From: Cyanobium sp. PCC 7001
Lineage (GTDB): Bacteria > Cyanobacteriota > Cyanobacteriia > PCC-6307 > Cyanobiaceae
Reading direction: 5' to 3'
Assembly (NCBI RefSeq): GCF_000155635.1
Contig: NZ_DS990556.1
Coordinates: 923,051 to 987,050 of the forward strand
DNA length: 64,000 bases
The notes beneath the pieces are model-generated. The model had not been told where the DNA came from and searched no databases. It worked only from the letters and a program-made list of their open reading frames with translations. The position numbers and the translations under genes are program-made. Positions 1 to 64,000 of the stretch are shown one piece after another (position 1 is the stretch's first letter; the number at the start of each line of letters is the position of its first letter).

Positions 1-1248
1 GCGGCCGAAACCTTCTATCAACTGGTGCGCCAGCTCCTCAAAGACCAGCTGCCCGCCCCGGGCACACCGGCACCCTCGCCCACGCGCTGGCGGGAGGAAG
101 GGCGGAGGCCCCGGGTCAACCTGCTGGGGCCCAGTCTGCTGGGCTTCCGCTGCCGCGACGACGTGCGCGAGGTGAGCCGGCTGCTGGGCGCCGAGGGCAT
201 CGACGTGAGCGTGGTGGCGCCCCTCGAGGCCCGCCCGGGCGAACTGCTCCGCATCCCGACGGCCGACGCCAACGTGTGCCTCTACCCCGAGGTGGCCGGG
301 CCGGTGTGCAGCTGGCTGGAGCGGCGCTTCGGCCAGCCCGTGGTGCGCACGGTGCCGATCGGCGTGGGCGCCACCCGGGCCTTCCTGGCCGAGCTGCGCC
401 AGGTGCTGGGCATGGATGAACCCGTGGATACGGGCGAACAGGCCGGCACACAGCCGCTGCAGGGCGGGCACGAGCTCCGCAGCCGCCTGCCCTGGTATTC
501 CCGATCGGTGGACTCCACCTACCTCACCGGCAAGCGGGTGTTCATCTTCGCCGACGCCACCCACGCCATCGCCGCCGCCCGGGTGGCCAGCCAGGAGCTG
601 GGTTTCCAGGTGGTGGGCCTGGGCAGCTACAGCCGCGAGCTGGCCCGCGAGGTGCGGGCCGCCGCGCGGGAGCTGGGCCTCGAGGCCCTGATCACCGACG
701 ACTACCTCCAGGTGGAGCGGGCCATGGCCGAGGCCATGCCCGAGCTGGTGCTCGGCACCCAGATGGAACGCCACAGCGCCAAACGGCTGGGCATCCCCTG
801 CGCCGTGATCAGCGCGCCGCTGCACGTGCAGGACGTGCCGGCCCGCCATGCCCCCCAGATGGGCTGGGAGGGTGCCAACGAGCTCTTCGACAGCTGGGTG
901 CACCCGCTGATGATGGGCCTGGAGGAACACCTGATCGGCATGTTCCGCCACGACTTCGAATTCGTGGAGGGCCACCGCAGCCACCTGGGCGGCAGCCCGC
1001 CTGGAGGCAGCGCGCCGGTGGGAAGCCAGCCGGCCGAGGTGGCCGACTCACCCCAGGAGGAGCCAGCGGCGCCGGGCTCGACCACGGGTCCCAGCTGGGA
1101 TCCGAGCGGCGAGGCGGAGCTGGCGAAGATTCCTTTCTTCGTGCGGGGCAAGGTGCGGCGCAACACCGAGACCTACGCCCGTGAGCATGGCCTCGCCCGG
1201 ATCGACAGCGAGGCCCTCTACGCCGCCAAGGCCCACTTCTCGGCCTGA
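1..1248 (+). CDS. chlB: Light-independent protochlorophyllide reductase subunit B (5' partial)
   Basis: The reading frame is open at the left edge, so about 110 N-terminal residues of a roughly 525-residue protein are missing. ChlB pairs with ChlN to form the catalytic tetramer that reduces protochlorophyllide in the dark. Visible signatures include [20 protein letters not shown] and [19 protein letters not shown] in the nitrogenase-like core. The C-terminal small domain ([17 protein letters not shown]) is typical of ChlB/BchB. A Pro/Ser/Gly-rich linker (about bases 985-1095) separates the two domains. chlL follows 99 nt downstream on the same strand, which fits a chlN-chlB-chlL cluster, although chlN is outside the window. 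Confidence 0.96.
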
Positions 1249-2232
<984 letters not shown>

Positions 2233-2269
2233 GGCCTTCGGCCGGTACGTTCTCCAGTCCGTCCAGGCG

Positions 2270-3916
2270 ATGGGTCCCAACAATCCCTCCCAGGACCCCT
2301 CTCAGGACCACTCCCAGGAGTGCTCCCCTGATCTGCCGGAGCTGATTCAGGCCCTGCTCCGGCCGCAGGCCTATCCCCATCCGGTGAGCCGATTCCAGCT
2401 GCTGCAGACCCACATCTCCTGGGTGGTGCTCACCGGCAGCCTCGCCTACAAGATCAAGAAGCCGGTGAACTTCGGCTTCGTGGACTTCAGCACCCTGGAA
2501 CGGCGCCGGCGCTGCTGCCATGAGGAGGTGCGGCTCAACCGGCGGCTCAACCCGCGGCTCTACCGCGGCGTGGTGGCGATCGGTGGCAGCCCGGCCCAAC
2601 CCCGTATCGCCGAGGCCACGGATGAGCCGGCGGCCAGCAGCGGGCAAGCCCGGGAGTATGCGGTGCGGATGGAGCAGTTCCCCCAGGAGGCCCTGCTGCC
2701 GGCCGTGCTGGAGCGGGGCAAGGTGAGCGGCCGCCACATCGACCGGCTGGCGGATGCGCTGGCCCGCTTCCATGGCCAGGCCGCCCAGGCCGAGCGGGAT
2801 GGCCCCTATGGCACCCCCAAGGCCGTGCTGGAGCCGGTGCTGGCCAACGTCACCAGCCTGCGGCGCCACGCCGATCCCGGGCTGGCTCCGCGGCTCGAGC
2901 GGCTCCAGGCCTGGATCCAGCGCACCGATCGCCAGCTGCGGAGCCGCTTCGCCGCCCGGCTGGCCAGCGGCCGGATCCGGGAATGCCACGGCGATCTCCA
3001 TCTCGGCAACCTGCTGCTGCGCCGCGAGGCCATCGAGGTGTTCGACTGCCTGGAGTTCAACCCCGGGCTGCGCTGGATCGATCCGATCAGCGACATCGCC
3101 TTTCTGGTGATGGACCTGCAGGAGCACGGAGAGCAGGCCCTGGGCTCCCGGCTGCTCAACCGCTGGCTGGAGCAGAGCGGCGACTACCGCGGGCTGGAGC
3201 TCTGGGCCTGGTACGTGAGCTACCGGGCCCTGGTGCGGGCCAAGGTGGCGGCCCTGGCCGCTGACCAGGTCAGCGTGGAGCGCTACATCCGCCTGGCGGA
3301 GCGCACCGCCGAGCCCCGCCCCCAGGGTCTGGTGCTGTGCCACGGGCTGTCCGGCTCCGGCAAGTCGCACCACAGCGGCAGGCTGCTGGAGCAGCTCGGT
3401 GCCATCCGCCTGCGCTCGGATGTGGAACGCAAGCGGCTGTTCGGCCTCTGGGGCGTGGCCAGAGCGGATCGCGATGGGCCGCCGCCCCGCCAGGGGGACC
3501 CCTATGCAGCCGCGGTGGGGGAGGAGCTGTTCTCCCGGGTGCTGCCGGAACTGGCCGAAACGCTGCTGCGGGCCGGCCAGACCGTAATCGTGGATGCCAC
3601 CTTCCTGCAACGCCGGAACCGCCAGGCCATGGCCGCCGTGGCCGCCAGGGCGGGGGTACCGCTGGTGATCGTCAGCTGCGAGGCGCCCAAGGCCCTGCTC
3701 GAGCAGCGGCTGCGGCAACGGCAGCGCCAGGGGGAGGACCCCTCCGATGCCGATCTGGCCGTGCTGCGGCAGCAGGAGCGCGATCACGAGCCCCTCACCG
3801 CCGAGGAACAACGCCACAACCTCACCATCGGCCCCTCCAGCACCGGAGTGGCCGATGCCGTGCGGGAGCGGCTGCGGCCCCGCTCCCCCGGGTCGTTCGA
3901 CACGGGCATGGCCTAG
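2270..3916 (+). CDS. Fusion of APH-like kinase and P-loop kinase domains (COG2187-COG0645 type)
   Basis: The product is 548 residues. The N-terminal half is an aminoglycoside-phosphotransferase-like fold: KIKKPVNFGFVDFSTLERR resembles its nucleotide-binding region, and ECHGDLHLGNLLL is the catalytic HGDLHxGN loop followed by the FDCLEFN metal-binding segment. The C-terminal third is a separate P-loop kinase with the Walker A GLSGSGKS. This two-kinase architecture is widespread in bacteria, but its substrate is not known to me; resistance should not be assumed. The stop overlaps the end of the convergent DUF389 gene by 4 nt. Confidence 0.85.
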   Translation: MGPNNPSQDPSQDHSQECSPDLPELIQALLRPQAYPHPVSRFQLLQTHISWVVLTGSLAYKIKKPVNFGFVDFSTLERRRRCCHEEVRLNRRLNPRLYRGVVAIGGSPAQPRIAEATDEPAASSGQAREYAVRMEQFPQEALLPAVLERGKVSGRHIDRLADALARFHGQAAQAERDGPYGTPKAVLEPVLANVTSLRRHADPGLAPRLERLQAWIQRTDRQLRSRFAARLASGRIRECHGDLHLGNLLLRREAIEVFDCLEFNPGLRWIDPISDIAFLVMDLQEHGEQALGSRLLNRWLEQSGDYRGLELWAWYVSYRALVRAKVAALAADQVSVERYIRLAERTAEPRPQGLVLCHGLSGSGKSHHSGRLLEQLGAIRLRSDVERKRLFGLWGVARADRDGPPPRQGDPYAAAVGEELFSRVLPELAETLLRAGQTVIVDATFLQRRNRQAMAAVAARAGVPLVIVSCEAPKALLEQRLRQRQRQGEDPSDADLAVLRQQERDHEPLTAEEQRHNLTIGPSSTGVADAVRERLRPRSPGSFDTGMA

Positions 3917-5097
3917 TCCGCCCGAGGGGGTTGGGGCTCCGGAGTTTCCTTGGCGGAAGGGGCCGGCTTCGGCGTCTGCTTGCGCACCTGGCCATCGGAT
4001 CCCATCGTGCCGGGTGCCTTGCCCTCGGGGAGGGGCGGAACGGAGGGCACGAACGGTGTGGCCTCCCTGGGGGCGAGGGTCTCCGGCGACACCACCACTG
4101 ACTCCGGGTTGGGCGGGGTCTCCGGGCCGATCACATCGATGGAGGTGCGCTGCACCAGCAGCCGGTAGCGGTAGGGCTGGCGGGAGTTGATGAAGTCCTG
4201 CACGTCCGCCACCTGCCGGGGAGTGGGCAGGTTGGGCTTGCTCACCCGCACCGAGGCCCGGATCAGGGGGGGGTTCTGGCCCCAGTCGATGCTGATCCCC
4301 ACCAGCTCGGCGTCCTGGCCCAGGGTGATGGTCTCCTTGCGCAGGCTCTCGGCGATGTCCTGCTCCACCCGATCCAGGGCCGCCTGGCGGCGGGCATTGG
4401 CCGTGAGTGCCAGGAAACTGGTGCTGAGCGGGATCAGCAGCAGACCGGTGAACAGCAGGCTGATGTAGCCGAGCTTGCTGGTGAACAGCTTCTGGCGCAG
4501 CTCCGGTCGGGCGATCCCCAGCATCACCAGGGCGCCGCTGAGGATGCCGAGCAGGTTGGCGGCGAACAGCAGGCCGGCCCCCCGCGCCATCTGCCACTCC
4601 CCGGCCGCGATCAGCAGGCCGAACACGCACACCGGCGGCACCAGCGCCACCGCGATCGCGGTGCCGGCCAACGAGCCGATCGCCTTCACCCGCACCTTGG
4701 CGTAGGTGGCGATCGCCCCGGCCACGATGGCGATCGCCAGATCCAGCACATTGGGCGCGGTACGTCCCAGCACCTCCGAGCCGAACACCGGCAGGGCCAC
4801 CACAGCACCCAGCAGCGCCGAGATCGCCACCGTGGTGAGCACGCCGATGCTGAGTGTGAGCAGGCCACGACCCACCAGGGGGAGGTTGCCCCGCAGGATC
4901 GCGAAGGCGGTGGCCCGCAACGGCAGGATCCACGGCGCGATCAGCATCGCTCCGATCACCACCGCCGTGCTGTTGGCGAGCAGCCCCAGGGTGGCGATCA
5001 GACCCGAAGCGGTGGTGAGCACCAGGTATTCCTGATCGAGCCGGGCGTCGGTCCGGAACTGCCGGTTCAGAACGCTGGTCGAGAGAACGGACGACAT
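3913..5097 (-). CDS. DUF389 (TIGR00341-type) membrane protein
   Basis: This 394-residue protein has several hydrophobic segments. It carries the family signature: GLLANSTAVVIGAMLIAPW near the N-terminus, then LGRTAPNVLDLAIAIVAGA, and TAIAVALVPPVCVFGLL. The C-terminal 150 residues are hydrophilic and include a Pro-rich tail. The function of DUF389 is not established. The gene is convergent with the kinase fusion (4-nt overlap) and divergent from the ion-channel gene. Three GCGATCGC octamers occur within about 90 bp inside it (4652, 4709, 4730). Confidence 0.85.
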   Translation of the reverse strand: MSSVLSTSVLNRQFRTDARLDQEYLVLTTASGLIATLGLLANSTAVVIGAMLIAPWILPLRATAFAILRGNLPLVGRGLLTLSIGVLTTVAISALLGAVVALPVFGSEVLGRTAPNVLDLAIAIVAGAIATYAKVRVKAIGSLAGTAIAVALVPPVCVFGLLIAAGEWQMARGAGLLFAANLLGILSGALVMLGIARPELRQKLFTSKLGYISLLFTGLLLIPLSTSFLALTANARRQAALDRVEQDIAESLRKETITLGQDAELVGISIDWGQNPPLIRASVRVSKPNLPTPRQVADVQDFINSRQPYRYRLLVQRTSIDVIGPETPPNPESVVVSPETLAPREATPFVPSVPPLPEGKAPGTMGSDGQVRKQTPKPAPSAKETPEPQPPRAD

Positions 5098-5203
5098 CAG
5101 GGCGCGCAGCCGGCAGGGAGTCCCTGTACTGGATCATCGTTCAGATCAGACGATGTTCAGCCATGCGGTGTGCTGGAGAGTGGCAGCTGATCGCCCGGCC
5201 GCG

Positions 5204-6004
5204 ATGACCCGCCATCGCCTCCGCAGACTCCACCGCACCTACAAGGTGCTGCTGGCGGCCTGCCTGCTGTTGCTGGCCTGCTTCACCCTGCCGCCTCCCT
5301 GGTACGGGATCTCCAGCGTGGGGTACCTGCTGCTGGGGCTGGTGATGGTGCGGGGCCTGGGCGATCCCGTGGATCAGCTGCAGTTCGGCACCGTGCCCCG
5401 CCGGCTGTTCAAGCTGCTCGGCTGGGGCACGGTGATCATGGGACTGATCTGGTTCCTCACCCCGCTGCAGCTGCGCCACTCCGGCGTGCCCGTGCTGATT
5501 CTCTGGGCCCTGTTCAGCAACTGGAGCGCGATCCGGCTGATCCGGGGCCTGGCCCAGGAACGGCAGGTGAGCATGGATGTGCTGAGGGGCTCCCTGGCGG
5601 GCTACCTGATGCTGGGACTGGCCGGTGGACTGATCTGCGCCGCCCTCGAGACCACCAACCCGGGCAGCTTCAGCAACGTGGACTTCGCCGGCTCCATCCC
5701 CGCCACCGAGGCCGAGGTGTACCCGGTGTGGAGCCTGAATTTCGTGCGGCTCAACTATTTCTCGTTCGTGAGTCTCACCACGGCGGGCTATGGCGACATC
5801 ACCCCGCTCACGCCGATGGCGCAGATGGTGAGCGTGGGCCTGGCCGTGGTGGGCACCTTCTACATCGCGGCCGTGATGGGCCTGCTGATCAGCCGCCTCT
5901 CCACCGTCCAGCAGCAGGGCCAGCCCCAGCCGAGCGACAGGCCTTCCCAATCCGCTCCAGGGCGGCACACGGAGCCAGGGACAACGACAGAGAGAGAGTC
6001 CTAG
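5204..6004 (+). CDS. Potassium-channel-like two-helix ion channel
   Basis: The protein has about 266 residues from the chosen ATG; an ATG at 5153 would add 17 residues that do not look conserved. Four or more hydrophobic segments are visible. The pore loop reads FVSLTTAGYGDITPLT and is followed by the inner helix GTFYIAAVMGLLISRL. This matches the pore-helix/filter/inner-helix pattern of tetrameric cation channels, except that the usual TVGYGD filter is TAGYGD. Ion selectivity is therefore inferred. The C-terminal tail is short and hydrophilic. The stop overlaps the convergent RND gene. Confidence 0.75.
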   Translation: MTRHRLRRLHRTYKVLLAACLLLLACFTLPPPWYGISSVGYLLLGLVMVRGLGDPVDQLQFGTVPRRLFKLLGWGTVIMGLIWFLTPLQLRHSGVPVLILWALFSNWSAIRLIRGLAQERQVSMDVLRGSLAGYLMLGLAGGLICAALETTNPGSFSNVDFAGSIPATEAEVYPVWSLNFVRLNYFSFVSLTTAGYGDITPLTPMAQMVSVGLAVVGTFYIAAVMGLLISRLSTVQQQGQPQPSDRPSQSAPGRHTEPGTTTERES

Positions 6005-9000
6005 AAGGCTTCGGAGCCCCTCTCCTGGGCTCCTCGGGACCGCTGACGGCCCAGCTCCCAGCCCTTCACGATCCGGTAGATCACCGGCACCACGAACAGG
6101 CTCAGCACCGTGGCCACGAGCAGGCCTGCGAACACCACCGTGCCGATGCTGGTGCGGCTGGCGGCACCGGCACCGCTGGCGAACAGCAGCGGCATGAAGC
6201 CGGCCAGCGAGGAGATGGCCGTGAGCAGGATGGGGCGCAGACGGGCCACGGCAGCGCCATGGATGGCCTGCTCGAGGGGCATCCCAGCCGCCAGGCGCTG
6301 GTTGGCGAACTCCACGATCAGGATGCCGTTCTTGGCCGCCAGGCTCACCAGCACCAGCAGGCCCATGCGGCCGTACACGTCCAGGGGCAGATCCCGGATC
6401 GCCAGTCCGGCGATGCCGCCCAGCAGACCCAGGGGCACCGTGACCAGGATGATCATCGGGTCGATGAAGTTCTCGTAGAGGCCCGCCAGCACCAGCACCA
6501 TCACCACCACCGCCAGCAGGAACACCTGCTCGTTGGCGCCACCGGCGCGGGCCTCCTCCCGGGCCAGACCTGCCCACTCCAGGTCGGTGGCGGAACTGCC
6601 GAGCTCCCGACGCACCTCCTGCAGCCGGTCCATGGCCTGGCCCGTGCTCACCCCCATCAGGGGCTGGGCCCGGATGCCGATCGATCGCACCAGGCGGGTG
6701 TGGTTGATCACCGTGGGGCCCGTGTCCTGCACCACCCGCACCACCTCGGCCAGGGGGATGAGGGTGTCGTCCCGCCCACGCACCTGCAGCGCCAGCACGT
6801 CCTGCACGTTGCGGCGTTCGGCCCCCTCCAGCTGCACGATCACCCGGCGCACCCGGTCCCCCTCGAAGCTGTCGTTCACGTAGTCGCTGCCGAAGCTGGC
6901 CCCCAGCACCTCCACCAGCTCCTCCAGATCCACCCCGAGGGAGCCCAGCTTGAGGCGGTCGGGCTCGAGCCGCACCAGCGGCGCGTTCGCCACGAAGCGG
7001 GTGTTCACCCGCTCGAAGGCACCGGTGGCCTGGGCGGCCTCAATGAAGCTCTGGGCCACCTGCTCGAACTCGGTGAGGCTCAGCCGGCCGCCACTGGTGT
7101 CGAGCAGTTCGAACTCGATGCCGCCCTCGCTGCCGAAACCGCGCACCGTGGGTGCCTCGATCACCACCACCTGGGCATCACCGATGCTGGCGGCCAGCCG
7201 GCCGTTCAGCCGGGCGGCCAGGGCGGCGGGGGTCTGATCGCTGCCCTGCCGCTCATCGACCGGCTTGAGGCGCAGAAAGAAAATGCCCTTGTTGGGGCCG
7301 CTGTCGCCGAAGGAGCGGCCGGCGTAGAAGTTGCCCGTCACCACCAGGGGTTCCTCGGCGATCACCTGGCGCACGCGCTCCATCACGGCCTGGGTGCGCG
7401 CCAGGGCCATCCCGTCGGGCAGCACCACCACGCCCCGCAGCTGGCTGCCGTCCTCCTGGGGAATGAAGGCCTTGGGCCGCTGCTGGTAGGCCGCGGCCGT
7501 GAGCAGCAGACCCACCAGCAGCAGCGCCACGATGCGGCGGCGCCAGCCCAGGGCCCGGGTGAGCCAGCGGTCGTAGGGCCCTTCCAGGGACTCGAGGGCC
7601 CGCCTGGGGGGATCGATCCAGCGCAGCAGCCAGGCCGGCTCGCCGCCGCCGCCCGCCGGCAGCAGCCGGCTGGCGGCCACGGGCGTGAAGGTGAGGGCAT
7701 TGAAGGTGGAGAACACGATCGTGGCTCCGATCGTGAGGCCGATCGGGGCGTAGAGGCGTCCGGTGCTGCCGCCCAGGGTGAGCACCGGCAGGAACACGGC
7801 GATCAGCACCAGGGAGGTGGCCACCACGGCTCCGCCCAGCTCCGCCATGGCCTCGCGCGCCGCCAGCAGGGGGGGGTGGCCCTGCTCGATCCGGCGGCCG
7901 ATGTCCTCGCTCACCACGATGGCGTCATCCACCACCAGGCCGGTGGCCAGCACCATGCCGAACAGGGTGAGGGTGTTGATCGAGCTGTCGGTGAGCCGCA
8001 GCACCGTGAGCGATCCAACCAGGGCCACCGGCACCACCAGGGCGGAGAGGAGGGCCAGGCGGCTGTTGCCGAGGCCGAGCAGCAGCGCCAGGAACACCAG
8101 CAGCACCGCATCCCGCAGGCTGGCCAGGGTGCGGTCGATGTTCTGACGCACCGTCTCGGCCTCATCGATGATCACCTGGAACTCCACCCCGGGAGGCAGG
8201 TTCGGGGTGATCTCGTCGAGGGCGGTGCTGATGCCACGGCTCACGTCGAGGGCATTGCTGCCATCCCGCTGGAAGATGCCCATCGCCACGGTGGCCTTGC
8301 CCTGCAGGTTGGTGGCGATGGCGTCGTAGTTCTCGCTGCCGAGGGTCACGCGGCCCACGTCACGCAGCAGGGTCACCCCGCCCTCCGGCGTCGGCGCCAC
8401 CACCAGCTGCTCGAACTCCTGCACGCTGCGCAGGCGCCCCTCCATGCGCAGGGGCAGGGTGAGCATCTGATCGTCGGGGGCCGGGGCGTCGCCGGCCTGG
8501 CCCAGGGCCGCCAGCACGTTCTGCTCCTCGAGGGCATCCCGCACGTCGGTGATGGTGAGCCCCAGCTGGTTGAGCCGGGCGGGATCGAGCCAGAGCCGGA
8601 ACGCCAGGGGGCTGCCGCCGAACAGGCGCGCCTCCCCCACCCCCGACACCCGCTGCAGGCGGTCGATCACCACCTGCTCCACCCAGCCGCTCAGGAAGGT
8701 GTCGTCGTAGAGGTCACGGTCGGCGCTGAAGCTCAGCACCATCAGCAGGTCGTCGGAGCTGCGGCGCACCCGCACGCCGAAGCGGGCCACCTGGGGCGGC
8801 AGGCGGGGGTTCACCACCGCCGCCTCGTTCTGGGCGTTGATCTGGTTGATCTCCGGGTCGCCGCCCTCGAAGCTGAGGGTGATGCTGCTGCTGCCGGCCG
8901 AGCTGGTGGATCGCACCTGATCCAGGCGTTCCAGCCCGTTGAGCTGCTTCTCCAGCAGGGTGGTCACCCCCTGCTCCACCACTTCGGGGCTGGCGCCGGG

Positions 9001-9156
9001 ATAGCTGGTGCTCACCGTGACCCGGCCGGGCGCGATGGGGGGCAGGTTCTCGATCTGCAGGCCCGGCAGGCTCACAAAGCCCGCCAGCAGCACCAGCAGG
9101 CTGATCACCAGCGTGAGCACCGGCCGGCGCAGAAAGGGATCCGAGATCGATTTCAC
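6001..9156 (-). CDS. RND-family efflux permease
   Basis: A 1051-residue inner-membrane proton antiporter of the AcrB/MexB superfamily. It starts with the typical SISDPFLRRPVLTLVIS segment and first transmembrane helix, followed by the duplicated periplasmic pore and docking domains. TM4 contains TGLVVDDAIVVSEDI, whose paired aspartates form the proton relay. The last helices include SLAAKNGILIVEFANQR, which is common to RND pumps. No membrane-fusion protein or TolC gene is adjacent, so its partners must be encoded elsewhere. Substrate is unknown. Confidence 0.95.
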   Translation of the reverse strand: MKSISDPFLRRPVLTLVISLLVLLAGFVSLPGLQIENLPPIAPGRVTVSTSYPGASPEVVEQGVTTLLEKQLNGLERLDQVRSTSSAGSSSITLSFEGGDPEINQINAQNEAAVVNPRLPPQVARFGVRVRRSSDDLLMVLSFSADRDLYDDTFLSGWVEQVVIDRLQRVSGVGEARLFGGSPLAFRLWLDPARLNQLGLTITDVRDALEEQNVLAALGQAGDAPAPDDQMLTLPLRMEGRLRSVQEFEQLVVAPTPEGGVTLLRDVGRVTLGSENYDAIATNLQGKATVAMGIFQRDGSNALDVSRGISTALDEITPNLPPGVEFQVIIDEAETVRQNIDRTLASLRDAVLLVFLALLLGLGNSRLALLSALVVPVALVGSLTVLRLTDSSINTLTLFGMVLATGLVVDDAIVVSEDIGRRIEQGHPPLLAAREAMAELGGAVVATSLVLIAVFLPVLTLGGSTGRLYAPIGLTIGATIVFSTFNALTFTPVAASRLLPAGGGGEPAWLLRWIDPPRRALESLEGPYDRWLTRALGWRRRIVALLLVGLLLTAAAYQQRPKAFIPQEDGSQLRGVVVLPDGMALARTQAVMERVRQVIAEEPLVVTGNFYAGRSFGDSGPNKGIFFLRLKPVDERQGSDQTPAALAARLNGRLAASIGDAQVVVIEAPTVRGFGSEGGIEFELLDTSGGRLSLTEFEQVAQSFIEAAQATGAFERVNTRFVANAPLVRLEPDRLKLGSLGVDLEELVEVLGASFGSDYVNDSFEGDRVRRVIVQLEGAERRNVQDVLALQVRGRDDTLIPLAEVVRVVQDTGPTVINHTRLVRSIGIRAQPLMGVSTGQAMDRLQEVRRELGSSATDLEWAGLAREEARAGGANEQVFLLAVVVMVLVLAGLYENFIDPMIILVTVPLGLLGGIAGLAIRDLPLDVYGRMGLLVLVSLAAKNGILIVEFANQRLAAGMPLEQAIHGAAVARLRPILLTAISSLAGFMPLLFASGAGAASRTSIGTVVFAGLLVATVLSLFVVPVIYRIVKGWELGRQRSRGAQERGSEAF

Positions 9157-9257
9157 GCGGGGGATTCCTGCAGGGCGGCGCAGCTGGGATGGGCGCAGCC
9201 CGGGAGAGGCCGTCGCCGCGCCGTTCTAGGTGAAATCGGCTCCCGCCGAGAATGGAG

Positions 9258-9473
9258 CTAAGCCAGATCGCGCTTCAGCACCACGCAGAGGTAGTCCGGC
9301 GCCTTGTAGCGGCCCGGCAGGCAGATGTGGAGCTGGGCCAGGCGGCTCCAGCACACCGTGCGCTCGATCGCTGCCCGGCTGCGGCCCTCCTGGAGCAGGC
9401 GCCGCAGGGCCTTGCAGTACAGGGAGTAGTTCGCCTCCAGTTCCCCGATCGTGAGGCCGGTGCTGCTGCTCAT
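9258..9473 (-). CDS. DUF3136 small protein, copy 1
   Basis: This 71-residue protein contains LTIGELEANY, LYCKALRRLL, AIERTVCW and the C-terminal RYKAPDYL-LKRDL. It is clearly paralogous to the protein at 13967-14194, which has the same sequence of motifs. DUF3136 is a small cyanobacterial family of unknown function; the spaced Leu and Trp positions suggest a compact helical fold. It lies between the RND gene and the pyrF-pyrE fusion. Confidence 0.8.
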   Translation of the reverse strand: MSSSTGLTIGELEANYSLYCKALRRLLQEGRSRAAIERTVCWSRLAQLHICLPGRYKAPDYLCVVLKRDLA

Positions 9474-9552
9474 GGCGAGGGTGGCGCCCGGGAGGTTCAG
9501 GGGCGCACACTCACCCTAGGAGCCCATGGTCTGGCGCCTTCGGCGGGCGCCG

Positions 9553-11121
9553 TCACAGCTCCGGCAGCAGCAGGGCGGCCTGGCCATCGCTGAGGCGCCC
9601 GGCGGCATGGAGCACCCGGGTGATGGTGTCGATGCCCAGCACCGCCTGGCAGCGGTAGCCCGCGGCCGCCAGCCGTTCCTTGGCGCGACGGTCGTGGTCG
9701 CCGCCATGGTCGAGAAACACCACCACATCCTGCACCTGGAGGCCGGAGCTCTCGAGCTTGGCGATGCCCTCGAGCACGCTGCCGCCGGTGATCAGGATGT
9801 CATCCACCACAACCACCAGGTCCCCCTCCTCGAAATCCCCCTCGATCAGGCGGCGGGCCCCATGGGCTTTCACCTCCTTGCGCGGGTAGATCAGGGGCTT
9901 GTGCAGCAGCAGGGAGAGACCGGTGGCCGTGGGCAGGGAGCCGTAGGGAATCCCGGCGATCCGGTCGAACACCAGCTCCTCCATGCGGCCCGCGTAGGCA
10001 TGCAGCACCCGGTGGAAGAGGTTCGGATCGGAGATGATCTGGCGCAGGTCGATGTAGTAGTTGAACACCGCCCCTGAGGCCTGCACGTAGTCGCCGAACA
10101 GCAGGCAGCCGATGTCGAACAGATCCACGATCAGCGATTCCAGCCCATCCGCCGAAGCCAGCAATGCCTCCTGCAGGGGCACCGCCTGAACGGCCACCCC
10201 GGCGGGCTCCAGGGGCGGCCGCGGGCTGAGCCGATCCAGCGAGGGCCGGGCTGGCGGGGCGGGCAGCCACACGTCGCAGCGTTCGGCGTCACCGGCACCA
10301 CGCCGCTCCAGCCAGCGGGTGCGGGTGGCATTGATCTGCAACTTGAGCACTTCGGCCCGCTGGGCGATGTCGTCCTCCACCAGCAGGTTCTGGGGCAGGG
10401 GGAGCAGCAGTCCGTCGCCGGCGCTGGAGAGGCCGGCCTGCAGCATCGCCTCCAGCTTCTCCTCCACGCCCCAGAGGCTGCGCAGGATCAGGAACCGCTC
10501 CGGCGCCTCCTGACGCACCCGGGCCAGGATCGCAGGATCGCTGGTGCCCACCTCCAGCAGCAGCTGCTCGGGGGTGGCCCAGAGCAGGCACTCGCGCACG
10601 ATGCGCAGGTAGAGGGGATGCTCCTCGCTGGGGAAGTGCTGGATCAGGCGCGCCGCCTCGTTCGAGCTGTGGCAGGTGATCACCACCGCCTTGTCGGGAT
10701 AGAGCAGGAACGGGGCCGCGATGTCCTGGCCGGCCAGGGGCGAGAGGGTGACGGCATCGGCCGTGAGCTCCCGGAACACGTACTGGGCCAGCGCCGAGGA
10801 GGAGTTGAGGTCGCCGTGCTTGCTGTCGATGATCAGGGGAAGATCGGGCGGCACCAGATCCCTCACCTCCAGCAGCAGCTCCAGACCCACCGGGCCGAGG
10901 GCCTGGTAGAAGCCGAGGCTGGGCTTGTAGGCGCACACGTGGGGAGCGGTGGCCTCGATCACCGCCTTGATCCAGTGCCGGGCCTGGCTGAGGAAGGAAC
11001 GGCCCGCCATGCCGCGGCGGCCCACCCAGCTCTGCAGCATCTCCGGGTTGGGATCCAGACCGGTGACCAGCAGCGACTGGCGATCGGCGATGGCGTCGGT
11101 GAGGCGAACGAAGAACCCCAT
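9553..11121 (-). CDS. pyrF-pyrE: Bifunctional orotidine-5'-phosphate decarboxylase / orotate phosphoribosyltransferase
   Basis: The 522-residue product carries the last two steps of UMP synthesis in one chain. The N-terminal part is a type-2 OMP decarboxylase: it has LLVTGLDPNP near residue 17, and the catalytic DSKHGD at about residues 99-104. The C-terminal part is orotate phosphoribosyltransferase with the PRPP loop VVVVDDILITGGS. An upstream GTG could add 18 residues, but the chosen ATG gives the canonical GFFVRLTDAI start. The order (decarboxylase first) is opposite to the animal UMP synthase. pyrC lies nearby on the same strand beyond the antiporter. Confidence 0.93.
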   Translation of the reverse strand: MGFFVRLTDAIADRQSLLVTGLDPNPEMLQSWVGRRGMAGRSFLSQARHWIKAVIEATAPHVCAYKPSLGFYQALGPVGLELLLEVRDLVPPDLPLIIDSKHGDLNSSSALAQYVFRELTADAVTLSPLAGQDIAAPFLLYPDKAVVITCHSSNEAARLIQHFPSEEHPLYLRIVRECLLWATPEQLLLEVGTSDPAILARVRQEAPERFLILRSLWGVEEKLEAMLQAGLSSAGDGLLLPLPQNLLVEDDIAQRAEVLKLQINATRTRWLERRGAGDAERCDVWLPAPPARPSLDRLSPRPPLEPAGVAVQAVPLQEALLASADGLESLIVDLFDIGCLLFGDYVQASGAVFNYYIDLRQIISDPNLFHRVLHAYAGRMEELVFDRIAGIPYGSLPTATGLSLLLHKPLIYPRKEVKAHGARRLIEGDFEEGDLVVVVDDILITGGSVLEGIAKLESSGLQVQDVVVFLDHGGDHDRRAKERLAAAGYRCQAVLGIDTITRVLHAAGRLSDGQAALLLPEL

Positions 11122-11290
11122 CGGCCTGAGGCTGGCTAGGGCTGTTGCTAAGTCACGGACCAGACCTGGCGACATCCGCCGACATAGCTCTTATTGAACG
11201 CCCTGGGCACGCCCGCGGGGATTCCGATCGCCGCAGTGCTGGCGGTGAGAGGTGCCGGTGCCTACGGTCGCCGCAACAGAGCTCCCTCCG

Positions 11291-12667
11291 ATGCCGGTGC
11301 CGATCCAGCTCATGCCCTGGAGCCTTGCCAGCGTCGTGTCCGCCAACCTCAGCGATGTGCCGATTCAGGCGCGTCTGCTGTTCATCGGCGTGCTGTTCCT
11401 CGGCACGCTGGCCGTGAGCCGCTTCTCGATCCGCCTCGGCATCCCGGGGGTGCTGGGCGTGCTGCTGCTCGGCCTGCTGGTGAACGTGAACTACCTCGAC
11501 ATCACCCATGTGGAGGCGGAGAACCTGCAGATCTTCGCCCTGGCCCTGCTGCTCTTCTATGCCGGATTGAAGACCGATCTGAAGGCGATCCGGGGCTTTC
11601 TGGAGTACGGCCTGCTGCTGGCCCTCGGCGGCGTGATGATCACCTCCCTGGCCCTCGGGGGGTTGATCTGGTGGCTCTCCTCCGCCACCGGCGGCGCCAT
11701 TGCCCTGGGCTTCGGCAACGGCATCCCGCTCGGCGCGGCCTTCCTGGTGGCCGCCTGCCTGGGCTCCACCGATGCCGGCGCCACCCTCAGCGTGCTGGCC
11801 CAGGTGCGGCCCGGGGTTCCCCTGCGGCTGCAGCACCTGCTGGAGTTCGAGTCGGCGGTGAACGATCCGGCCGCCCTGCTGGTGTACGGCCTGCTGATCG
11901 AGCTGTTCACCAGTGCGGCCTCCCCCGGCGCATCCGCCGGCAGCGGCGCGGCCGATCCCTACATGGCCATGGCGCTGCTGGAGGGCCTCAAGGGCTTCGT
12001 GCAGCAGATCGGCTCGGGGCTGATCGTGGGCGTGCTGTTCGGCTATGTGGCCAAGTTCGTGATCGATTACCTGGTGCACGAGCGGGCCCAGCTGCTGGTG
12101 GTCGCCATGTCGATCGCCTTCATCGATTACGGCGTCACCGATCTGCTGGGGGGGTCAGGCTTCGTGGCGGTGTACGTGACCGGGGTGTTCATGACCAACA
12201 TGAACTACCGGCTGGCGGATGTGAATCACGAAACCATCCAGGAGGTGCTGCTGCCCTTCAACACCATGACCGAGATCACCGTGTTCCTGATCTTCGGGCT
12301 CCTGGTGTCGCCGGCGGACCTGCTGGGCGCCGTGCCGATGGGCATCGCCGCCGCCGGAGCACTGATGCTGGTGGCCCGGCCTCTGGGGGTGCTTCTGTTC
12401 CAGCCCTTCTCCCCCTTCAGCCGGCGGGAATCCACCTTGATCGCCTGGTGCGGTCTGCGGGGGGCCGTGCCCCTGGCCCTCTCGTATCACGTGGTGAGCG
12501 CGATTCCCCAGCTGCGGGGCCTGGATCCGGCCCTGGCCGAGCCCCTCGCCCACAACGCCCAGGGCATCGTTTTCGTGGTGGTGGTGCTCAACCTGCTGCT
12601 GCAGGGCTTCACCCTGCCCCGGGTGTGCCGGGGCCTGGGCCTGAGCGCCGGTGCAGCGGGGCCCTGA
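11291..12667 (+). CDS. Cation:proton antiporter (CPA1/NhaP2-like)
   Basis: A membrane protein of about 458 residues with roughly 12 hydrophobic segments. Key motifs are FYAGLKTDL near the first third, AACLGSTDAGATLSVL, ESAVNDPAALLVYGL with the Asn-Asp ion-binding pair, and WCGLRGAVPLALSY near the end. These are characteristic of sodium or potassium/proton antiporters of the NhaP2 group. The start is uncertain: GTG at 11252 or ATG at 11312 are alternatives. It is divergent from pyrF-pyrE and convergent with pyrC, and no cytoplasmic TrkA-type domain follows the membrane part. Confidence 0.88.
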   Translation: MPVPIQLMPWSLASVVSANLSDVPIQARLLFIGVLFLGTLAVSRFSIRLGIPGVLGVLLLGLLVNVNYLDITHVEAENLQIFALALLLFYAGLKTDLKAIRGFLEYGLLLALGGVMITSLALGGLIWWLSSATGGAIALGFGNGIPLGAAFLVAACLGSTDAGATLSVLAQVRPGVPLRLQHLLEFESAVNDPAALLVYGLLIELFTSAASPGASAGSGAADPYMAMALLEGLKGFVQQIGSGLIVGVLFGYVAKFVIDYLVHERAQLLVVAMSIAFIDYGVTDLLGGSGFVAVYVTGVFMTNMNYRLADVNHETIQEVLLPFNTMTEITVFLIFGLLVSPADLLGAVPMGIAAAGALMLVARPLGVLLFQPFSPFSRRESTLIAWCGLRGAVPLALSYHVVSAIPQLRGLDPALAEPLAHNAQGIVFVVVVLNLLLQGFTLPRVCRGLGLSAGAAGP

Positions 12668-12694
12668 CGCGGGAGACCCAGAAGGCCGGCCCGC

Positions 12695-13744
12695 TCAGAC
12701 CAGCTGCCAGGTCAGCGTTTCCCCGGCATGGAACGGCACCAGCTCCACCGGCGCGCCGGCCGCATCCGTCAACGCCAGCCGCTCGTCCACGGCATGGGGC
12801 CGGCGCTCCAGGATGATCTGGCCGGGGTTGAGGGGCAGCCCGTAGAAGCGGGGGCCGTGCTCACTGGCGAAGGCCTCCAGCCGCTCCAGCGCCCCCTCCT
12901 GCTCGAACACCGCGGCGTAGCTCTCGATCGCGTAGGGGGCGTTGAAGATGCCGGCGCAACCGCAGGCCGACTCCTTGGCGGAGCGGGCGTGGGGCGCCGA
13001 ATCGGTGCCGAGGAAGAAGCAGGGGTCTCCGGAGGTGGCCGCGGCCCGCAGGGCCAGGCGGTGCAGCTCCCGCTTCGCCACCGGCAGGCAGTAGAAATCG
13101 GGCCGCAGGCCCCCCCGGAACATGGCGTTGCGGTTGATGTGGAGGTGGTGGGGCGTGATCGTGGCGGCCAGCTGGGGGGGGCCGCTGCGCACGAAGTCCA
13201 CCGCGTCGCTGGTGGTGATGTGCTCCAGCACCACCTTCAGGCCGGGATGGCGCTGGAGCAGCGGCGCCAGGTGCCGCTCGATGAACACCGCCTCGCGATC
13301 GAAGATGTCGATCTCCGGATCGGTGACCTCCCCGTGGATCAGCAGGGGCATGCCGATCCGCTCCATCGTCTCCAGCACCGGCGTGATCGCCATCAGATCA
13401 CCCACCCCGGCCTCGGCATTGGTGGTGGCGCGGGCGGGGTAGAGCTTGCAGGCCACCCACACCCCCTGCCGGAAGCCGGCTTCCACCTCCCGGGGGTCGA
13501 TGGTTTCCGTGAGGTAGGCGGTGAGCAGGGGTTGGAAGCCGCTGCCCGCGGGCAACGCCCGGCGGATCCGCTCGCCGTAGGCCTGCGCCGCCGCCACGGT
13601 GGTGATCGGTGGCTGGAGGTTGGGCATCACGATCGCCCGGCCGAACTGCCGGGCCGTGGCTCCCACCACCGCCTCGAGCATGGCGCCGTCGCGCAGATGC
13701 ACATGCCAGTCGTCGGGTTGACGCAGGCGGATCGTGGCGGGCAT
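12695..13744 (-). CDS. pyrC: Dihydroorotase
   Basis: The product of 349 residues matches class II PyrC of enterobacteria (348). It catalyses cyclisation of carbamoyl-aspartate to dihydroorotate. Zinc ligands are visible as DDWHVHLRDG at the N-terminus, the carbamylated-lysine region ACKLYPARATTN, LLIHGEV, VLEHITT and GTDSAPHA. The frame extends far upstream, but the ATG at 13744 places the conserved HVHLRDG at the expected distance. It neighbours the pyrF-pyrE fusion, so three steps of the pyrimidine pathway cluster here. Confidence 0.95.
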   Translation of the reverse strand: MPATIRLRQPDDWHVHLRDGAMLEAVVGATARQFGRAIVMPNLQPPITTVAAAQAYGERIRRALPAGSGFQPLLTAYLTETIDPREVEAGFRQGVWVACKLYPARATTNAEAGVGDLMAITPVLETMERIGMPLLIHGEVTDPEIDIFDREAVFIERHLAPLLQRHPGLKVVLEHITTSDAVDFVRSGPPQLAATITPHHLHINRNAMFRGGLRPDFYCLPVAKRELHRLALRAAATSGDPCFFLGTDSAPHARSAKESACGCAGIFNAPYAIESYAAVFEQEGALERLEAFASEHGPRFYGLPLNPGQIILERRPHAVDERLALTDAAGAPVELVPFHAGETLTWQLV

Positions 13745-13966
13745 CGACGAGGTGGGCGACCGAGTGGGCGACGAGGGAAGCATCGAAGTGGGAACCGAAG
13801 CGGGGATCACCGCGTGGAGGTGGGATCGGCCAGACCTCCTCTTCCACCCTGCCAGCACGCCGCCGCGGGATTTCAACGCCGGATTCCAAAGAAATCTGTG
13901 GGTCCGGCCCCGGCCCGGTGGGCTGCCCCGGAAGCTTCCTAGGGTTGTGGCTGCGATGGGGATCCC

Positions 13967-14194
13967 ATGGGCAGTGAGGCCAAACTCACGATCGGAGAAC
14001 TGGAAGCGGGCTATCCCACCTACTGCAAGGCCCTGAGGATGCTGATCAAGAACGGCAAATCGCTGGAGGCCATTCAACGCACGATCTGCTGGGACCGCCT
14101 CACCCTGCTCCAGAAAAGTCTGCCCACCCGCTACAAGTCCCCCGACTACCTCTACGCCCTGCTCAAGCGCGACGTCGACGAGTTGGCCGCCTGA
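13967..14194 (+). CDS. DUF3136 small protein, copy 2
   Basis: A 75-residue protein with KLTIGELEAGY, TYCKALRMLI, AIQRTICWDRLTLLQ and RYKSPDYLYALLKRD. It is paralogous to the 71-residue protein at 9258-9473 and in the opposite orientation. It reads away from pyrC across a 222-nt divergent gap. Function is unknown; being retained as a pair around pyrimidine genes suggests linked regulation or simple local duplication. Confidence 0.85.
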   Translation: MGSEAKLTIGELEAGYPTYCKALRMLIKNGKSLEAIQRTICWDRLTLLQKSLPTRYKSPDYLYALLKRDVDELAA

Positions 14195-14359
14195 GCCGCA
14201 GGGCCTGGGACCAACCCACGGGATGGCGAAACCGACACGCCTGCGGAAAGTTTCCCATCAGTTTCCCCGTCCAGTGGCCCTGGGGCTGGCTGGACGCACG
14301 GCCTGCGTGACTCAATGGAAGAGGACTTTCCCTGAGCGGCCCAGCGCGCCGTGCTGTTC

Positions 14360-15592
14360 ATGCCTCACCACCAGATCCTGATCGTCGGCGGCGGCGCTGC
14401 CGGCATCACCGTGGCCGCCCAGCTCAAGCGGGCGCGCAACGCGTTGCAGGTGGCGATTCTCGAGCCGGCCAGTGAGCACTACTACCAGCCGGGCTGGACC
14501 CTGGTGGGCGGCGGCGTGTTCAGCATGGCGGAAACCCGCCGGGCCGAGGGCGATGTGATGCCCGCCGGCGTCACCTGGATTCAGGAGGGAGCGGCCGGCT
14601 TCGATCCTGAGCGCCAGGTGGTGCGCACCAGCGGCGGCCAGGAGCTCAGCTACGACGTGCTGATCGTGGCCGCCGGTCTGAAGCTGTGCTGGGACCGGAT
14701 CAAGGGTCTGCCCGAAGCCCTGGGCCAGGGCGGAGTGTGCAGCAACTATTCCAGGGAGTTCGCCCCGTACACCTGGGAAGCGATCCAGGCCTTCAAGGGC
14801 GGCAGCAACGGCGCCGGCAACGCCGTGTTCACCTGCGCACCGATGCCGATCAAGTGCCCCGGGGCACCGCAGAAGATCGCCTACATGGCGGACGACGTGT
14901 TCAAGACAAAGGGGCTGCAGGCCCGCGTGATCTACGCCACCGCCACCCCCGGCATCTTCGGGGTGCCCACCTACGCCGCCCCGCTGCGGGAGGTGGTGAA
15001 GCGTCACGGCATCGACGCCCGCTACAACCACGTGCTCACCGAGGTGCGGCCGGAGAGCCGCGAGGCGGTGTTCACGGTGAAGGACGGCGAGAACAGCCAC
15101 GAGGAGGTGATCCCCTACGGCCTGCTGCACGTGACCCCGCCGATGGCGGCCCCCGACGTGGTGGCCTCCAGCCCACTTGCGGCCTCCAGCGGCTTCGTGG
15201 AGGTGGACAAGTTCACCCTGCAGCACCTGCGCTACCCCAACGTGTTCTCGATGGGCGACGTGAGCGGCATCCCCAACTCCAAGACCGCCGCCGCCGTGCG
15301 GGGCCAGGCTCCCGTGGTGGTGGCCAACCTGCTGGCCCACCTCGACGGCAAGCCCCTGGAGGCCGCCTACGACGGCTACAGCTGCTGCCCGCTGATCACC
15401 GGCTACGGCAAGGTGATCATGGCCGAGTTCAACTACGAGCAGGAGCCGGTGCCCTCCTTCCCGCTCGACCCCACCAAGGAGCGCTGGATCATGTGGTTCG
15501 TGAAGCGCAAGATCCTGCCCTCGCTCTACTGGAACCGGATGCTCACCGGGGCGCAGCACGAACGCCGCTTCATCCCCGGCGTGAAGCGCTAG
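14360..15592 (+). CDS. Sulfide:quinone oxidoreductase-like flavoprotein
   Basis: The product has about 410 residues (a GTG at 14351 would add three). The FAD-binding ILIVGGGAAGIT motif is at the N-terminus, and HYYQPGWTLVGGG follows. PIKCPGAPQKIAYM and GYSCCPLITGYGKVIMAEF carry the cysteines expected to take up sulfide sulfur. The C-terminal LPSLYWNRMLTG segment is typical of the type II SQR group that includes mitochondrial SQRDL. It probably oxidises sulfide or persulfide and reduces plastoquinone at the membrane surface. Flanking genes give no sulfur context. Confidence 0.85.
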   Translation: MPHHQILIVGGGAAGITVAAQLKRARNALQVAILEPASEHYYQPGWTLVGGGVFSMAETRRAEGDVMPAGVTWIQEGAAGFDPERQVVRTSGGQELSYDVLIVAAGLKLCWDRIKGLPEALGQGGVCSNYSREFAPYTWEAIQAFKGGSNGAGNAVFTCAPMPIKCPGAPQKIAYMADDVFKTKGLQARVIYATATPGIFGVPTYAAPLREVVKRHGIDARYNHVLTEVRPESREAVFTVKDGENSHEEVIPYGLLHVTPPMAAPDVVASSPLAASSGFVEVDKFTLQHLRYPNVFSMGDVSGIPNSKTAAAVRGQAPVVVANLLAHLDGKPLEAAYDGYSCCPLITGYGKVIMAEFNYEQEPVPSFPLDPTKERWIMWFVKRKILPSLYWNRMLTGAQHERRFIPGVKR

Positions 15593-15614
15593 AGCGACGC
15601 TCGAAAGCAAAGCG

Positions 15615-16694
15615 CTAGGCAGCCTCGCGGCAGAGGCGGGCCATCAGCCCCTCCTCATCGGCCGGCACCGTGAGCAGGGTGGTGGGCTCCAGCCATGCCA
15701 GGGCGTCGCTGAGCTCGGCCTTCAGGGCCTGGTCGTGTTCGCCGATGCCCCCGGTGAGGGCGATCACGTCCACCCCCCGCAGGCAGGCGGCCATGGCCCC
15801 GATCCCCTCCAGCAGCCGCTGCCGGAACACGGCCAGCGCCAGCTGGGCACCGCGGTGTCCCCGCCCCGCCTCCTCCCGCAGCGTGCGCATGTCGCCGCTG
15901 AGCCCGGAGAGGCCCAGCAGGCCGCTGTGGCGCTGCAGGGCCTCATCGATCGCGGCTGCGCTGAGCCCCTGCCGCAGCTGATGCAGCAGCAGACCGGGAT
16001 CCACGCTGCCGCTGCGGCTGGCCATCACGAGCCCCTCCAGCGGGGTGAACCCCATGGTGGTGGCCATGCTGCGGGGGCCCGTCGCCGGATCGAGGCTCAC
16101 GGCGCAGAGGGAACAGCCCGCGCCCAGGTGGCAGCTGATCAGCCGGCGGGCCTGGGGATGGCGCGCCGCCACCTGCTCGGCCACGTGCTGGTGGCTGAGG
16201 CCATGGAAGCCGAAGCGGCGCAGCCCCGCCGCCCGCCAGTCGGCCGGGATGGCGTAGGTGCGGGCCTCCTCCGGCAGGGAGGCATGAAAGCCGGTGTCGA
16301 AGCAGGCCCACTGGGCGAGAGTGGGGGCCTCGGCCTGGCCCCAGGCGCTGAACCAGCGGATGGCCCGCAGCGCCGCGGCGTTGTGCAGGGGAGCCAGGGG
16401 CACCAGCCCCTCCAGGGCCTCGACCATGGCGGGGGTGATCGCTGTCGGAGCCGTGAACCGCTCGCCGCCATGCACGACCCGGTGCGCGATCCGCTCCAGG
16501 CCCGGCAGCCAGGGGGTGATCGCCGGCAGCAGCCATCCCTCCAGCAAGGCCTCCACGCCGCCGGTTTCACCGGGGTTGAGGGATCGCTGCTGCTGCCAGG
16601 GACGCTGCCCATCGGCATCCACGAGCGAGGCCTTGAGGCTGGAGCTGCCGGCATTCACCACCAGGACCAGCGCTGGGGGCATCGGGGCGGGCAT
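15615..16694 (-). CDS. ackA: Acetate kinase
   Basis: Acetate kinase interconverts acetyl phosphate and ADP with acetate and ATP. The product from ATG 16694 has about 359 residues, shorter than the usual 400; ATG 16682 is an alternative. Signature motifs are VLVVNAGSSSLK at the N-terminus, ACFDTGFHASLP, RRFGFHGLSHQHV and MGFTPLEGLVMASRSGSVDPG. GGIGEHD near the end is the ATP-binding glycine motif. No phosphotransacetylase gene is adjacent. The gene diverges from the Na/Pi-cotransporter-like gene. Confidence 0.93.
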   Translation of the reverse strand: MPAPMPPALVLVVNAGSSSLKASLVDADGQRPWQQQRSLNPGETGGVEALLEGWLLPAITPWLPGLERIAHRVVHGGERFTAPTAITPAMVEALEGLVPLAPLHNAAALRAIRWFSAWGQAEAPTLAQWACFDTGFHASLPEEARTYAIPADWRAAGLRRFGFHGLSHQHVAEQVAARHPQARRLISCHLGAGCSLCAVSLDPATGPRSMATTMGFTPLEGLVMASRSGSVDPGLLLHQLRQGLSAAAIDEALQRHSGLLGLSGLSGDMRTLREEAGRGHRGAQLALAVFRQRLLEGIGAMAACLRGVDVIALTGGIGEHDQALKAELSDALAWLEPTTLLTVPADEEGLMARLCREAA

Positions 16695-16821
16695 CAGGGG
16701 CGGTTGCCGCCGAGCGGCTGCACCATTGTTGAACCGCCCGCAAGTCCTAGCGTCCAGGACCGCCGCCGCCTGGATCCCGCCGGCCGTTTCCGCCGGCTGA
16801 GCGGCCTCCGTTCCCTGCGCC

Positions 16822-18315
16822 ATGCCCCCAGGCACCACGCTTCTTCACGCCGCCGGCGGCCTCGGGCTGTTCCTGCTGGGGATGGCCCTGATGACCGAGG
16901 GGCTGCGCAGCCTGGCCGGGCAGCGGCTGCGCCAGGGCCTGCTGCGCTTCACCCGCTCGGCCTGGAGCGGCGCCATCAGCGGCGCCCTGACCACCGCGAT
17001 CGTGCAGTCGTCCAGCGCCACCACGGTGATGTCCGTGGGATTCGTGAGTGCGGGGCTGCTCAGCTTCCAGGCCGCCCTGGGGATCATCCTCGGGGCCAAC
17101 GTGGGCAGCACCGGTCTGGGCTGGCTGGTGGCCCTGCTGGGCATCAGGCTCGATCTGGAGCGGATCATGCTGCCGCTGGTGCTGGTGGGCGCCTGCCTGC
17201 GGCTGCTCGGTCGCGGCCGTCAGGCCCAGGCCGGCCTGGCGCTGGCGGGATTCGCGCTGCTGTTCATCGGCATCGGCGGGCTGCAGCAGGCCATGGCCGG
17301 CCATGGGTTGCTGCTGGATCCGGCCCGTTTCGACGCCGCGCTGCCCTCCGGCCGGCTGAAGCTGCTGCTGCTGGGGCTGCTCACCACCGTCACCGCCCTG
17401 ATCGCCGCGATGGGGGCGGGCCTGGGGGCACGGCGCACCGCCGTGGCGCACGTGACCTTCAACCTGTTCACGGCCGTGCTGGCCTTCACGCTCCTGCCTG
17501 TGTATCTCTGGGCGCTTCGGCTCGGAGCGGAGACGGGGTTGTCCCCCGAGCCCGAGTTCGCCCTCACGGCCTTCCACACCGGCTTCAACGTGACCGGCGT
17601 GCTGCTGATCCTGCCCTTCGCCACACCGTTCGCCGGCCTGATCCGCCGGGTGGTGCCCCCCAGCCCCGACCGCCCCGTGGAGGAGCTGGCCGACACCCCG
17701 CCCAAAGAGGCGATGGTGGCGGTCGACCAGGCCTCCACGGCCCTGCGCCAGACCCTGGTGGCCCTGCTCAGCAGCCTGGATGAAGCGCTGGACCATCCCG
17801 CCACCGCCCCGGCGGATCTGGCCCAGGGCACGGGCCTGAGGCCGGTCGATCTGGACCACATCGAGCTGTTCGTCGACCAGATCGACCTGCCGAGCGCCCA
17901 CGACCCGGCCCGCAGCCGGCTGCTGCATCTCCTCCATGGGCTCGACCACCTGCAGCGCCTGCACGAGCGCTGCACCGAGGAGCGGCAGCGTCGTCAGGCG
18001 GTGGCCACCGCATCGGCGCTGCGCCCCGAGCGGGACCGGCTGCTCCAGTGCCTGGACGGACTCATTCCCCTGCTGCAGCGGGGAGCGTGGCCTGAGGCCC
18101 TGCCGCTGGCGGAGGCCTGTGCCCGGGATCTGCACCACCGGGTGGATCCGTTCCGGCAGGCCGTGATGGAGCAGGTGGCCGCAGGTTCGCTGGCCGTGGA
18201 GGAGGGCACGGCCCTGCTGGAGGCGATGCGCTGGCTGCGCCGGGTGAGTCAGCATCTGCAGCGCATCTGCCGGCACCTGGTGGAGGTGATGGAACCCGTC
18301 ACAACCCGTTCTTAA
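16822..18315 (+). CDS. Na/Pi-cotransporter family protein with PhoU-like tail, second signature motif missing
   Basis: The 497-residue protein has an N-terminal membrane half and a helical C-terminal half resembling PhoU. The first repeat shows ALTTAIVQSSSATTVM and LGIILGANVGS, the substrate-binding signature of the PNaS family. Members normally carry a second inverted repeat with another QSSSA and GANIG. Here the region reads LLLLGLLTTVTALIAAMGAGLGARR, jumping straight to what normally follows the second GANIGTT, as though about 40 residues were lost in frame. Transport activity is therefore uncertain. The CHAD gene follows 62 nt downstream. Confidence 0.8.
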   Translation: MPPGTTLLHAAGGLGLFLLGMALMTEGLRSLAGQRLRQGLLRFTRSAWSGAISGALTTAIVQSSSATTVMSVGFVSAGLLSFQAALGIILGANVGSTGLGWLVALLGIRLDLERIMLPLVLVGACLRLLGRGRQAQAGLALAGFALLFIGIGGLQQAMAGHGLLLDPARFDAALPSGRLKLLLLGLLTTVTALIAAMGAGLGARRTAVAHVTFNLFTAVLAFTLLPVYLWALRLGAETGLSPEPEFALTAFHTGFNVTGVLLILPFATPFAGLIRRVVPPSPDRPVEELADTPPKEAMVAVDQASTALRQTLVALLSSLDEALDHPATAPADLAQGTGLRPVDLDHIELFVDQIDLPSAHDPARSRLLHLLHGLDHLQRLHERCTEERQRRQAVATASALRPERDRLLQCLDGLIPLLQRGAWPEALPLAEACARDLHHRVDPFRQAVMEQVAAGSLAVEEGTALLEAMRWLRRVSQHLQRICRHLVEVMEPVTTRS

Positions 18316-18377
18316 TGCCCTGGGGCTGCCGCCGCCAGCAGAGTGGGCAGGGAGGCCTGAGGACGGAGGCAGCAGCG

Positions 18378-19307
18378 ATGGCCAGCACCGCAGACACCAC
18401 CGGCCAGCACGTGCACACGCTGCTGGCCGCCCACAGCAAGCGCCTGGTGAAGCTCCATCCCCAGGTGCTGGAGGACAGGGATCCGGAGCCCCTGCACCAG
18501 ATGCGCGTGGCCATGCGGCGCCTGCGCACCTGCCTGATCCAGTTCGCGCCGGCCCTGGACCTGCCGGCGGGGGTTTCGGCCCAGCGGCTGGCCCGCTCCG
18601 GCCGGCGCCTCGGTCTGGCACGGGACCTCGACGTGCTCCGGGAGCGCCTGGACACCAGGCTGCTGCCCCGTCTGAGCGACGCGGAGACGCGGCAGCTCAA
18701 GCCGGTGTTCAAACGGCTGAAGCGGGAGCGCCGCGATGCCCAGCACGAGCTCCGCAGCGAGCTCCACAGCGGTCGCTACCTCAAGCTGCTGCAGGCCCTG
18801 CAGGGCTGGCTGCGGGACCCCAGCTTCACTCCCCTGGGCGAGCAGCCGCTCAGCGACTGGCTGCCCGAATGGCAGTGGCCCTGGCTCGGCACCCTGCTGC
18901 TGCACCCAGCCTGGTGGCTCACCGATGGCACCGGTGCGGAGGAGCAGGAGCTTCTGCACGAGCTGCGCAAGGGCATCAAGGGTGCCCGCTACAGACTCGA
19001 AAATCTGCAGCCGGCATCCGGCGACACGGCCCTCAGCTGGGTGGAGCGGCTCAAGCGGGCCCAGGAGCTGCTCGGCGACCTCCATGACCTGGCCGTGCTC
19101 CGGGACGCGATCGAGCAGCAACTACCGCAGACCCTGGCAACCCAGATGCCGGAGCTGCATGCACTGCTGGTGGAGCAGCAGGGCAGCAGCTGGAGCGGCT
19201 GGCGCGCACTGGCGCCACACCTGCTCGACCCCGGAGAACGGCGTCAGTTGTTGCTGGGCCTGCTCCAGGATCAGGCCAACAGTTCGCCTCAGCGCGCAAC
19301 TGTGTAG
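18378..19307 (+). CDS. CHAD-domain protein
   Basis: The product has 309 residues from ATG 18378; the in-frame upstream stretch (from 18315) does not look conserved. The CHAD domain is a helical bundle with conserved His, Arg and Lys facing a basic channel. The signature HQMRVAMRRLRTCLIQF near residue 45 and LHELRKGIKGARYRLE near residue 200 are both present, as is a family arginine pattern. CHAD domains are known to bind inorganic polyphosphate. No CYTH phosphatase domain is fused. The position next to a phosphate-transporter-like gene and before porins and pstS fits phosphate homeostasis. Confidence 0.85.
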   Translation: MASTADTTGQHVHTLLAAHSKRLVKLHPQVLEDRDPEPLHQMRVAMRRLRTCLIQFAPALDLPAGVSAQRLARSGRRLGLARDLDVLRERLDTRLLPRLSDAETRQLKPVFKRLKRERRDAQHELRSELHSGRYLKLLQALQGWLRDPSFTPLGEQPLSDWLPEWQWPWLGTLLLHPAWWLTDGTGAEEQELLHELRKGIKGARYRLENLQPASGDTALSWVERLKRAQELLGDLHDLAVLRDAIEQQLPQTLATQMPELHALLVEQQGSSWSGWRALAPHLLDPGERRQLLLGLLQDQANSSPQRATV

Positions 19308-19416
19308 CCCAGACCACATGCGCGGGCCGTCGGGAACACGGGGACTGCGCGGTGTCGATCGATAGGGTCCCGTGGGCGCCTGTCTGGCGTCTGTTCCTTA
19401 TCGGTGTGAGGACCCG

Positions 19417-20898
19417 ATGAAACTCTTCCAGCAACTGCTGGTGGCTCCTGCGGCTCTGGGCCTGCTGGCCGCCGCGGCCGCCACGGCTTCTGAGATCAGG
19501 ACCGAGCTCAACATGGACGGCGTCAACCAGTACGCCTCCCAGGAGCAGGTCACCAGCATCTCCCAGTTTTCCGACGTTCAGCCCACCGACTGGGCCTACC
19601 AGGCCCTCTCGAACCTGATCGAGCGCTACGGCTGCGTCGCCGGCTATCCCGACGGCACCTACAAGGGCCAGCGGGCCATGACACGTTTCGAGGCGGCCGC
19701 CCTGCTCAACGCCTGCCTCGATCGCGTCACCGAGGTGACCGATGAGCTCAAGCGCCTGATGGCCGAGTTCGAGAAGGAGCTCGCCATCCTCAAGGGCCGC
19801 GTCGACGGCCTCGAGGCCAAGGTGGGTGAACTGGAGGCCAGCCAGTTCTCCACCACCACCAAGCTGAAAGGCGAAGTGAGCATGATCCTCGGCGGCATGC
19901 CCGACTTCGACAACGTGGACGAGGGCCCCAACCCGGATCAGACCACGTTCAACTACGACGTGCGGCTCAGCTTCGACACCAGCTTCACCGGCAAGGACCT
20001 GCTGCGCACCCGCCTGCGCGCCGGCAACTTCGAATCCCTGCCCTTCGGCAGCAGCTCCCAGATCTTCAAGCTGGACAAGGCCGAAGCCACCGATGACTCG
20101 GTGATCATCGATCGCCTCTACTACGACTTCCCCGTCGGCGACTCCTTCAACGTCACCGTGGGCGCCCTGGTGCGCAACACCGAGATGGTGGCCTTCATCC
20201 CCAGCGCCTACAAGTCCAGCATTCTCGACTACTTCCAGCTGTCTGGGGCTTCCGGCACCTACAACAAGGCCACCGGCGCCGGCGCCGGCTTCCGCTGGAA
20301 GCAGCAGGTGGAGAAGGGTCGCCCCTATGCCACCTTCTCGGCCAACTACGTGTCGAGCGACGGCTTCGCGGATTCCAGCGTGGGCGCCTTCAATGAGGAA
20401 GGCGGCATCAACGCCCTGGCCCAGCTGGGCGTGAAGGCCCCCAACTGGGGTGCCGCCGTGGCCTACCGCTACGGTTCCGAGGCTTCCCGCATCCGTGTGC
20501 CCAACTTCTCCGGCACCGTGCTCAGCGGCGAAAGCACCAACAGCGTGGCCGTGGGCGCCTACTGGCAACCCACCGATACCGGCTGGATCCCCTCGATCAG
20601 CCTCGGCTACGGCTACAACGACGGCAGTGGTGGGTTCCCCGATTCCCAGTCGTGGATGGTGGGCTTCCAGTGGGATGACGCCTTCGCCAAGGGCAACGCC
20701 GCCGGCTTCGCCTTCGGCATGCCTCCCTTCGTGGATGGTGATGAAGGCGATGAGGCCTGGCTGTACGAGATCTTCTACAAGTTCCAGGTCACCGACAACA
20801 TTTCGATCACGCCGGCCCTCTTCTATGGCACCAATGCAGCCTCCAATGACGGCGACGATGCCTGGGGCGGCGTGATTCAGACCACGTTCAAGTTCTGA
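19417..20898 (+). CDS. Outer-membrane porin with SLH domain (SomA/iron-uptake-porin type), copy 1
   Basis: A 493-residue cyanobacterial porin. It has a signal peptide (residues 1-24, with a long Ala/Leu core), then an SLH domain (FSDVQPTDWAYQALSNLIERY ... GYPDGTYKGQRAMTRFEAAALL). A short coiled coil (ELKRLMAEFEKELAILKGRVDGLEAKV) leads into a beta barrel ending in the terminal aromatic TTFKF. It is preceded by a spaced GTGTGAGGACC leader. The first 652 nt are identical to the second copy at 21152. A strong intrinsic terminator follows at 20950-20976. Confidence 0.92.
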   Translation: MKLFQQLLVAPAALGLLAAAAATASEIRTELNMDGVNQYASQEQVTSISQFSDVQPTDWAYQALSNLIERYGCVAGYPDGTYKGQRAMTRFEAAALLNACLDRVTEVTDELKRLMAEFEKELAILKGRVDGLEAKVGELEASQFSTTTKLKGEVSMILGGMPDFDNVDEGPNPDQTTFNYDVRLSFDTSFTGKDLLRTRLRAGNFESLPFGSSSQIFKLDKAEATDDSVIIDRLYYDFPVGDSFNVTVGALVRNTEMVAFIPSAYKSSILDYFQLSGASGTYNKATGAGAGFRWKQQVEKGRPYATFSANYVSSDGFADSSVGAFNEEGGINALAQLGVKAPNWGAAVAYRYGSEASRIRVPNFSGTVLSGESTNSVAVGAYWQPTDTGWIPSISLGYGYNDGSGGFPDSQSWMVGFQWDDAFAKGNAAGFAFGMPPFVDGDEGDEAWLYEIFYKFQVTDNISITPALFYGTNAASNDGDDAWGGVIQTTFKF

Positions 20899-20949
20899 AT
20901 CCGGAGCGGCCAGCCCAGCTCACGGCGACCCAGGCGCCCTCGAGCGTCC

Positions 20950-20976
20950 GCCCCCCGGGATCCGGGGGGCTTTTTT
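20950..20976 (+). terminator. Intrinsic terminator of porin copy 1
   Basis: A 9-bp GC stem (GCCCCCCGG / CCGGGGGGC) with a three-base loop is followed by six T residues, 52 nt after the stop codon of porin copy 1. Confidence 0.9.
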
Positions 20977-21151
20977 CTTGGCGCGGTGGGCCTGCTGGAT
21001 CTCACCGCCTGGCCACGACCATCACAGCACCTCCGCTGGTAGCTGAGATCACCTTCGATGGCCGAATTGGTCACCGGGTGCTCCTGCCGCGATCGATAGG
21101 GTCCCGTCGACGCCTGTCTGGCGTCAACGACCTGATCGGTGTGAGGACCCG

Positions 21152-22627
21152 ATGAAACTCTTCCAGCAACTGCTGGTGGCTCCTGCGGCTCTGGGCCTGC
21201 TGGCCGCCGCGGCCGCCACGGCTTCTGAGATCAGGACCGAGCTCAACATGGACGGCGTCAACCAGTACGCCTCCCAGGAGCAGGTCACCAGCATCTCCCA
21301 GTTTTCCGACGTTCAGCCCACCGACTGGGCCTACCAGGCCCTCTCGAACCTGATCGAGCGCTACGGCTGCGTCGCCGGCTATCCCGACGGCACCTACAAG
21401 GGCCAGCGGGCCATGACACGTTTCGAGGCGGCCGCCCTGCTCAACGCCTGCCTCGATCGCGTCACCGAGGTGACCGATGAGCTCAAGCGCCTGATGGCCG
21501 AGTTCGAGAAGGAGCTCGCCATCCTCAAGGGCCGCGTCGACGGCCTCGAGGCCAAGGTGGGTGAACTGGAGGCCAGCCAGTTCTCCACCACCACCAAGCT
21601 GAAAGGCGAAGTGAGCATGATCCTCGGCGGCATGCCCGACTTCGACAACGTGGACGAGGGCCCCAACCCGGATCAGACCACGTTCAACTACGACGTGCGG
21701 CTCAGCTTCGACACCAGCTTCACCGGCAAGGACCTGCTGCGCACCCGCCTGCGCGCCGGCAACTTCGAATCCCTGCCCTTCGGCAGCAGCTCCCAGATCT
21801 TCACCCTGGACAAGGCCACGAGCACGGATGATTCCGTGAAGATCGATCGCCTCTTCTACGACTTCCCCGTCGGCGACTCCTTCAACGTCACGGTGGGCGC
21901 CCTGGTGCGCAACACCGAGATGCTGGCCTTCATCCCCAGCGCCTACAAGTCGAGCATCCTCGATTACTTCGGCCTGGCCGGCGCCTCCGGCGTCTACAAC
22001 AAGACGACGGGTGCCGGCGCCGGCTTCCGCTGGAAGCAGCAGGTGGAGAAGGGCCGCCCCTATGCCACCTTCTCGGCCAACTACGTGTCCGGTTCGGGGT
22101 TTGACGACTCCAGCATCGGTGCCTTCAGCGAGGAGAGCGGCATCAACGCCACTGCCCAGCTGGGCGTGAAGGCCGCGAACTGGGGGGCTGCCGTGGGCTA
22201 CCGCTACGGCTCGGAAGCCTCCCGCATCCGCAACCCCAACTTCTCGGGCACGCTCCTGGCTGGCGAAGACAGCAACAGTGTGGCCGTGGGTGCCTACTGG
22301 CAGCCCACCGACACCGGCTGGATTCCCTCGATCAGCCTCGGCTACGGCTACAACGACGGCGGTGGCGGCTTCCCGGATTCCCAGTCGTGGATGGCTGGCC
22401 TGCAGTGGGATGACGCCTTCATCAAGGGCAACGCCGCCGGCTTCGCCGTTGGCATGCCCCCCTTCACTGACGATGGCGACGAAGCCTGGCTGTATGAGAT
22501 CTTCTACCGCTTCCAGGTCACCGACAACATCTCGATCACGCCCGCGCTCTTCTACGGCACCAATGCGGCCTCCAACGGCGGTGATGATGCCTGGGGCGGT
22601 GTGATTCAGACCACCTTCAAGTTCTGA
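21152..22627 (+). CDS. Outer-membrane porin with SLH domain (SomA/iron-uptake-porin type), copy 2
   Basis: The 491-residue product shares signal peptide, SLH domain and coiled coil with copy 1. The two genes are identical at every base from the start codon through base 21803, including synonymous sites, and then diverge (first difference Lys to Thr after QIF). The barrel halves stay similar but differ in several loops. About 60 nt upstream of the start are also similar (starting GATCGATAGGGTCCCGT). This pattern points to recent duplication or gene conversion limited to the 5' half. A terminator follows at 22701-22724. Confidence 0.92.
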   Translation: MKLFQQLLVAPAALGLLAAAAATASEIRTELNMDGVNQYASQEQVTSISQFSDVQPTDWAYQALSNLIERYGCVAGYPDGTYKGQRAMTRFEAAALLNACLDRVTEVTDELKRLMAEFEKELAILKGRVDGLEAKVGELEASQFSTTTKLKGEVSMILGGMPDFDNVDEGPNPDQTTFNYDVRLSFDTSFTGKDLLRTRLRAGNFESLPFGSSSQIFTLDKATSTDDSVKIDRLFYDFPVGDSFNVTVGALVRNTEMLAFIPSAYKSSILDYFGLAGASGVYNKTTGAGAGFRWKQQVEKGRPYATFSANYVSGSGFDDSSIGAFSEESGINATAQLGVKAANWGAAVGYRYGSEASRIRNPNFSGTLLAGEDSNSVAVGAYWQPTDTGWIPSISLGYGYNDGGGGFPDSQSWMAGLQWDDAFIKGNAAGFAVGMPPFTDDGDEAWLYEIFYRFQVTDNISITPALFYGTNAASNGGDDAWGGVIQTTFKF

Positions 22628-22700
22628 GCCCAGATTCCGATCCCGAAACGTTCCGCATTCCGCACCCCACTCCCAACCGCCGCACACGGCGTGCCCCAGC

Positions 22701-22724
22701 CCCCCGCAAGTCGGGGGCTTTTTT
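22701..22724 (+). terminator. Intrinsic terminator of porin copy 2
   Basis: A 6-bp stem CCCCCG / CGGGGG with a five-base loop is followed by C and six T residues, about 74 nt after the stop of porin copy 2. Confidence 0.8.
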
Positions 22725-22832
22725 CTGCCAAGCCAAGGCCAACCCTGTTGTTCTCGGCGCTGACGCTCTCGGTGTTGACGCTCCTCTGATGCCGCGATGA
22801 TCGCCTCCATCGCTTCGGGCGATGGAGGTCTT

Positions 22833-22985
22833 CTGAGAAATGATTCCTGCCGAGAAATCAGATCTGCATAGCAATCATCACTGCGCTGCAAGCATCACTG
22901 CTTAGCAATCAGTACCACTTAGCCATCCAATCCACTTAGCAGTCAGCCCTGCTGGACTATCAGTTCTACTCGAACATCAATCCGT
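22833..22985. repeat. Nine-unit imperfect 17-bp tandem repeat upstream of pstS
   Basis: Units begin at 22833, 22850, 22867, 22884, 22901, 22918, 22935, 22952 and 22969, exactly 17 bp apart. The consensus over 14 positions is CTTAGCAATCA-NNN-CTG. By hand count units 1-7 match 10-13 of these 14 positions; units 8 and 9 match 9 and 7. The array is markedly AT-richer than the flanking genes. It starts 205 nt after the second porin and ends 75 nt before the pstS start. The rest of the 433-nt gap holds the porin terminator and a short inverted repeat (about 22803-22828, CTCCATCGC / GCGATGGAG). Function is unknown; an operator array or replication-slippage product are both possible. Confidence 0.85.
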
Positions 22986-23060
22986 CCCAACCATGTCGCG
23001 GCAGCAGAAGACAGAGCTTTACCTGCCATTAATCCCACCATAATCAAGCCTGGATTCGCT

Positions 23061-24086
23061 ATGGCGAGGATGGCCGCGACCAGTTTCGTGGCTTCCATGT
23101 CCTTCGTGAAGAAGGTCTCCATCTGTGGCACGGTCTCCGCTGCCCTGGCCAGCATCACCGCCGCAACGTCCGTGCTGGCAAGCTCCACCCTCAACGGTGC
23201 TGGTGCCAGTTTCCCCGCCCCCTTCTATCAGGCGGCCTTCGCCTCGGCGGCCGGCAAGGGTATCCGTGTCAATTACCAGTCGGTGGGCTCCGGCGCCGGT
23301 GTCCGTCAATTCGTGGCGGGCACGGTGGACTTCGGCGCCACCGATGAACCGATCAAACCCGCCGAAGCCGCCAAGGTGAAGCGCGGCGTGGTGCAGTTCC
23401 CCGCCGTGGGCGGCACCATCGCCATCGCCTACAACAACCCGGGCTGCAAAGGGCTCAAATTGAGCCAGAAGCAGGCAGTGGATGTGTTCCTGGGCAAGAT
23501 CAAGGCCTGGGAGCAGCTCAAGTGCGGCAAGGGCAAGATCAACGTGGTGCACCGCTCCGATGGCAGCGGCACCACCTTCGCCTTCACCAATTCCCTCTCC
23601 GCCTTCTCCCCGGAGTGGAAGAGAAAGGTGGGTGAGGGCAAGAGCGTGAAGTGGCCCTTGGGCGTGGGCGGCAAGGGCAACGAGGGAGTGGCCGGCATCC
23701 TCAGCAACACCCCGGGTTCGATCGGCTACGTGAACCAGGCCTACGTGAGGGGCAAGCTCAAGGCCGCCGCGCTGCAGAACAAGGCGGGCAGGTATGTGCT
23801 GCCCAGTGTGAAATCCGGAGCTGCGGCGCTGAACAACATCCGCCTCGACGGCAACCTCGCCGGTGAGGATCCCAACCCCGCCGGAGCCGAGAGCTATCCC
23901 ATCTCCACCCTCACCTGGATCCTGGCCTACCAGAGCGGAAACGGCGCCAGGGCCGCCGGGATCCGCAAGGCGATGAACCACCTGCTGGGGCCTGCCCAGA
24001 GCAGGGCCGATGACCTGGGCTACGTGCCCCTGCGGGGCAGCGTTCTCAACGCGGCCCGCAAAGCGGTGGGGCGGATCGGCTCCTAA
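23061..24086 (+). CDS. pstS: Phosphate-binding protein of the Pst ABC transporter
   Basis: A 341-residue periplasmic phosphate receptor. A signal peptide is visible (KKVSICGTVSAALASITAATSVLA), and an ATG at 23097 just before it is an alternative start. The mature part begins LNGAGASFPAPFYQ, the classic PstS start that contacts phosphate. DFGATDEPI, VHRSDGSGTT and the later GSIGYV segment complete the binding site. pstC, pstA and pstB are not adjacent, which is common in picocyanobacteria. It lies 75 nt after the 17-bp repeat array and is convergent (4-nt overlap) with the glycosyltransferase gene. Confidence 0.95.
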   Translation: MARMAATSFVASMSFVKKVSICGTVSAALASITAATSVLASSTLNGAGASFPAPFYQAAFASAAGKGIRVNYQSVGSGAGVRQFVAGTVDFGATDEPIKPAEAAKVKRGVVQFPAVGGTIAIAYNNPGCKGLKLSQKQAVDVFLGKIKAWEQLKCGKGKINVVHRSDGSGTTFAFTNSLSAFSPEWKRKVGEGKSVKWPLGVGGKGNEGVAGILSNTPGSIGYVNQAYVRGKLKAAALQNKAGRYVLPSVKSGAAALNNIRLDGNLAGEDPNPAGAESYPISTLTWILAYQSGNGARAAGIRKAMNHLLGPAQSRADDLGYVPLRGSVLNAARKAVGRIGS

Positions 24087-25912
24087 CCCCCGGCTGGGCC
24101 GGCACTGCGGAGCTCCACCGCCAGCAGGTTCTGGCGTTCATCCAGGGCAGCCATCCGCAGACCGGCCTCCCGGATCTGGGCATCGCTGAGCATCCGATGC
24201 CGCGGCGCGAACACCACCAGTCCGTGTTCGAAGGCATGGCCCTGGCTGGAGCGCTGCAGCGCCACCACCTCGGGCCATCCATCCAGCCGCAGGATCGGAT
24301 GGCCGCTGCGCAACGCCACCGAGTGGTAGCTCTTGCCCAGGATCACGATCGGCACTCCCGCCTCTGTGTGTCCGGCCACCTGATCGGCGAGGTCCAGAAT
24401 CGCCGCCTGGCGATGCTGCCGATACACCGTGGCCAGGCCGGGCACCACGGTGCTGAAGCTGAGCACCGCCACCAGGGTCCAGGCCGTGACCAGGGCGGCT
24501 CGGCGCTGCGGGATCCAGAGCAGCAGCCCTGCCACCGCCAAAGCCATCAGCACCAGCAGGGTCCGGAAGGGCCAGCCCTCCAGATGGCTCACCAGCGCCG
24601 CCGTGTAGTCGGGGAAGACCCGATCGGGCTTGATCAGCCCGGCCACCAGTGGCGCCAGCACCAGTCCTGTGGCCGCCAGCACCACCGCGGTCCCAGCACC
24701 CAGGATGGCGTAGAAGCGCGGACTGCGGCTGAACGGATCCTGACGAGCCGCCGCGGGACAGGGCTCTGGCACCAGATTGAAGGCCGCCAGGATCGCCAGG
24801 GGCGGCAGGCAGGAGAGGATGTAGTGGGGAAGCTTGGTGCTGGCCACACTCAGCAGCAGCACGGTGAGCACCAGCCACACCAAAGCAAACAGCTGCAGAT
24901 CGACGGGGCGGTTGCCGGCATCCCGCTGCCGCGCCTGGCCCAGCAGCTGCCGCCAGCGTGCCCGGTTGGGAAGGGCCACCAGGCCCCAGGGAAAGCTGAG
25001 CAGAAGGACCACCGGCAGGTAATAGAACCAGGGCCCCGCGTGGCTGTCCACGGTGCTGGTGACCCGGGCCAGGTTGCTGTGGCCGAGGAAGCCGGCGAGA
25101 AAGGCAGGTCCGGCCTGGTGGAACGCGGCCAGCAGCCAGGGCAGAGGCACCGACACGGCCAGGGCGGCGCTGAGCAGCAGCTGGGGCCAGCGCCGCAGCA
25201 GTGGCGCCGCCTGGCGGGTGAGCGCCGCAAAGCCGAGCACCACGGCCAGTGGCAGGGCCCAGGCCAGCAGGCCCTTGGCAAGGAAGCCCACCCCCATGGC
25301 CACGCCCACGATCACGGCCAGACCGCGGGGCCCCGGGGCTCCGAGGGGCCGGCCGAACAGGAGGGCGTACAGACCGACCGCCGCCACCGTGATGCAGGTG
25401 GTGATGTAGCTGTCGTGCACCGCCACATGGGCGAAGGCGGCATAGCCGGGCAGGCAAGCCAGGATCAGGCCCGCCAGCAGGGCCCGGAGCAGGGATCGCC
25501 GAGGCGGATCCGCCTCGGAACGGCCCTGCTGGTGCACCAGCAGCACGGTGGCCACCACCCCGAGGGTGCTGGCCACTCCAGCCCCCAGGCGCGCCAGCCA
25601 GGGATCAGCCGGAAAGAACTGGAACACCGGCCAGGCCACCCAGTAGGGCAGCGGTGGCTTGTCGAAGTAGGGCCCACCGCTGACGCGGGGCACCGCCAGG
25701 CTGTGCTCGGAATGCATGGTGCGGGCGATGTCCAGCTGGAGTGATTCGGTCTTGTCCAGCGGGTAGAGGATGTTGCTGCCCCAGAACAGCAGCAGCACCA
25801 CGGCGGAGATCAGCAGCAGGATCAGCCCGGCGGAGCCAAGGGAACCGAGCCAACCCCGAGCACGCACCGGAGCGCTCGTTGGAGCCTTCATCGGGTCATT
25901 GACTGACGGCAT
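24083..25912 (-). CDS. Glycosyltransferase family 39 (ArnT/PMT-like) membrane protein
   Basis: A product of about 609 residues with 10-12 hydrophobic segments. The first luminal loop contains the acidic KTESLQLDIARTM and SGGPYFDKPPLPYWV, which correspond to the catalytic-loop pattern of polyprenyl-phosphate-sugar-dependent transferases such as ArnT. The long C-terminal soluble part fits a periplasmic domain. The frame is open back to 26089, but ATG 25912 (or 25891) gives a plausible cytoplasmic start before the first helix. The acceptor, a lipid, protein or polysaccharide, cannot be told from sequence. Confidence 0.85.
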   Translation of the reverse strand: MPSVNDPMKAPTSAPVRARGWLGSLGSAGLILLLISAVVLLLFWGSNILYPLDKTESLQLDIARTMHSEHSLAVPRVSGGPYFDKPPLPYWVAWPVFQFFPADPWLARLGAGVASTLGVVATVLLVHQQGRSEADPPRRSLLRALLAGLILACLPGYAAFAHVAVHDSYITTCITVAAVGLYALLFGRPLGAPGPRGLAVIVGVAMGVGFLAKGLLAWALPLAVVLGFAALTRQAAPLLRRWPQLLLSAALAVSVPLPWLLAAFHQAGPAFLAGFLGHSNLARVTSTVDSHAGPWFYYLPVVLLLSFPWGLVALPNRARWRQLLGQARQRDAGNRPVDLQLFALVWLVLTVLLLSVASTKLPHYILSCLPPLAILAAFNLVPEPCPAAARQDPFSRSPRFYAILGAGTAVVLAATGLVLAPLVAGLIKPDRVFPDYTAALVSHLEGWPFRTLLVLMALAVAGLLLWIPQRRAALVTAWTLVAVLSFSTVVPGLATVYRQHRQAAILDLADQVAGHTEAGVPIVILGKSYHSVALRSGHPILRLDGWPEVVALQRSSQGHAFEHGLVVFAPRHRMLSDAQIREAGLRMAALDERQNLLAVELRSAGPAGG

Positions 25913-26200
25913 GTCCTGCGATCCCTGCTCAGGAGCATGATCCGAACCGGAAGTGATCACACGATGGCCCGAAACTCCGCAGCTTACGCCTCCTGCCAGG
26001 GACGCCAGAGCCGGCTGGAGCCATTGAACTGAAGCACGTTTTCCACTCAATTTCCGAAGTTGAGAAGCATTTGCAGCTATCTTCAGCACGGCGACTCACA
26101 CGCCAACCTTCACTCCCTGGATCAGGCAGGGTTTAACACCAAACAACCTGACGGCATCACCCCCATCCCTGCAGATCCTATGATCAGAATTCCATTCTAT

Positions 26201-26236
26201 TCGGGTGATCAAGGCCATTCGGATGATCAAGGCCAG
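26201..26236. repeat. 18-bp tandem duplication
   Basis: Two adjacent 18-bp units, TCGGGTGATCAAGGCCAT and TCGGATGATCAAGGCCAG, differ at two positions. Both contain TGATCA. Confidence 0.8.
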
Positions 26237-26772
26237 CATCCCTGCCAAGCACAGGTGCCGAGCACAGGTGACAAGCACGATTGCTGAACAGCACTGGACA
26301 GACATGCTGAACACCAACCCTTTGCCGCTGGGTACCAGCCTCCAGCTGGCCTCAGGGTCAGACCGGTTGGCCAGCAGGATTCATGGATCCTTGTTCGTCA
26401 TCCCTGCCGATCATGATCTGGCCGGCCTCTCCGCGAGGCTCCAGTGAAACCTCCCGGGGATTGTCTGGATACAGCAAACCAGGAGCGATCAAGGCGCCGC
26501 ACCCGAATCGATGACTGACAACCACCACTGAAAGATCACGACCAAGGTGAGATTCCCCGGCCGACTCGAGTCGCAGATCCTGTATCCCTAAGCTGTGTTC
26601 GGCTGTGTTCGACACCCCTTACAAGGCTCTGCACCCCATCGCTCCCTGGCACACACTCCAGCGAACGCCGCAGAGTTCGCCACCCTGCTGGCCGTAGCGC
26701 CGTCCTCCAAGAGCCTTTCCCGGATTCCGCACCAAGGCTGCCCTGCTCAGGCTTCGGCAGCACGTACGCCCC

Positions 26773-26836
26773 CGTCCTAATCAGGCCCCGTCCTGATCAG
26801 CCCTCGTCCTCACCAGCCCCCTCCACACCAGCACCG
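26773..26836. repeat. 16-bp imperfect tandem repeat abutting the ferritin start codon
   Basis: Units at 26773, 26789 and 26805 share CGTCCT-N-A(T/C)CAG and lie exactly 16 bp apart. A fourth, weaker unit (26821) runs to the base before the ferritin ATG. The array occupies the place of the 5' leader and leaves no recognisable ribosome-binding site at this start. Confidence 0.75.
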
Positions 26837-27415
26837 ATGACCCTCTCCACCAGCATCAGCACACCCACCGTGGCCACCGGCCCCGCCGGCAGGGCGATGG
26901 CCCAGCCGATGGAGTCCTCCCTGCTGGAGGCTCTCCAGGACCATCTCGGCCTGGAACGCCGGGCCAGTGCCGCCTACTTCGCCATGGCCCTGTGGTGCGC
27001 CGAGCGGGAGCTGCGCGGGTTCGCCCACTACCTCAAGAGCGAGGCCAGCGCGGAGCAGACCCATGCGGCCAAGGTGGCCGACTATCTGATCGCCCGCGGT
27101 CAGACCGTGATCCTGCAGGACGTGCCGGCGCCACGGCAGACCTGGGCGTCGCCGGAGGAGATCGTCGCCACCATGTTCCTCATGGAGGCCGATGTCACCA
27201 CCTCCCTGCAGCAGCTCTACGCCATGGCTGAACGGGCCGGTGATGTGCGCACCACCGTGTTTCTGGATCCGATGGTCGACAGCCAGATTGCCGCGGAGCA
27301 TGAGGCAGGCCACCTGCTCGGTCGGGTGCGCTTCGCCCAGAACCAGCCCGCCGCCCTGCTGATCATCGACGGCGAGCTCAGCGACGACCAGCACGAGCCC
27401 GCCCACCTGGCCTGA
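26837..27415 (+). CDS. Non-heme ferritin
   Basis: The 192-residue product is a four-helix-bundle iron-storage ferritin of the FtnA type. By comparison with FtnA, the diiron ligands are Glu40 (LGLERRASAAY), Glu73 and His76 (AEQTHAAK), and Glu117 (LMEADVT), with further acidic residues in SQIAAEHEAGHL. The first 20 residues are Ser/Thr-rich and absent from E. coli FtnA; Met21 or Met25 (26897 or 26909) could be the true start. A four-unit 16-bp repeat directly precedes the first ATG. Confidence 0.88.
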   Translation: MTLSTSISTPTVATGPAGRAMAQPMESSLLEALQDHLGLERRASAAYFAMALWCAERELRGFAHYLKSEASAEQTHAAKVADYLIARGQTVILQDVPAPRQTWASPEEIVATMFLMEADVTTSLQQLYAMAERAGDVRTTVFLDPMVDSQIAAEHEAGHLLGRVRFAQNQPAALLIIDGELSDDQHEPAHLA

Positions 27416-27438
27416 GGCCCCAGCCGGCGGGAGGGGGG

Positions 27439-27741
27439 CTACAGCGCCTCCCCCACCCCCCGGCCGATCGAGCGGCTGCTGATCTCCGCCAGAAAGGCCA
27501 GCAGCAGGGGATCCAGCCCGCCGCGGCGATGCCAGGCCCTGGCCAGCCGCTCCAGTTCGCCGCGGCGTCGCTGGAGATCCGCCAGTTCAGCGCTCAGCCT
27601 GGCGCGCAGGTGAGGATCCATGCAGCGCTCCAGAGCTCCCGCCAGGCTGCGGCAGCGCTGCCACAGCCGATCAGCCTCCCGGCAGAGGCTGCCGAGCAGG
27701 CTCTCGGAGCAAAGCGAGACGCACGGGCGCTCAGATCCCAT
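27439..27741 (-). CDS. Hypothetical helical protein
   Basis: About 100 residues, predicted almost wholly helical with a coiled-coil-like centre (LRARLSAELADLQRRRGELERLARAW). The frame could start at 27786, but ATG 27741 (MGSERP) is preferred. I do not recognise the family. It is convergent with the ferritin gene, 23 nt away. The even codon pattern and position in an otherwise packed region support a real gene, but no motif confirms it. Confidence 0.5.
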   Translation of the reverse strand: MGSERPCVSLCSESLLGSLCREADRLWQRCRSLAGALERCMDPHLRARLSAELADLQRRRGELERLARAWHRRGGLDPLLLAFLAEISSRSIGRGVGEAL

Positions 27742-27880
27742 GGCGGCGGCAAACGGCCTGAGGGCACCTGATCTGACGGCAATCAACCAACACGGAACGG
27801 GGCAGCAGTGTGGAGGCGCAGCACGCTGAAGGCGCAGCGCTGTGGAAGGACCGGCCGAACCGTACGCGGCCCATGGCCTG

Positions 27881-27905
27881 ATTGCAAGCGATTCTCAATA
27901 GCGTT
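27881..27905. promoter_or_regulatory. Possible Fur-family (Fur/Zur) operator
   Basis: ATTGCAAGCGATTCTCAATA resembles the GCAAxTGATTCTCAATxGC form of Fur boxes. It lies about 75-98 nt before the ArsR-family gene and stands out as AT-rich among GC-rich DNA. Assignment rests on visual similarity only. Confidence 0.35.
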
Positions 27906-27978
27906 ACACGCTGGCACGGTATGCAGCCGCCAGCCGCAGCCCCGATCCATCAGAGTTGCCGGAACCGGTTGTGATGCC

Positions 27979-28320
27979 ATGCCCGTGCTGGAGCCCACCG
28001 CCACCGCCGTGCCCGCCCTGTCGGCCGAAGGGGCCAGGGCCCTGCTCAAGGCCCTGGCCGATCCCCTGCGGCTCCAGGTGATCGAGGCCCTGGGGGCCGG
28101 TGAGCGCTGCGTGTGTGACCTGGGGGCCGATCTGGATCTGGCCCAGTCGAAGCTGTCGTTCCACCTCAAGGTGATGCGGGAGGCGGGGCTGCTGGCGGCG
28201 CGGGAAGAGGGGCGCTGGATCTACTACCGGCTGCGGCCCGAGGCCATCGGCTCTCTGCAGCACTGGCTGGAACAACTCCAGGCCCACAGCCAGCGCCCGG
28301 CTCCACCCTGCGCCGGATAG
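27979..28320 (+). CDS. ArsR/SmtB-family transcriptional regulator
   Basis: A 113-residue winged-helix repressor. ALADPLRLQVIEALGAGERCVCDL leads to the recognition helix LAQSKLSFHLKVMREAGLL and the wing EEGRWIYYRL. The ERCVCDL motif in helix 3 is the trivalent arsenic or antimony site of classical ArsR, rather than the zinc or cadmium sites of SmtB/CadC. The chosen ATG gives a typical length; the frame reaches back to 27808 without conserved sequence. It is convergent with the CDF exporter gene at 28340, which could be a target but has no arsenic link. Confidence 0.85.
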   Translation: MPVLEPTATAVPALSAEGARALLKALADPLRLQVIEALGAGERCVCDLGADLDLAQSKLSFHLKVMREAGLLAAREEGRWIYYRLRPEAIGSLQHWLEQLQAHSQRPAPPCAG

Positions 28321-28339
28321 GGGCCAGGCCCGGGCTGGT

Positions 28340-29299
28340 TCAGCCGTTCCGCCCGCTGGCCCATGGGTCACGGCCTTGCTCAGGCGCTTCCAGTTCCAGG
28401 GTGGTGTGTCCCACCCCCAGGTCCTCCAGCCGCTGCCGGGCCTCCCGCAGCAGCTCCCGGTCGGGCCGTCGCGCCGGATCCCGCTGCAGGTGGGCGGTGA
28501 GAGCCACCGCCGAGGTGCTCATGCTCCACACGTGCACGTGGTGCACCCGCTCCACCCCCTCCAGCGACAGCAGCGCCGCCTCGATCGCCCCCAGATCCAC
28601 GCCGCGGGGCACCGCATCCAGCAGCAGCGCGCCGGACTCCAGCAGCAGGCCCCAGCCACTCCAGAGCACCGCCAGACCCACGCCGATGGCAGCCAGGGCG
28701 TCCAGCCGGTCCCAGCCGGTGAGCTGGATCAGCAGCGCGCTGATCAGCACCGCCGCCGACACCGCCGCATCGGTGATCAGGTGCAGCACCGCGGCCCGGC
28801 GGTTGAGGTCGTGCTGATGGCCGTGGCCGAACAGGCGGGCTGAGGCCAGGTTGATCACAAGCCCCGCCAGGGCCGCCCAGGCCACCGGTGCCGCATGGAT
28901 CTCGGCGGTGCGTCCCAGCCGCTGCACCCCTTCCACCACCACCACCCCGCCCGCTGCCAGCACCAGGGCGGCATTGGCAAGGGACGCGAACTGGGTGCTG
29001 CGCCGGTAGCCGTAGGTGAAACGCCGGGTGGCCGGCCGCAGGGCCAGCCGTTCGGCCGCCCAGCCCAGGGCCAGCCCCAGCACATCCCCGAGGTTGTGCA
29101 GGGCATCGCCGATCAGGGCCAGGGAGCCGAAGCCGAAGCCCACCACCAGCTGCACCACCACCAGGCCGGTGTTCAGCAGCACACTCCAGCGGAAGGGGGC
29201 GTTGTCGGTCTGAACATGCGCTTGAGCGTGCGCATGAGCGTGCGCGTGGCTGTGGGAGTGGCTGTGGGATTCGGAGGTGGAGTGGGAGTGCGGGGGCAT
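28340..29299 (-). CDS. Cation diffusion facilitator (CzcD/ZitB-like zinc exporter)
   Basis: A 319-residue inner-membrane metal/proton antiporter. The N-terminal 30 residues hold a His-rich stretch (HSHSTSESHSHSHSHAHAHA). TM2 contains IGDALHNLGDVLGL and TM5 contains LHLITDAAVSAAVL; the two HxxxD pairs match the HD-HD tetrahedral site typical of zinc exporters. The His-rich loop normally between TM4 and TM5 is short (FGHGHQHD). The cytoplasmic C-terminal domain (VHHVHVWSMSTSAVALTAHL) is present. It is divergent from the Crp-family gene. Confidence 0.92.
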   Translation of the reverse strand: MPPHSHSTSESHSHSHSHAHAHAHAQAHVQTDNAPFRWSVLLNTGLVVVQLVVGFGFGSLALIGDALHNLGDVLGLALGWAAERLALRPATRRFTYGYRRSTQFASLANAALVLAAGGVVVVEGVQRLGRTAEIHAAPVAWAALAGLVINLASARLFGHGHQHDLNRRAAVLHLITDAAVSAAVLISALLIQLTGWDRLDALAAIGVGLAVLWSGWGLLLESGALLLDAVPRGVDLGAIEAALLSLEGVERVHHVHVWSMSTSAVALTAHLQRDPARRPDRELLREARQRLEDLGVGHTTLELEAPEQGRDPWASGRNG

Positions 29300-29350
29300 G
29301 GGCTGCGGATCCGGCCGGAATGATCGTCGCCGCGACGCTGGCCAGCCGGG

Positions 29351-29379
29351 GCTAACCAACTCTTAAACAACGCACTACC
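29351..29379 (+). promoter_or_regulatory. Candidate Pho box before the Crp-phoB-phoR genes
   Basis: GCTAACCA at 29351 and CTTAAACA at 29362 form two CTTAACCT-like octamers 11 bp apart, the spacing of the known cyanobacterial Pho box. A weaker third (CACTACCG) follows at 29373. It sits in the gap between the divergent CDF and Crp-family genes, 64-92 nt before the latter. Confidence 0.45.
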
Positions 29380-29442
29380 GCACCTTGATCTCCGGCCCCG
29401 CCGTTGTCCATAGCGTCATGGCGCCCTCCGGCTGCTCCGCCC

Positions 29443-30075
29443 ATGGTGTTCACACCCTCCCAGGCCGCGGATCAGCGCGAGGGATTCAGGCAGTGGCTCG
29501 AGGACAGCTACGCCCGGCGGCAGCTGGTGCACCTGCCGGCGGGCAGCACCGTGCCCCTGCTGCGTCGCAACGTGTGGGTGGTGGTGCGCGGCATGGTGAA
29601 GCTCAGCACCATCTCCTTCCAGGGGGATGCGCTGATGCTGGGGCTGGCCGGAGCGAACGAGCCCTTCGGGGATCCCCTCAGCAGCCAGCCCAGCTACGAA
29701 GCCACCACCATGGTGGACACCGATCTGCTCTGCCTCGGCTGCGATGAGATCCTGACCGCTCCCCATCTGGCCTTCGGCCTGCTGCAGGGCCTGGCCGCCC
29801 GCTACCGCCAGAGTGAGGCGATGCTGGCCCTGCTGGGGTTGCGCCGCATCGAAGACCGGCTGCGGGGCTTCCTCGAACTGCTGGCCGAGGAGTACGGCCA
29901 GCCCTGTGAGCTGGGGCTGCGGCTGCCCCTGCGGCTCACCCACCACGACCTGGCCAGCGCCCTGAGCACCACCCGCGTCACCATCACCCGGGTACTGGGA
30001 CAGCTGCGCAGCAGCGGCTGGCTCACCCTGGATGCGGAGCGTCATCTGGTTCTGGCGCACCAGCCCCTGGGTTGA
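29443..30075 (+). CDS. Crp/Fnr-family transcriptional regulator (PtrA-like by context)
   Basis: A 210-residue protein with an N-terminal cyclic-nucleotide-binding-type barrel (VHLPAGSTVPLL ... VVVRGMVKLSTISFQGDALMLGL). The C-terminal winged helix has LTHHDLASALSTTRVTITRVLGQLRSSGWL. It precedes phoB-phoR with a 77-nt gap. In marine Synechococcus WH8102 the Crp-family gene ptrA adjoins phoB-phoR and controls the phosphate-stress response; gene order is not identical here, so orthology is inference. A candidate Pho box lies upstream. Confidence 0.82.
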   Translation: MVFTPSQAADQREGFRQWLEDSYARRQLVHLPAGSTVPLLRRNVWVVVRGMVKLSTISFQGDALMLGLAGANEPFGDPLSSQPSYEATTMVDTDLLCLGCDEILTAPHLAFGLLQGLAARYRQSEAMLALLGLRRIEDRLRGFLELLAEEYGQPCELGLRLPLRLTHHDLASALSTTRVTITRVLGQLRSSGWLTLDAERHLVLAHQPLG

Positions 30076-30152
30076 TGCGCCCACCAGGCCTGCGTCAGGC
30101 CGTCCGTCCGCCCGGCTTCTGGGGAGCCCAGGCCCCGGGTGAGAATGGCACC

Positions 30153-30869
30153 ATGCGCGCGCGCCTCCTGGTCGTCGAAGACGACGAGACCATCCGCGAA
30201 ACCCTGCAGGAAGCCCTGGAGCTGGAGGGCTTCAGTGTCACGGCCTGCGCCAATGGCCGCGACGCCCTCAATGCCCTGCAGCGCAGTGCCAGGCCCCAGC
30301 CCGGCAGGGACGATCCCGGCGAGGGTTTCGCCCTGGTGGTGCTCGACCTGATGCTGCCGGGGCTGGGCGGACTCGACGTCTGCCGGGCCCTGCGCGCCGC
30401 CAGCAATTTCACCCCGATCCTGGTGGTGAGCGCCCGGGACAGCGAGACCGACCGGGTGCTGGGCCTTGAGGTGGGCGCCGACGACTACCTGGTGAAGCCC
30501 TTCGGAATGCGCGAGCTCGTGGCCCGCTGCCGGGCCCTGCTACGGCGCAGCGCCAGCCAGGGAGCGGCCGAGAAGGTGCTGGAGCACGCCAACATCAAGC
30601 TCTATCAGGAGGAATGCCGGGTCACCCGCGATGGGTTGCCGGTGAACCTCTCCCCGAAGGAGTACCGCCTGCTGGAGCTGTTCATGCAGCATCCCCGCCG
30701 AGTCTGGAGCCGCGACAAGCTGCTCGAGCACGTGTGGGGCGTGGACTACTTCGGCGACAGCAAGACCGTGGATGTCCACATCCGCTGGCTGCGGGAGAAG
30801 ATCGAGGAGGAACCCTCTGCGCCCTGCCATCTGGTCACCGTGCGTGGCTTCGGCTACCGCTTTGGCTGA
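30153..30869 (+). CDS. phoB: OmpR-family response regulator, PhoB-like
   Basis: The 238-residue regulator has an intact receiver: acidic pair in VVEDDET, phospho-acceptor Asp65 in VVLDLMLPGLGG and Lys115 in YLVKPFGM. The DNA-binding domain ends with HLVTVRGFGYRFG. It binds direct-repeat Pho boxes when phosphorylated. The frame extends upstream to 30072, overlapping the Crp gene end, but ATG 30153 gives the normal start. The kinase gene begins 31 nt downstream. The phosphate genes in this region support the PhoB assignment over other OmpR regulators. Confidence 0.82.
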   Translation: MRARLLVVEDDETIRETLQEALELEGFSVTACANGRDALNALQRSARPQPGRDDPGEGFALVVLDLMLPGLGGLDVCRALRAASNFTPILVVSARDSETDRVLGLEVGADDYLVKPFGMRELVARCRALLRRSASQGAAEKVLEHANIKLYQEECRVTRDGLPVNLSPKEYRLLELFMQHPRRVWSRDKLLEHVWGVDYFGDSKTVDVHIRWLREKIEEEPSAPCHLVTVRGFGYRFG

Positions 30870-30900
30870 GTCCGCCGGCGGCCATCGCCCACCGGGCTCC

Positions 30901-32058
30901 ATGGCGGGCTCCCTGGGGCTGGGCCGCTGGTGGAGGCGTGCCGGCAATGGCGGCGGCGGCCCCAGCGCGCGCCAGCTGCTGCGCTGGATGGATGCGTCCC
31001 CCATGGGCTGGGTGCTGCTCGATCCGGAGGAGCGGATCCAGCACATCAGCCCCCTGGCCGAGCGGATCCTCTGCCGCGAGCGGGGCCGGCAGGAAGGAAG
31101 CCAGCGGGTGGCCGGCAACCCCATCACTGCCATCTGCGACGATCCCGGTCTGCTGGGCTCCATCGCCCTGGCGCAGCGCCAGGGGCGGCGGCAACGGCTG
31201 GAATGGCGCTACGGCGGTGAGGACTTCGATCTGGCGGTGGTGCCGGGTCTCGATGGCTGGCTCGCGGTGCAACTGCAGAGCCGCCGCTCGCTGGAGGCCC
31301 AGCTGGAGCAACAGGAGCGGTGGGTGAGCGACGTGGCCCACGAGCTCAAGACCCCACTCACGGCCCTGCTGCTGGTGGGCGACAGCCTGGCCGCCCAGGT
31401 GAACGACCGCAATGCGCGGCTGGTGGAGCGGCTGCAGCGGGAACTGCGGCGGCTCCAGGACCTTGTGGTGAACCTGCTGGAACTGTCGCGGCTGGAGAAC
31501 ACCCTGCCCGGCCAGGGTCTGCGGGTGGACGGGGTGGATCTCGTGCAGCTGGTGGAGCAGGTGTGGCTGGGTCTGAGACCCCTGGCCGACCAGCGGGGCA
31601 TCGCGCTCACGCTGCTGGCCGGGGAAGAGGGCTCGGGCGCCGGATACGCGATCCGGGGCGACGGGGCGCGGCTGCACCGGGCGGTGCTGAACCTGCTGGA
31701 CAACGCCCTGCGGTTCAGTCCCGACGGGGAGGCGGTGGAGGTGGCCCTGGCCGGCCGCGGTGGCTGGTGCCAACTCAGCGTGCGTGATGCCGGGCCGGGC
31801 CTCAGCGAGGACGACCTCACCCACATGTTCGAGCGCTTCTACCGCGGCGACAGCGCCCGCGCCCGGCACGAGGACGCCGGCAGCCGCGGTGGTGGCGGGG
31901 GCAGCGGCAGCGGTCTGGGCCTGGCGATCGTGCAGCAGATCGCCGTGAGCCATGGCGGCAGGGTTCAGGCCAGCAACCATCCCGATGGCGGTGCGTTGCT
32001 GGAGCTGATCCTGCCGCGGGAACCGAGCACCCTCACGCCCCGAGCGGGGGAGCGCTGA
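30901..32058 (+). CDS. phoR: Sensor histidine kinase, PhoR/SphS-like
   Basis: A 385-residue kinase. A PAS-like segment (WVLLDPEERIQHISPLAERIL) precedes the DHp helix with His147 in VSDVAHELKTPLTALLL. The ATPase domain carries the N-box AVLNLLDNALRFSPDG, G1 RDAGPGLSEDD, an unusually long Gly/Ser-rich lid and G2 SGLGLAIV. No transmembrane segment is visible, so membrane association, if any, must be indirect. It is paired with phoB 31 nt upstream and should phosphorylate it under phosphate limitation. Confidence 0.85.
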   Translation: MAGSLGLGRWWRRAGNGGGGPSARQLLRWMDASPMGWVLLDPEERIQHISPLAERILCRERGRQEGSQRVAGNPITAICDDPGLLGSIALAQRQGRRQRLEWRYGGEDFDLAVVPGLDGWLAVQLQSRRSLEAQLEQQERWVSDVAHELKTPLTALLLVGDSLAAQVNDRNARLVERLQRELRRLQDLVVNLLELSRLENTLPGQGLRVDGVDLVQLVEQVWLGLRPLADQRGIALTLLAGEEGSGAGYAIRGDGARLHRAVLNLLDNALRFSPDGEAVEVALAGRGGWCQLSVRDAGPGLSEDDLTHMFERFYRGDSARARHEDAGSRGGGGGSGSGLGLAIVQQIAVSHGGRVQASNHPDGGALLELILPREPSTLTPRAGER

Positions 32059-32092
32059 TCAATCCGGGCTCAGCCAAGCGCTCAGCCAGGGC

Positions 32093-33016
32093 TCAACGCA
32101 CGCTCACCTCCACCACCCGGCCACCCAGGCGGTTCACCCGCTGCAGGGCCTCGTTCATGCGGGTGAAGGGCACGCGGATCACGGTTTCGGCGGTGCGGGA
32201 GTAGGCGTTGTTGGCCACGCCGGTCACCAGCAGGGTCACCAGGCGGCCGCTGCTGCTGTCGGAACCCCTGGCGCCGGCCATCACCGGCAGGCCGTTGATG
32301 CGGTCGGTGCGCTCGGTGTTGAACACGGCAGCGGGGGCTTCACCGCCATCGCTGGCATACGCACCGGAGCCCACCGAAGAGCGGAAGTAGGCCGGACCGG
32401 AGCTGGGCGGATTCACCGCCACGGGGCGGTTGCGATGCACCACCCGGTTGAGGCGGGACTGCACACCGGCGGAGTCGCCCTTCACCGAGGCCGCCGCACC
32501 CCGGGCCAGCTGGAACACCCAGGAGAACTGGCGGCCCTGCTGGCCCGGGGAATAGTCCCAGCCATGGATGTAGGGCACCACATCCTGACCGAAACGGTGC
32601 TGGTATTCATCGCTGTCGACATAGGAGTCGATCTCGGCGTCGTAGCCCTGGTCCTGCAGGATGGTGAAGTGATCCAGCATCTCCTGACTGTTGTTGGGCG
32701 CCCGCCCCAGCAGATGCTTGAAGTTCAGCTCGATGAAGCGGTAGGGGTTGCAGTTCTCGAAGAACTTCTCCTTGTAGAGGCCGCTCTTGGCCACCAGCCG
32801 CACGAACTCACGCACGCTCAGATCGCCATTGCGGAACAGGGATTCCAGCCCCTCGAGCCGCTCGCTCTTCATGATGTACTGGTTGCCCAGCACCTGCTGG
32901 TAAACGGCGCGGATGATGGTGGCGCGGTCATCCTCACTGGCGTGGGCCCAGTTTTCCTTGTTGCGGGCGCCTGCGAAGCGTTCAATCCCCAGAACGGGGG
33001 CCTTGACCAGAGCCAT
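32093..33016 (-). CDS. Phycobilisome rod linker with C-terminal CpcD domain
   Basis: A 307-residue linker. Residues about 20-165 form the PBS-linker domain (IIRAVYQQVLGNQYIM, FVRLVAKSGLYKEKFF, IELNFKHLLGRAPNN). Residues about 245-307 form a CpcD/FNR-type capping domain ending in EALQRVNRLGGRVVEVSV. This two-domain plan belongs to rod linkers such as CpcC, CpeC or MpeC rather than to CpcG. No phycobiliprotein genes are adjacent, so it stands outside the rod operon. About 130 nt upstream is an AT-rich stretch near 33160-33176 that could hold its promoter. Confidence 0.87.
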   Translation of the reverse strand: MALVKAPVLGIERFAGARNKENWAHASEDDRATIIRAVYQQVLGNQYIMKSERLEGLESLFRNGDLSVREFVRLVAKSGLYKEKFFENCNPYRFIELNFKHLLGRAPNNSQEMLDHFTILQDQGYDAEIDSYVDSDEYQHRFGQDVVPYIHGWDYSPGQQGRQFSWVFQLARGAAASVKGDSAGVQSRLNRVVHRNRPVAVNPPSSGPAYFRSSVGSGAYASDGGEAPAAVFNTERTDRINGLPVMAGARGSDSSSGRLVTLLVTGVANNAYSRTAETVIRVPFTRMNEALQRVNRLGGRVVEVSVR

Positions 33017-33281
33017 GGGCGGAGGGGGGCGAAGGGCAGTTGTCGGGAAGGGAAAGGCAGCAACCCGCCGCCTGATCCGGCACCCGGACGGGGTGCCAAG
33101 AGGCGATGCGGTGCGCGAGGCGACGCTACGGGGAGTCAAGGCCCGTGCTGCGCAGATTCATTGAATATTTATGTTCGTGTGAAGAGCCATGAACTTGGTG
33201 GACAAACCTTCGCCCATGCGGTTGTCCCATCCCGGCCTGACTAGGGTGGACCCGAAGACACCAAGCGGATGACACGCGGTG

Positions 33282-33555
33282 ATGCACTTCTGGGCACCGG
33301 ACATCGACCCATCCCATCCGATGGAGTGCACCCACCCTGAGCGCTATGCGATCCAGCGGCTCGACAACGGCAGTTATCTGGCCATCGAAGGCAGCGAGCA
33401 GCGGGTGCACGACGTGGCCGTGGCCAGTGAGGCCTACCTCTTTCACACCCATGAGGCCGCCCTGCGGGCCGCCCAGCAGCTCAACCAGACCGGCCGCGGC
33501 CCGGTGGACGTGGTGAAGATCGAGTGGGAGCCCGATCCCGACCTCACCCCCAGCC

Positions 33556-33566
<11 letters not shown>
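33282..33566 (+). CDS. Small conserved-looking hypothetical protein
   Basis: The product has 94 residues (a GTG one codon upstream is possible). It is mixed alpha/beta and contains [16 protein letters not shown] and a C-terminal VVKIEWEPD. No domain is recognised. Its stop lies within the end of convergent prfC (11-nt overlap). It is divergent from the phycobilisome linker. Confidence 0.65.
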
Positions 33567-35316
<1,750 letters not shown>

Positions 35317-35472
35317 GGCCCCAGCCTGCCAGCCGGTGACGGGGGCAGCCATGGCCCGGAAGGACGGCCAGGGCCCCACCGAGGACGAGGCACTGCGGAT
35401 GGTGCCGCGCAGCCCTTGCTGCCCCCATCGGTGGCGTTATGGTGGCGCTCACCCGACGGCCAGCGACCTTCC

Positions 35473-37890
35473 GTGACCCTGACCCCCACGCGTGCCGGTG
35501 CCAGCGATCAGGCTCCATCTGTCCACGAGAGCGGCATGGCCCCGGAGGGTGCGGCCTCTGCGCGCGCGGCCTCGGCTTCCACCGAGCTCACTTCCACCGA
35601 GCTCAGTGGAGGGTTTCCCGCCACGGCGCCAGCCGCCAATCCCGTCTTCTACCGCACCTATTCCCGCAAGACCTCGAGCGGCCGGGAGAGCTGGCACGAA
35701 GTGGCGGAGCGCAACCTCGAGGGCCTGCGCAAGCTAGGCCACCTGAACGAGGCCGAGGTGCAGCTGCTGCGCCGGATGCAGCAGGAGCAGAAGGCCCTGC
35801 CCTCGGGCCGTTGGCTCTGGATCGGAGGCACCCCCTGGATCGAACAGCCTGAGAACTTCTCCGGGGCCTACAACTGCACGTCCACCAACCTGGTGGACTG
35901 GGAGGCCTTCGGTCTGATGATGGACCTGGCGATGATGGGCTGCGGCACCGGCGCCATCATCGAGCCCCATCTGATCGCCCGCCTGCCGGTGGTGCTCAAC
36001 CGTCTGGTGATCACCGGCGTCACCGACATCGGCTCCACACCACCGGAGGCCCGGCAGGAGCACACCAGCCACACTGTGGACGGCAACCACGTGCACATCA
36101 AGGTGGGGGACACCCGCCGGGGCTGGGTCGACAGCTACCAGCTGCTGCTGGAGCTGTGCAGCGACCAGCGCTTCGGCAGCCCGGAGCAGCCCGGCGAGAT
36201 CCAGGTGAGCGTGGATCTCTCGGATGTGCGTCCCGTGGGCGAAACCCTCAAGGGTTTCGGAGGCATGGCCAACCCGGTGAAGCTCAGGGATCTCTACGGC
36301 CGCGTGGCCCAGATCCTCGCCAAAGCCCTGGGGCGGCAGCTCACGTCGGTGGAGTGCTGCCTGCTGATCGACGAAGCGGCCGTCACGATCGTGGCGGGCA
36401 ACATCCGCCGCAGCGCCGGCATGCGCCAGTTCGCCTCCGACGACAGTGCCGCCGCCACCGCCAAGGACAACCTCTGGCAGCAGGACAGCGACGGCAACTG
36501 GCGCATCGACCCGGAGCGCGATGCCCTGCGCATGGCCAACCACACCCGGGTGTTCCACACCCGGCCCAGCCGCGAGGTGGTGCTGGAGGCGGTGACCAAG
36601 CAGTTCCAGAGCGGTGAGGGCGCCATCCAGTTCGCCCCCGAGGCGATCGCCCGCTCCAACGCCGATCTGCTGCCCACGCCGGAGCTGCGGCAGGAGTTCA
36701 TCGGCATCTACTGCGATCAGGGCCGCGAGCAGGCCGCGGCGTGGCTGCAGCTGCACCATCCGGGCCTCGAGGCCGATGAGCTGGAGCACCGCCTGGGCCG
36801 CTATGGCCTCAATCCCTGCGGCGAGATCCTCGGCGCCGATTTCCACTGCAACCTGGCCGAGATCCATCTCAACCAGATCCATCCCACCGATTTCCAGGCC
36901 CAGGAGGATGCGTTCCGGGCCGGGGGCATCGCCGTGGCCTGCCTCCTCAACCACCGCTTCGAGGTGGAGCGCTACCGCCAGAGCCGGGCCTGGGATCCGA
37001 TCGTGGGGGTGAGCTTCACCGGCCTGTTCGACTTCTTCGTGCATGCCTTCGGCACACCCTGGCTGCGCTGGTGGGAGGCCGGCCGGCCCGACAGCGACGA
37101 AGGCCGGGCGTTCCGCGCCCGCGAAGCCGATTACCTCAGCCGCTGGAAGGCGATCGTGCACGAGGCGGTGTGGGAATACTGCGACCGCCACGGCATCCGC
37201 CGGCCCAACCGCTGCACCACCGTGCAGCCCGCCGGCACCAAGAGCCTGCTCACCGGCGCCTCCCCCGGCTGGCATCCCCCCAAGGCGCAGCGCTTCATCC
37301 GCCGCATCACCTTCCGCAAGAACGATCCGGTGGCTCTGGCCTGCCTGGACTACGGCTACGCGATCGTGCCATCCCAGTCCGACAAGGACGAGCAGGGCCG
37401 GCTGCTGGATGACCCGTTCGATCCCCGCTGCACCGAGTGGCTGGTGGAGATCCCCACCGAAGTGAGCTGGGCCAACATTCCCGGTGCCGATGCGGTGGAG
37501 ATCAACAACTTCTCGGCCCTGGCCCAGTTCGACTTCTACATGCAAGTGCAGCAGCACTACACGGCCCACAACACCTCCGCCACGGTGGAGTTCCGGGAGC
37601 ATGAGATCGAACCACTGGCTGAGGCAATTCACCACGCCATCGACCAAGGGCACGGCTACATCTCCGCCGCCCTGCTGGCCCGCTTCGATGCCAATGCCAC
37701 CTTCCCCCGCCTGCCCTTCGAACCGATCGACCTGGCCACCTACCAGCGGCTGAACAGCGAAGTGGAAGGGCGCCGGCGCACGGCGGACTTCTTCGAGGCC
37801 CTCCAGCGCTACGACGGTGGGGAACTGCAGGAAGCCGGGCCGGCCGGATGCGACTCCGACAAGTGCCTGCTGCCGCTGGCCAAGCCCTGA
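35473..37890 (+). CDS. nrdJ: Adenosylcobalamin-dependent ribonucleoside-triphosphate reductase (class II, monomeric)
   Basis: The 805-residue product makes dNTPs from NTPs without needing oxygen. The catalytic core shows GAYNCTSTNL, MMGCGTGAI, and GLNPCGEILG with the thiyl-radical cysteine and adjacent glutamate. QPAGTKSLLTGASPG is typical of the Lactobacillus leichmannii-type monomer. The C-terminal CDSDKC supplies the shuttle thiols. GTG 35473 is chosen because it starts the chain at TLTPTRAG; ATG 35536 is the next option. Codons upstream of that overlap prfC antisense and are not coding. Confidence 0.96.
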   Translation: MTLTPTRAGASDQAPSVHESGMAPEGAASARAASASTELTSTELSGGFPATAPAANPVFYRTYSRKTSSGRESWHEVAERNLEGLRKLGHLNEAEVQLLRRMQQEQKALPSGRWLWIGGTPWIEQPENFSGAYNCTSTNLVDWEAFGLMMDLAMMGCGTGAIIEPHLIARLPVVLNRLVITGVTDIGSTPPEARQEHTSHTVDGNHVHIKVGDTRRGWVDSYQLLLELCSDQRFGSPEQPGEIQVSVDLSDVRPVGETLKGFGGMANPVKLRDLYGRVAQILAKALGRQLTSVECCLLIDEAAVTIVAGNIRRSAGMRQFASDDSAAATAKDNLWQQDSDGNWRIDPERDALRMANHTRVFHTRPSREVVLEAVTKQFQSGEGAIQFAPEAIARSNADLLPTPELRQEFIGIYCDQGREQAAAWLQLHHPGLEADELEHRLGRYGLNPCGEILGADFHCNLAEIHLNQIHPTDFQAQEDAFRAGGIAVACLLNHRFEVERYRQSRAWDPIVGVSFTGLFDFFVHAFGTPWLRWWEAGRPDSDEGRAFRAREADYLSRWKAIVHEAVWEYCDRHGIRRPNRCTTVQPAGTKSLLTGASPGWHPPKAQRFIRRITFRKNDPVALACLDYGYAIVPSQSDKDEQGRLLDDPFDPRCTEWLVEIPTEVSWANIPGADAVEINNFSALAQFDFYMQVQQHYTAHNTSATVEFREHEIEPLAEAIHHAIDQGHGYISAALLARFDANATFPRLPFEPIDLATYQRLNSEVEGRRRTADFFEALQRYDGGELQEAGPAGCDSDKCLLPLAKP

Positions 37891-37936
37891 ACCTCTGCTG
37901 GGCCGCTCAGGCTCCGGTGTCGTGGGCGGGAGGGGT

Positions 37937-38764
37937 TCAGGCAGAAGCGACGGGCGGAGGGGCCGATGTTTTGTAGCAGTCTCGCCCGGAATGCTTGGCT
38001 TCGTAGAGCGCCTGATCGGCTCGCGCGAAGGTGTTGGTGTAAAGCTCGCTGGGAGCGTGCTGGGCCACGCCGATGCTCACCGTGAGGCTCAGCTCTTCGC
38101 TTCCGGCCTTGACCCGAAGATGTCTCACCATGTCCAGGATTCGCTGGGCAATGATCTCTGCCGTTTCAAGGCCGGTATCCACGAACAGGGCCAGAAACTC
38201 CTCCCCTCCCCAGCGGGCACACAAATCAAACTCCCGCACACAGGATTTCAGGACGGCCGCGAGCTCGACAAGAACCTGATCGCCGGTTGTGTGGCCGTAG
38301 CTGTCGTTGATCCGCTTGAAATTATCCACATCGATCAAGGCCAGCGAGTAGGTGGAGCCGTAGCGGGTGGTGCGGGCATCCTCGGCTCGGCAGCGCTCTG
38401 AGATCAGACGGCGATTGGGCACGCCGGTGAGAATGTCATGGGTGGCGGAAAGCTGAAGCGCGTCGTTGCGCTGCTCCATTGCCTCAAGATGTTGATCCAC
38501 CTGGCGTACGTTGCGCGTGAGCGAACGCACCTGGCGGTCATACCGCCTGGAAAGATCGAAAACGTGCTCGTGAAAGAGAGATTGGTAACGATCGGAAATC
38601 TTGATGATCCGCTCCAGCCGCTGCTGCTGGGCCTTGCTGCGCTCCAACAACTCGGCCAAAGCCAGACGCAGAGGGTGGTCTGCGTAGGAAGGATTGTCCA
38701 GCAGTGCCGTGATCCGTTCTTCGAATTGCTGATCCGACTCTGATCTCGGCTGGGCGCGCGTCAT
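37937..38764 (-). CDS. siaD: Diguanylate cyclase, SiaD-like
   Basis: A 275-residue protein. Residues 35-105 form a long helical stalk; the GGDEF domain follows (THDILTGVPNRRL, IDVDNFKRINDSYGH). The active site is GGEEF at 186-190, and RxxD at 177-180 lies five residues before it, the canonical inhibitory site for c-di-GMP. The domain thus looks catalytically intact. In Pseudomonas aeruginosa SiaC binds the stalk of SiaD to activate it. It is the last gene of a four-gene run with a 4-nt gap to siaC. Confidence 0.88.
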   Translation of the reverse strand: MTRAQPRSESDQQFEERITALLDNPSYADHPLRLALAELLERSKAQQQRLERIIKISDRYQSLFHEHVFDLSRRYDRQVRSLTRNVRQVDQHLEAMEQRNDALQLSATHDILTGVPNRRLISERCRAEDARTTRYGSTYSLALIDVDNFKRINDSYGHTTGDQVLVELAAVLKSCVREFDLCARWGGEEFLALFVDTGLETAEIIAQRILDMVRHLRVKAGSEELSLTVSIGVAQHAPSELYTNTFARADQALYEAKHSGRDCYKTSAPPPVASA

Positions 38765-38768
38765 GGTC

Positions 38769-39203
38769 TCAGACCATCCGGATGTCGAAAGGGAAGGTGT
38801 AGTCCTCCTTGAACTCTTCGCCCATTTCCAGCGAGCGATGGTTGCCTTCGTCCCAGAGCCAGGTCACGGTGAGTTCCCGCCCCCCGTCGGAGGCCTCCTG
38901 AATGGCATCGAAGATTTCAATCATGCCCCGTACGCTGCTGGTGTTGAGGTAAGCCAGCTGCAATTCCACATCCAGGGGCTTGCTGGTTTCATTCAGGTAG
39001 GCGCACACCCAGGAGATCACCTGGTCAAACAGTTCATGGGCATTTTCGGGATAGGATTCGCCCGCCATGGACAGACGCCCCATCTGCCAGTCGCCGCGCA
39101 CATAGGGCGAACTGGAGGTGGGAGCGAGGTTGAGATCCGATGTTGTCGTGCTGCTGGGGCTCACGGATGGGGAATCGGAGAGTCGTTCAGGGGGCTTCAT
39201 CAT
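38769..39203 (-). CDS. siaC: SiaC-like protein (DUF1987)
   Basis: The 144-residue protein closely follows P. aeruginosa SiaC: GDWQMGRLSMAGESYPENAHELF, LAYLNTSSVRGMIEIFD and EEFKEDYTFPFDI. Thr88 in YLNTSS corresponds to the residue that SiaB phosphorylates and SiaA dephosphorylates. The first 30 residues are a Ser/Thr-rich extension. Unphosphorylated SiaC is known to activate the cyclase SiaD. It is followed by siaD after 4 nt and preceded by siaB by 6 nt. Confidence 0.9.
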   Translation of the reverse strand: MMKPPERLSDSPSVSPSSTTTSDLNLAPTSSSPYVRGDWQMGRLSMAGESYPENAHELFDQVISWVCAYLNETSKPLDVELQLAYLNTSSVRGMIEIFDAIQEASDGGRELTVTWLWDEGNHRSLEMGEEFKEDYTFPFDIRMV

Positions 39204-39209
39204 GTCGGA

Positions 39210-39785
39210 TCAGATCGTGGCACGGATGGCAAAGAACGCGTTGCCCCCAAGCCAGGCACCCAGACCGCACTGCAGCGGAGCCGTGGACTTCCTCGCGATC
39301 TCGATCAGCCCCAGCCCGGCCCCACGGCCTGGCACCTGCACGCGAGGCTGCCTGAGTTGCTGCTTGTAGAGCTGCTTGAGTTGCTGTTTGTCCAAGCCTG
39401 CCAGATAGTTGACGCGCTCTTCCAAGGCTACTCCGTGGGCGGATTCCACAATGTTTCCAGCTGACACCTGGTACCTTCCATCGGCGGTTTCCGCAATCAC
39501 CACGGTGGCGAGTGACTCGGCGTCCTGAAAGCCGTTGGCTTTCACATAGTTGACAATATTCTGACTCATCTCAATATAAACACTGAACACGTCGATTGCT
39601 GCCGGGCTTCGATCAGACGTGGATTCAATGTGCTGACGCAGGGCCACACCGATTTCTGAGATGAGAGTGCGGGTAACGGGCGCATTGAAACTGATCAGAA
39701 TCCGCTCTGCGAGAAAAAAATCCCTCAACGACGCCAGACCGGTCTGGAGCTCGGTACCCGAAGCGGTCGCGGAAAGATTGAGCAT
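39210..39785 (-). CDS. siaB: SiaB-like protein kinase
   Basis: The product has 191 residues from ATG 39785; a TTG at 39818 would add 11. It is a GHKL-type kinase of the SiaB family: DVFSVYIEMSQNIVNYV contains the N-box Glu and Asn, and VPGRGAGLGLIEIARKS is the G-box. Upstream, ILISFNAPVTRTLISEIGVALRQ matches the SiaB N-terminal fold. Its expected job is to phosphorylate SiaC on a threonine and so switch off diguanylate cyclase. The coding DNA is AT-rich for this genome. Confidence 0.86.
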   Translation of the reverse strand: MLNLSATASGTELQTGLASLRDFFLAERILISFNAPVTRTLISEIGVALRQHIESTSDRSPAAIDVFSVYIEMSQNIVNYVKANGFQDAESLATVVIAETADGRYQVSAGNIVESAHGVALEERVNYLAGLDKQQLKQLYKQQLRQPRVQVPGRGAGLGLIEIARKSTAPLQCGLGAWLGGNAFFAIRATI

Positions 39786-39865
39786 CACCTGGGCGACCAC
39801 AGGAGCCAAGTTTTGCAAATGGTAACGAGCTCAGGCACGGGCGCCAGTGGGCGGTGTGGGCCCGA

Positions 39866-41035
39866 TCACACCAACCGGAAGGCCAGCATGGTGATGTCAT
39901 CCCGCTGGGGGTGATCGCCCATGTGGTGGAGGATTGCCCTGTGAATCGCCTCTGCCTGCTTCGGCAAGGGTTCGGCACTGGTCTGCTGGATCAACCGTTG
40001 AAAACCTTCCCGGCCAAGACCAAAGCCGCGGTGACCGCCCGCCTGATCCAGAAGTCCATCGGTGGTGAGGTAGTAGGTGCCACCCTCCACCATCGGAATG
40101 GCATGGTCGTGGAACGAGCCGATCCGCCGGGACCACAGGGAGCAGGAATCCCCGTTCACGACCTGCATGGACTGAGCATCACTCCAGTAGAGGGAGATGC
40201 GGGCTCCGGAAAAGCGCAGGAGCCGGGCCTCGAAGTCGAGGTACACCATGCCGGCGTCCATGGAGGTGGCGATCACCCGCGACCGTTGCGCCTCGCTGAG
40301 CACATCCCCCATGTCCGCGTTCATGGTCTGCAGCACCCGGGCCGGCGAACGGATCCCCACCTGCTGGATGGAGCGATCGAGGCCAGCGCGGGCGAGCATG
40401 GTCATCATCGCCCCGGGCACACCGTGGCCAGCACAATCAGCGATCCCAATCAGGCAGTGGTCACCATCTTCGTGGAAGAGGTAATAATCGCCACCGACGA
40501 TGTCTCGGGGCTTCCAGATCACGAAGTGATCATCACCGAAGCGCTCGGAAATCTGGCGATCCGGCAGGATCGAGCGCTGCAGCAGCGCGGCATAGCGAAT
40601 GGAATCATCCACCTGCTTGTTCGCCGCCCTGAGCTCGCGATTGGTGTCATCGAGCTGCGCCATCGCTTGACGCTGCCTCTGCAGAAGCGTATTGAAGGCT
40701 TCAACGAGTTTGCCCACTTCATCCCCTCCGTCGACCGTCAGCAACTCGGTGGCCTTGTCCGGTGAAAAGGCGATGGCGTACGTGGCCCGCACGAGGCGGC
40801 GCAGTGGATTGACCACGCGCCGGGAGATGATCTGATAGGAGATGGCCACACCGATGACCAGCAGCAAGGCCAGGTAGAAGGTGGTGTAGGCGTTGACCTC
40901 TGTGGAGCCCGGGGTGCGAATCACCTCCCAGGCTGAAAGGATCAAGTAACCAAGAACAAAGCCGTTGAGGACGGCCAGCAGAAGGAAAACTTGCTGAATG
41001 GAAAGGTTCTGCCCACCTCCGTATTGCCTCGCCAT
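39866..41035 (-). CDS. siaA: SiaA-like membrane PP2C phosphatase with HAMP domain
   Basis: The 389-residue protein has TM1 (about residues 10-34), an exposed loop of only about 12-15 residues, and TM2 (about 48-70). A HAMP domain (RRVVNPLRRLVRATYAI) and coiled coil follow, then a PPM/SpoIIE phosphatase domain: PRDIVGGDYYLF, IGIADCAGHGVPGAMMTM, TDGLLDQAGG and RDDITMLAFRL carry the metal-binding aspartates. Pseudomonas SiaA is much longer because of a large periplasmic sensor, so this version probably senses through the membrane or a partner. It heads the siaABCD run. Confidence 0.87.
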   Translation of the reverse strand: MARQYGGGQNLSIQQVFLLLAVLNGFVLGYLILSAWEVIRTPGSTEVNAYTTFYLALLLVIGVAISYQIISRRVVNPLRRLVRATYAIAFSPDKATELLTVDGGDEVGKLVEAFNTLLQRQRQAMAQLDDTNRELRAANKQVDDSIRYAALLQRSILPDRQISERFGDDHFVIWKPRDIVGGDYYLFHEDGDHCLIGIADCAGHGVPGAMMTMLARAGLDRSIQQVGIRSPARVLQTMNADMGDVLSEAQRSRVIATSMDAGMVYLDFEARLLRFSGARISLYWSDAQSMQVVNGDSCSLWSRRIGSFHDHAIPMVEGGTYYLTTDGLLDQAGGHRGFGLGREGFQRLIQQTSAEPLPKQAEAIHRAILHHMGDHPQRDDITMLAFRLV

Positions 41036-41217
41036 GGCGCAGCACCTCAAGCCCACACCCTAGCCAGTCACCCCCTGGCCTCGTATCCGGATCCGGAAGC
41101 CTGCTCCGCTCCAGCCGGCGGCCCGGGCCAGGCATGAGAGAATGCCCGAACCGTTAGGGGATCCCCGTGGAGCTTCCTGCGGAGCCCCATCGAGCTCAAC
41201 CGAGCGGTGGCGCGTGA

Positions 41218-41302
41218 GGAGAGGTGGTCGAGTGGTTGATGGCTCCGGTCTTGAAAACCGGCGACCCGCAAGGGTCCGTGGGTTCGAATCCCACCCTCTC
41301 CG
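41218..41302 (+). tRNA. tRNA-Ser (UGA)
   Basis: An 85-nt class II tRNA. The acceptor stem GGAGAGG pairs with CCTCTCC and is followed by discriminator G. The anticodon loop CTTGAAA gives TGA at 41252-41254. A long variable arm (GACCCGCAAGGGTC region) and the T-loop GGTTCGAATCC are present. CCA is not encoded. It lies 182 nt from siaA in divergent orientation. Confidence 0.95.
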
Positions 41303-41419
41303 TTTCCACTCCAGGCGCTGGAGCCTCTCGGAAGCCCTGAGGGCTGGCTGGTCTGGCTGACTGACTCGGCTGGCTCTGAAGTTCTGGCCTGGGCCGTCAC
41401 AACAGCAGGCAGGGGGCAA

Positions 41420-41776
41420 TCAGCCCTGGCGGCGGCTGGAGCGGGCCGGTGGCTGGGGCACGGCTCTGCTCTCCTCCCCGGAGCCGTTCCGTCCGTCCTG
41501 GGTGCCAGCCTGCAGGGGCGGGTGCTCGGCACTCTGGCGGAACAGCTCGCGCTCCAGCATCTGGATCCGCATGTCGCGCAGACAGAATTTGCATCCTCCC
41601 GTGGTCTGAAGATGCTTCTCCGGGGTGATGCTGATCTGCTTCACCGGATGGATACGGCAGCGAATCTTGATCGGTGTCTTGTAGCTTTTGTAGACGATAT
41701 CTCCGTAGTCATAACGATCACCGAAGCGGGAGAGGGCCCGCTCGAGGAAGAGTTCGCGGCTGATCGGGTTGCCCAT
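41420..41776 (-). CDS. DUF723-like small protein
   Basis: A 118-residue protein. The core FLERALSRFGDRYDYGDIVYKSYKTPIKIRC-HP followed by HLQTTGGCKFC resembles DUF723, a small cysteine-containing domain often found near or fused to nuclease-like proteins. Two Cys pairs could bind zinc. The C-terminal 50 residues are hydrophilic and non-conserved in appearance. The DNA is lower in GC than that of neighbouring housekeeping genes. Function is unknown. Confidence 0.62.
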   Translation of the reverse strand: MGNPISRELFLERALSRFGDRYDYGDIVYKSYKTPIKIRCRIHPVKQISITPEKHLQTTGGCKFCLRDMRIQMLERELFRQSAEHPPLQAGTQDGRNGSGEESRAVPQPPARSSRRQG

Positions 41777-41888
41777 GCTGGTGAGCGTAGGCAAACCCTG
41801 ACACCTTGCAAGCAAGAGACAAGGAACGTCATGGCGCCTGCGGCAGGGGTGGGTGGCAGGCTGGGGGGCGACGAGCACTCCCTCTCCC

Positions 41889-42002
41889 ATGGCACCTGAG
41901 CAGCCACAGCGTCCGGCCTGGCTGAACTGGCTGTTCCTGGCGGCCTTCCTCTGGTCCAGCTGGCAGCTGGCGGGTCTGTGGTTCGCTCGGTTACACGGCT
42001 GA
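41889..42002 (+). CDS. Possible 37-residue membrane microprotein
   Basis: A short frame encodes 37 residues: a 10-residue polar start (MAPEQPQRPA) and one Trp/Leu-rich hydrophobic helix (WLNWLFLAAFLWSSWQLAGL). It fills the gap between the DUF723 and PPK2 genes and ends 14 nt before the PPK2 stop. No clear ribosome-binding site is visible, so it may be fortuitous. Confidence 0.35.
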   Translation: MAPEQPQRPAWLNWLFLAAFLWSSWQLAGLWFARLHG

Positions 42003-42015
42003 AGGCCGGCCGCAC

Positions 42016-42954
42016 CTAGGGATAGCGATTGGGCACGAAGAACTGCTCCCAGCGGGGCGGCCGCTCCACGGGCTTGTGTTTCGGCCGCGGCGGCAGCTCG
42101 ATGGCCGGTGGTGTCATGTCGGTATAGGGCACCTTGCTGAGCAGGTGGGCCATGCAGTTCAGCCGGGCCCGCCGCTTGTCGTCGGCCTCCACGGTGAACC
42201 ATGGGGCCTCGGGAATGTTGGTGTGGGAGAACATCTCATCCTTCGCCATGGAGAAGTCTGCCCAGCGCTCGCGGGCCTCCAGATCCATCGGACTGAGCTT
42301 CCAGCGGCGGGTGGGATCGTCGATCCGGGCCTGGAAGCGGGCCTCCTGCTCCTCGTCACTCACCGAGAACCAGTACTTCAGCAGCACGATGCCGGAGCGC
42401 ACCAGCATCCGCTCGAACTCCGGACAGCTGGTGAGGAACTCCTCCACCTGCTCCGGGGTGCAGAACCCCATCACCCGCTCCACACCGGCGCGGTTGTACC
42501 AGCTGCGGTCGAAGATCACGATCTCCCCTGCGCTCGGGAAGTGCTCCACATAGCGCTGGAAGTACCACTGGGTCTTCTGCTGATCGCTGGGGGTTCCCAG
42601 GGCCACCACCCGGCAGCCGCGCGGATTGAGCGGTTCGGTGATGCGCTTGATCGTGCCCCCCTTGCCGGCGGCGTCCCGCCCTTCGAACAGCACGATCAGG
42701 CGAAAGCCGGTGGCCTTGATCCAGTACTGCATCTTCACCAGCTCCACCTGCAGCCGGGTCAGCTCCTTCTCGTAGAGCTTGCGATCGAGCTTGCCCAGCC
42801 CTGCCGTCTGGGGAGGCAGCGGCACGCCTTCACCGTTGCGCAGGTCATCCAGCAGGCCCGAGGGGTAGTAGCGGTCGGAGAACGGCCCGAAGTGGGGCTG
42901 AAGCGGCTCCTGATCGTCGGTCTGATGCCTGGCCTTCTTCTTCTTTTTGCCCAT
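42016..42954 (-). CDS. ppk2: Polyphosphate kinase 2 family protein
   Basis: A 312-residue class I-type PPK2, which phosphorylates nucleoside diphosphates with polyphosphate. Walker A is EGRDAAGKGGT (residues 91-101) and Walker B FDRSWYNRAGVER (148-160). The lid region (ARIDDPTRRWKLSPMD) is intact. The N-terminus is lysine-rich (GKKKKKAR). It starts 30 nt after the upstream membrane-protein gene on the same strand. Together with the CHAD protein it points to active polyphosphate metabolism. Confidence 0.93.
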   Translation of the reverse strand: MGKKKKKARHQTDDQEPLQPHFGPFSDRYYPSGLLDDLRNGEGVPLPPQTAGLGKLDRKLYEKELTRLQVELVKMQYWIKATGFRLIVLFEGRDAAGKGGTIKRITEPLNPRGCRVVALGTPSDQQKTQWYFQRYVEHFPSAGEIVIFDRSWYNRAGVERVMGFCTPEQVEEFLTSCPEFERMLVRSGIVLLKYWFSVSDEEQEARFQARIDDPTRRWKLSPMDLEARERWADFSMAKDEMFSHTNIPEAPWFTVEADDKRRARLNCMAHLLSKVPYTDMTPPAIELPPRPKHKPVERPPRWEQFFVPNRYP

Positions 42955-42984
42955 GGCGGTCGCGGCGATGGAGGGTGAACGGCT

Positions 42985-43356
42985 TCAGGACTTGGCCGAG
43001 CTGCGGGGGCGGGGCAGGCAGGCGCGCACCAGTCGCACCACCCCTGCCACGATCAACACCAGCGCCGCCAGCGCCACGGCCACCAGCAGCACCACGGCAA
43101 GCAACTGCACCAGGCCAAGCAGAAACTCCTGCAGGCCGCCGATGAGATTGGCGATGGCATCGCTGAGCAGCAGGAAGGTGTTGAAGCGCTCCGGGATCTG
43201 CATCAGGGCCACCAGCACCCCGGTTCCGAGGCTGCCCAGCAGCACCCCGGTGGCGAACTGCCGCAGGCGGGAGGGGGGGCGCTTGCGGCGGAACACCTTG
43301 CGGCTCTGCGACGCGTTGGCCGGCAGCTGCAGCAGGGGCCTGCGGGAGGATGTCAT
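42985..43356 (-). CDS. Small membrane protein
   Basis: The 123-residue product has a basic N-terminus, one hydrophobic segment near residues 33-52 and a longer one near 78-108 (VQLLAVVLLVAVALAALVLIV), with a basic tail. No family is recognised. Its ATG overlaps the TGA of the upstream gene (ATGA), so the two are translationally coupled. ppk2 follows 30 nt downstream. Confidence 0.7.
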   Translation of the reverse strand: MTSSRRPLLQLPANASQSRKVFRRKRPPSRLRQFATGVLLGSLGTGVLVALMQIPERFNTFLLLSDAIANLIGGLQEFLLGLVQLLAVVLLVAVALAALVLIVAGVVRLVRACLPRPRSSAKS

Positions 43357-43601
43357 GCCTGCAGGGTGTGACCGGCGCCACGCATCCAGCGCTCGAACTC
43401 CATCAGCACCAGTTCATTGGGGCAGTCGATCAGACTCAGGTTGCCGACGGAGCAGTCCCCCTGGCCGCCGTGGTGGAGGGAGAGGCGGAAGTCGTCGCCG
43501 CTGAGGCCGCACACCTCGGGGTCACTGCGCACCACCACATCCAGAGCGGCCCCGAGCCGGGCCACCCGGATGCGCAGCTCTGACCAGGTCATCGACGTCA
43601 T
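43353..43601 (-). CDS. Small hypothetical protein
   Basis: An 82-residue protein (a GTG at 43607 would add two). The fold looks mixed, with WSELRIRVARLGAALDVV and a C-terminal NELVLMEFERWM. No domain is recognised. The stop overlaps the start of the next gene by 4 nt, suggesting a small operon with the membrane protein and ppk2. Confidence 0.65.
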   Translation of the reverse strand: MTSMTWSELRIRVARLGAALDVVVRSDPEVCGLSGDDFRLSLHHGGQGDCSVGNLSLIDCPNELVLMEFERWMRGAGHTLQA

Positions 43602-43662
43602 GGTCACAGTGTGACCAGCCAGGCGGTGGCGTCAACCTCACAACCTCAGGGCCCGCTTGGGC

Positions 43663-44265
43663 TCAGGGCCGATCCTGACCAGCCGCTGGGCTTGAAGGTG
43701 AGGGGGCGGGCAGCGGGCGGGGTTCCGGGAGCAGCAGGCCGAGGCCGGCCGCCAGCACCAGCACGAGGGCACCGCCCACCGGGGCCGCCAGCCTCTGGCG
43801 CCGCGGCACCCGCTCCTGCATCTCCCGCGGCCGCAGCGGCCGGGGCTGGGGCAGGTCGAGCGGCAGCTGCAGGCGCGCATCCAGCCGCAGCTGATCGAGC
43901 ACCCGCACCAGATCGGCCAGCTCGGCGTCGTCCAGCACCACCTCGAGCGGCGGGGTGCCGGGTTGGCTGCTGCGCAGCAGCAGGCTGTGGCCACCGGCGG
44001 GGCGAGGGCCGATCTCCACCGGGGAATCCTCCTGGCCGAAACGGCGCTCCACCCCACTGAGCAGGTGGCGGGCATAGGGGAGCACCACCTCCATCAGGGC
44101 GATCAGATGCTCCTTGCGCCCCTCCAGCTCCGGCCTGCCCATCCAGCGCAGACTCCAGCCGGTGATGATGCCGAGGGCATCGCCGGACTGACCCGCCGAG
44201 ACGTCGGGCAGGCCATCGACCTGAAGGCGGCAGCTCAGTTGCTCGTAGCGCAGCGTCTGCTTCAT
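43663..44265 (-). CDS. DUF4335-like cyanobacterial protein
   Basis: The 200-residue protein starts with LRYEQLSCRLQVDGLPD, the typical N-terminal strand pattern of DUF4335. A single membrane anchor (LAAPVGGALVLVLAAGLGLLL) lies near the C-terminus, with a Pro-rich tail. DUF4335 proteins often lie next to a DUF3038 gene, as here (88 nt upstream, same strand). The pair's role is unknown; the anchor suggests a membrane-associated cytoplasmic domain. Confidence 0.75.
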   Translation of the reverse strand: MKQTLRYEQLSCRLQVDGLPDVSAGQSGDALGIITGWSLRWMGRPELEGRKEHLIALMEVVLPYARHLLSGVERRFGQEDSPVEIGPRPAGGHSLLLRSSQPGTPPLEVVLDDAELADLVRVLDQLRLDARLQLPLDLPQPRPLRPREMQERVPRRQRLAAPVGGALVLVLAAGLGLLLPEPRPLPAPSPSSPAAGQDRP

Positions 44266-44352
44266 GGCTGAGTCGGGGTGATCACCATGGCCAACGCCTG
44301 GCGGGAGGGAAGGGACGGGTAGAACGAAGCGCCGGCGGCGCCGGCCGGGGTG

Positions 44353-44913
44353 TCACACCGCCGGATCGAGCAGGCTGGCGCGCAGCCGCTCGAAGCCCCC
44401 CACGCCACCACCGAGGGCCAGGGTCTGCACCAGCTGACGCCGCTGGCCGGCGCCGAGCTCGGGATCGAGCAGGCGCTGCACCCCCACCCGGCGGGGATTC
44501 ATGCGCTCCCGCAGCAGGGCGGCCAGCCGCCCCTGGAACAGCTCCCAGCGCTGGGCCACCACCTGCGGCGGGTCGGTGCTGGAGAGAAGGGCCCGCAGCA
44601 GCGGATAGAGCCGATCGGCGAGAGCGCAGAGGATGCGGATCAGGGCATCGGTCTCGGCCGGGTCGAGCTCGCCCCGGCGCGTGGTGCGGCGCAGGGGGTT
44701 GTAGCAGCGGCGTTTCCACAGCTCCACCCGGTTCGGGAAGAGGCCGGTGAAGCCCATCTGCTCACTCATCCACACCATCGCCTCACCGCCGTTGAGGTCG
44801 AGGGCCTCCACCGCCAGGAGCAGCAGATCGAGCCGCTCCAGTCCCCGGCGGGGAAGCCGGGCCGGGGCGACGCTGCGGGGGGACGCTGGTGGCGCGGCGG
44901 CGGGTTGGCTCAT
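44353..44913 (-). CDS. DUF3038-like cyanobacterial protein
   Basis: A 186-residue, largely helical soluble protein. LDLLLLAVEALDLNGGEAMVW and FPNRVELWKRRCYNPLRR match the DUF3038 pattern. It is followed by the DUF4335 gene and diverges from apt by 41 nt. Function unknown. Confidence 0.78.
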   Translation of the reverse strand: MSQPAAAPPASPRSVAPARLPRRGLERLDLLLLAVEALDLNGGEAMVWMSEQMGFTGLFPNRVELWKRRCYNPLRRTTRRGELDPAETDALIRILCALADRLYPLLRALLSSTDPPQVVAQRWELFQGRLAALLRERMNPRRVGVQRLLDPELGAGQRRQLVQTLALGGGVGGFERLRASLLDPAV

Positions 44914-44954
44914 GGCTGCGATGATGCCAGCTCCCGCACCCCACCGTCACGCCG

Positions 44955-45479
44955 ATGGCTCTCGATCTGCGGCAGTACGTGCGCGACGTGCCGGACTTCC
45001 CCAAGCCCGGGATCCTGTTCCGCGACCTCACGCCGCTGATGCGCGACCCCCGCGGCTGGCAGGAGGCCATGCGCCAGCTGGAGCAGGTGTGCGAGCGGCT
45101 CCAGCCCGACCTGATCGTGGGGATCGAGTCCCGCGGCTTCATCGTGGGCATGGCGGTGGCCACCAGGGTGGGGCTGGGCTTCGTGCCGGTGCGCAAACCT
45201 GGCAAGCTTCCCGGGGCCGTGACCGGAGTGGATTACGCCCTCGAATACGGCAGCGACCGGCTGGAGATCCACAGCGATGCGCTGGTGGGCGGGCCGAAGG
45301 TGCTGGTGATCGACGATCTCCTGGCCACGGGGGGCACGGCCGCCGCCTGCGCCCAGCTGGTGGAGGCGGCGGGCGGATCGCTCTGCGGCTTCGGGTTCGT
45401 GGCCGAGCTGGCCGCCCTGGAGGGGCGACGGCGGCTGCCGGCCTCCCAGCCGGTGGAGTCGCTGATCATCTACGACTGA
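44955..45479 (+). CDS. apt: Adenine phosphoribosyltransferase
   Basis: The 174-residue enzyme salvages adenine to AMP using PRPP. It has the type I PRT motif [16 protein letters not shown] near residues 117-132. The N-terminal hood contains [21 protein letters not shown], diagnostic of APRT. Length and start match the family. It is convergent with the DUF2949 gene (5-nt gap). Confidence 0.95.
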
Positions 45480-45484
45480 CGGCT

Positions 45485-45697
45485 TCAGAGATTGGCGTCC
45501 TGCCAGCTCAGCACCTGCTCCAGCTGCTCCAGGCTGATCAGCCCGTAACGCCACAGCACCACCGGCAGGGGTGCCTGCTCCTGCTGGGCCTGCTTGATGC
45601 CGAGCGCCAGGGCACTCTCCCCCAGGCCGAGCTGATGGCGCAGGTAGCGCAGCAGGGCCTGGGGCGGCGGTGACTGGGGGCTGGAGCTGTTCACCAT
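45485..45697 (-). CDS. DUF2949 small protein
   Basis: A 70-residue protein with LLRYLRHQLGLGESALALGIKQ and LPVVLWRYGLISLEQLEQVL, the two helices of DUF2949. The family is cyanobacterial and of unknown function. It follows the monooxygenase gene on the same strand with a 9-nt gap. Confidence 0.78.
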   Translation of the reverse strand: MVNSSSPQSPPPQALLRYLRHQLGLGESALALGIKQAQQEQAPLPVVLWRYGLISLEQLEQVLSWQDANL

Positions 45698-45706
45698 GGC
45701 GTCATC

Positions 45707-46876
45707 TCACCACGGCCGGCAGGGGCCGTTGGTCATGGCGCCGAGGCTGAGGCGGCGCAGCGGGGCCAGGTTGGCCAGGGCCGCCAGGCCGAGCCGCCGC
45801 AGCGGCAGCAGCAGGCGGGAGCGGTTGGAGAACACGCGCATCAGCAGATCCGTGGCCAGCAGGGTGAGCAGCAGATCGGGCCAGCGCCGCCGCGCATAGG
45901 CCCGGGGCAGACGGCTCGGGGCGAGGGCACCGGCCGAGGCCTTGCGGGCGAGGCGGTGCAGCACCGCCACATCACGCCAGCAGAGGTTGAGCCCCTGGCC
46001 TCCCACCGGGTGGCAGCGGTGGGCGCTCTCCCCCACCAGCACCGTGCAGCCACGCTGCAGGCGGCGGGCCAGCAGCAGCCCCACCGGGAAGCTGCGCGGC
46101 TGATCCAGCAGCCCGTCCGGCTGGAAGCGATCGGGGAGCGCCCCGGCCAGCGCGTCGAGGAAGCCATCGGCACCGAGGCTCTCCAGCCGGCGGCAGCGGC
46201 TGCTAGGGGCGCTCCACACCAGCTGGGCCCGGCCGGGCTCCAGGGGCAGCACGGCGAAGGGGCCTTCCGGCCGGAAGAGTTCCCAGGCCTGGTCGGCGTC
46301 GGTGCCCCGCAGGGCCACCTGGGCCGTCAGACAGCTCTGGGAGTAGGTGTGCTGCCACACGCGGATGCCGAGGCCCTCGCGGTGGGGGGAATGGGGGCCA
46401 TCCGCCGCCACCACCAGATCGGGGGCCGTCTCCGGCCACGGTTCCGCCTCGGAGCCCACCCCCATGGCCTGGCTGACCCGGGGCTCGGCGGCCAGCCGCC
46501 GCTGCAGCAGCTCCATCAGCGGTCCATGCAGGCCGATCCAGCCCACGGCAGCGGCGCTGCCATCGGCGCCGCTCGCCACTCGTCGCCCCAGGTCCGCCGT
46601 CGTGAACGGCACCTCCGCCCCCGTTCCCAGATCGCAGAGCTGCAGGCGCCGGAACGGCATCAGGCTGGGTCGCACCAGCTCCCAGAGACCCAGCCGCTCC
46701 AGCAGGCGCCGGCTGGAGTGGTTGAAGGCGTAGGCACGGTTGCGGGCCCGGAGCTGGGCCGCGTCGAGGGGATCGCTCAGGTGCACCGTCCATCCCGCCT
46801 CCGCCAGGGCCAGGGCCGTGAGCGCCCCCGTGGGACCGGCGCCGTGCACCAGGGCCCGGAGGTCGGCAGTGGCCAT
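45707..46876 (-). CDS. FAD-dependent monooxygenase (UbiH/UbiF-like)
   Basis: A 389-residue flavoprotein hydroxylase. The dinucleotide-binding motif is VHGAGPTGALTALALAEAG at the N-terminus, the DG motif is VAADGPHSPHRE, and the second FAD motif is VLVGESAHRCHPVGGQGLNL. Such proteins in cyanobacteria may act on quinone or isoprenoid ring substrates, but the substrate is not deducible. ATG 46891 would add five residues but abuts the hli terminator; ATG 46876 is preferred, though neither has an obvious ribosome-binding site. Confidence 0.87.
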   Translation of the reverse strand: MATADLRALVHGAGPTGALTALALAEAGWTVHLSDPLDAAQLRARNRAYAFNHSSRRLLERLGLWELVRPSLMPFRRLQLCDLGTGAEVPFTTADLGRRVASGADGSAAAVGWIGLHGPLMELLQRRLAAEPRVSQAMGVGSEAEPWPETAPDLVVAADGPHSPHREGLGIRVWQHTYSQSCLTAQVALRGTDADQAWELFRPEGPFAVLPLEPGRAQLVWSAPSSRCRRLESLGADGFLDALAGALPDRFQPDGLLDQPRSFPVGLLLARRLQRGCTVLVGESAHRCHPVGGQGLNLCWRDVAVLHRLARKASAGALAPSRLPRAYARRRWPDLLLTLLATDLLMRVFSNRSRLLLPLRRLGLAALANLAPLRRLSLGAMTNGPCRPW

Positions 46877-46892
46877 GGAGGAGCTGGGCATG

Positions 46893-46920
46893 AAAAAAGC
46901 CGCAGACAGTCTGCGGCTTT
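46893..46920 (-). terminator. Intrinsic terminator downstream of the hli gene
   Basis: Read on the minus strand, a perfect stem AGCCGCAGA / TCTGCGGCT is followed by six T residues. It ends one base short of the first possible start codon of the downstream monooxygenase gene, so that gene must have its own promoter within or after the hairpin, or depend on read-through. Confidence 0.88.
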
Positions 46921-46956
46921 GGAGCTCAATGGATTGGGTGTTGCTGGCTGGCGTGA

Positions 46957-47202
46957 TCAGCCGATGCCGAGCAGACCGCGGGTGAAGGCTTCGCCGCCCA
47001 TGGCGAGCTCGGTGGCGAGCAGGGCGATGAAGCCGAGCATGGCCATGCGGCCGTTGAGCTTCTCGGCGCGCTCGTGGAAGCCCCAGCCCCGCTCGGCGCT
47101 CACCACCTCCATGCGGGGCTCACTGGCGAAGGCGTTGAGACGGCCGCCGTCTTCGGTGGTGACGGTGGCGCCGCGGATGGCGGTGGTAGTGGCTTGGGTC
47201 AT
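46957..47202 (-). CDS. High-light-inducible protein (single-helix chlorophyll-binding family)
   Basis: The 81-residue product has the chlorophyll-binding signature HERAEKLNGRMAMLGFIALLATELAMGG, with ExxNGRxAM and a single membrane helix. The acidic N-terminus is typical. HLIPs bind chlorophyll and carotenoid and protect photosystem assembly under stress. The frame opens at 47238 but ATG 47202 (MTQATTT) is preferred. The upstream 70 nt are AT-rich. An intrinsic terminator follows 36 nt downstream. Confidence 0.92.
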   Translation of the reverse strand: MTQATTTAIRGATVTTEDGGRLNAFASEPRMEVVSAERGWGFHERAEKLNGRMAMLGFIALLATELAMGGEAFTRGLLGIG

Positions 47203-47271
47203 GCGGTTGCTTGTCTTGCTGGATGCAATGTAACACATTGTTGCGCAGTGTGTCCAACTGTCACCAATGGT

Positions 47272-47919
47272 TCAGCGCAAGCGGCGCAGGCAGAGCTCCT
47301 CGAACGCCGGCTTCAGCAGGAACGGGTACTCCCCCACCCACAGCTTCAGCTGGGGCAGCCAGGCATCGGTCAGAGCCCCGATCCGGGAGAAGTCGCGCCG
47401 CTCACTGAGCACCACCGTGCGGATCACCATGCCGCGCCGGATCAGCTGGTTCTTCTTGTCCATGGGAAAGCGCAGCTTGCCCAGGTAGCCCTCCTCGTCC
47501 TCCAGCTCCAGCGTCAGCCAGGTGCGGCGGTTCTCCACCAGCTCCAGCCGGCCGCTGGGATCGGCCTGCTCGCGGCGGTCCTCCACCACCTCGCGGGTGT
47601 AGAGATCGGCCACCTGGCCCTCGAAGATCGCCGCCGCCGGGTAGCGCCGCAGGGTGGCGTTGCGGCGGCCCGCCTCCACGATCGGCCCCCAGAGCACGTA
47701 GAGGAAGAACACGAAACCACCCACCAGGAAGAACGGCTGTGCCTGGCTGGAGAAGAGCAGGGTCTGGCTGATCAGCACGCTGATCACCCCGCCGATCACG
47801 GAGATGAACACCCGCTGCAGCAGCTTGCGCGGCGAGCCGCTGCAGGCGTTGAACTGGGGGCCGGTGGCCACCGCCGGAATGAGCCGGTTGAGCTCGCCGG
47901 GCTTGAGCGGGATCAGCAT
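47272..47919 (-). CDS. Hypothetical protein with two membrane segments
   Basis: A 215-residue protein. Two hydrophobic helices are near residues 38-55 (VFISVIGGVISVLISQTLL) and 63-80 (FFLVGGFVFFLYVLWGPIV). The C-terminal 130 residues look like a soluble beta-rich domain. No family is named with confidence, but it seems conserved among cyanobacteria. Its ATG overlaps the dapB TGA (ATGA), indicating translational coupling with dapB. Confidence 0.75.
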   Translation of the reverse strand: MLIPLKPGELNRLIPAVATGPQFNACSGSPRKLLQRVFISVIGGVISVLISQTLLFSSQAQPFFLVGGFVFFLYVLWGPIVEAGRRNATLRRYPAAAIFEGQVADLYTREVVEDRREQADPSGRLELVENRRTWLTLELEDEEGYLGKLRFPMDKKNQLIRRGMVIRTVVLSERRDFSRIGALTDAWLPQLKLWVGEYPFLLKPAFEELCLRRLR

Positions 47920-48773
47920 CAGAGCAGCCTCTCCAAGCCATACACCAGTCCCGGCAGCTGCCGCACCTTGCGCACGCTCAGCAGCACCCCGGGCATGTAG
48001 GCGGCCCGGTCGATCGTGTCGTGGCGCAGGGTGTAGGTCTCGCCGGCGGCGCCGAACATCACCTCCTGGTGGGCCACCAGCCCCGGCAGGCGCACCGAAT
48101 GGAGCCGCAGGCCACTGTCCCGCTGGCCGCCCCGGCAGCCCGGCAGGGTTTCGTGCTCCTCCACCTGGGGGGCGTTGAAGGCCTTGCCCAGCTCCTCCAT
48201 CAGCTCGGCGGTCTTGATGCAGGTGCCGCTGGGGGCGTCGGCCTTGCGGTTGTGGTGCAGTTCGGTGAGCTCGGCGTAGTCGTAGAAGCGGGCGGCGGCG
48301 GCGGCGGCCTGCTGCAGCAGCACCATGCCCACCGAGAAGTTGGGGATCACGGCGCCGCCGATCGAGGCCTTGTCCGCGAAGGCGGCCAGATCGGCCAGCT
48401 GCCCGGGGCTGAGGCCCGTGGTGCCGATCACCGGGTGCACGCCGTAGGCGATGGCGCCGCGGGTGTGCTCGTACACCACCTTGGGATGGGTGAAATCCAC
48501 CAGCACCGCCCCCTGGCCGGGGCCGTCGTTGCGCACCAGCTGGCTGGCCTGGCAGAGGCAGCCCTCGAAGTCGGCCGTCACGGCCACCTCCAGCTCGCCC
48601 AGGCCGAGTTCGACGCCCACGTCGGCGCCCTCCTTGCCGGGGGTGGTGTCGATCGCCCCCACCAGCCGGCAGTCGGGGGCGGCGCTCACGGCCCGGACCA
48701 CCTCGGCGCCCATGCGGCCGAGGGCGCCGGCCACCACCACGGCGATCGGTCTGGCGCCACTGCTGCTCGTCAT
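47919..48773 (-). CDS. dapB: 4-hydroxy-tetrahydrodipicolinate reductase
   Basis: A 284-residue enzyme of lysine and diaminopimelate synthesis. The NAD(P)H-binding motif is [15 protein letters not shown] near the N-terminus, VDFTHPKVV and VIGTTGLS follow, and the catalytic [14 protein letters not shown] supplies the His-His and Lys residues. ATG 48773 gives the expected length. The frame remains open far upstream through chlH antisense, which is an artefact of GC-rich codon use. It is divergent from chlH. Confidence 0.96.
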
Positions 48774-48875
48774 CGGGTCGTCACCCTGTACGTAAACCGT
48801 TGCAGCAGAGCCTATGGGGCGGCTCACGTGCAAGGACGGAGTTCGTAAGCTCAGGCCACCAGCTCCCGCGCCCAC

Positions 48876-51800
48876 ATGTTCACGCAGGTCCGTTCCGCCA
48901 GCCGTCGGGTCAGCCCTGCCGCCTCCCACACCGGTGCGGTGATGAAGGCCGTGTATGTGGTGCTGGAGCCCCAGTACCAGAATGCCCTCACCCAGGCGGC
49001 CACCTCCCTCAACGACCAGAACGGGCCCCTGGCGATCGAGCTGAGCGGTTACCTGATCGAGGAACTGCGCGATCCGCAGAACTACGCCGATTTCTGCGCC
49101 GATGTGGCGGCGGCGGATGTGTTCATCGCCTCGCTGATCTTCATCGAGGACCTGGCCCAGAAGGTGGTGGAGGCCGTGGCGCCCCACCGCGACCGGCTCA
49201 AGGCCGCCGTGGTGTTCCCCTCCATGCCGGAGGTGATGCGCCTCAACAAGCTCGGCACCTTCTCGATGGCCCAGCTGGGCCAGAGCAAGAGCGCCATTGC
49301 CGGCTTCATGAAGAAGCGGAAGGAGGCCGGCGGCGCCGGCTTCCAGGACGCGATGTTGAAGCTGCTCAACACGCTGCCCACCGTTCTGAAGTATCTCCCC
49401 GTGGAGAAGGCGCAGGACGCCCGCTCCTTCATGCTCAGCTTCCAGTACTGGCTGGGGGGAACGCCGGACAACCTGCGCAACTTCCTGCTGATGCTGGCGG
49501 ACAAGTACGTGTTCCCCCGCAGCAGCGAAGGCCGCCCCGCCGTCCAGGTGGCGGACCCGGTGGTGTTCCCGGATCTGGGCATCTGGCACCCCCTGGCGCC
49601 GGGGATGTTCGAGGACCTCAAGGAATACCTCAACTGGAGCGCCAGCCGCCGCGATCTCTCCGACAAGGCGCGCCAGGGCCCGGTGATCGGCCTGGTGCTG
49701 CAGCGCAGCCACATCGTGACCGGCGATGAGGCCCACTACGTGGCCGTGATCCAGGAGCTGGAATACCGCGGCGCCACCGTGATCCCGGTGTTCTGCGGTG
49801 GGCTCGACTTCACCCGGCCGGTGAACGCCTTCTTCTACGACCCGCTCAACCCGGAGCTGCCCCTGGTGGATGGGGTGGTGTCGCTCACGGGCTTCGCCCT
49901 GGTGGGCGGCCCGGCCCGCCAGGACCACCCCAGGGCGATCGAGGTGCTCAAGAAGCTCAACCGCCCCTACATGGTGGCCCTGCCGCTGGTGTTCCAGACC
50001 ACCCAGGAATGGGAGGAGAGCGACCTGGGGCTGCACCCGGTGCAGGTGGCGCTGCAGATCGCCATCCCCGAACTCGACGGGGCGATCGAGCCGATCGTGC
50101 TCAGCGGCCGGGATGATGCCACCGGCAAGGCCCACACCCTGCAGGACCGGGTGGAGGCGATCGCCGAGCGCTCGATCCGCTGGGCCTCGCTGCGGATCAA
50201 GCCCCGCGCCACCAAGAAGCTGGCGATCACGGTGTTCAGCTTCCCGCCGGACAAGGGCAACGTGGGCACCGCCGCCTACCTCGATGTGTTCGGCTCCATC
50301 CACCGGGTGATGGAGGAGATGGCGGCCCGGGGCTACGACGTGAGCGGCCTGCCCAGGACCCCCAAGGCGCTGATGGAGTCGGTGCTGCAGGACCCGGAGG
50401 CCATGGAGGGAGCCCCCGAGCTCGCCATCGCCCACCGCATGAGCGTGGCCGAGTACGAACAGCTCACCCCCTACTCCGAGCGGCTGGAGGAGAACTGGGG
50501 CAAGCCCCCCGGCAGCCTCAACACCGACGGCACCAACCTGCTGATCTACGGCCGCCACTTCGGCAACGTGTTCGTGGGGGTGCAGCCCACCTTCGGCTAC
50601 GAGGGCGACCCGATGCGGCTGCTCTATTCCCGCAGCGCCAGCCCGCACCATGGCTTCGCCGCCTTTTACACCTACCTCGAGAAGGTGTGGGGCGCCGATG
50701 CGGTGCTGCACTTCGGCACCCACGGCTCGCTGGAGTTCATGCCCGGCAAGCAGATGGGCATGAGCGACACCTGCTACCCCGATTCCCTGATCGGCGCCCT
50801 GCCGAATCTCTACTACTACGCCGCCAACAATCCGAGCGAGGCCACGATCGCGAAGAGACGGGGGTATGCGGAAACCATCAGCTATCTCACTCCGCCGGCG
50901 GAGAACGCCGGGCTCTACAAGGGGCTCAAGGAGCTGGGGGAGCTGGTGGGCTCCTACCAGCAGCTGCGCGAGAGCAGCCGCGGCGTGCAGATCGTGAACG
51001 CCGTGGTGGAAACGGCGCGCCAGTGCAACCTCGACAAGGACGTGCAATTGCCGGAGGCGGATGCCGCCGAGCTGGATCTGGCCCAGCGCGATGCGGTGAT
51101 CGGCGCGGTCTACCGCCAGCTGATGGAGATCGAGAGCCGGCTGCTGCCCTGCGGGCTGCACACGATCGGCAAGCCCCCCACGGCCGAGGAGGCCATCGCC
51201 ACCCTGGTGAATATCGCGGCGCTGGAACGGGAGGAGGAGGGCATCCGCTCCCTGCCGGCCCTGCTGGCCGAGTGCCGGGGCCGCACGATCGCCGAGGTGT
51301 ACAAGGGCAACGACGCCGGCGTGCTGGCCGATGTGGAGCTCAACCGGGTGATCACCGAGACCTCCCGGGCCGCCGTGGGGGCGATGGTGAAGGCGGTGAC
51401 CGGCAGCGACGGGCGGGTGACGCTGCGGCGCAACGTCGGCTGGTTCTTCAACCTGCTGGAGCGCTTCGGCTTCAAGCTGCCGAGCCCCTGGCTGGGGGCC
51501 TGCTGCGCCGCCGGCTTCGCCCAGGTGGATCAGGCCGAGCTCGACAAGCTGTTCGGCTATCTGCAGTTCTGCCTGCAGCAGATCTGCGCCGACATGGAGA
51601 TGGAGAGCCTGCTGCGGGCCCTCGATGGCGAATACGTGCTGCCGGGGCCGGGTGGTGATCCGATCCGCAATCCGGGTGTGCTGCCCAGCGGCAAGAACCT
51701 GCACGCCCTCGATCCCCAGGCGATCCCCACCAAGGCGGCGATCGCGGCCGCCAAGGTGGTGGTGGACCGGCTGATCGAGCGCCAGAAGGCCGAGCAGGGC

Positions 51801-52880
51801 ACCTGGCCGGAAACGATCGCCTGCGTGCTCTGGGGCACGGACAACATCAAGACCTACGGCGAATCCCTGGCCCAGATCCTCTGGTTCATCGGCGTAAGGC
51901 CCGTGCCCGATTCCCTGGGGCGGGTGAACAAGCTGGAGCTGATCCCCCTCGAGGAGCTGGGCCGGCCCCGCATCGACGTGGTGGTGAACTGCAGCGGCGT
52001 GTTCCGCGACCTGTTCATCAACCAGATGGGCCTGATCGACCAGGGCGTGAAGATGGCCGCCGAGGCCGATGAGCCGGTGGCGATGAACTTCGTGCGCAAG
52101 CACGCACGCGAGCAGGCCGCCCAGGAGGGCATCAGCCTGCGGGATGCCGCCACGCGGGTGTTCTCCAACGCCAGCGGCAGCTACAGCTCGAATGTGAACC
52201 TGGCGGTGGAGAACAGCACCTGGGAGGAGGAGGGCGAGCTGCAGGAGATGTACCTCTCCCGCAAGACCTTCGCCTTCAACGCTGACAACCCCGGCGAGAT
52301 GAACCAGAAGCGGGAGGTGTTCGAATCGGTGATGAAGACTGCCGACGTGACCTTCCAGAACCTGGATTCAGCGGAGATCTCGCTCACCGATGTGAGCCAC
52401 TACTTCGATTCCGATCCCACCAAGCTGATCCAGGGCCTCAGGGAGGATGGCAAGGCGCCGGCCAGCTACATCGCCGACACCACCACCGCCAACGCCCAGG
52501 TGCGCTCCCTGAGCGAAACGATCCGGCTCGATTCCCGCACCAAGCTGCTCAACCCCAAGTGGTACGAGGGGATGCTCAATTCCGGCTACGAGGGGGTGCG
52601 GGAGGTGGCCAAACGGCTCAATTTCACCCTGGGCTGGAGCGCCACCAGCGGCGCGGTGGACAACTTCGTGTACGAGGAGGCCAACGACACCTTCATCAAC
52701 GACCCCGAGATGCGCCAGCGGCTGATGGAGCTCAACCCCCACAGCTTCCGCCGCATCGTGGGCACCCTGCTGGAGGTGAACGGCCGCGGCTACTGGGAGA
52801 CGAGCGATGAGAACATCCAGCAGCTGCAGGAGCTCTACCAGGAGATCGAAGACCGGATCGAGGGGGTCACCACCGACTGA
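48876..52880 (+). CDS. chlH: Magnesium chelatase subunit H
   Basis: The 1334-residue porphyrin-binding subunit of magnesium chelatase inserts Mg into protoporphyrin IX with ChlI and ChlD. It begins [12 protein letters not shown], as in other picocyanobacteria, then [16 protein letters not shown] (an internal start at 48942 is possible). Family motifs include [21 protein letters not shown] and the [25 protein letters not shown] segment. Length is normal. It diverges from dapB across 102 nt that should hold both promoters. Confidence 0.97.
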
Positions 52881-52891
52881 TGGCCGACGGA

Positions 52892-54033
52892 TCACAGCGC
52901 GGCTGCCTGGGCCGAGCGAATCACCTCCACCTGGTTCAGGGCGGCTGAGGCCAGCACGCCAGGGGCCTCGCCGCGCACCGATGTGCGGGCGCACAGCCCC
53001 GCGACAGCCTCCAGCAGGGCCACGTTGCGGGCCGCCACCGCCTCGATCAAGGCCGAGGCCAGCCGGGCGACCTGCTCGAGGGTGAAGCCCAGGCCGCGGT
53101 TGTCGCCATAGCGGCCGAGCTCCCGGCGCAGGGAGTCCCGAAGGCCGGCGGCATGGGCGGGCGCGAAGCAGACATGCGACACCACCGTGCCCTCCAGCTC
53201 CTCACCCACCGGCCCGTGGCTGAGCAGGGGGGGATCGCCCAGGCGGCTGGACTCGAGGGGACGGCCCTGGATCAGCACGGGGCCGAGCCCGGGGAGCTCG
53301 AAGCGGAGTGGAGCGCTGAACGCCCAGCGGACGTCCGGATCCACGTAGGCGTAGTGCAGGGCGATGTCGAGGCCGTCGCGGCTGCCGCCGTAGTCCACGC
53401 ACAGCTGGGCGGATGGCACGGCGGGGCTGGGCAGGAGCCGCAGATGGCCGGCGGAGAGATTGAAGGGAGGCGCCAGGGGATGGTGGTTGGCGAGATCCAC
53501 CAGGGGGAGGAGGTAGCGTTCGGAGCCGGCCCCATCAACGGCCACGATGCGCAGGCGGCGGGTGGAGAGGAAGGCCTCCGGGATCGCCGCTGAGCCGGAG
53601 CGCCACAGCCGGGGGCGCAGCTGACGCAGCGCTTCGAGGATGGGGGGATCGCGGAAGGCGAGCACCCGGGGGCTGGAGGTGAACCAGGCGGGCAGCTTGC
53701 CGGTGGCGTTGAGCAGCTCCAGCATCAGGCTGAGCAGATCCCGCTGGATCGGCGAGAGGGCGTCCGGGGTCGCCCGCAGCTGAGCATCACAGGGGTGTTG
53801 TGCCAGCTGAGCCCAGAGAGGGGGATCAGCAGGGGGCGGGGCACCGAGAGCACCGCCCCCTCACCTGTGGCATCGGGGCAGTGGAGCGACAACTGCTCAC
53901 CGCGCTCGCGCAGTTCCAGGGCGGGGTGCCACGTGGCCCCCTCGCAGCGCAGCAACAGGGCGGTCTCGGCGAGGACCTCGAACACCCGTGCGGAATCCGC
54001 CGCGATCCGGATGGGTGAATAGTGGCGGGGCAA
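52892..54033 (-). pseudogene. SET-domain-like protein gene interrupted by an apparent 2-nt frameshift
   Basis: Two frames appear to make one protein. The first (54033-53725) encodes the N-terminal part ending GAVLSVPRPLLIP, as in SET-domain starts. The second (from 53725) encodes LPLVDLANHHP and the YGGSRDGLDIALHYAYV segment, like the ADMxNH and YGxxxN...YGF motifs of SET methyltransferases. The second frame is protein-like well before its first ATG (PLWAQLAQHPCDAQLRATP). Removing one CT unit from CTCTCT (plus-strand AGAGAG, 53815-53820) joins the frames as LLIPLWAQLAQ. Alternatives are a sequencing error or TGATG-coupled translation of two proteins. Target substrate is unknown. Confidence 0.65.
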
Positions 54034-54111
54034 CCGGGCTGCCGGCAGAAGGATGCCCCGATGCTAGAAATCGCCGCTGGTCGCCACCTGTCCCGTCAAG
54101 GGCTTGGCGGG

Positions 54112-54795
54112 CTATTCGAGGCAGAACCCCACGCCGCGCACGGTATGGATCAGCGGCTCGAGGCCGGGGGGGTCGATCTTGCGCCGCAGATAGCGGATGT
54201 ACACGTCCAGCAGGTTGTCATTGCCCACCCAGGAATCGCCCCACACCGCATAGAGGATCTGCTGGCGCGGCAGCACGGTCTGCTTGTGGCGCAGCAGGTA
54301 GAGCAGCAGGTCATACTCCCGCACGGTGAGCTTCACCGGTTCGCCGGCGCGGGTCACCAGGCGCAGGTTGGTGTTGACGAGGAGGTCCTTGTGGGCCAGT
54401 TCCACCCCATCCGCCAGCAGAGCACCCATGCCGCTGCGGCGGATGAGGGCCCGCACCCGGGCGGTGAGCTCCTCCATCGCATAGGGACGGGAGAGCACGT
54501 CATCGGCACCGGCATCGAGCAGCCGCACCCGCTCCACGTAGTCGTCCGAGGGCAGCAGAACCAGCACCGGGGTGGTGTTGCCGCGCTCGCGCAGTTCCTC
54601 CAGCAGGGGCAAGGCCGCCAGACGCTGGGGATCGGGGCAGAGCAGGGCCAGATCAGGGCAGGCATCGAGAATCCGCCGCTGAGCACGTTCCCGATCCGGC
54701 AGGCGGATCACGCCGAATCCCTGCGCCTCGAGGTGCTTCTGCAACAGGGAACCCTGGGCTGGGTTGGGCTCGGCCAGCAGGAGTCGGGCAGCCAA
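54112..54795 (-). CDS. OmpR-family regulator with degenerate receiver domain
   Basis: The 227-residue product has a normal winged-helix DNA-binding domain (LTVREYDLLLYLLRHKQTVLPRQQIL ... LIHTVRGVGFCLE). The receiver domain has lost the phosphorylation chemistry: the acidic pair is replaced in LLLAEPNPA, the phospho-acceptor position reads LALLCPDPQ (Cys near residue 53), and the conserved Lys is Arg103 (LSRPYAM). It likely acts independently of phosphorylation, perhaps through protein partners. The start codon is TTG. It lies 51 nt beyond the start of the 153-residue protein gene. Confidence 0.88.
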   Translation of the reverse strand: MAARLLLAEPNPAQGSLLQKHLEAQGFGVIRLPDRERAQRRILDACPDLALLCPDPQRLAALPLLEELRERGNTTPVLVLLPSDDYVERVRLLDAGADDVLSRPYAMEELTARVRALIRRSGMGALLADGVELAHKDLLVNTNLRLVTRAGEPVKLTVREYDLLLYLLRHKQTVLPRQQILYAVWGDSWVGNDNLLDVYIRYLRRKIDPPGLEPLIHTVRGVGFCLE

Positions 54796-54846
54796 GCAGC
54801 TCAGGCCTTCAGGGTCTGGCTGGACACCGGAAGGCGTGGGCGCGCC

Positions 54847-55308
54847 TCAAACCAGGCTGTCGGCGCCGGCGAAGTCAGAGCCACCGTCCGCACTGAACTC
54901 AGCACTGAAATCGGTGGAATCCAGGGGGAGGTCAAGGTCGGGGACCGTCGCGGTGTCGTGGCTGAGGAGGTCGTCGAAATGGTCATCCAGGGCCGAGAGA
55001 ACAGCCAGGGGGTCGGCGTTGCCGTCGGCGTCATAGCCGAACTCAGGCAATGGGTGCTCCAGTTCGCGAGCGTGCAGGTCTGAGGCGATGGTATTGAGCA
55101 CATCCTGCTCGATCTGGTGGTAAGCCTCGGCCGAGAGTTCATGCTCGTCCAGATAGGCGCTCACCACCTGATCGAGCTCATAGGCGATCTCGGCAGGCCG
55201 TTCGGCCGGGCTGATCGGATCGGGGGAATCCTTGAGGGCAGCGAAGAAGCTGTCGATCAGGGCCCCGATCAGCTCAGCAGGGGAGTCAGGGGTGGAGGCG
55301 TCCGTCAT
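54847..55308 (-). CDS. Acidic hypothetical protein linked to the giant vWA/RTX gene
   Basis: A 153-residue protein, strongly acidic. It has a helical first half (AELIGALIDSFFAALKDS, YELDQVVSAYLDEHELSAEAYHQIEQDVL), then an Asp-rich tail (SALDDHFDDLL, PDLDLPLDSTDFSAEFSADG). There is no signal peptide. It follows the 2003-residue protein gene by 30 nt on the same strand. The Asp-rich tail echoes the acidic C-terminus of the giant protein, suggesting a related secretion or accessory role, but this is inference. Confidence 0.7.
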   Translation of the reverse strand: MTDASTPDSPAELIGALIDSFFAALKDSPDPISPAERPAEIAYELDQVVSAYLDEHELSAEAYHQIEQDVLNTIASDLHARELEHPLPEFGYDADGNADPLAVLSALDDHFDDLLSHDTATVPDLDLPLDSTDFSAEFSADGGSDFAGADSLV

Positions 55309-55338
55309 GGCGTCAATGGCGGCAACTGGACTGGACGA

Positions 55339-58300
55339 TCAAACGGGCACGTCGTCTTGCGGCTCTACCCCAACGTAGGCGAAATCCCCCGCATCATCCA
55401 GGGATGGAGGATCAATGGACGCGGCATCGGCAGCCACAAGGTCGTCCACGCTGGCTACCGGTTCAGGATCAGCCTCATCCAGGCCGCTCTCAACCATCGG
55501 TTCGTCAGTCAGCGAGATGGTCACTTCATGCTGCAGTTCAGCCAGCTGGGCATCCGAGACTGCTTCGCTCTCAGAGAACATCTGAATCAGCTCAAGGGTG
55601 TTCATTGCCGTCAGCACATCAGATTCAGCTGCCATAGAACCCTCACCCTCTGGGGCCTCGGCAGATGCGGGCAGATCAGAGAGGAGGCTGGGGTCGTCGA
55701 TCACGGAGTCAACCATCTCGGCAACACTTGCCTGCTCAGATACATCCTCAGGCGCCTCCTCAGAGGACTCAACCGCCACGGGCTGATCCTGGAAAACAGA
55801 TGCAACAGTTCCAGGATCCTCAGCACTGTCCGTGGGGAGATCATCGGCCACGGCTGCGGAAACGAGGTCAAGCTCCTGGGACTCCACCGCAACGGAGGCC
55901 GGAAGATCGGGAAGCGCTTCCAAGGCGGTCGTGACTTCTTCCTGGGTGATCACAGCATCAGCGCTGGCGAGGGTGAGAGCGTCGTCGACGGCAGCCAGTG
56001 CTTCGACGCCAAGGGATCCATCAGCCACGGCTTCGAGAGCCTGGGTGAGACCGCTCAAGCTGGAAGCGTCCAGATCACCCTGCGCAACAGCTCCGAGAAC
56101 GTTCGCGAAGGAACCCTGGGTGAGTTGCTGAACGGCACTGACTGCAGGAACAGCTTGATCCGCGCTGCCGAGATTGACCACGGAGTTCTGCAGCGCACTT
56201 TGGCTCGCCGCCATGAAGGCATAGATGGAGGGGTCCAATGTCGGGATCCCAAGGCTGGATACAGCGCCGGCCAGGAAGGCGTGATCCGTGAAATCGACAC
56301 CACCACCAGCAGAAGCACTCAGCAGACCGTCGGCGAGAGCCGAGAACACGTCAAATGAAACCGCCGCCTGGCTGACGCCCTGGTGGGCGGAGGCCAACTC
56401 TGCCAACTGGATGGCCGCTGTCATCACGGCAGCAGTCTGAACAACCGCTTCCACACTGCCGGCAAGGGGGTTGAAGATGGTCACTGAAGTGCCCGTGGGA
56501 AGGGATAGAGCCCTGACCAAGGCTGCATTGGCCTCAGAAAGAGTGTCACCCTGCTCCAGGCGTGCCTGCAACAGACTGGTCAGCGGAGTGATCGTGAGAG
56601 AGCCAGCCGGTCCGAAAAGGTTGATGGCATAGGTGAGGCCAGTCTGGATGTCTGTCCCTCCGGTCTGAACCGCACGAGCCTCGCCAAGGGAGAAAGCACC
56701 ATCACCATTCACATCAAGCTGAGCCAGGGAGATCTGCCACTGGGCATTACCTTGGGCATCTGTAAACCCGAACTGCTCACCGGGATCAACTCTGTAGTTT
56801 CCGTTGTCGTCGAGATAGAGAGTGGCACCAGCGATTTCGCCATCGATCGTTGCGGTCGTACCCGTGATGACGATGTTGGAAGAGTTCAGCACAGATGTTG
56901 CCGTTTCTCCATTGGTGGCAGAGAGCGGAACATTATTTTGGATCCGATAGACATCGGTAGAACCGGTACCATTGAGGTCGAAGTTAACCGAGATGGTGGT
57001 CACGCCACCGGATGGTCCCGTGACTTGAACCTGGGTGACATTGGCACCCAGGCCATTGATGAGAACAACATCCTGGGTGTTGTTGAAGTCTGTGATCGTA
57101 TCCGTATCAGTGGCAGAGCCTTCACCACGCAGGTACATGAAGGTATCCCGACCCGATCCTCCGGTCAGGGTATCGGAGCCTGTGCCGCCAACCAGCACAT
57201 CGTCGCCTCCATCACCGCGAAGCACGTCATTCCCCCCGAGGCCAACCAGCACATCATTACCAGCACCGGCATTCATGGTGTCGCCATTGCCATCCCGCCC
57301 AAGCAGCACTTCATTGCGATACGTGCCATCGATCGTGTTGTCGCCTGGGAACACGGAGGGATCCACAGGTCCGGGCACATCAGAGTCAGCACTGGTGCGA
57401 ATGATCGTGACCTTGCCTGTTGCAGACGTCGTTCCGGTTGTATTGGTGTAGAGGAAAGATCCACCATCTGTGGCACCTGAACTTTCCTCGGTAAAGGTCA
57501 CAGTTCCTGCCGCGAGCGATACGGAGCCATCAGAGGCGGCAGACACTGCACTCACGGAAGGCACACCGGAGCCTCCCGAGTCGTTCGCCAACAGAGCCCA
57601 GGCAGGAATCGTGATGGGATCAGCACCTCCCACTGTGGGTTGATTGGTGAGCACTAGATCATCACGCACCACCAAAGGACTGGCACCGTTGACGGAATAG
57701 TTGATCGTGAGTGTTGAGCCGACCTGATCACCATCAGCATCAGAGAGCACAAAAGGAATGTTCTGGATGATATCCTGAGTCAAGTTCTCAGGGGGAGTGT
57801 AGGTATATGCACCCGTATCCATGTTGATTTCAATGCTGCCGGCATTCGCACTGGCAACGTTCACGATGCTTCCTGGCCCACCCGGCGTGTAGGTGTACTC
57901 AGTGCCGTTGATGGTGACCGAAGAAATCCAGCCATCCTCATCAGCGCCAAAGCTTGCACCCGGCGCCAACAAGCTGCCATTCACCGGCAGACTGCTAATC
58001 GTGGATCGCAAGGTGGCATCAAGCTGACTGAGATCAGTCACGACAATGGCATTCGCTTCTGTACCACTACCAAAGCCGTTGTAGGCAATTGGATTCAGGT
58101 TGGACGCGTTGACACCGTTGCCAAGTCCAATAGCAAAACTGGCGATGTTATTGGTATTGAGGAAGTTTTCCCAGGTAGTTTCCTCGGAAGAGTCAATGCC
58201 GTCCCCGCCTCCGAGGGAACCGTTGCCGGGGCCAGTGCCACTGATATCATTCTCGTTCGGCACACCATCAGAGAAGAAGTAGAGCACATTTGTAGCGCCG

Positions 58301-61300
58301 TCAATGTCACTGGCGGTGCCACCGTTAAACGTATTAATTGTTAGGTTAAGTGCTGCATCGTAGTTCGTACGGCTGGTAGGCACAAGAGTCTGAATAAATG
58401 TTTTAACAGCATCAGCATCCTGCCAAGTGGTCGAAAAGGGAGCGCTTGCATCGGTAGCAAAAGTGACCACATTCACTTTCAGTGGTCCCAGCGCTTCATA
58501 CTGATCAATCAGCTCAAGGGCTGAATTGATCTGAAGCTGCATCCGGGTCATGCCATCCACGCCAGAAGCGTTCGCCATACTTCCGGATACATCAATCACC
58601 AGGAACAGATTGGTACCGGTTGGGAACGACTCGCCGCTTTCTGTGATGGGAACAGCCGTCGGAATGTCATCTTTCACCAGCAGGCTCAGCGCAATCCCCG
58701 TCGTTCCGTTCGCCGCATCTCCGTCTCCGTCTTCAACAAGAATGTTGATGCCACCGACAAGACTCGAAATTGACTCCGTCTGCTCGGTCGTATCACCAGG
58801 ATCGCTCAGCAGGAAGTTATCGATCAGCGTGAACGTATACGTCCCGTCCGCGTTCACCTGCAACGTGGCACGGTCATTCGCTCCACTGGCAAGGCTCGCC
58901 GTCACGGCATTATCCACCGCCGAGTGATCTTGCGCCAGGTAGATCACTTGACCCACAGCACCAGCAAGAATCGTTCCGCCGATGCTGATGTCGCTCACCT
59001 TCCCAAATCCATCCGCGCCGTAGTCGATGCTGCCACTCGTGAGGGTGCTCAGATCACCGTTCACCGTCAGCGCACCGGCATTCGGATTGGTTCCGTCCGA
59101 CAGATTCTCCTCATCCAGCGCCGCTGCTCCTTCCGTTGGCGTGCCTTCCACCGTCGGCACGTCATCCACCACATCCAGGCTCAGCGCAATCCCCGTCGTT
59201 CCGTTCGCCGCATCTCCGTCTCCGTCTTCAACAAGAATGTTGATGCCACCGACAAGACTCGAAATTGACTCCGTCTGCTCGGTCGTATCACCAGGATCGC
59301 TCAGCAGGAAGTTATCGATCAGCGTGAACGTATACGTCCCGTCCGCGTTCACCTGCAACGTGGCACGGTCATTCGCTCCACTGGCAAGGCTCGCCGTCAC
59401 GGCATTATCCACCGCCGAGTGATCTTGCGCCAGGTAGATCACTTGACCCACAGCACCAGCAAGAATCGTTCCGCCGATGCTGATGTCGCTCACCTTCCCA
59501 AATCCATCCGCGCCGTAGTCGATGCTGCCACTCGTGAGGGTGCTCAGATCACCGTTCACCGTCAGCGCACCGGCATTCGGATTGGTTCCGTCCGACAGAT
59601 TCTCCTCATCCAGCGCCGCTGCTCCTTCCGTTGGCGTGCCTTCCACCTGCGGACCATCATCCTCAATCGTGAACACCCCAGCCCCGAGGTTCACGCCGGC
59701 GCTGGCCACATCACCGTCGAAGTCGGTGACGGTCTGCACGATCTGAAGGGCTGCAGGATTTGCCAGGGTGAGGGTCGTCGGCTCATCGAAGCTGCTGCCG
59801 GGCACCGGATGCCAGATGGCCGCCAGCTGGGTGAAGGTCGCCACACCGGTGGCTGGATCGAGGCTGATGGTGAAGTAAACGGTGCCATCGGCGGAGCCGG
59901 TGACCACATTGCCGCTCTGGCTCAGCAGGATCGGGCTGCCGGCTGTGGTGCCGGATGGATTGAGGGCGAACAGGCCGGAGGGCACCGCCGTGCCGCTCAG
60001 CACCAGGCTGTAGGACGCGGTGCCGGCCAGATCAGGGCCGAAATTCGTCTGCACACCGGCTGCCACGCTGTCGCTGTCGAACAGCGGCGCGAAGCTGAGA
60101 CTCACCGTGTCGAAACCGGCGGCGTTCTCGCTGGCCCCGGCGGTGCCGAGTTCGCCCAGGGATTCGTCAACGATCAGCTCCGGCAACAGGTCGTTGTTGA
60201 CAACAACGCTGGGCTCCCCATCGATGATCAGGATGGTGCCGGTGTCCGTGGCCGTCGCTCCGGCGAAATCCGTCACCGTGACGCCGAAGGGAACCGTGGC
60301 GTACTCGGGCGTGATGACGCCCCCGGGAACCGTGCTGGCGCCGGCCGCGTTGTTCACCGGTTCGCTGAGCACGAACACGAAGCTGAGCTGAACCGTGGTG
60401 TCCGAGGTCTGGGTCAGCCCGGTGATCGTGAGGGTGCCCTCCGGGGTGGCATCGCCATCGCCGGCCTCCAGCAGGAAGGACAGCTGGCCGCTGGGATCGC
60501 CATTGCTGATCAGATCCAGCAGCGACGGCAGGCTGGGATTGTTGCCATTGAAGTTGAACTGACGCCCGGCGATGGTGACGAAGGCGATGTCGGCAACCCC
60601 GTCGGGGTCCGCCAGGTTGATCACCCCATTGGTGACCGCAAAGCGCGTGAAGTTGGGGTTGCCCGCCAGTGCCGGATCGATGCCGAGTTCGGCCACCTGG
60701 CCGGGGCCGAGGTCCACCCCGACGCCGTTGGAACCCACCAGCTGCCCATTGGTGACCGGATTGCCCAGGCCATCGGTGGGCACGGTGGGATCCGGCGTGA
60801 CGGACACCGACGGCACCAGGTTGGCCGGGGGTTCCACCGTGGGGGTCACCTGCGGCGGAATGGGAACCACCGTGGGCGGCTGCACCGGGGTGGGCTCCTG
60901 CGGCGGGATCGGAGGCTGCTCCTCGGTGCCGCTCAGGGGCTCCGGATTGGGCAGGGCCGCGATCAGCGCCGCAGCCGCGAGGGGGGCCGTGGGCACGTCG
61001 CCGCTGGACAGGGGCTGCAGCGGCGCCGGGTTGATCCCCGGGCCACCACCACTGCCCCCCGCCTCATCCACGCTGGGGCCAGGCGGCTGGGGCATCGGGC
61101 TGGATACCCCCAGAGCGCCCACGTCGTGGGGGCTGTAGGTCTCCACCGGGGTGTGATCGACCGCATCCCCGAATCCGGTGTGGCCGCCGGGGTTGTCGCG
61201 CACGCCGCTGGGATCGTGCAGGGCTGCGTCGCTGATGTTGCCGGTGGCGTCCTTCTCCCGTTCGCTGGACGAGGCACCGAGATCGACAGCCGCAGCGCCG

Positions 61301-61350
61301 TCCGTGATCTCACCCGCCGACGGCGGAGCGATGAAGATGCTGTCAGCCAT
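55339..61350 (-). CDS. Giant secreted or surface protein: DUF5801-type repeats, vWA domain, RTX motifs
   Basis: A 2003-residue protein with no N-terminal signal peptide. Residues 1-200 are low-complexity and Pro-rich. About 390-567 resemble a DUF5801 (type I secretion repeat) domain, followed by two tandem copies (about 568-725 and 733-890) with EDGDGDAANGTTG cores. A von Willebrand A domain (about 910-1115) has the MIDAS VIDVSGSMA. RTX calcium-binding nonapeptides (GAGNDVLVG, GGNDVLRGDGG, GGTGSDTLTGG) occupy about 1340-1405, unusually far from the C-terminus. The last 450 residues are helical and acidic. The type I secretion route is inferred. Lower GC and codon use set it apart from its neighbours. 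Confidence 0.85.
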   Translation of the reverse strand: MADSIFIAPPSAGEITDGAAAVDLGASSSEREKDATGNISDAALHDPSGVRDNPGGHTGFGDAVDHTPVETYSPHDVGALGVSSPMPQPPGPSVDEAGGSGGGPGINPAPLQPLSSGDVPTAPLAAAALIAALPNPEPLSGTEEQPPIPPQEPTPVQPPTVVPIPPQVTPTVEPPANLVPSVSVTPDPTVPTDGLGNPVTNGQLVGSNGVGVDLGPGQVAELGIDPALAGNPNFTRFAVTNGVINLADPDGVADIAFVTIAGRQFNFNGNNPSLPSLLDLISNGDPSGQLSFLLEAGDGDATPEGTLTITGLTQTSDTTVQLSFVFVLSEPVNNAAGASTVPGGVITPEYATVPFGVTVTDFAGATATDTGTILIIDGEPSVVVNNDLLPELIVDESLGELGTAGASENAAGFDTVSLSFAPLFDSDSVAAGVQTNFGPDLAGTASYSLVLSGTAVPSGLFALNPSGTTAGSPILLSQSGNVVTGSADGTVYFTISLDPATGVATFTQLAAIWHPVPGSSFDEPTTLTLANPAALQIVQTVTDFDGDVASAGVNLGAGVFTIEDDGPQVEGTPTEGAAALDEENLSDGTNPNAGALTVNGDLSTLTSGSIDYGADGFGKVSDISIGGTILAGAVGQVIYLAQDHSAVDNAVTASLASGANDRATLQVNADGTYTFTLIDNFLLSDPGDTTEQTESISSLVGGINILVEDGDGDAANGTTGIALSLDVVDDVPTVEGTPTEGAAALDEENLSDGTNPNAGALTVNGDLSTLTSGSIDYGADGFGKVSDISIGGTILAGAVGQVIYLAQDHSAVDNAVTASLASGANDRATLQVNADGTYTFTLIDNFLLSDPGDTTEQTESISSLVGGINILVEDGDGDAANGTTGIALSLLVKDDIPTAVPITESGESFPTGTNLFLVIDVSGSMANASGVDGMTRMQLQINSALELIDQYEALGPLKVNVVTFATDASAPFSTTWQDADAVKTFIQTLVPTSRTNYDAALNLTINTFNGGTASDIDGATNVLYFFSDGVPNENDISGTGPGNGSLGGGDGIDSSEETTWENFLNTNNIASFAIGLGNGVNASNLNPIAYNGFGSGTEANAIVVTDLSQLDATLRSTISSLPVNGSLLAPGASFGADEDGWISSVTINGTEYTYTPGGPGSIVNVASANAGSIEINMDTGAYTYTPPENLTQDIIQNIPFVLSDADGDQVGSTLTINYSVNGASPLVVRDDLVLTNQPTVGGADPITIPAWALLANDSGGSGVPSVSAVSAASDGSVSLAAGTVTFTEESSGATDGGSFLYTNTTGTTSATGKVTIIRTSADSDVPGPVDPSVFPGDNTIDGTYRNEVLLGRDGNGDTMNAGAGNDVLVGLGGNDVLRGDGGDDVLVGGTGSDTLTGGSGRDTFMYLRGEGSATDTDTITDFNNTQDVVLINGLGANVTQVQVTGPSGGVTTISVNFDLNGTGSTDVYRIQNNVPLSATNGETATSVLNSSNIVITGTTATIDGEIAGATLYLDDNGNYRVDPGEQFGFTDAQGNAQWQISLAQLDVNGDGAFSLGEARAVQTGGTDIQTGLTYAINLFGPAGSLTITPLTSLLQARLEQGDTLSEANAALVRALSLPTGTSVTIFNPLAGSVEAVVQTAAVMTAAIQLAELASAHQGVSQAAVSFDVFSALADGLLSASAGGGVDFTDHAFLAGAVSSLGIPTLDPSIYAFMAASQSALQNSVVNLGSADQAVPAVSAVQQLTQGSFANVLGAVAQGDLDASSLSGLTQALEAVADGSLGVEALAAVDDALTLASADAVITQEEVTTALEALPDLPASVAVESQELDLVSAAVADDLPTDSAEDPGTVASVFQDQPVAVESSEEAPEDVSEQASVAEMVDSVIDDPSLLSDLPASAEAPEGEGSMAAESDVLTAMNTLELIQMFSESEAVSDAQLAELQHEVTISLTDEPMVESGLDEADPEPVASVDDLVAADAASIDPPSLDDAGDFAYVGVEPQDDVPV
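58681..59152 (-). repeat. Perfect 472-nt direct repeat, copy 1 (encodes the second DUF5801-type domain)
   Basis: By eye it is identical base for base to 59176-59647, with a 495-nt period (165 codons), so the giant protein carries two identical domains in tandem. Confidence 0.9.
59176..59647 (-). repeat. Perfect 472-nt direct repeat, copy 2 (encodes the first DUF5801-type domain)
   Basis: Partner of 58681-59152; the copies are separated by 23 nt encoding the linker between domains. Confidence 0.9.
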
Positions 61351-61620
61351 GGTCCGTCCTCTTGGGCAACCCGGTCCGGCGCTGCGATGGAGGGCGGCGC
61401 CGATCCCTTTGTCTTCAACCTATGGGCCCGGTTCACCGCGGCGATGACGTCAAGGGACGCTGTGACCGAAGAAGGGGAGTCCAGCCGCGACAGACAGGGA
61501 CTTGACAGGCCAGAACCCAGTTGCCGCAAGGGCGCCCGGCATTCTTAAACCTCACTGAGAGTTTCTCCGGGCCCTAGACCAGGCCCCGAAAAAACCAGCT
61601 TCAGGGGAGACGCGTCAGCC

Positions 61621-63075
61621 TCACGCCTGGGTGGTGGCCCCCGTGCGCAAGGCCTGGCCGAGCAGTTCTCCCAGGCGCGAGTGGCGGGAGAACTTCAGCA
61701 CCAGCCAGTCGTCCGGCTGAAGATCCGCCATCAGGACCTGCGTGAGTTCCCGCGCCTCGGTGGTGTGCAGCGCCACCAGGTGATCCGGCAGGGCGGCGCA
61801 GGTGTGGCGTGTGTGGGAGCCATAGGCATACACCCGATCGATGCGATGCAGGAGGATCAGATCGGCCAGGGAGGCATGCAGCGCATCGGAGCGCTCGCCC
61901 AGTTCGTCGATGGCCCCCAGCACCAGCAGCCGCCTGCCGGGTGAGCCCTCCGCCTGCAGGGCCAGGGTTTCCAGTGCTGCACGCAGGGAGGCCGGATTGG
62001 AACTGAAGGAATCGTCGATCAGCCGCACCTCGCCACCCTGCACCGCCAGATGCTCCAGGGCGCAGTGGCGGGGCAGGGGCTGCAGGGCCGAGAACGCCGC
62101 GAGGCATCGGTTGGGATCCTGCCCCAAGGCCACCACACCGGCGAGCATCGCCAGGCTGTTGCGCACATCATGCCGGCCGGGCAGGGGCAGGGTGTAGGTG
62201 AGGCTCTGGTCGAGGCAGCGGGCCCGCACCTGCCAGCCACTGCGCTGGCGGGAGCAATCCTGCAGCGCCACATCCGCCAGGGGGCTGCACCCGAAGGTGA
62301 GCACCCGGGCGGCGCCATAGGAGCGGGCCGCCGCATGCATGCGCGCGAAGTAGGGGGAATCGCGATTGAGCACGGCCGTGCCCTCGGGCTTCAGCCCACG
62401 GAAGAGCAGCGACTTCTGATCCGCGATGGCTTCCAGGGTGGGGTAGCAATCGGTGTGGTCATACTGAATCTCCGTGATCACGGCCACATCGGGAGCGGCG
62501 ATCAGGGCCTTGGGCAGGGTGTAGCGGGGCAGATCCGAACTGAACTCCAGCACCGAGAATTCCGTGTCTTTGGGTGTATCGGCCAGGGTCAGCGTCACAC
62601 CGTGATAGTGGTTGAAATTGCGCTGGCTTTCGTGGGTCCTGCCGCACCGGGCCAGCAGGATGGCCAGCCCCCGTTTCGTGGTGGATTTGCCAACGGTGCC
62701 GGTGACGCATACCAGCGGGTGCGAAGCCAGAGCACGGGCCGCCTGGCCCAGCTGGGCCAGGGCCAGGGAGGTGTCCGGGGCGAGATAGACGCTCAGGCCC
62801 TCCGGCACCTCGGCTGGAATGGCATCGAGAACCACCGCCCGGGCGCCGCGCTGCTTCACACGCTGCAGCGATTCCCGATCCTTGTCATAGCCCCGCCCCC
62901 AGGAGAGCGCTGAAGGCTGCACATAGAGATGGCCGGGCTGGATGTCGCCCGGCAGGTAGGACACACCGGTGTAGCTCTGCCGCTGCTGGGGCCGCAGCCA
63001 CCAGCCACCACTGACCGACGGCGTGTCGAGCAGGCTGGAGTCGAACAGGAGCTCGCGACGCTCAGGCTGGCCCAT
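61621..63075 (-). CDS. MurF-like Mur ligase family protein
   Basis: A 484-residue ATP-dependent amide ligase. The ATP loop is VCVTGTVGKSTTKRGLAILL (normally GTNGKTT). The central domain shows ITEIQYDHTD, a variant of the metal-binding His region. The C-terminal domain has IDDSFSSNPASLRAAL, equivalent to DDxYNANPxSxxAAL of MurF. Residues 1-115 form a divergent substrate domain. These deviations suggest a paralogue with another substrate rather than the cell-wall MurF itself. A partial helical protein gene lies 16 nt upstream on the same strand. Confidence 0.75.
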   Translation of the reverse strand: MGQPERRELLFDSSLLDTPSVSGGWWLRPQQRQSYTGVSYLPGDIQPGHLYVQPSALSWGRGYDKDRESLQRVKQRGARAVVLDAIPAEVPEGLSVYLAPDTSLALAQLGQAARALASHPLVCVTGTVGKSTTKRGLAILLARCGRTHESQRNFNHYHGVTLTLADTPKDTEFSVLEFSSDLPRYTLPKALIAAPDVAVITEIQYDHTDCYPTLEAIADQKSLLFRGLKPEGTAVLNRDSPYFARMHAAARSYGAARVLTFGCSPLADVALQDCSRQRSGWQVRARCLDQSLTYTLPLPGRHDVRNSLAMLAGVVALGQDPNRCLAAFSALQPLPRHCALEHLAVQGGEVRLIDDSFSSNPASLRAALETLALQAEGSPGRRLLVLGAIDELGERSDALHASLADLILLHRIDRVYAYGSHTRHTCAALPDHLVALHTTEARELTQVLMADLQPDDWLVLKFSRHSRLGELLGQALRTGATTQA

Positions 63076-63091
63076 CACACCCCCGCTCCGG

Positions 63092-64000
63092 TCATGCCGC
63101 TGCCTCCCACCAGGCGCTCTGCCAGGCCAGCAGGCCGATCAGCAGGGGAAGCTGGCTGGCCAGCCGCACCCGGGGCATGGGCTCAAGGAGCCCGCTCCCC
63201 ATCGCCAGTGAGCCGCCCAGCACCACCTGGGGCTGCTCACTCTCCAGCGCCTGTTCGGGCCCGCACTGGCGCGCCAGCAAGGCAGCCAGCACCCGCTCGC
63301 CCAGCTTCCGATCCGGCGGCGGCCCGCCCGGCCCATCCAGCTGCGCCGCCACACTGCTGAACAGCGCCAGGCGCAGGGCTGAACCCAGGGTCAGGGGAGT
63401 CTGCGGTGGCGGCCTGAGCGAGGAGGGCACCAGCCCCGCGGCATGGGTGCGCACCAGGCCGTGCACCTGCTCGCCCTCCTCGCCCTGCAGAGCCATGGCC
63501 TGCTGCAGGGCCGCCAGACACCAGGTGCGGGCAGCCACGCGTGGCGCCCCATCCCCCGCCAGCTGCGTCACCAGGCTGCTCAAGGAAGCCAGCCAGCCGG
63601 CCGGAGCGGCTCCGTGGCGGGCCAGCCCCACCAGGGCACAGAGGGCCTGGGCCCGGGGACCCGGGGGCAGCGCGGGCAGACGGTGGCCGATCCTGCGCCC
63701 CAGCGTCTCGGCCAGGTTGGCGTGGATTCCCAGCTCCACCAGCGCCAGCAGCAGGGGCAGGGAGGGCAACACGGCTGGACTGCCATGGGCCTGGAGTGCC
63801 GGCAGCAGCGAGCGCGTGACCGCCAGCACCGCCAGCTCCATGGCTGGGGAGGGCATGGCCCGTTGCAGCAGCAGCAGACTCCACAGCACGCGGGCGCGGC
63901 CGCAGACGCCAAGGCTGGTGCCGGCCGGCACGGCGGCAGGCAGTGATCCATCGATGCCGACCAGACGGAGCAGGAAGGCCTGCAGGGCCGCCAGGGCTTC
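63092..64000 (-). CDS. Helical protein of unknown function (5' partial)
   Basis: The frame is open to the right edge, so the N-terminus is missing. At least 302 residues are visible, almost all helical and rich in Ala, Leu and Arg with Trp. Repeating segments such as ALCALVGLARHGAAPAGW and LLPALQAHGSPAVLP suggest an alpha-alpha barrel or HEAT-like arrangement. No catalytic motif is recognised. It precedes the MurF-like gene by 16 nt and is probably co-transcribed with it, so both may serve one pathway. Confidence 0.6.
   Translation of the reverse strand, partial: EALAALQAFLLRLVGIDGSLPAAVPAGTSLGVCGRARVLWSLLLLQRAMPSPAMELAVLAVTRSLLPALQAHGSPAVLPSLPLLLALVELGIHANLAETLGRRIGHRLPALPPGPRAQALCALVGLARHGAAPAGWLASLSSLVTQLAGDGAPRVAARTWCLAALQQAMALQGEEGEQVHGLVRTHAAGLVPSSLRPPPQTPLTLGSALRLALFSSVAAQLDGPGGPPPDRKLGERVLAALLARQCGPEQALESEQPQVVLGGSLAMGSGLLEPMPRVRLASQLPLLIGLLAWQSAWWEAAA

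Follow-up and report, generated by a model that had tools for sequence, protein, structure and literature searches.

What does a SiaABCD-like set of genes do in a picocyanobacterium, and should it be expected to work as its counterpart in Pseudomonas does? The question is raised by four consecutive minus-strand genes in a stretch of 64,000 nucleotides from Cyanobium sp. PCC 7001, which we refer to as the window and to which all coordinates apply. The relevant features are as follows.

35500..37890, plus strand: nrdJ, adenosylcobalamin-dependent ribonucleotide reductase (TIGR02505, 908.8 bits); start position provisional; left border of the insertion site
37937..38764, minus strand: siaD, 275 aa, stalked diguanylate cyclase with GGEEF active site and RxxD I-site
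38486..38506, minus strand: GGDEF-proximal SiaC-docking position, SiaD residues 87-93; RQVDQHL replaces RISDRYQ, motif lost
38582..38602, minus strand: distal SiaC-docking motif KISDRYQ, SiaD residues 55-61, intact
38769..39203, minus strand: siaC, 144 aa, phospho-switch protein
38940..38942, minus strand: codon of SiaC Thr88, predicted phosphosite in YLNTSS, equivalent by alignment to T68 of P. aeruginosa
39210..39818, minus strand: siaB, GHKL-like kinase (DUF6272 / SiaB family); uncertain TTG start; homology from residue 28
39866..41035, minus strand: siaA, 389 aa read from ATG, with GTG at 41056 as alternative start; membrane PP2C/SpoIIE-type phosphatase with two TM helices, HAMP, coiled coil and phosphatase
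40841..41005, minus strand: SiaA TM1, short loop and TM2, residues 18-72 of the 396-aa reading, by hydropathy comparison
41218..41302, plus strand: tRNA-Ser(UGA), by ARAGORN and Rfam; right border of the insertion site

Family identity of the four genes

The notion that these are Sia-family genes in the Sia order, as a first-pass annotation had proposed, is in agreement with profiles, PDB matches and motifs alike. SiaD reaches 305.8 bits against the stalked-cyclase equivalog NF038266 (cut-off 290) and SiaC 167.1 bits against NF038265 (cut-off 150; PF09345, E 5e-36), and SiaB scores 174 bits against the subfamily profile NF038262 (cut-off 85; PF19788, E 2e-35), so that the proposed placement of SiaB and SiaC is upheld, with the qualification that SiaB stays just below the cut-off of the equivalog NF038264 (209.7 bits against 225; the SiaB of the relative L044 has 266). 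The top PDB sequence matches are 6k4e, a P. aeruginosa Sia structure, for SiaA (E 7e-88), 6kko_A for SiaB (E 1e-45) and 6kko_C/6k4f for SiaC (E 3e-40), and SiaD matches 7e6g both by sequence (E 5e-71) and by its predicted model, the best Foldseek match of which is 7e6g_A (E 2.4e-30). The curated profiles and PDB matches rule out a chance resemblance to Sia proteins.

Furthermore, SiaB contains the motif IEMSQN with Glu83 at the position of the catalytic E61 of P. aeruginosa, SiaC keeps YLNTSS including Thr88, and SiaD has both the GGEEF active site and the RxxD I-site (REFD), the last two having been called intact from the outset. SiaA is recognizably a HAMP-PP2C protein with an acidic metal site, as seen from its Pfam matches (SpoIIE, E 3e-19; HAMP, E 1e-10) and from the conserved motifs GGDYY/DCAGHG/TTDG/QRDD. 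The order A-B-C-D and the intergenic gaps of 47, 6 and 4 nt point to one putative operon; a promoter and terminator scan gave signals at or below chance level, and the Rfam scan matched the tRNA and no other RNA. At the level of sequence we can hence regard it as confirmed that 37937-41035 (minus strand) of the window carries a SiaABCD cassette, and one that is functional-looking.

The cassette is like P. aeruginosa SiaABCD (6K4E, 6K4F, 6KKO, 6KKP, 7E6G) in its four proteins, gene order and catalytic residues, in the predicted phospho-threonine of YLNTSS and in the stalked GGEEF cyclase with RxxD, but it differs in that SiaA has no periplasmic domain of ~280 aa and SiaD only the distal docking motif, and also in its cyanobacterial host and nrdJ/tRNA-Ser site. 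The term complete, which had been applied to it, is therefore fitting for the gene set and overstated for the protein parts. The siaABCD cassettes of Halomonas, Marinomonas, Ectothiorhodospira, Telmatospirillum and other Proteobacteria have the same genes in the same order and two recognisable docking motifs, and wherever a full sequence is available their SiaA extends over about 660-790 aa from stop to stop, whereas the cyanobacterial SiaA is short. More distant on a SiaB+SiaC tree are the Azospirillum-type SiaBC, in which the common SiaB/SiaC core has different partners (SpoIIE phosphatase, histidine kinase and diguanylate cyclase), and the SiaB/SiaC pair of Bernardetia, which has the common partner-switching core and no adjacent SiaD. 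A literature search found no paper describing Sia in cyanobacteria, and as far as the literature found shows the system is new to them; a c-di-GMP switch controlled by a phospho-threonine and experimentally known from Pseudomonas is thereby extended to photosynthetic picocyanobacteria.

Two departures from the Pseudomonas system

The first departure concerns SiaA, which scores 396.8 bits against the full-length equivalog NF038263 (cut-off 700); the shortfall is due solely to the first 288 model positions, which have no counterpart here, the match covering positions 289-657 of 658. Start regions were inspected in the 29 relatives whose siaA is intact at its 5' end, and the periplasmic domain is missing from every cyanobacterial SiaA of this kind; the hydropathy spacing between TM1 and TM2 is ~277-290 residues in proteobacterial SiaA versus roughly 13-24 in those cyanobacterial copies where two separate helices are called. 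In agreement with this, an AF2 model (mean pLDDT 78, from an alignment of 13 sequences) predicts a pair of long helices at the N-terminus, followed by HAMP, coiled coil and phosphatase. A sensor encoded on a separate upstream ORF was considered and is ruled out, since the other intact SiaAs are likewise without it and since the 183 bp between siaA and the start of the upstream tRNA-Ser leave no room for such an ORF. The temperature/membrane response of P. aeruginosa requires the first 336 residues of SiaA, and on these residues rests a recent claim that the protein responds to perturbation of the membrane (PMC12834913). With the periplasmic sensor absent, the input to cyanobacterial SiaA must therefore come from elsewhere. 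Since the periplasmic part is deleted and the TM helices are kept, their contributions to SiaA sensing become separable, and the cyanobacterial cassettes are in this sense natural variants for testing the published Sia mechanism.

The second departure is confined to the window. SiaC of P. aeruginosa binds two motifs on the SiaD stalk, a distal one (S50/Q54) and a proximal one (S82/Q86), which contact SiaC T68, and mutation of the proximal motif (S82A/Q86A) lowers activity and leaves biofilm unrestored (PMC8457831). Among 68 SiaDs the proximal motif ISDxYQ is intact in 67, the window being the only loss, and the distal motif of the window is textbook (KISDRYQSL), so that one docking motif is kept and the other lost. 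Conversely, L042, L055, L056 and L068 have lost the distal core, L054 is a doubtful case, and none of the 68 lacks both motifs. The window deviates at two of the 39 SiaD columns conserved to at least 97%, and both lie in the proximal core (p 0.004 for random placement). A frameshift is ruled out as the cause, since the stretch aligns without gaps and its flanking residues fit, and the change is therefore one of substitutions within a stalk helix (residues 33-108) that the structure model predicts to be continuous. The published 2:4 SiaD:SiaC complex (PMC8457831) is testable with naturally occurring distal-only (window) and proximal-only (L042, L055, L056, L068) cyclases. It should also be mentioned that in L042 (7606-8436, genome G069) the SiaD stalk contains 22 inserted residues, together with a run of alanines at the position of distal docking.

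Distribution, insertion site and c-di-GMP background

Of 400 Cyanobiaceae genomes sampled, 32 contain SiaC (PF09345), and these belong to 6 of 59 genera. In a sample of the whole phylum, comprising 386 genomes of which 377 are of high quality, strong SiaC matches are confined to this family. In the window's genus 4 of 13 genomes have SiaD above the cut-off. The host is a picocyanobacterium of the Cyanobiaceae, as had been guessed from the letters, and the idea that the cassette might be routine in relatives can be dismissed. In all 31 relatives with surrounding sequence siaA-B-C-D occur in the same order, including L039, in which siaA is cut by the contig end, and L057 (G200), which is broken, with an interrupted siaA frame and a TAA inside siaC that reflect either decay or an assembly error.

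The nearest cassettes outside the cyanobacteria are those of Halomonas, Marinomonas, Pseudomonas, Ectothiorhodospira, Azoarcus and other bacterial genomes. The suggested tree comparison with Proteobacteria, based on 825 columns, separates the 30 cyanobacterial cassettes from the others by a branch with support 100, and the same clade is recovered in the SiaB+SiaC tree with outgroup (100/100). The outgroup tree draws this clade inside Proteobacteria, but the data are equally compatible with Proteobacteria as one clade of their own (AU p 0.55), and the nesting is thus not significant. The distribution nonetheless makes a single transfer from Proteobacteria to Cyanobiaceae the most likely history, the direction being the part we infer.

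The cassettes mostly occupy one site. Convergent nrdJ lies beside siaD in the window and in 27 of the 31 relatives (those without it include L038, L043 and L055). On the siaA side, every relative except the one truncated by its contig end (30 of 31) has the tRNA-Ser, 73 bp to 2.7 kb away from the cassette. In sia-less genomes such as G072, G099, G045 and G051 the site is empty, the tRNA-Ser(UGA) following nrdJ after 50-80 bp, and other sia-less relatives have larger spacers. In the close relatives G195 (with sia) and G045 (without) the flanks are 92-93% identical in DNA, and the entire cassette is cleanly absent from G045. The Na/Ca exchanger and pentapeptide protein that lie between siaA and tRNA-Ser in one large clade were considered as sensor or output and set aside, there being no evident link. 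In G072, the closest sia-less relative (L212), about 7 kb of other DNA separate the tRNA-Ser (1192-1276) from PPK2 (8846), an interval of less than 1 kb in the window, and G072 hence has another insertion beside that tRNA.

The notion that the cassette is self-contained in a c-di-GMP-poor genome has to be abandoned. Seven GGDEF and four EAL domains lie above the cut-off, which rules out SiaD as the sole c-di-GMP enzyme, and the GGDEF set consists of SiaD, one CHASE-PAS, one GAF, one stand-alone, two GGDEF-EAL and one degenerate KaiB-like/PAS protein. Among 101 genomes of the family, the seven with sia have 7-31 GGDEF domains, the window genome having the fewest of the sampled ones, and the 94 without comprise 24 with 1-11 and 70 with none; the cassette therefore belongs to c-di-GMP-rich Cyanobium-like genomes. 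The general rarity of such enzymes in picocyanobacteria, which had made the cassette appear notable, is true of Prochlorococcus and some Synechococcus, where loss of c-di-GMP signalling is reported (PMC4284465), but not of Cyanobium-like genomes. Receptors had not been visible beside the cassette, and candidates do exist elsewhere in the genome, namely a weak PilZ protein and an MshEN-containing T2SS/T4P ATPase; a ComFB receptor was not found in the genome. Within the window's genus (G000, G121, G168, G192) SiaD-profile/GGDEF matches range from 0 to 28 per genome, an unusually labile repertoire. A 413-aa protein (L007:691-1929, plus strand; G000:C1 near 312619-313014) combines a KaiB-like domain (PF07689, 32.4 bits, cut-off 27) with PAS and a degenerate GGDEF domain without GGDEF motif, and is possibly a clock-linked c-di-GMP receptor or a relic.

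Proposed working and alternative explanations

We consider it quite probable that this is the SiaABCD of a cyanobacterial sub-lineage, which entered once at nrdJ/tRNA-Ser(UGA), was inherited and repeatedly lost, and works in a Pseudomonas-like manner. By homology to the mechanism described in Pseudomonas (PMC8457831, PMC7647112, PMC12834913), SiaB would phosphorylate SiaC on Thr88 and thereby keep it away from SiaD, and SiaA would strip the phosphate from SiaC. Unphosphorylated SiaC would then dock on the coiled-coil stalk of SiaD and assemble the active dimer, whereupon c-di-GMP would rise and in turn restrain SiaD via the RxxD site. SiaA might receive its input from the state of the membrane, through its pair of TM helices, the short loop joining them and HAMP, or alternatively through cytoplasmic ATP and gene dosage. 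Window SiaC would dock only at the distal motif, so that a 2:2 instead of a 2:4 SiaD:SiaC complex and weaker activation are to be expected. The more specific proposal that cyanobacterial SiaA reads membrane/energy state via TM-HAMP and that window SiaD is a single-site cyclase with two SiaC on its distal motif is a tentative one, which we rate as somewhat less probable than even; if true, the lineage would show which parts of the Pseudomonas system, sensor and four-SiaC complex, are dispensable.

A history in which Cyanobiaceae received the cassette several times independently, at a hotspot beside tRNA-Ser, instead of once with subsequent losses, would explain the patchy presence, the six changes that the sia+ label requires on the nrdJ tree, and the nesting of the window among sisters (G072, G099, G030) that are without sia. 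The cassettes nevertheless form one clade with a common sensor-less SiaA, and most have the nrdJ-siaD junction in common, and separate transfers are for us an improbable explanation. Several losses of the cassette are the simplest reading, and members of the family may also have exchanged it by way of the conserved flanks.

The sia-less sisters also bear on whether the window cassette is decaying or partly uncoupled in a lineage losing the system, with a SiaD that lacks its dominant SiaC site and is constitutively low or silent. The copy could be impaired, since it sits on a long end branch (0.74 versus a median of 0.14) and has lost, alone among those compared, a docking motif important in P. 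aeruginosa; its SiaA and SiaB furthermore deviate at otherwise invariant columns more than any other complete row, its genome is the lowest in GGDEF domains of the sampled ones with sia, and a frankly broken copy is known in L057/G200. However, the four ORFs are intact and retain all catalytic residues, Thr88 and the GGEEF and RxxD sites, the distal motif is unimpaired, single-motif SiaDs are found in other lineages, and the concentration of both SiaD deviations in one functional motif looks directed rather than like general decay. Decay of the whole is thus rather unlikely, and for the loss of the proximal motif itself the sequence fits either tuning or decay. The same loss might instead suggest that SiaC cycles on Thr88 but controls another target, SiaD being governed through its N-terminal part or at the level of expression, and SiaB/SiaC pairs without adjacent SiaD, as in Bernardetia, do indicate that the module can have other targets. 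Such rewiring is nonetheless highly improbable in view of the retention of SiaD in the operon in 31 of 31 relatives and of a SiaC motif in every SiaD examined.
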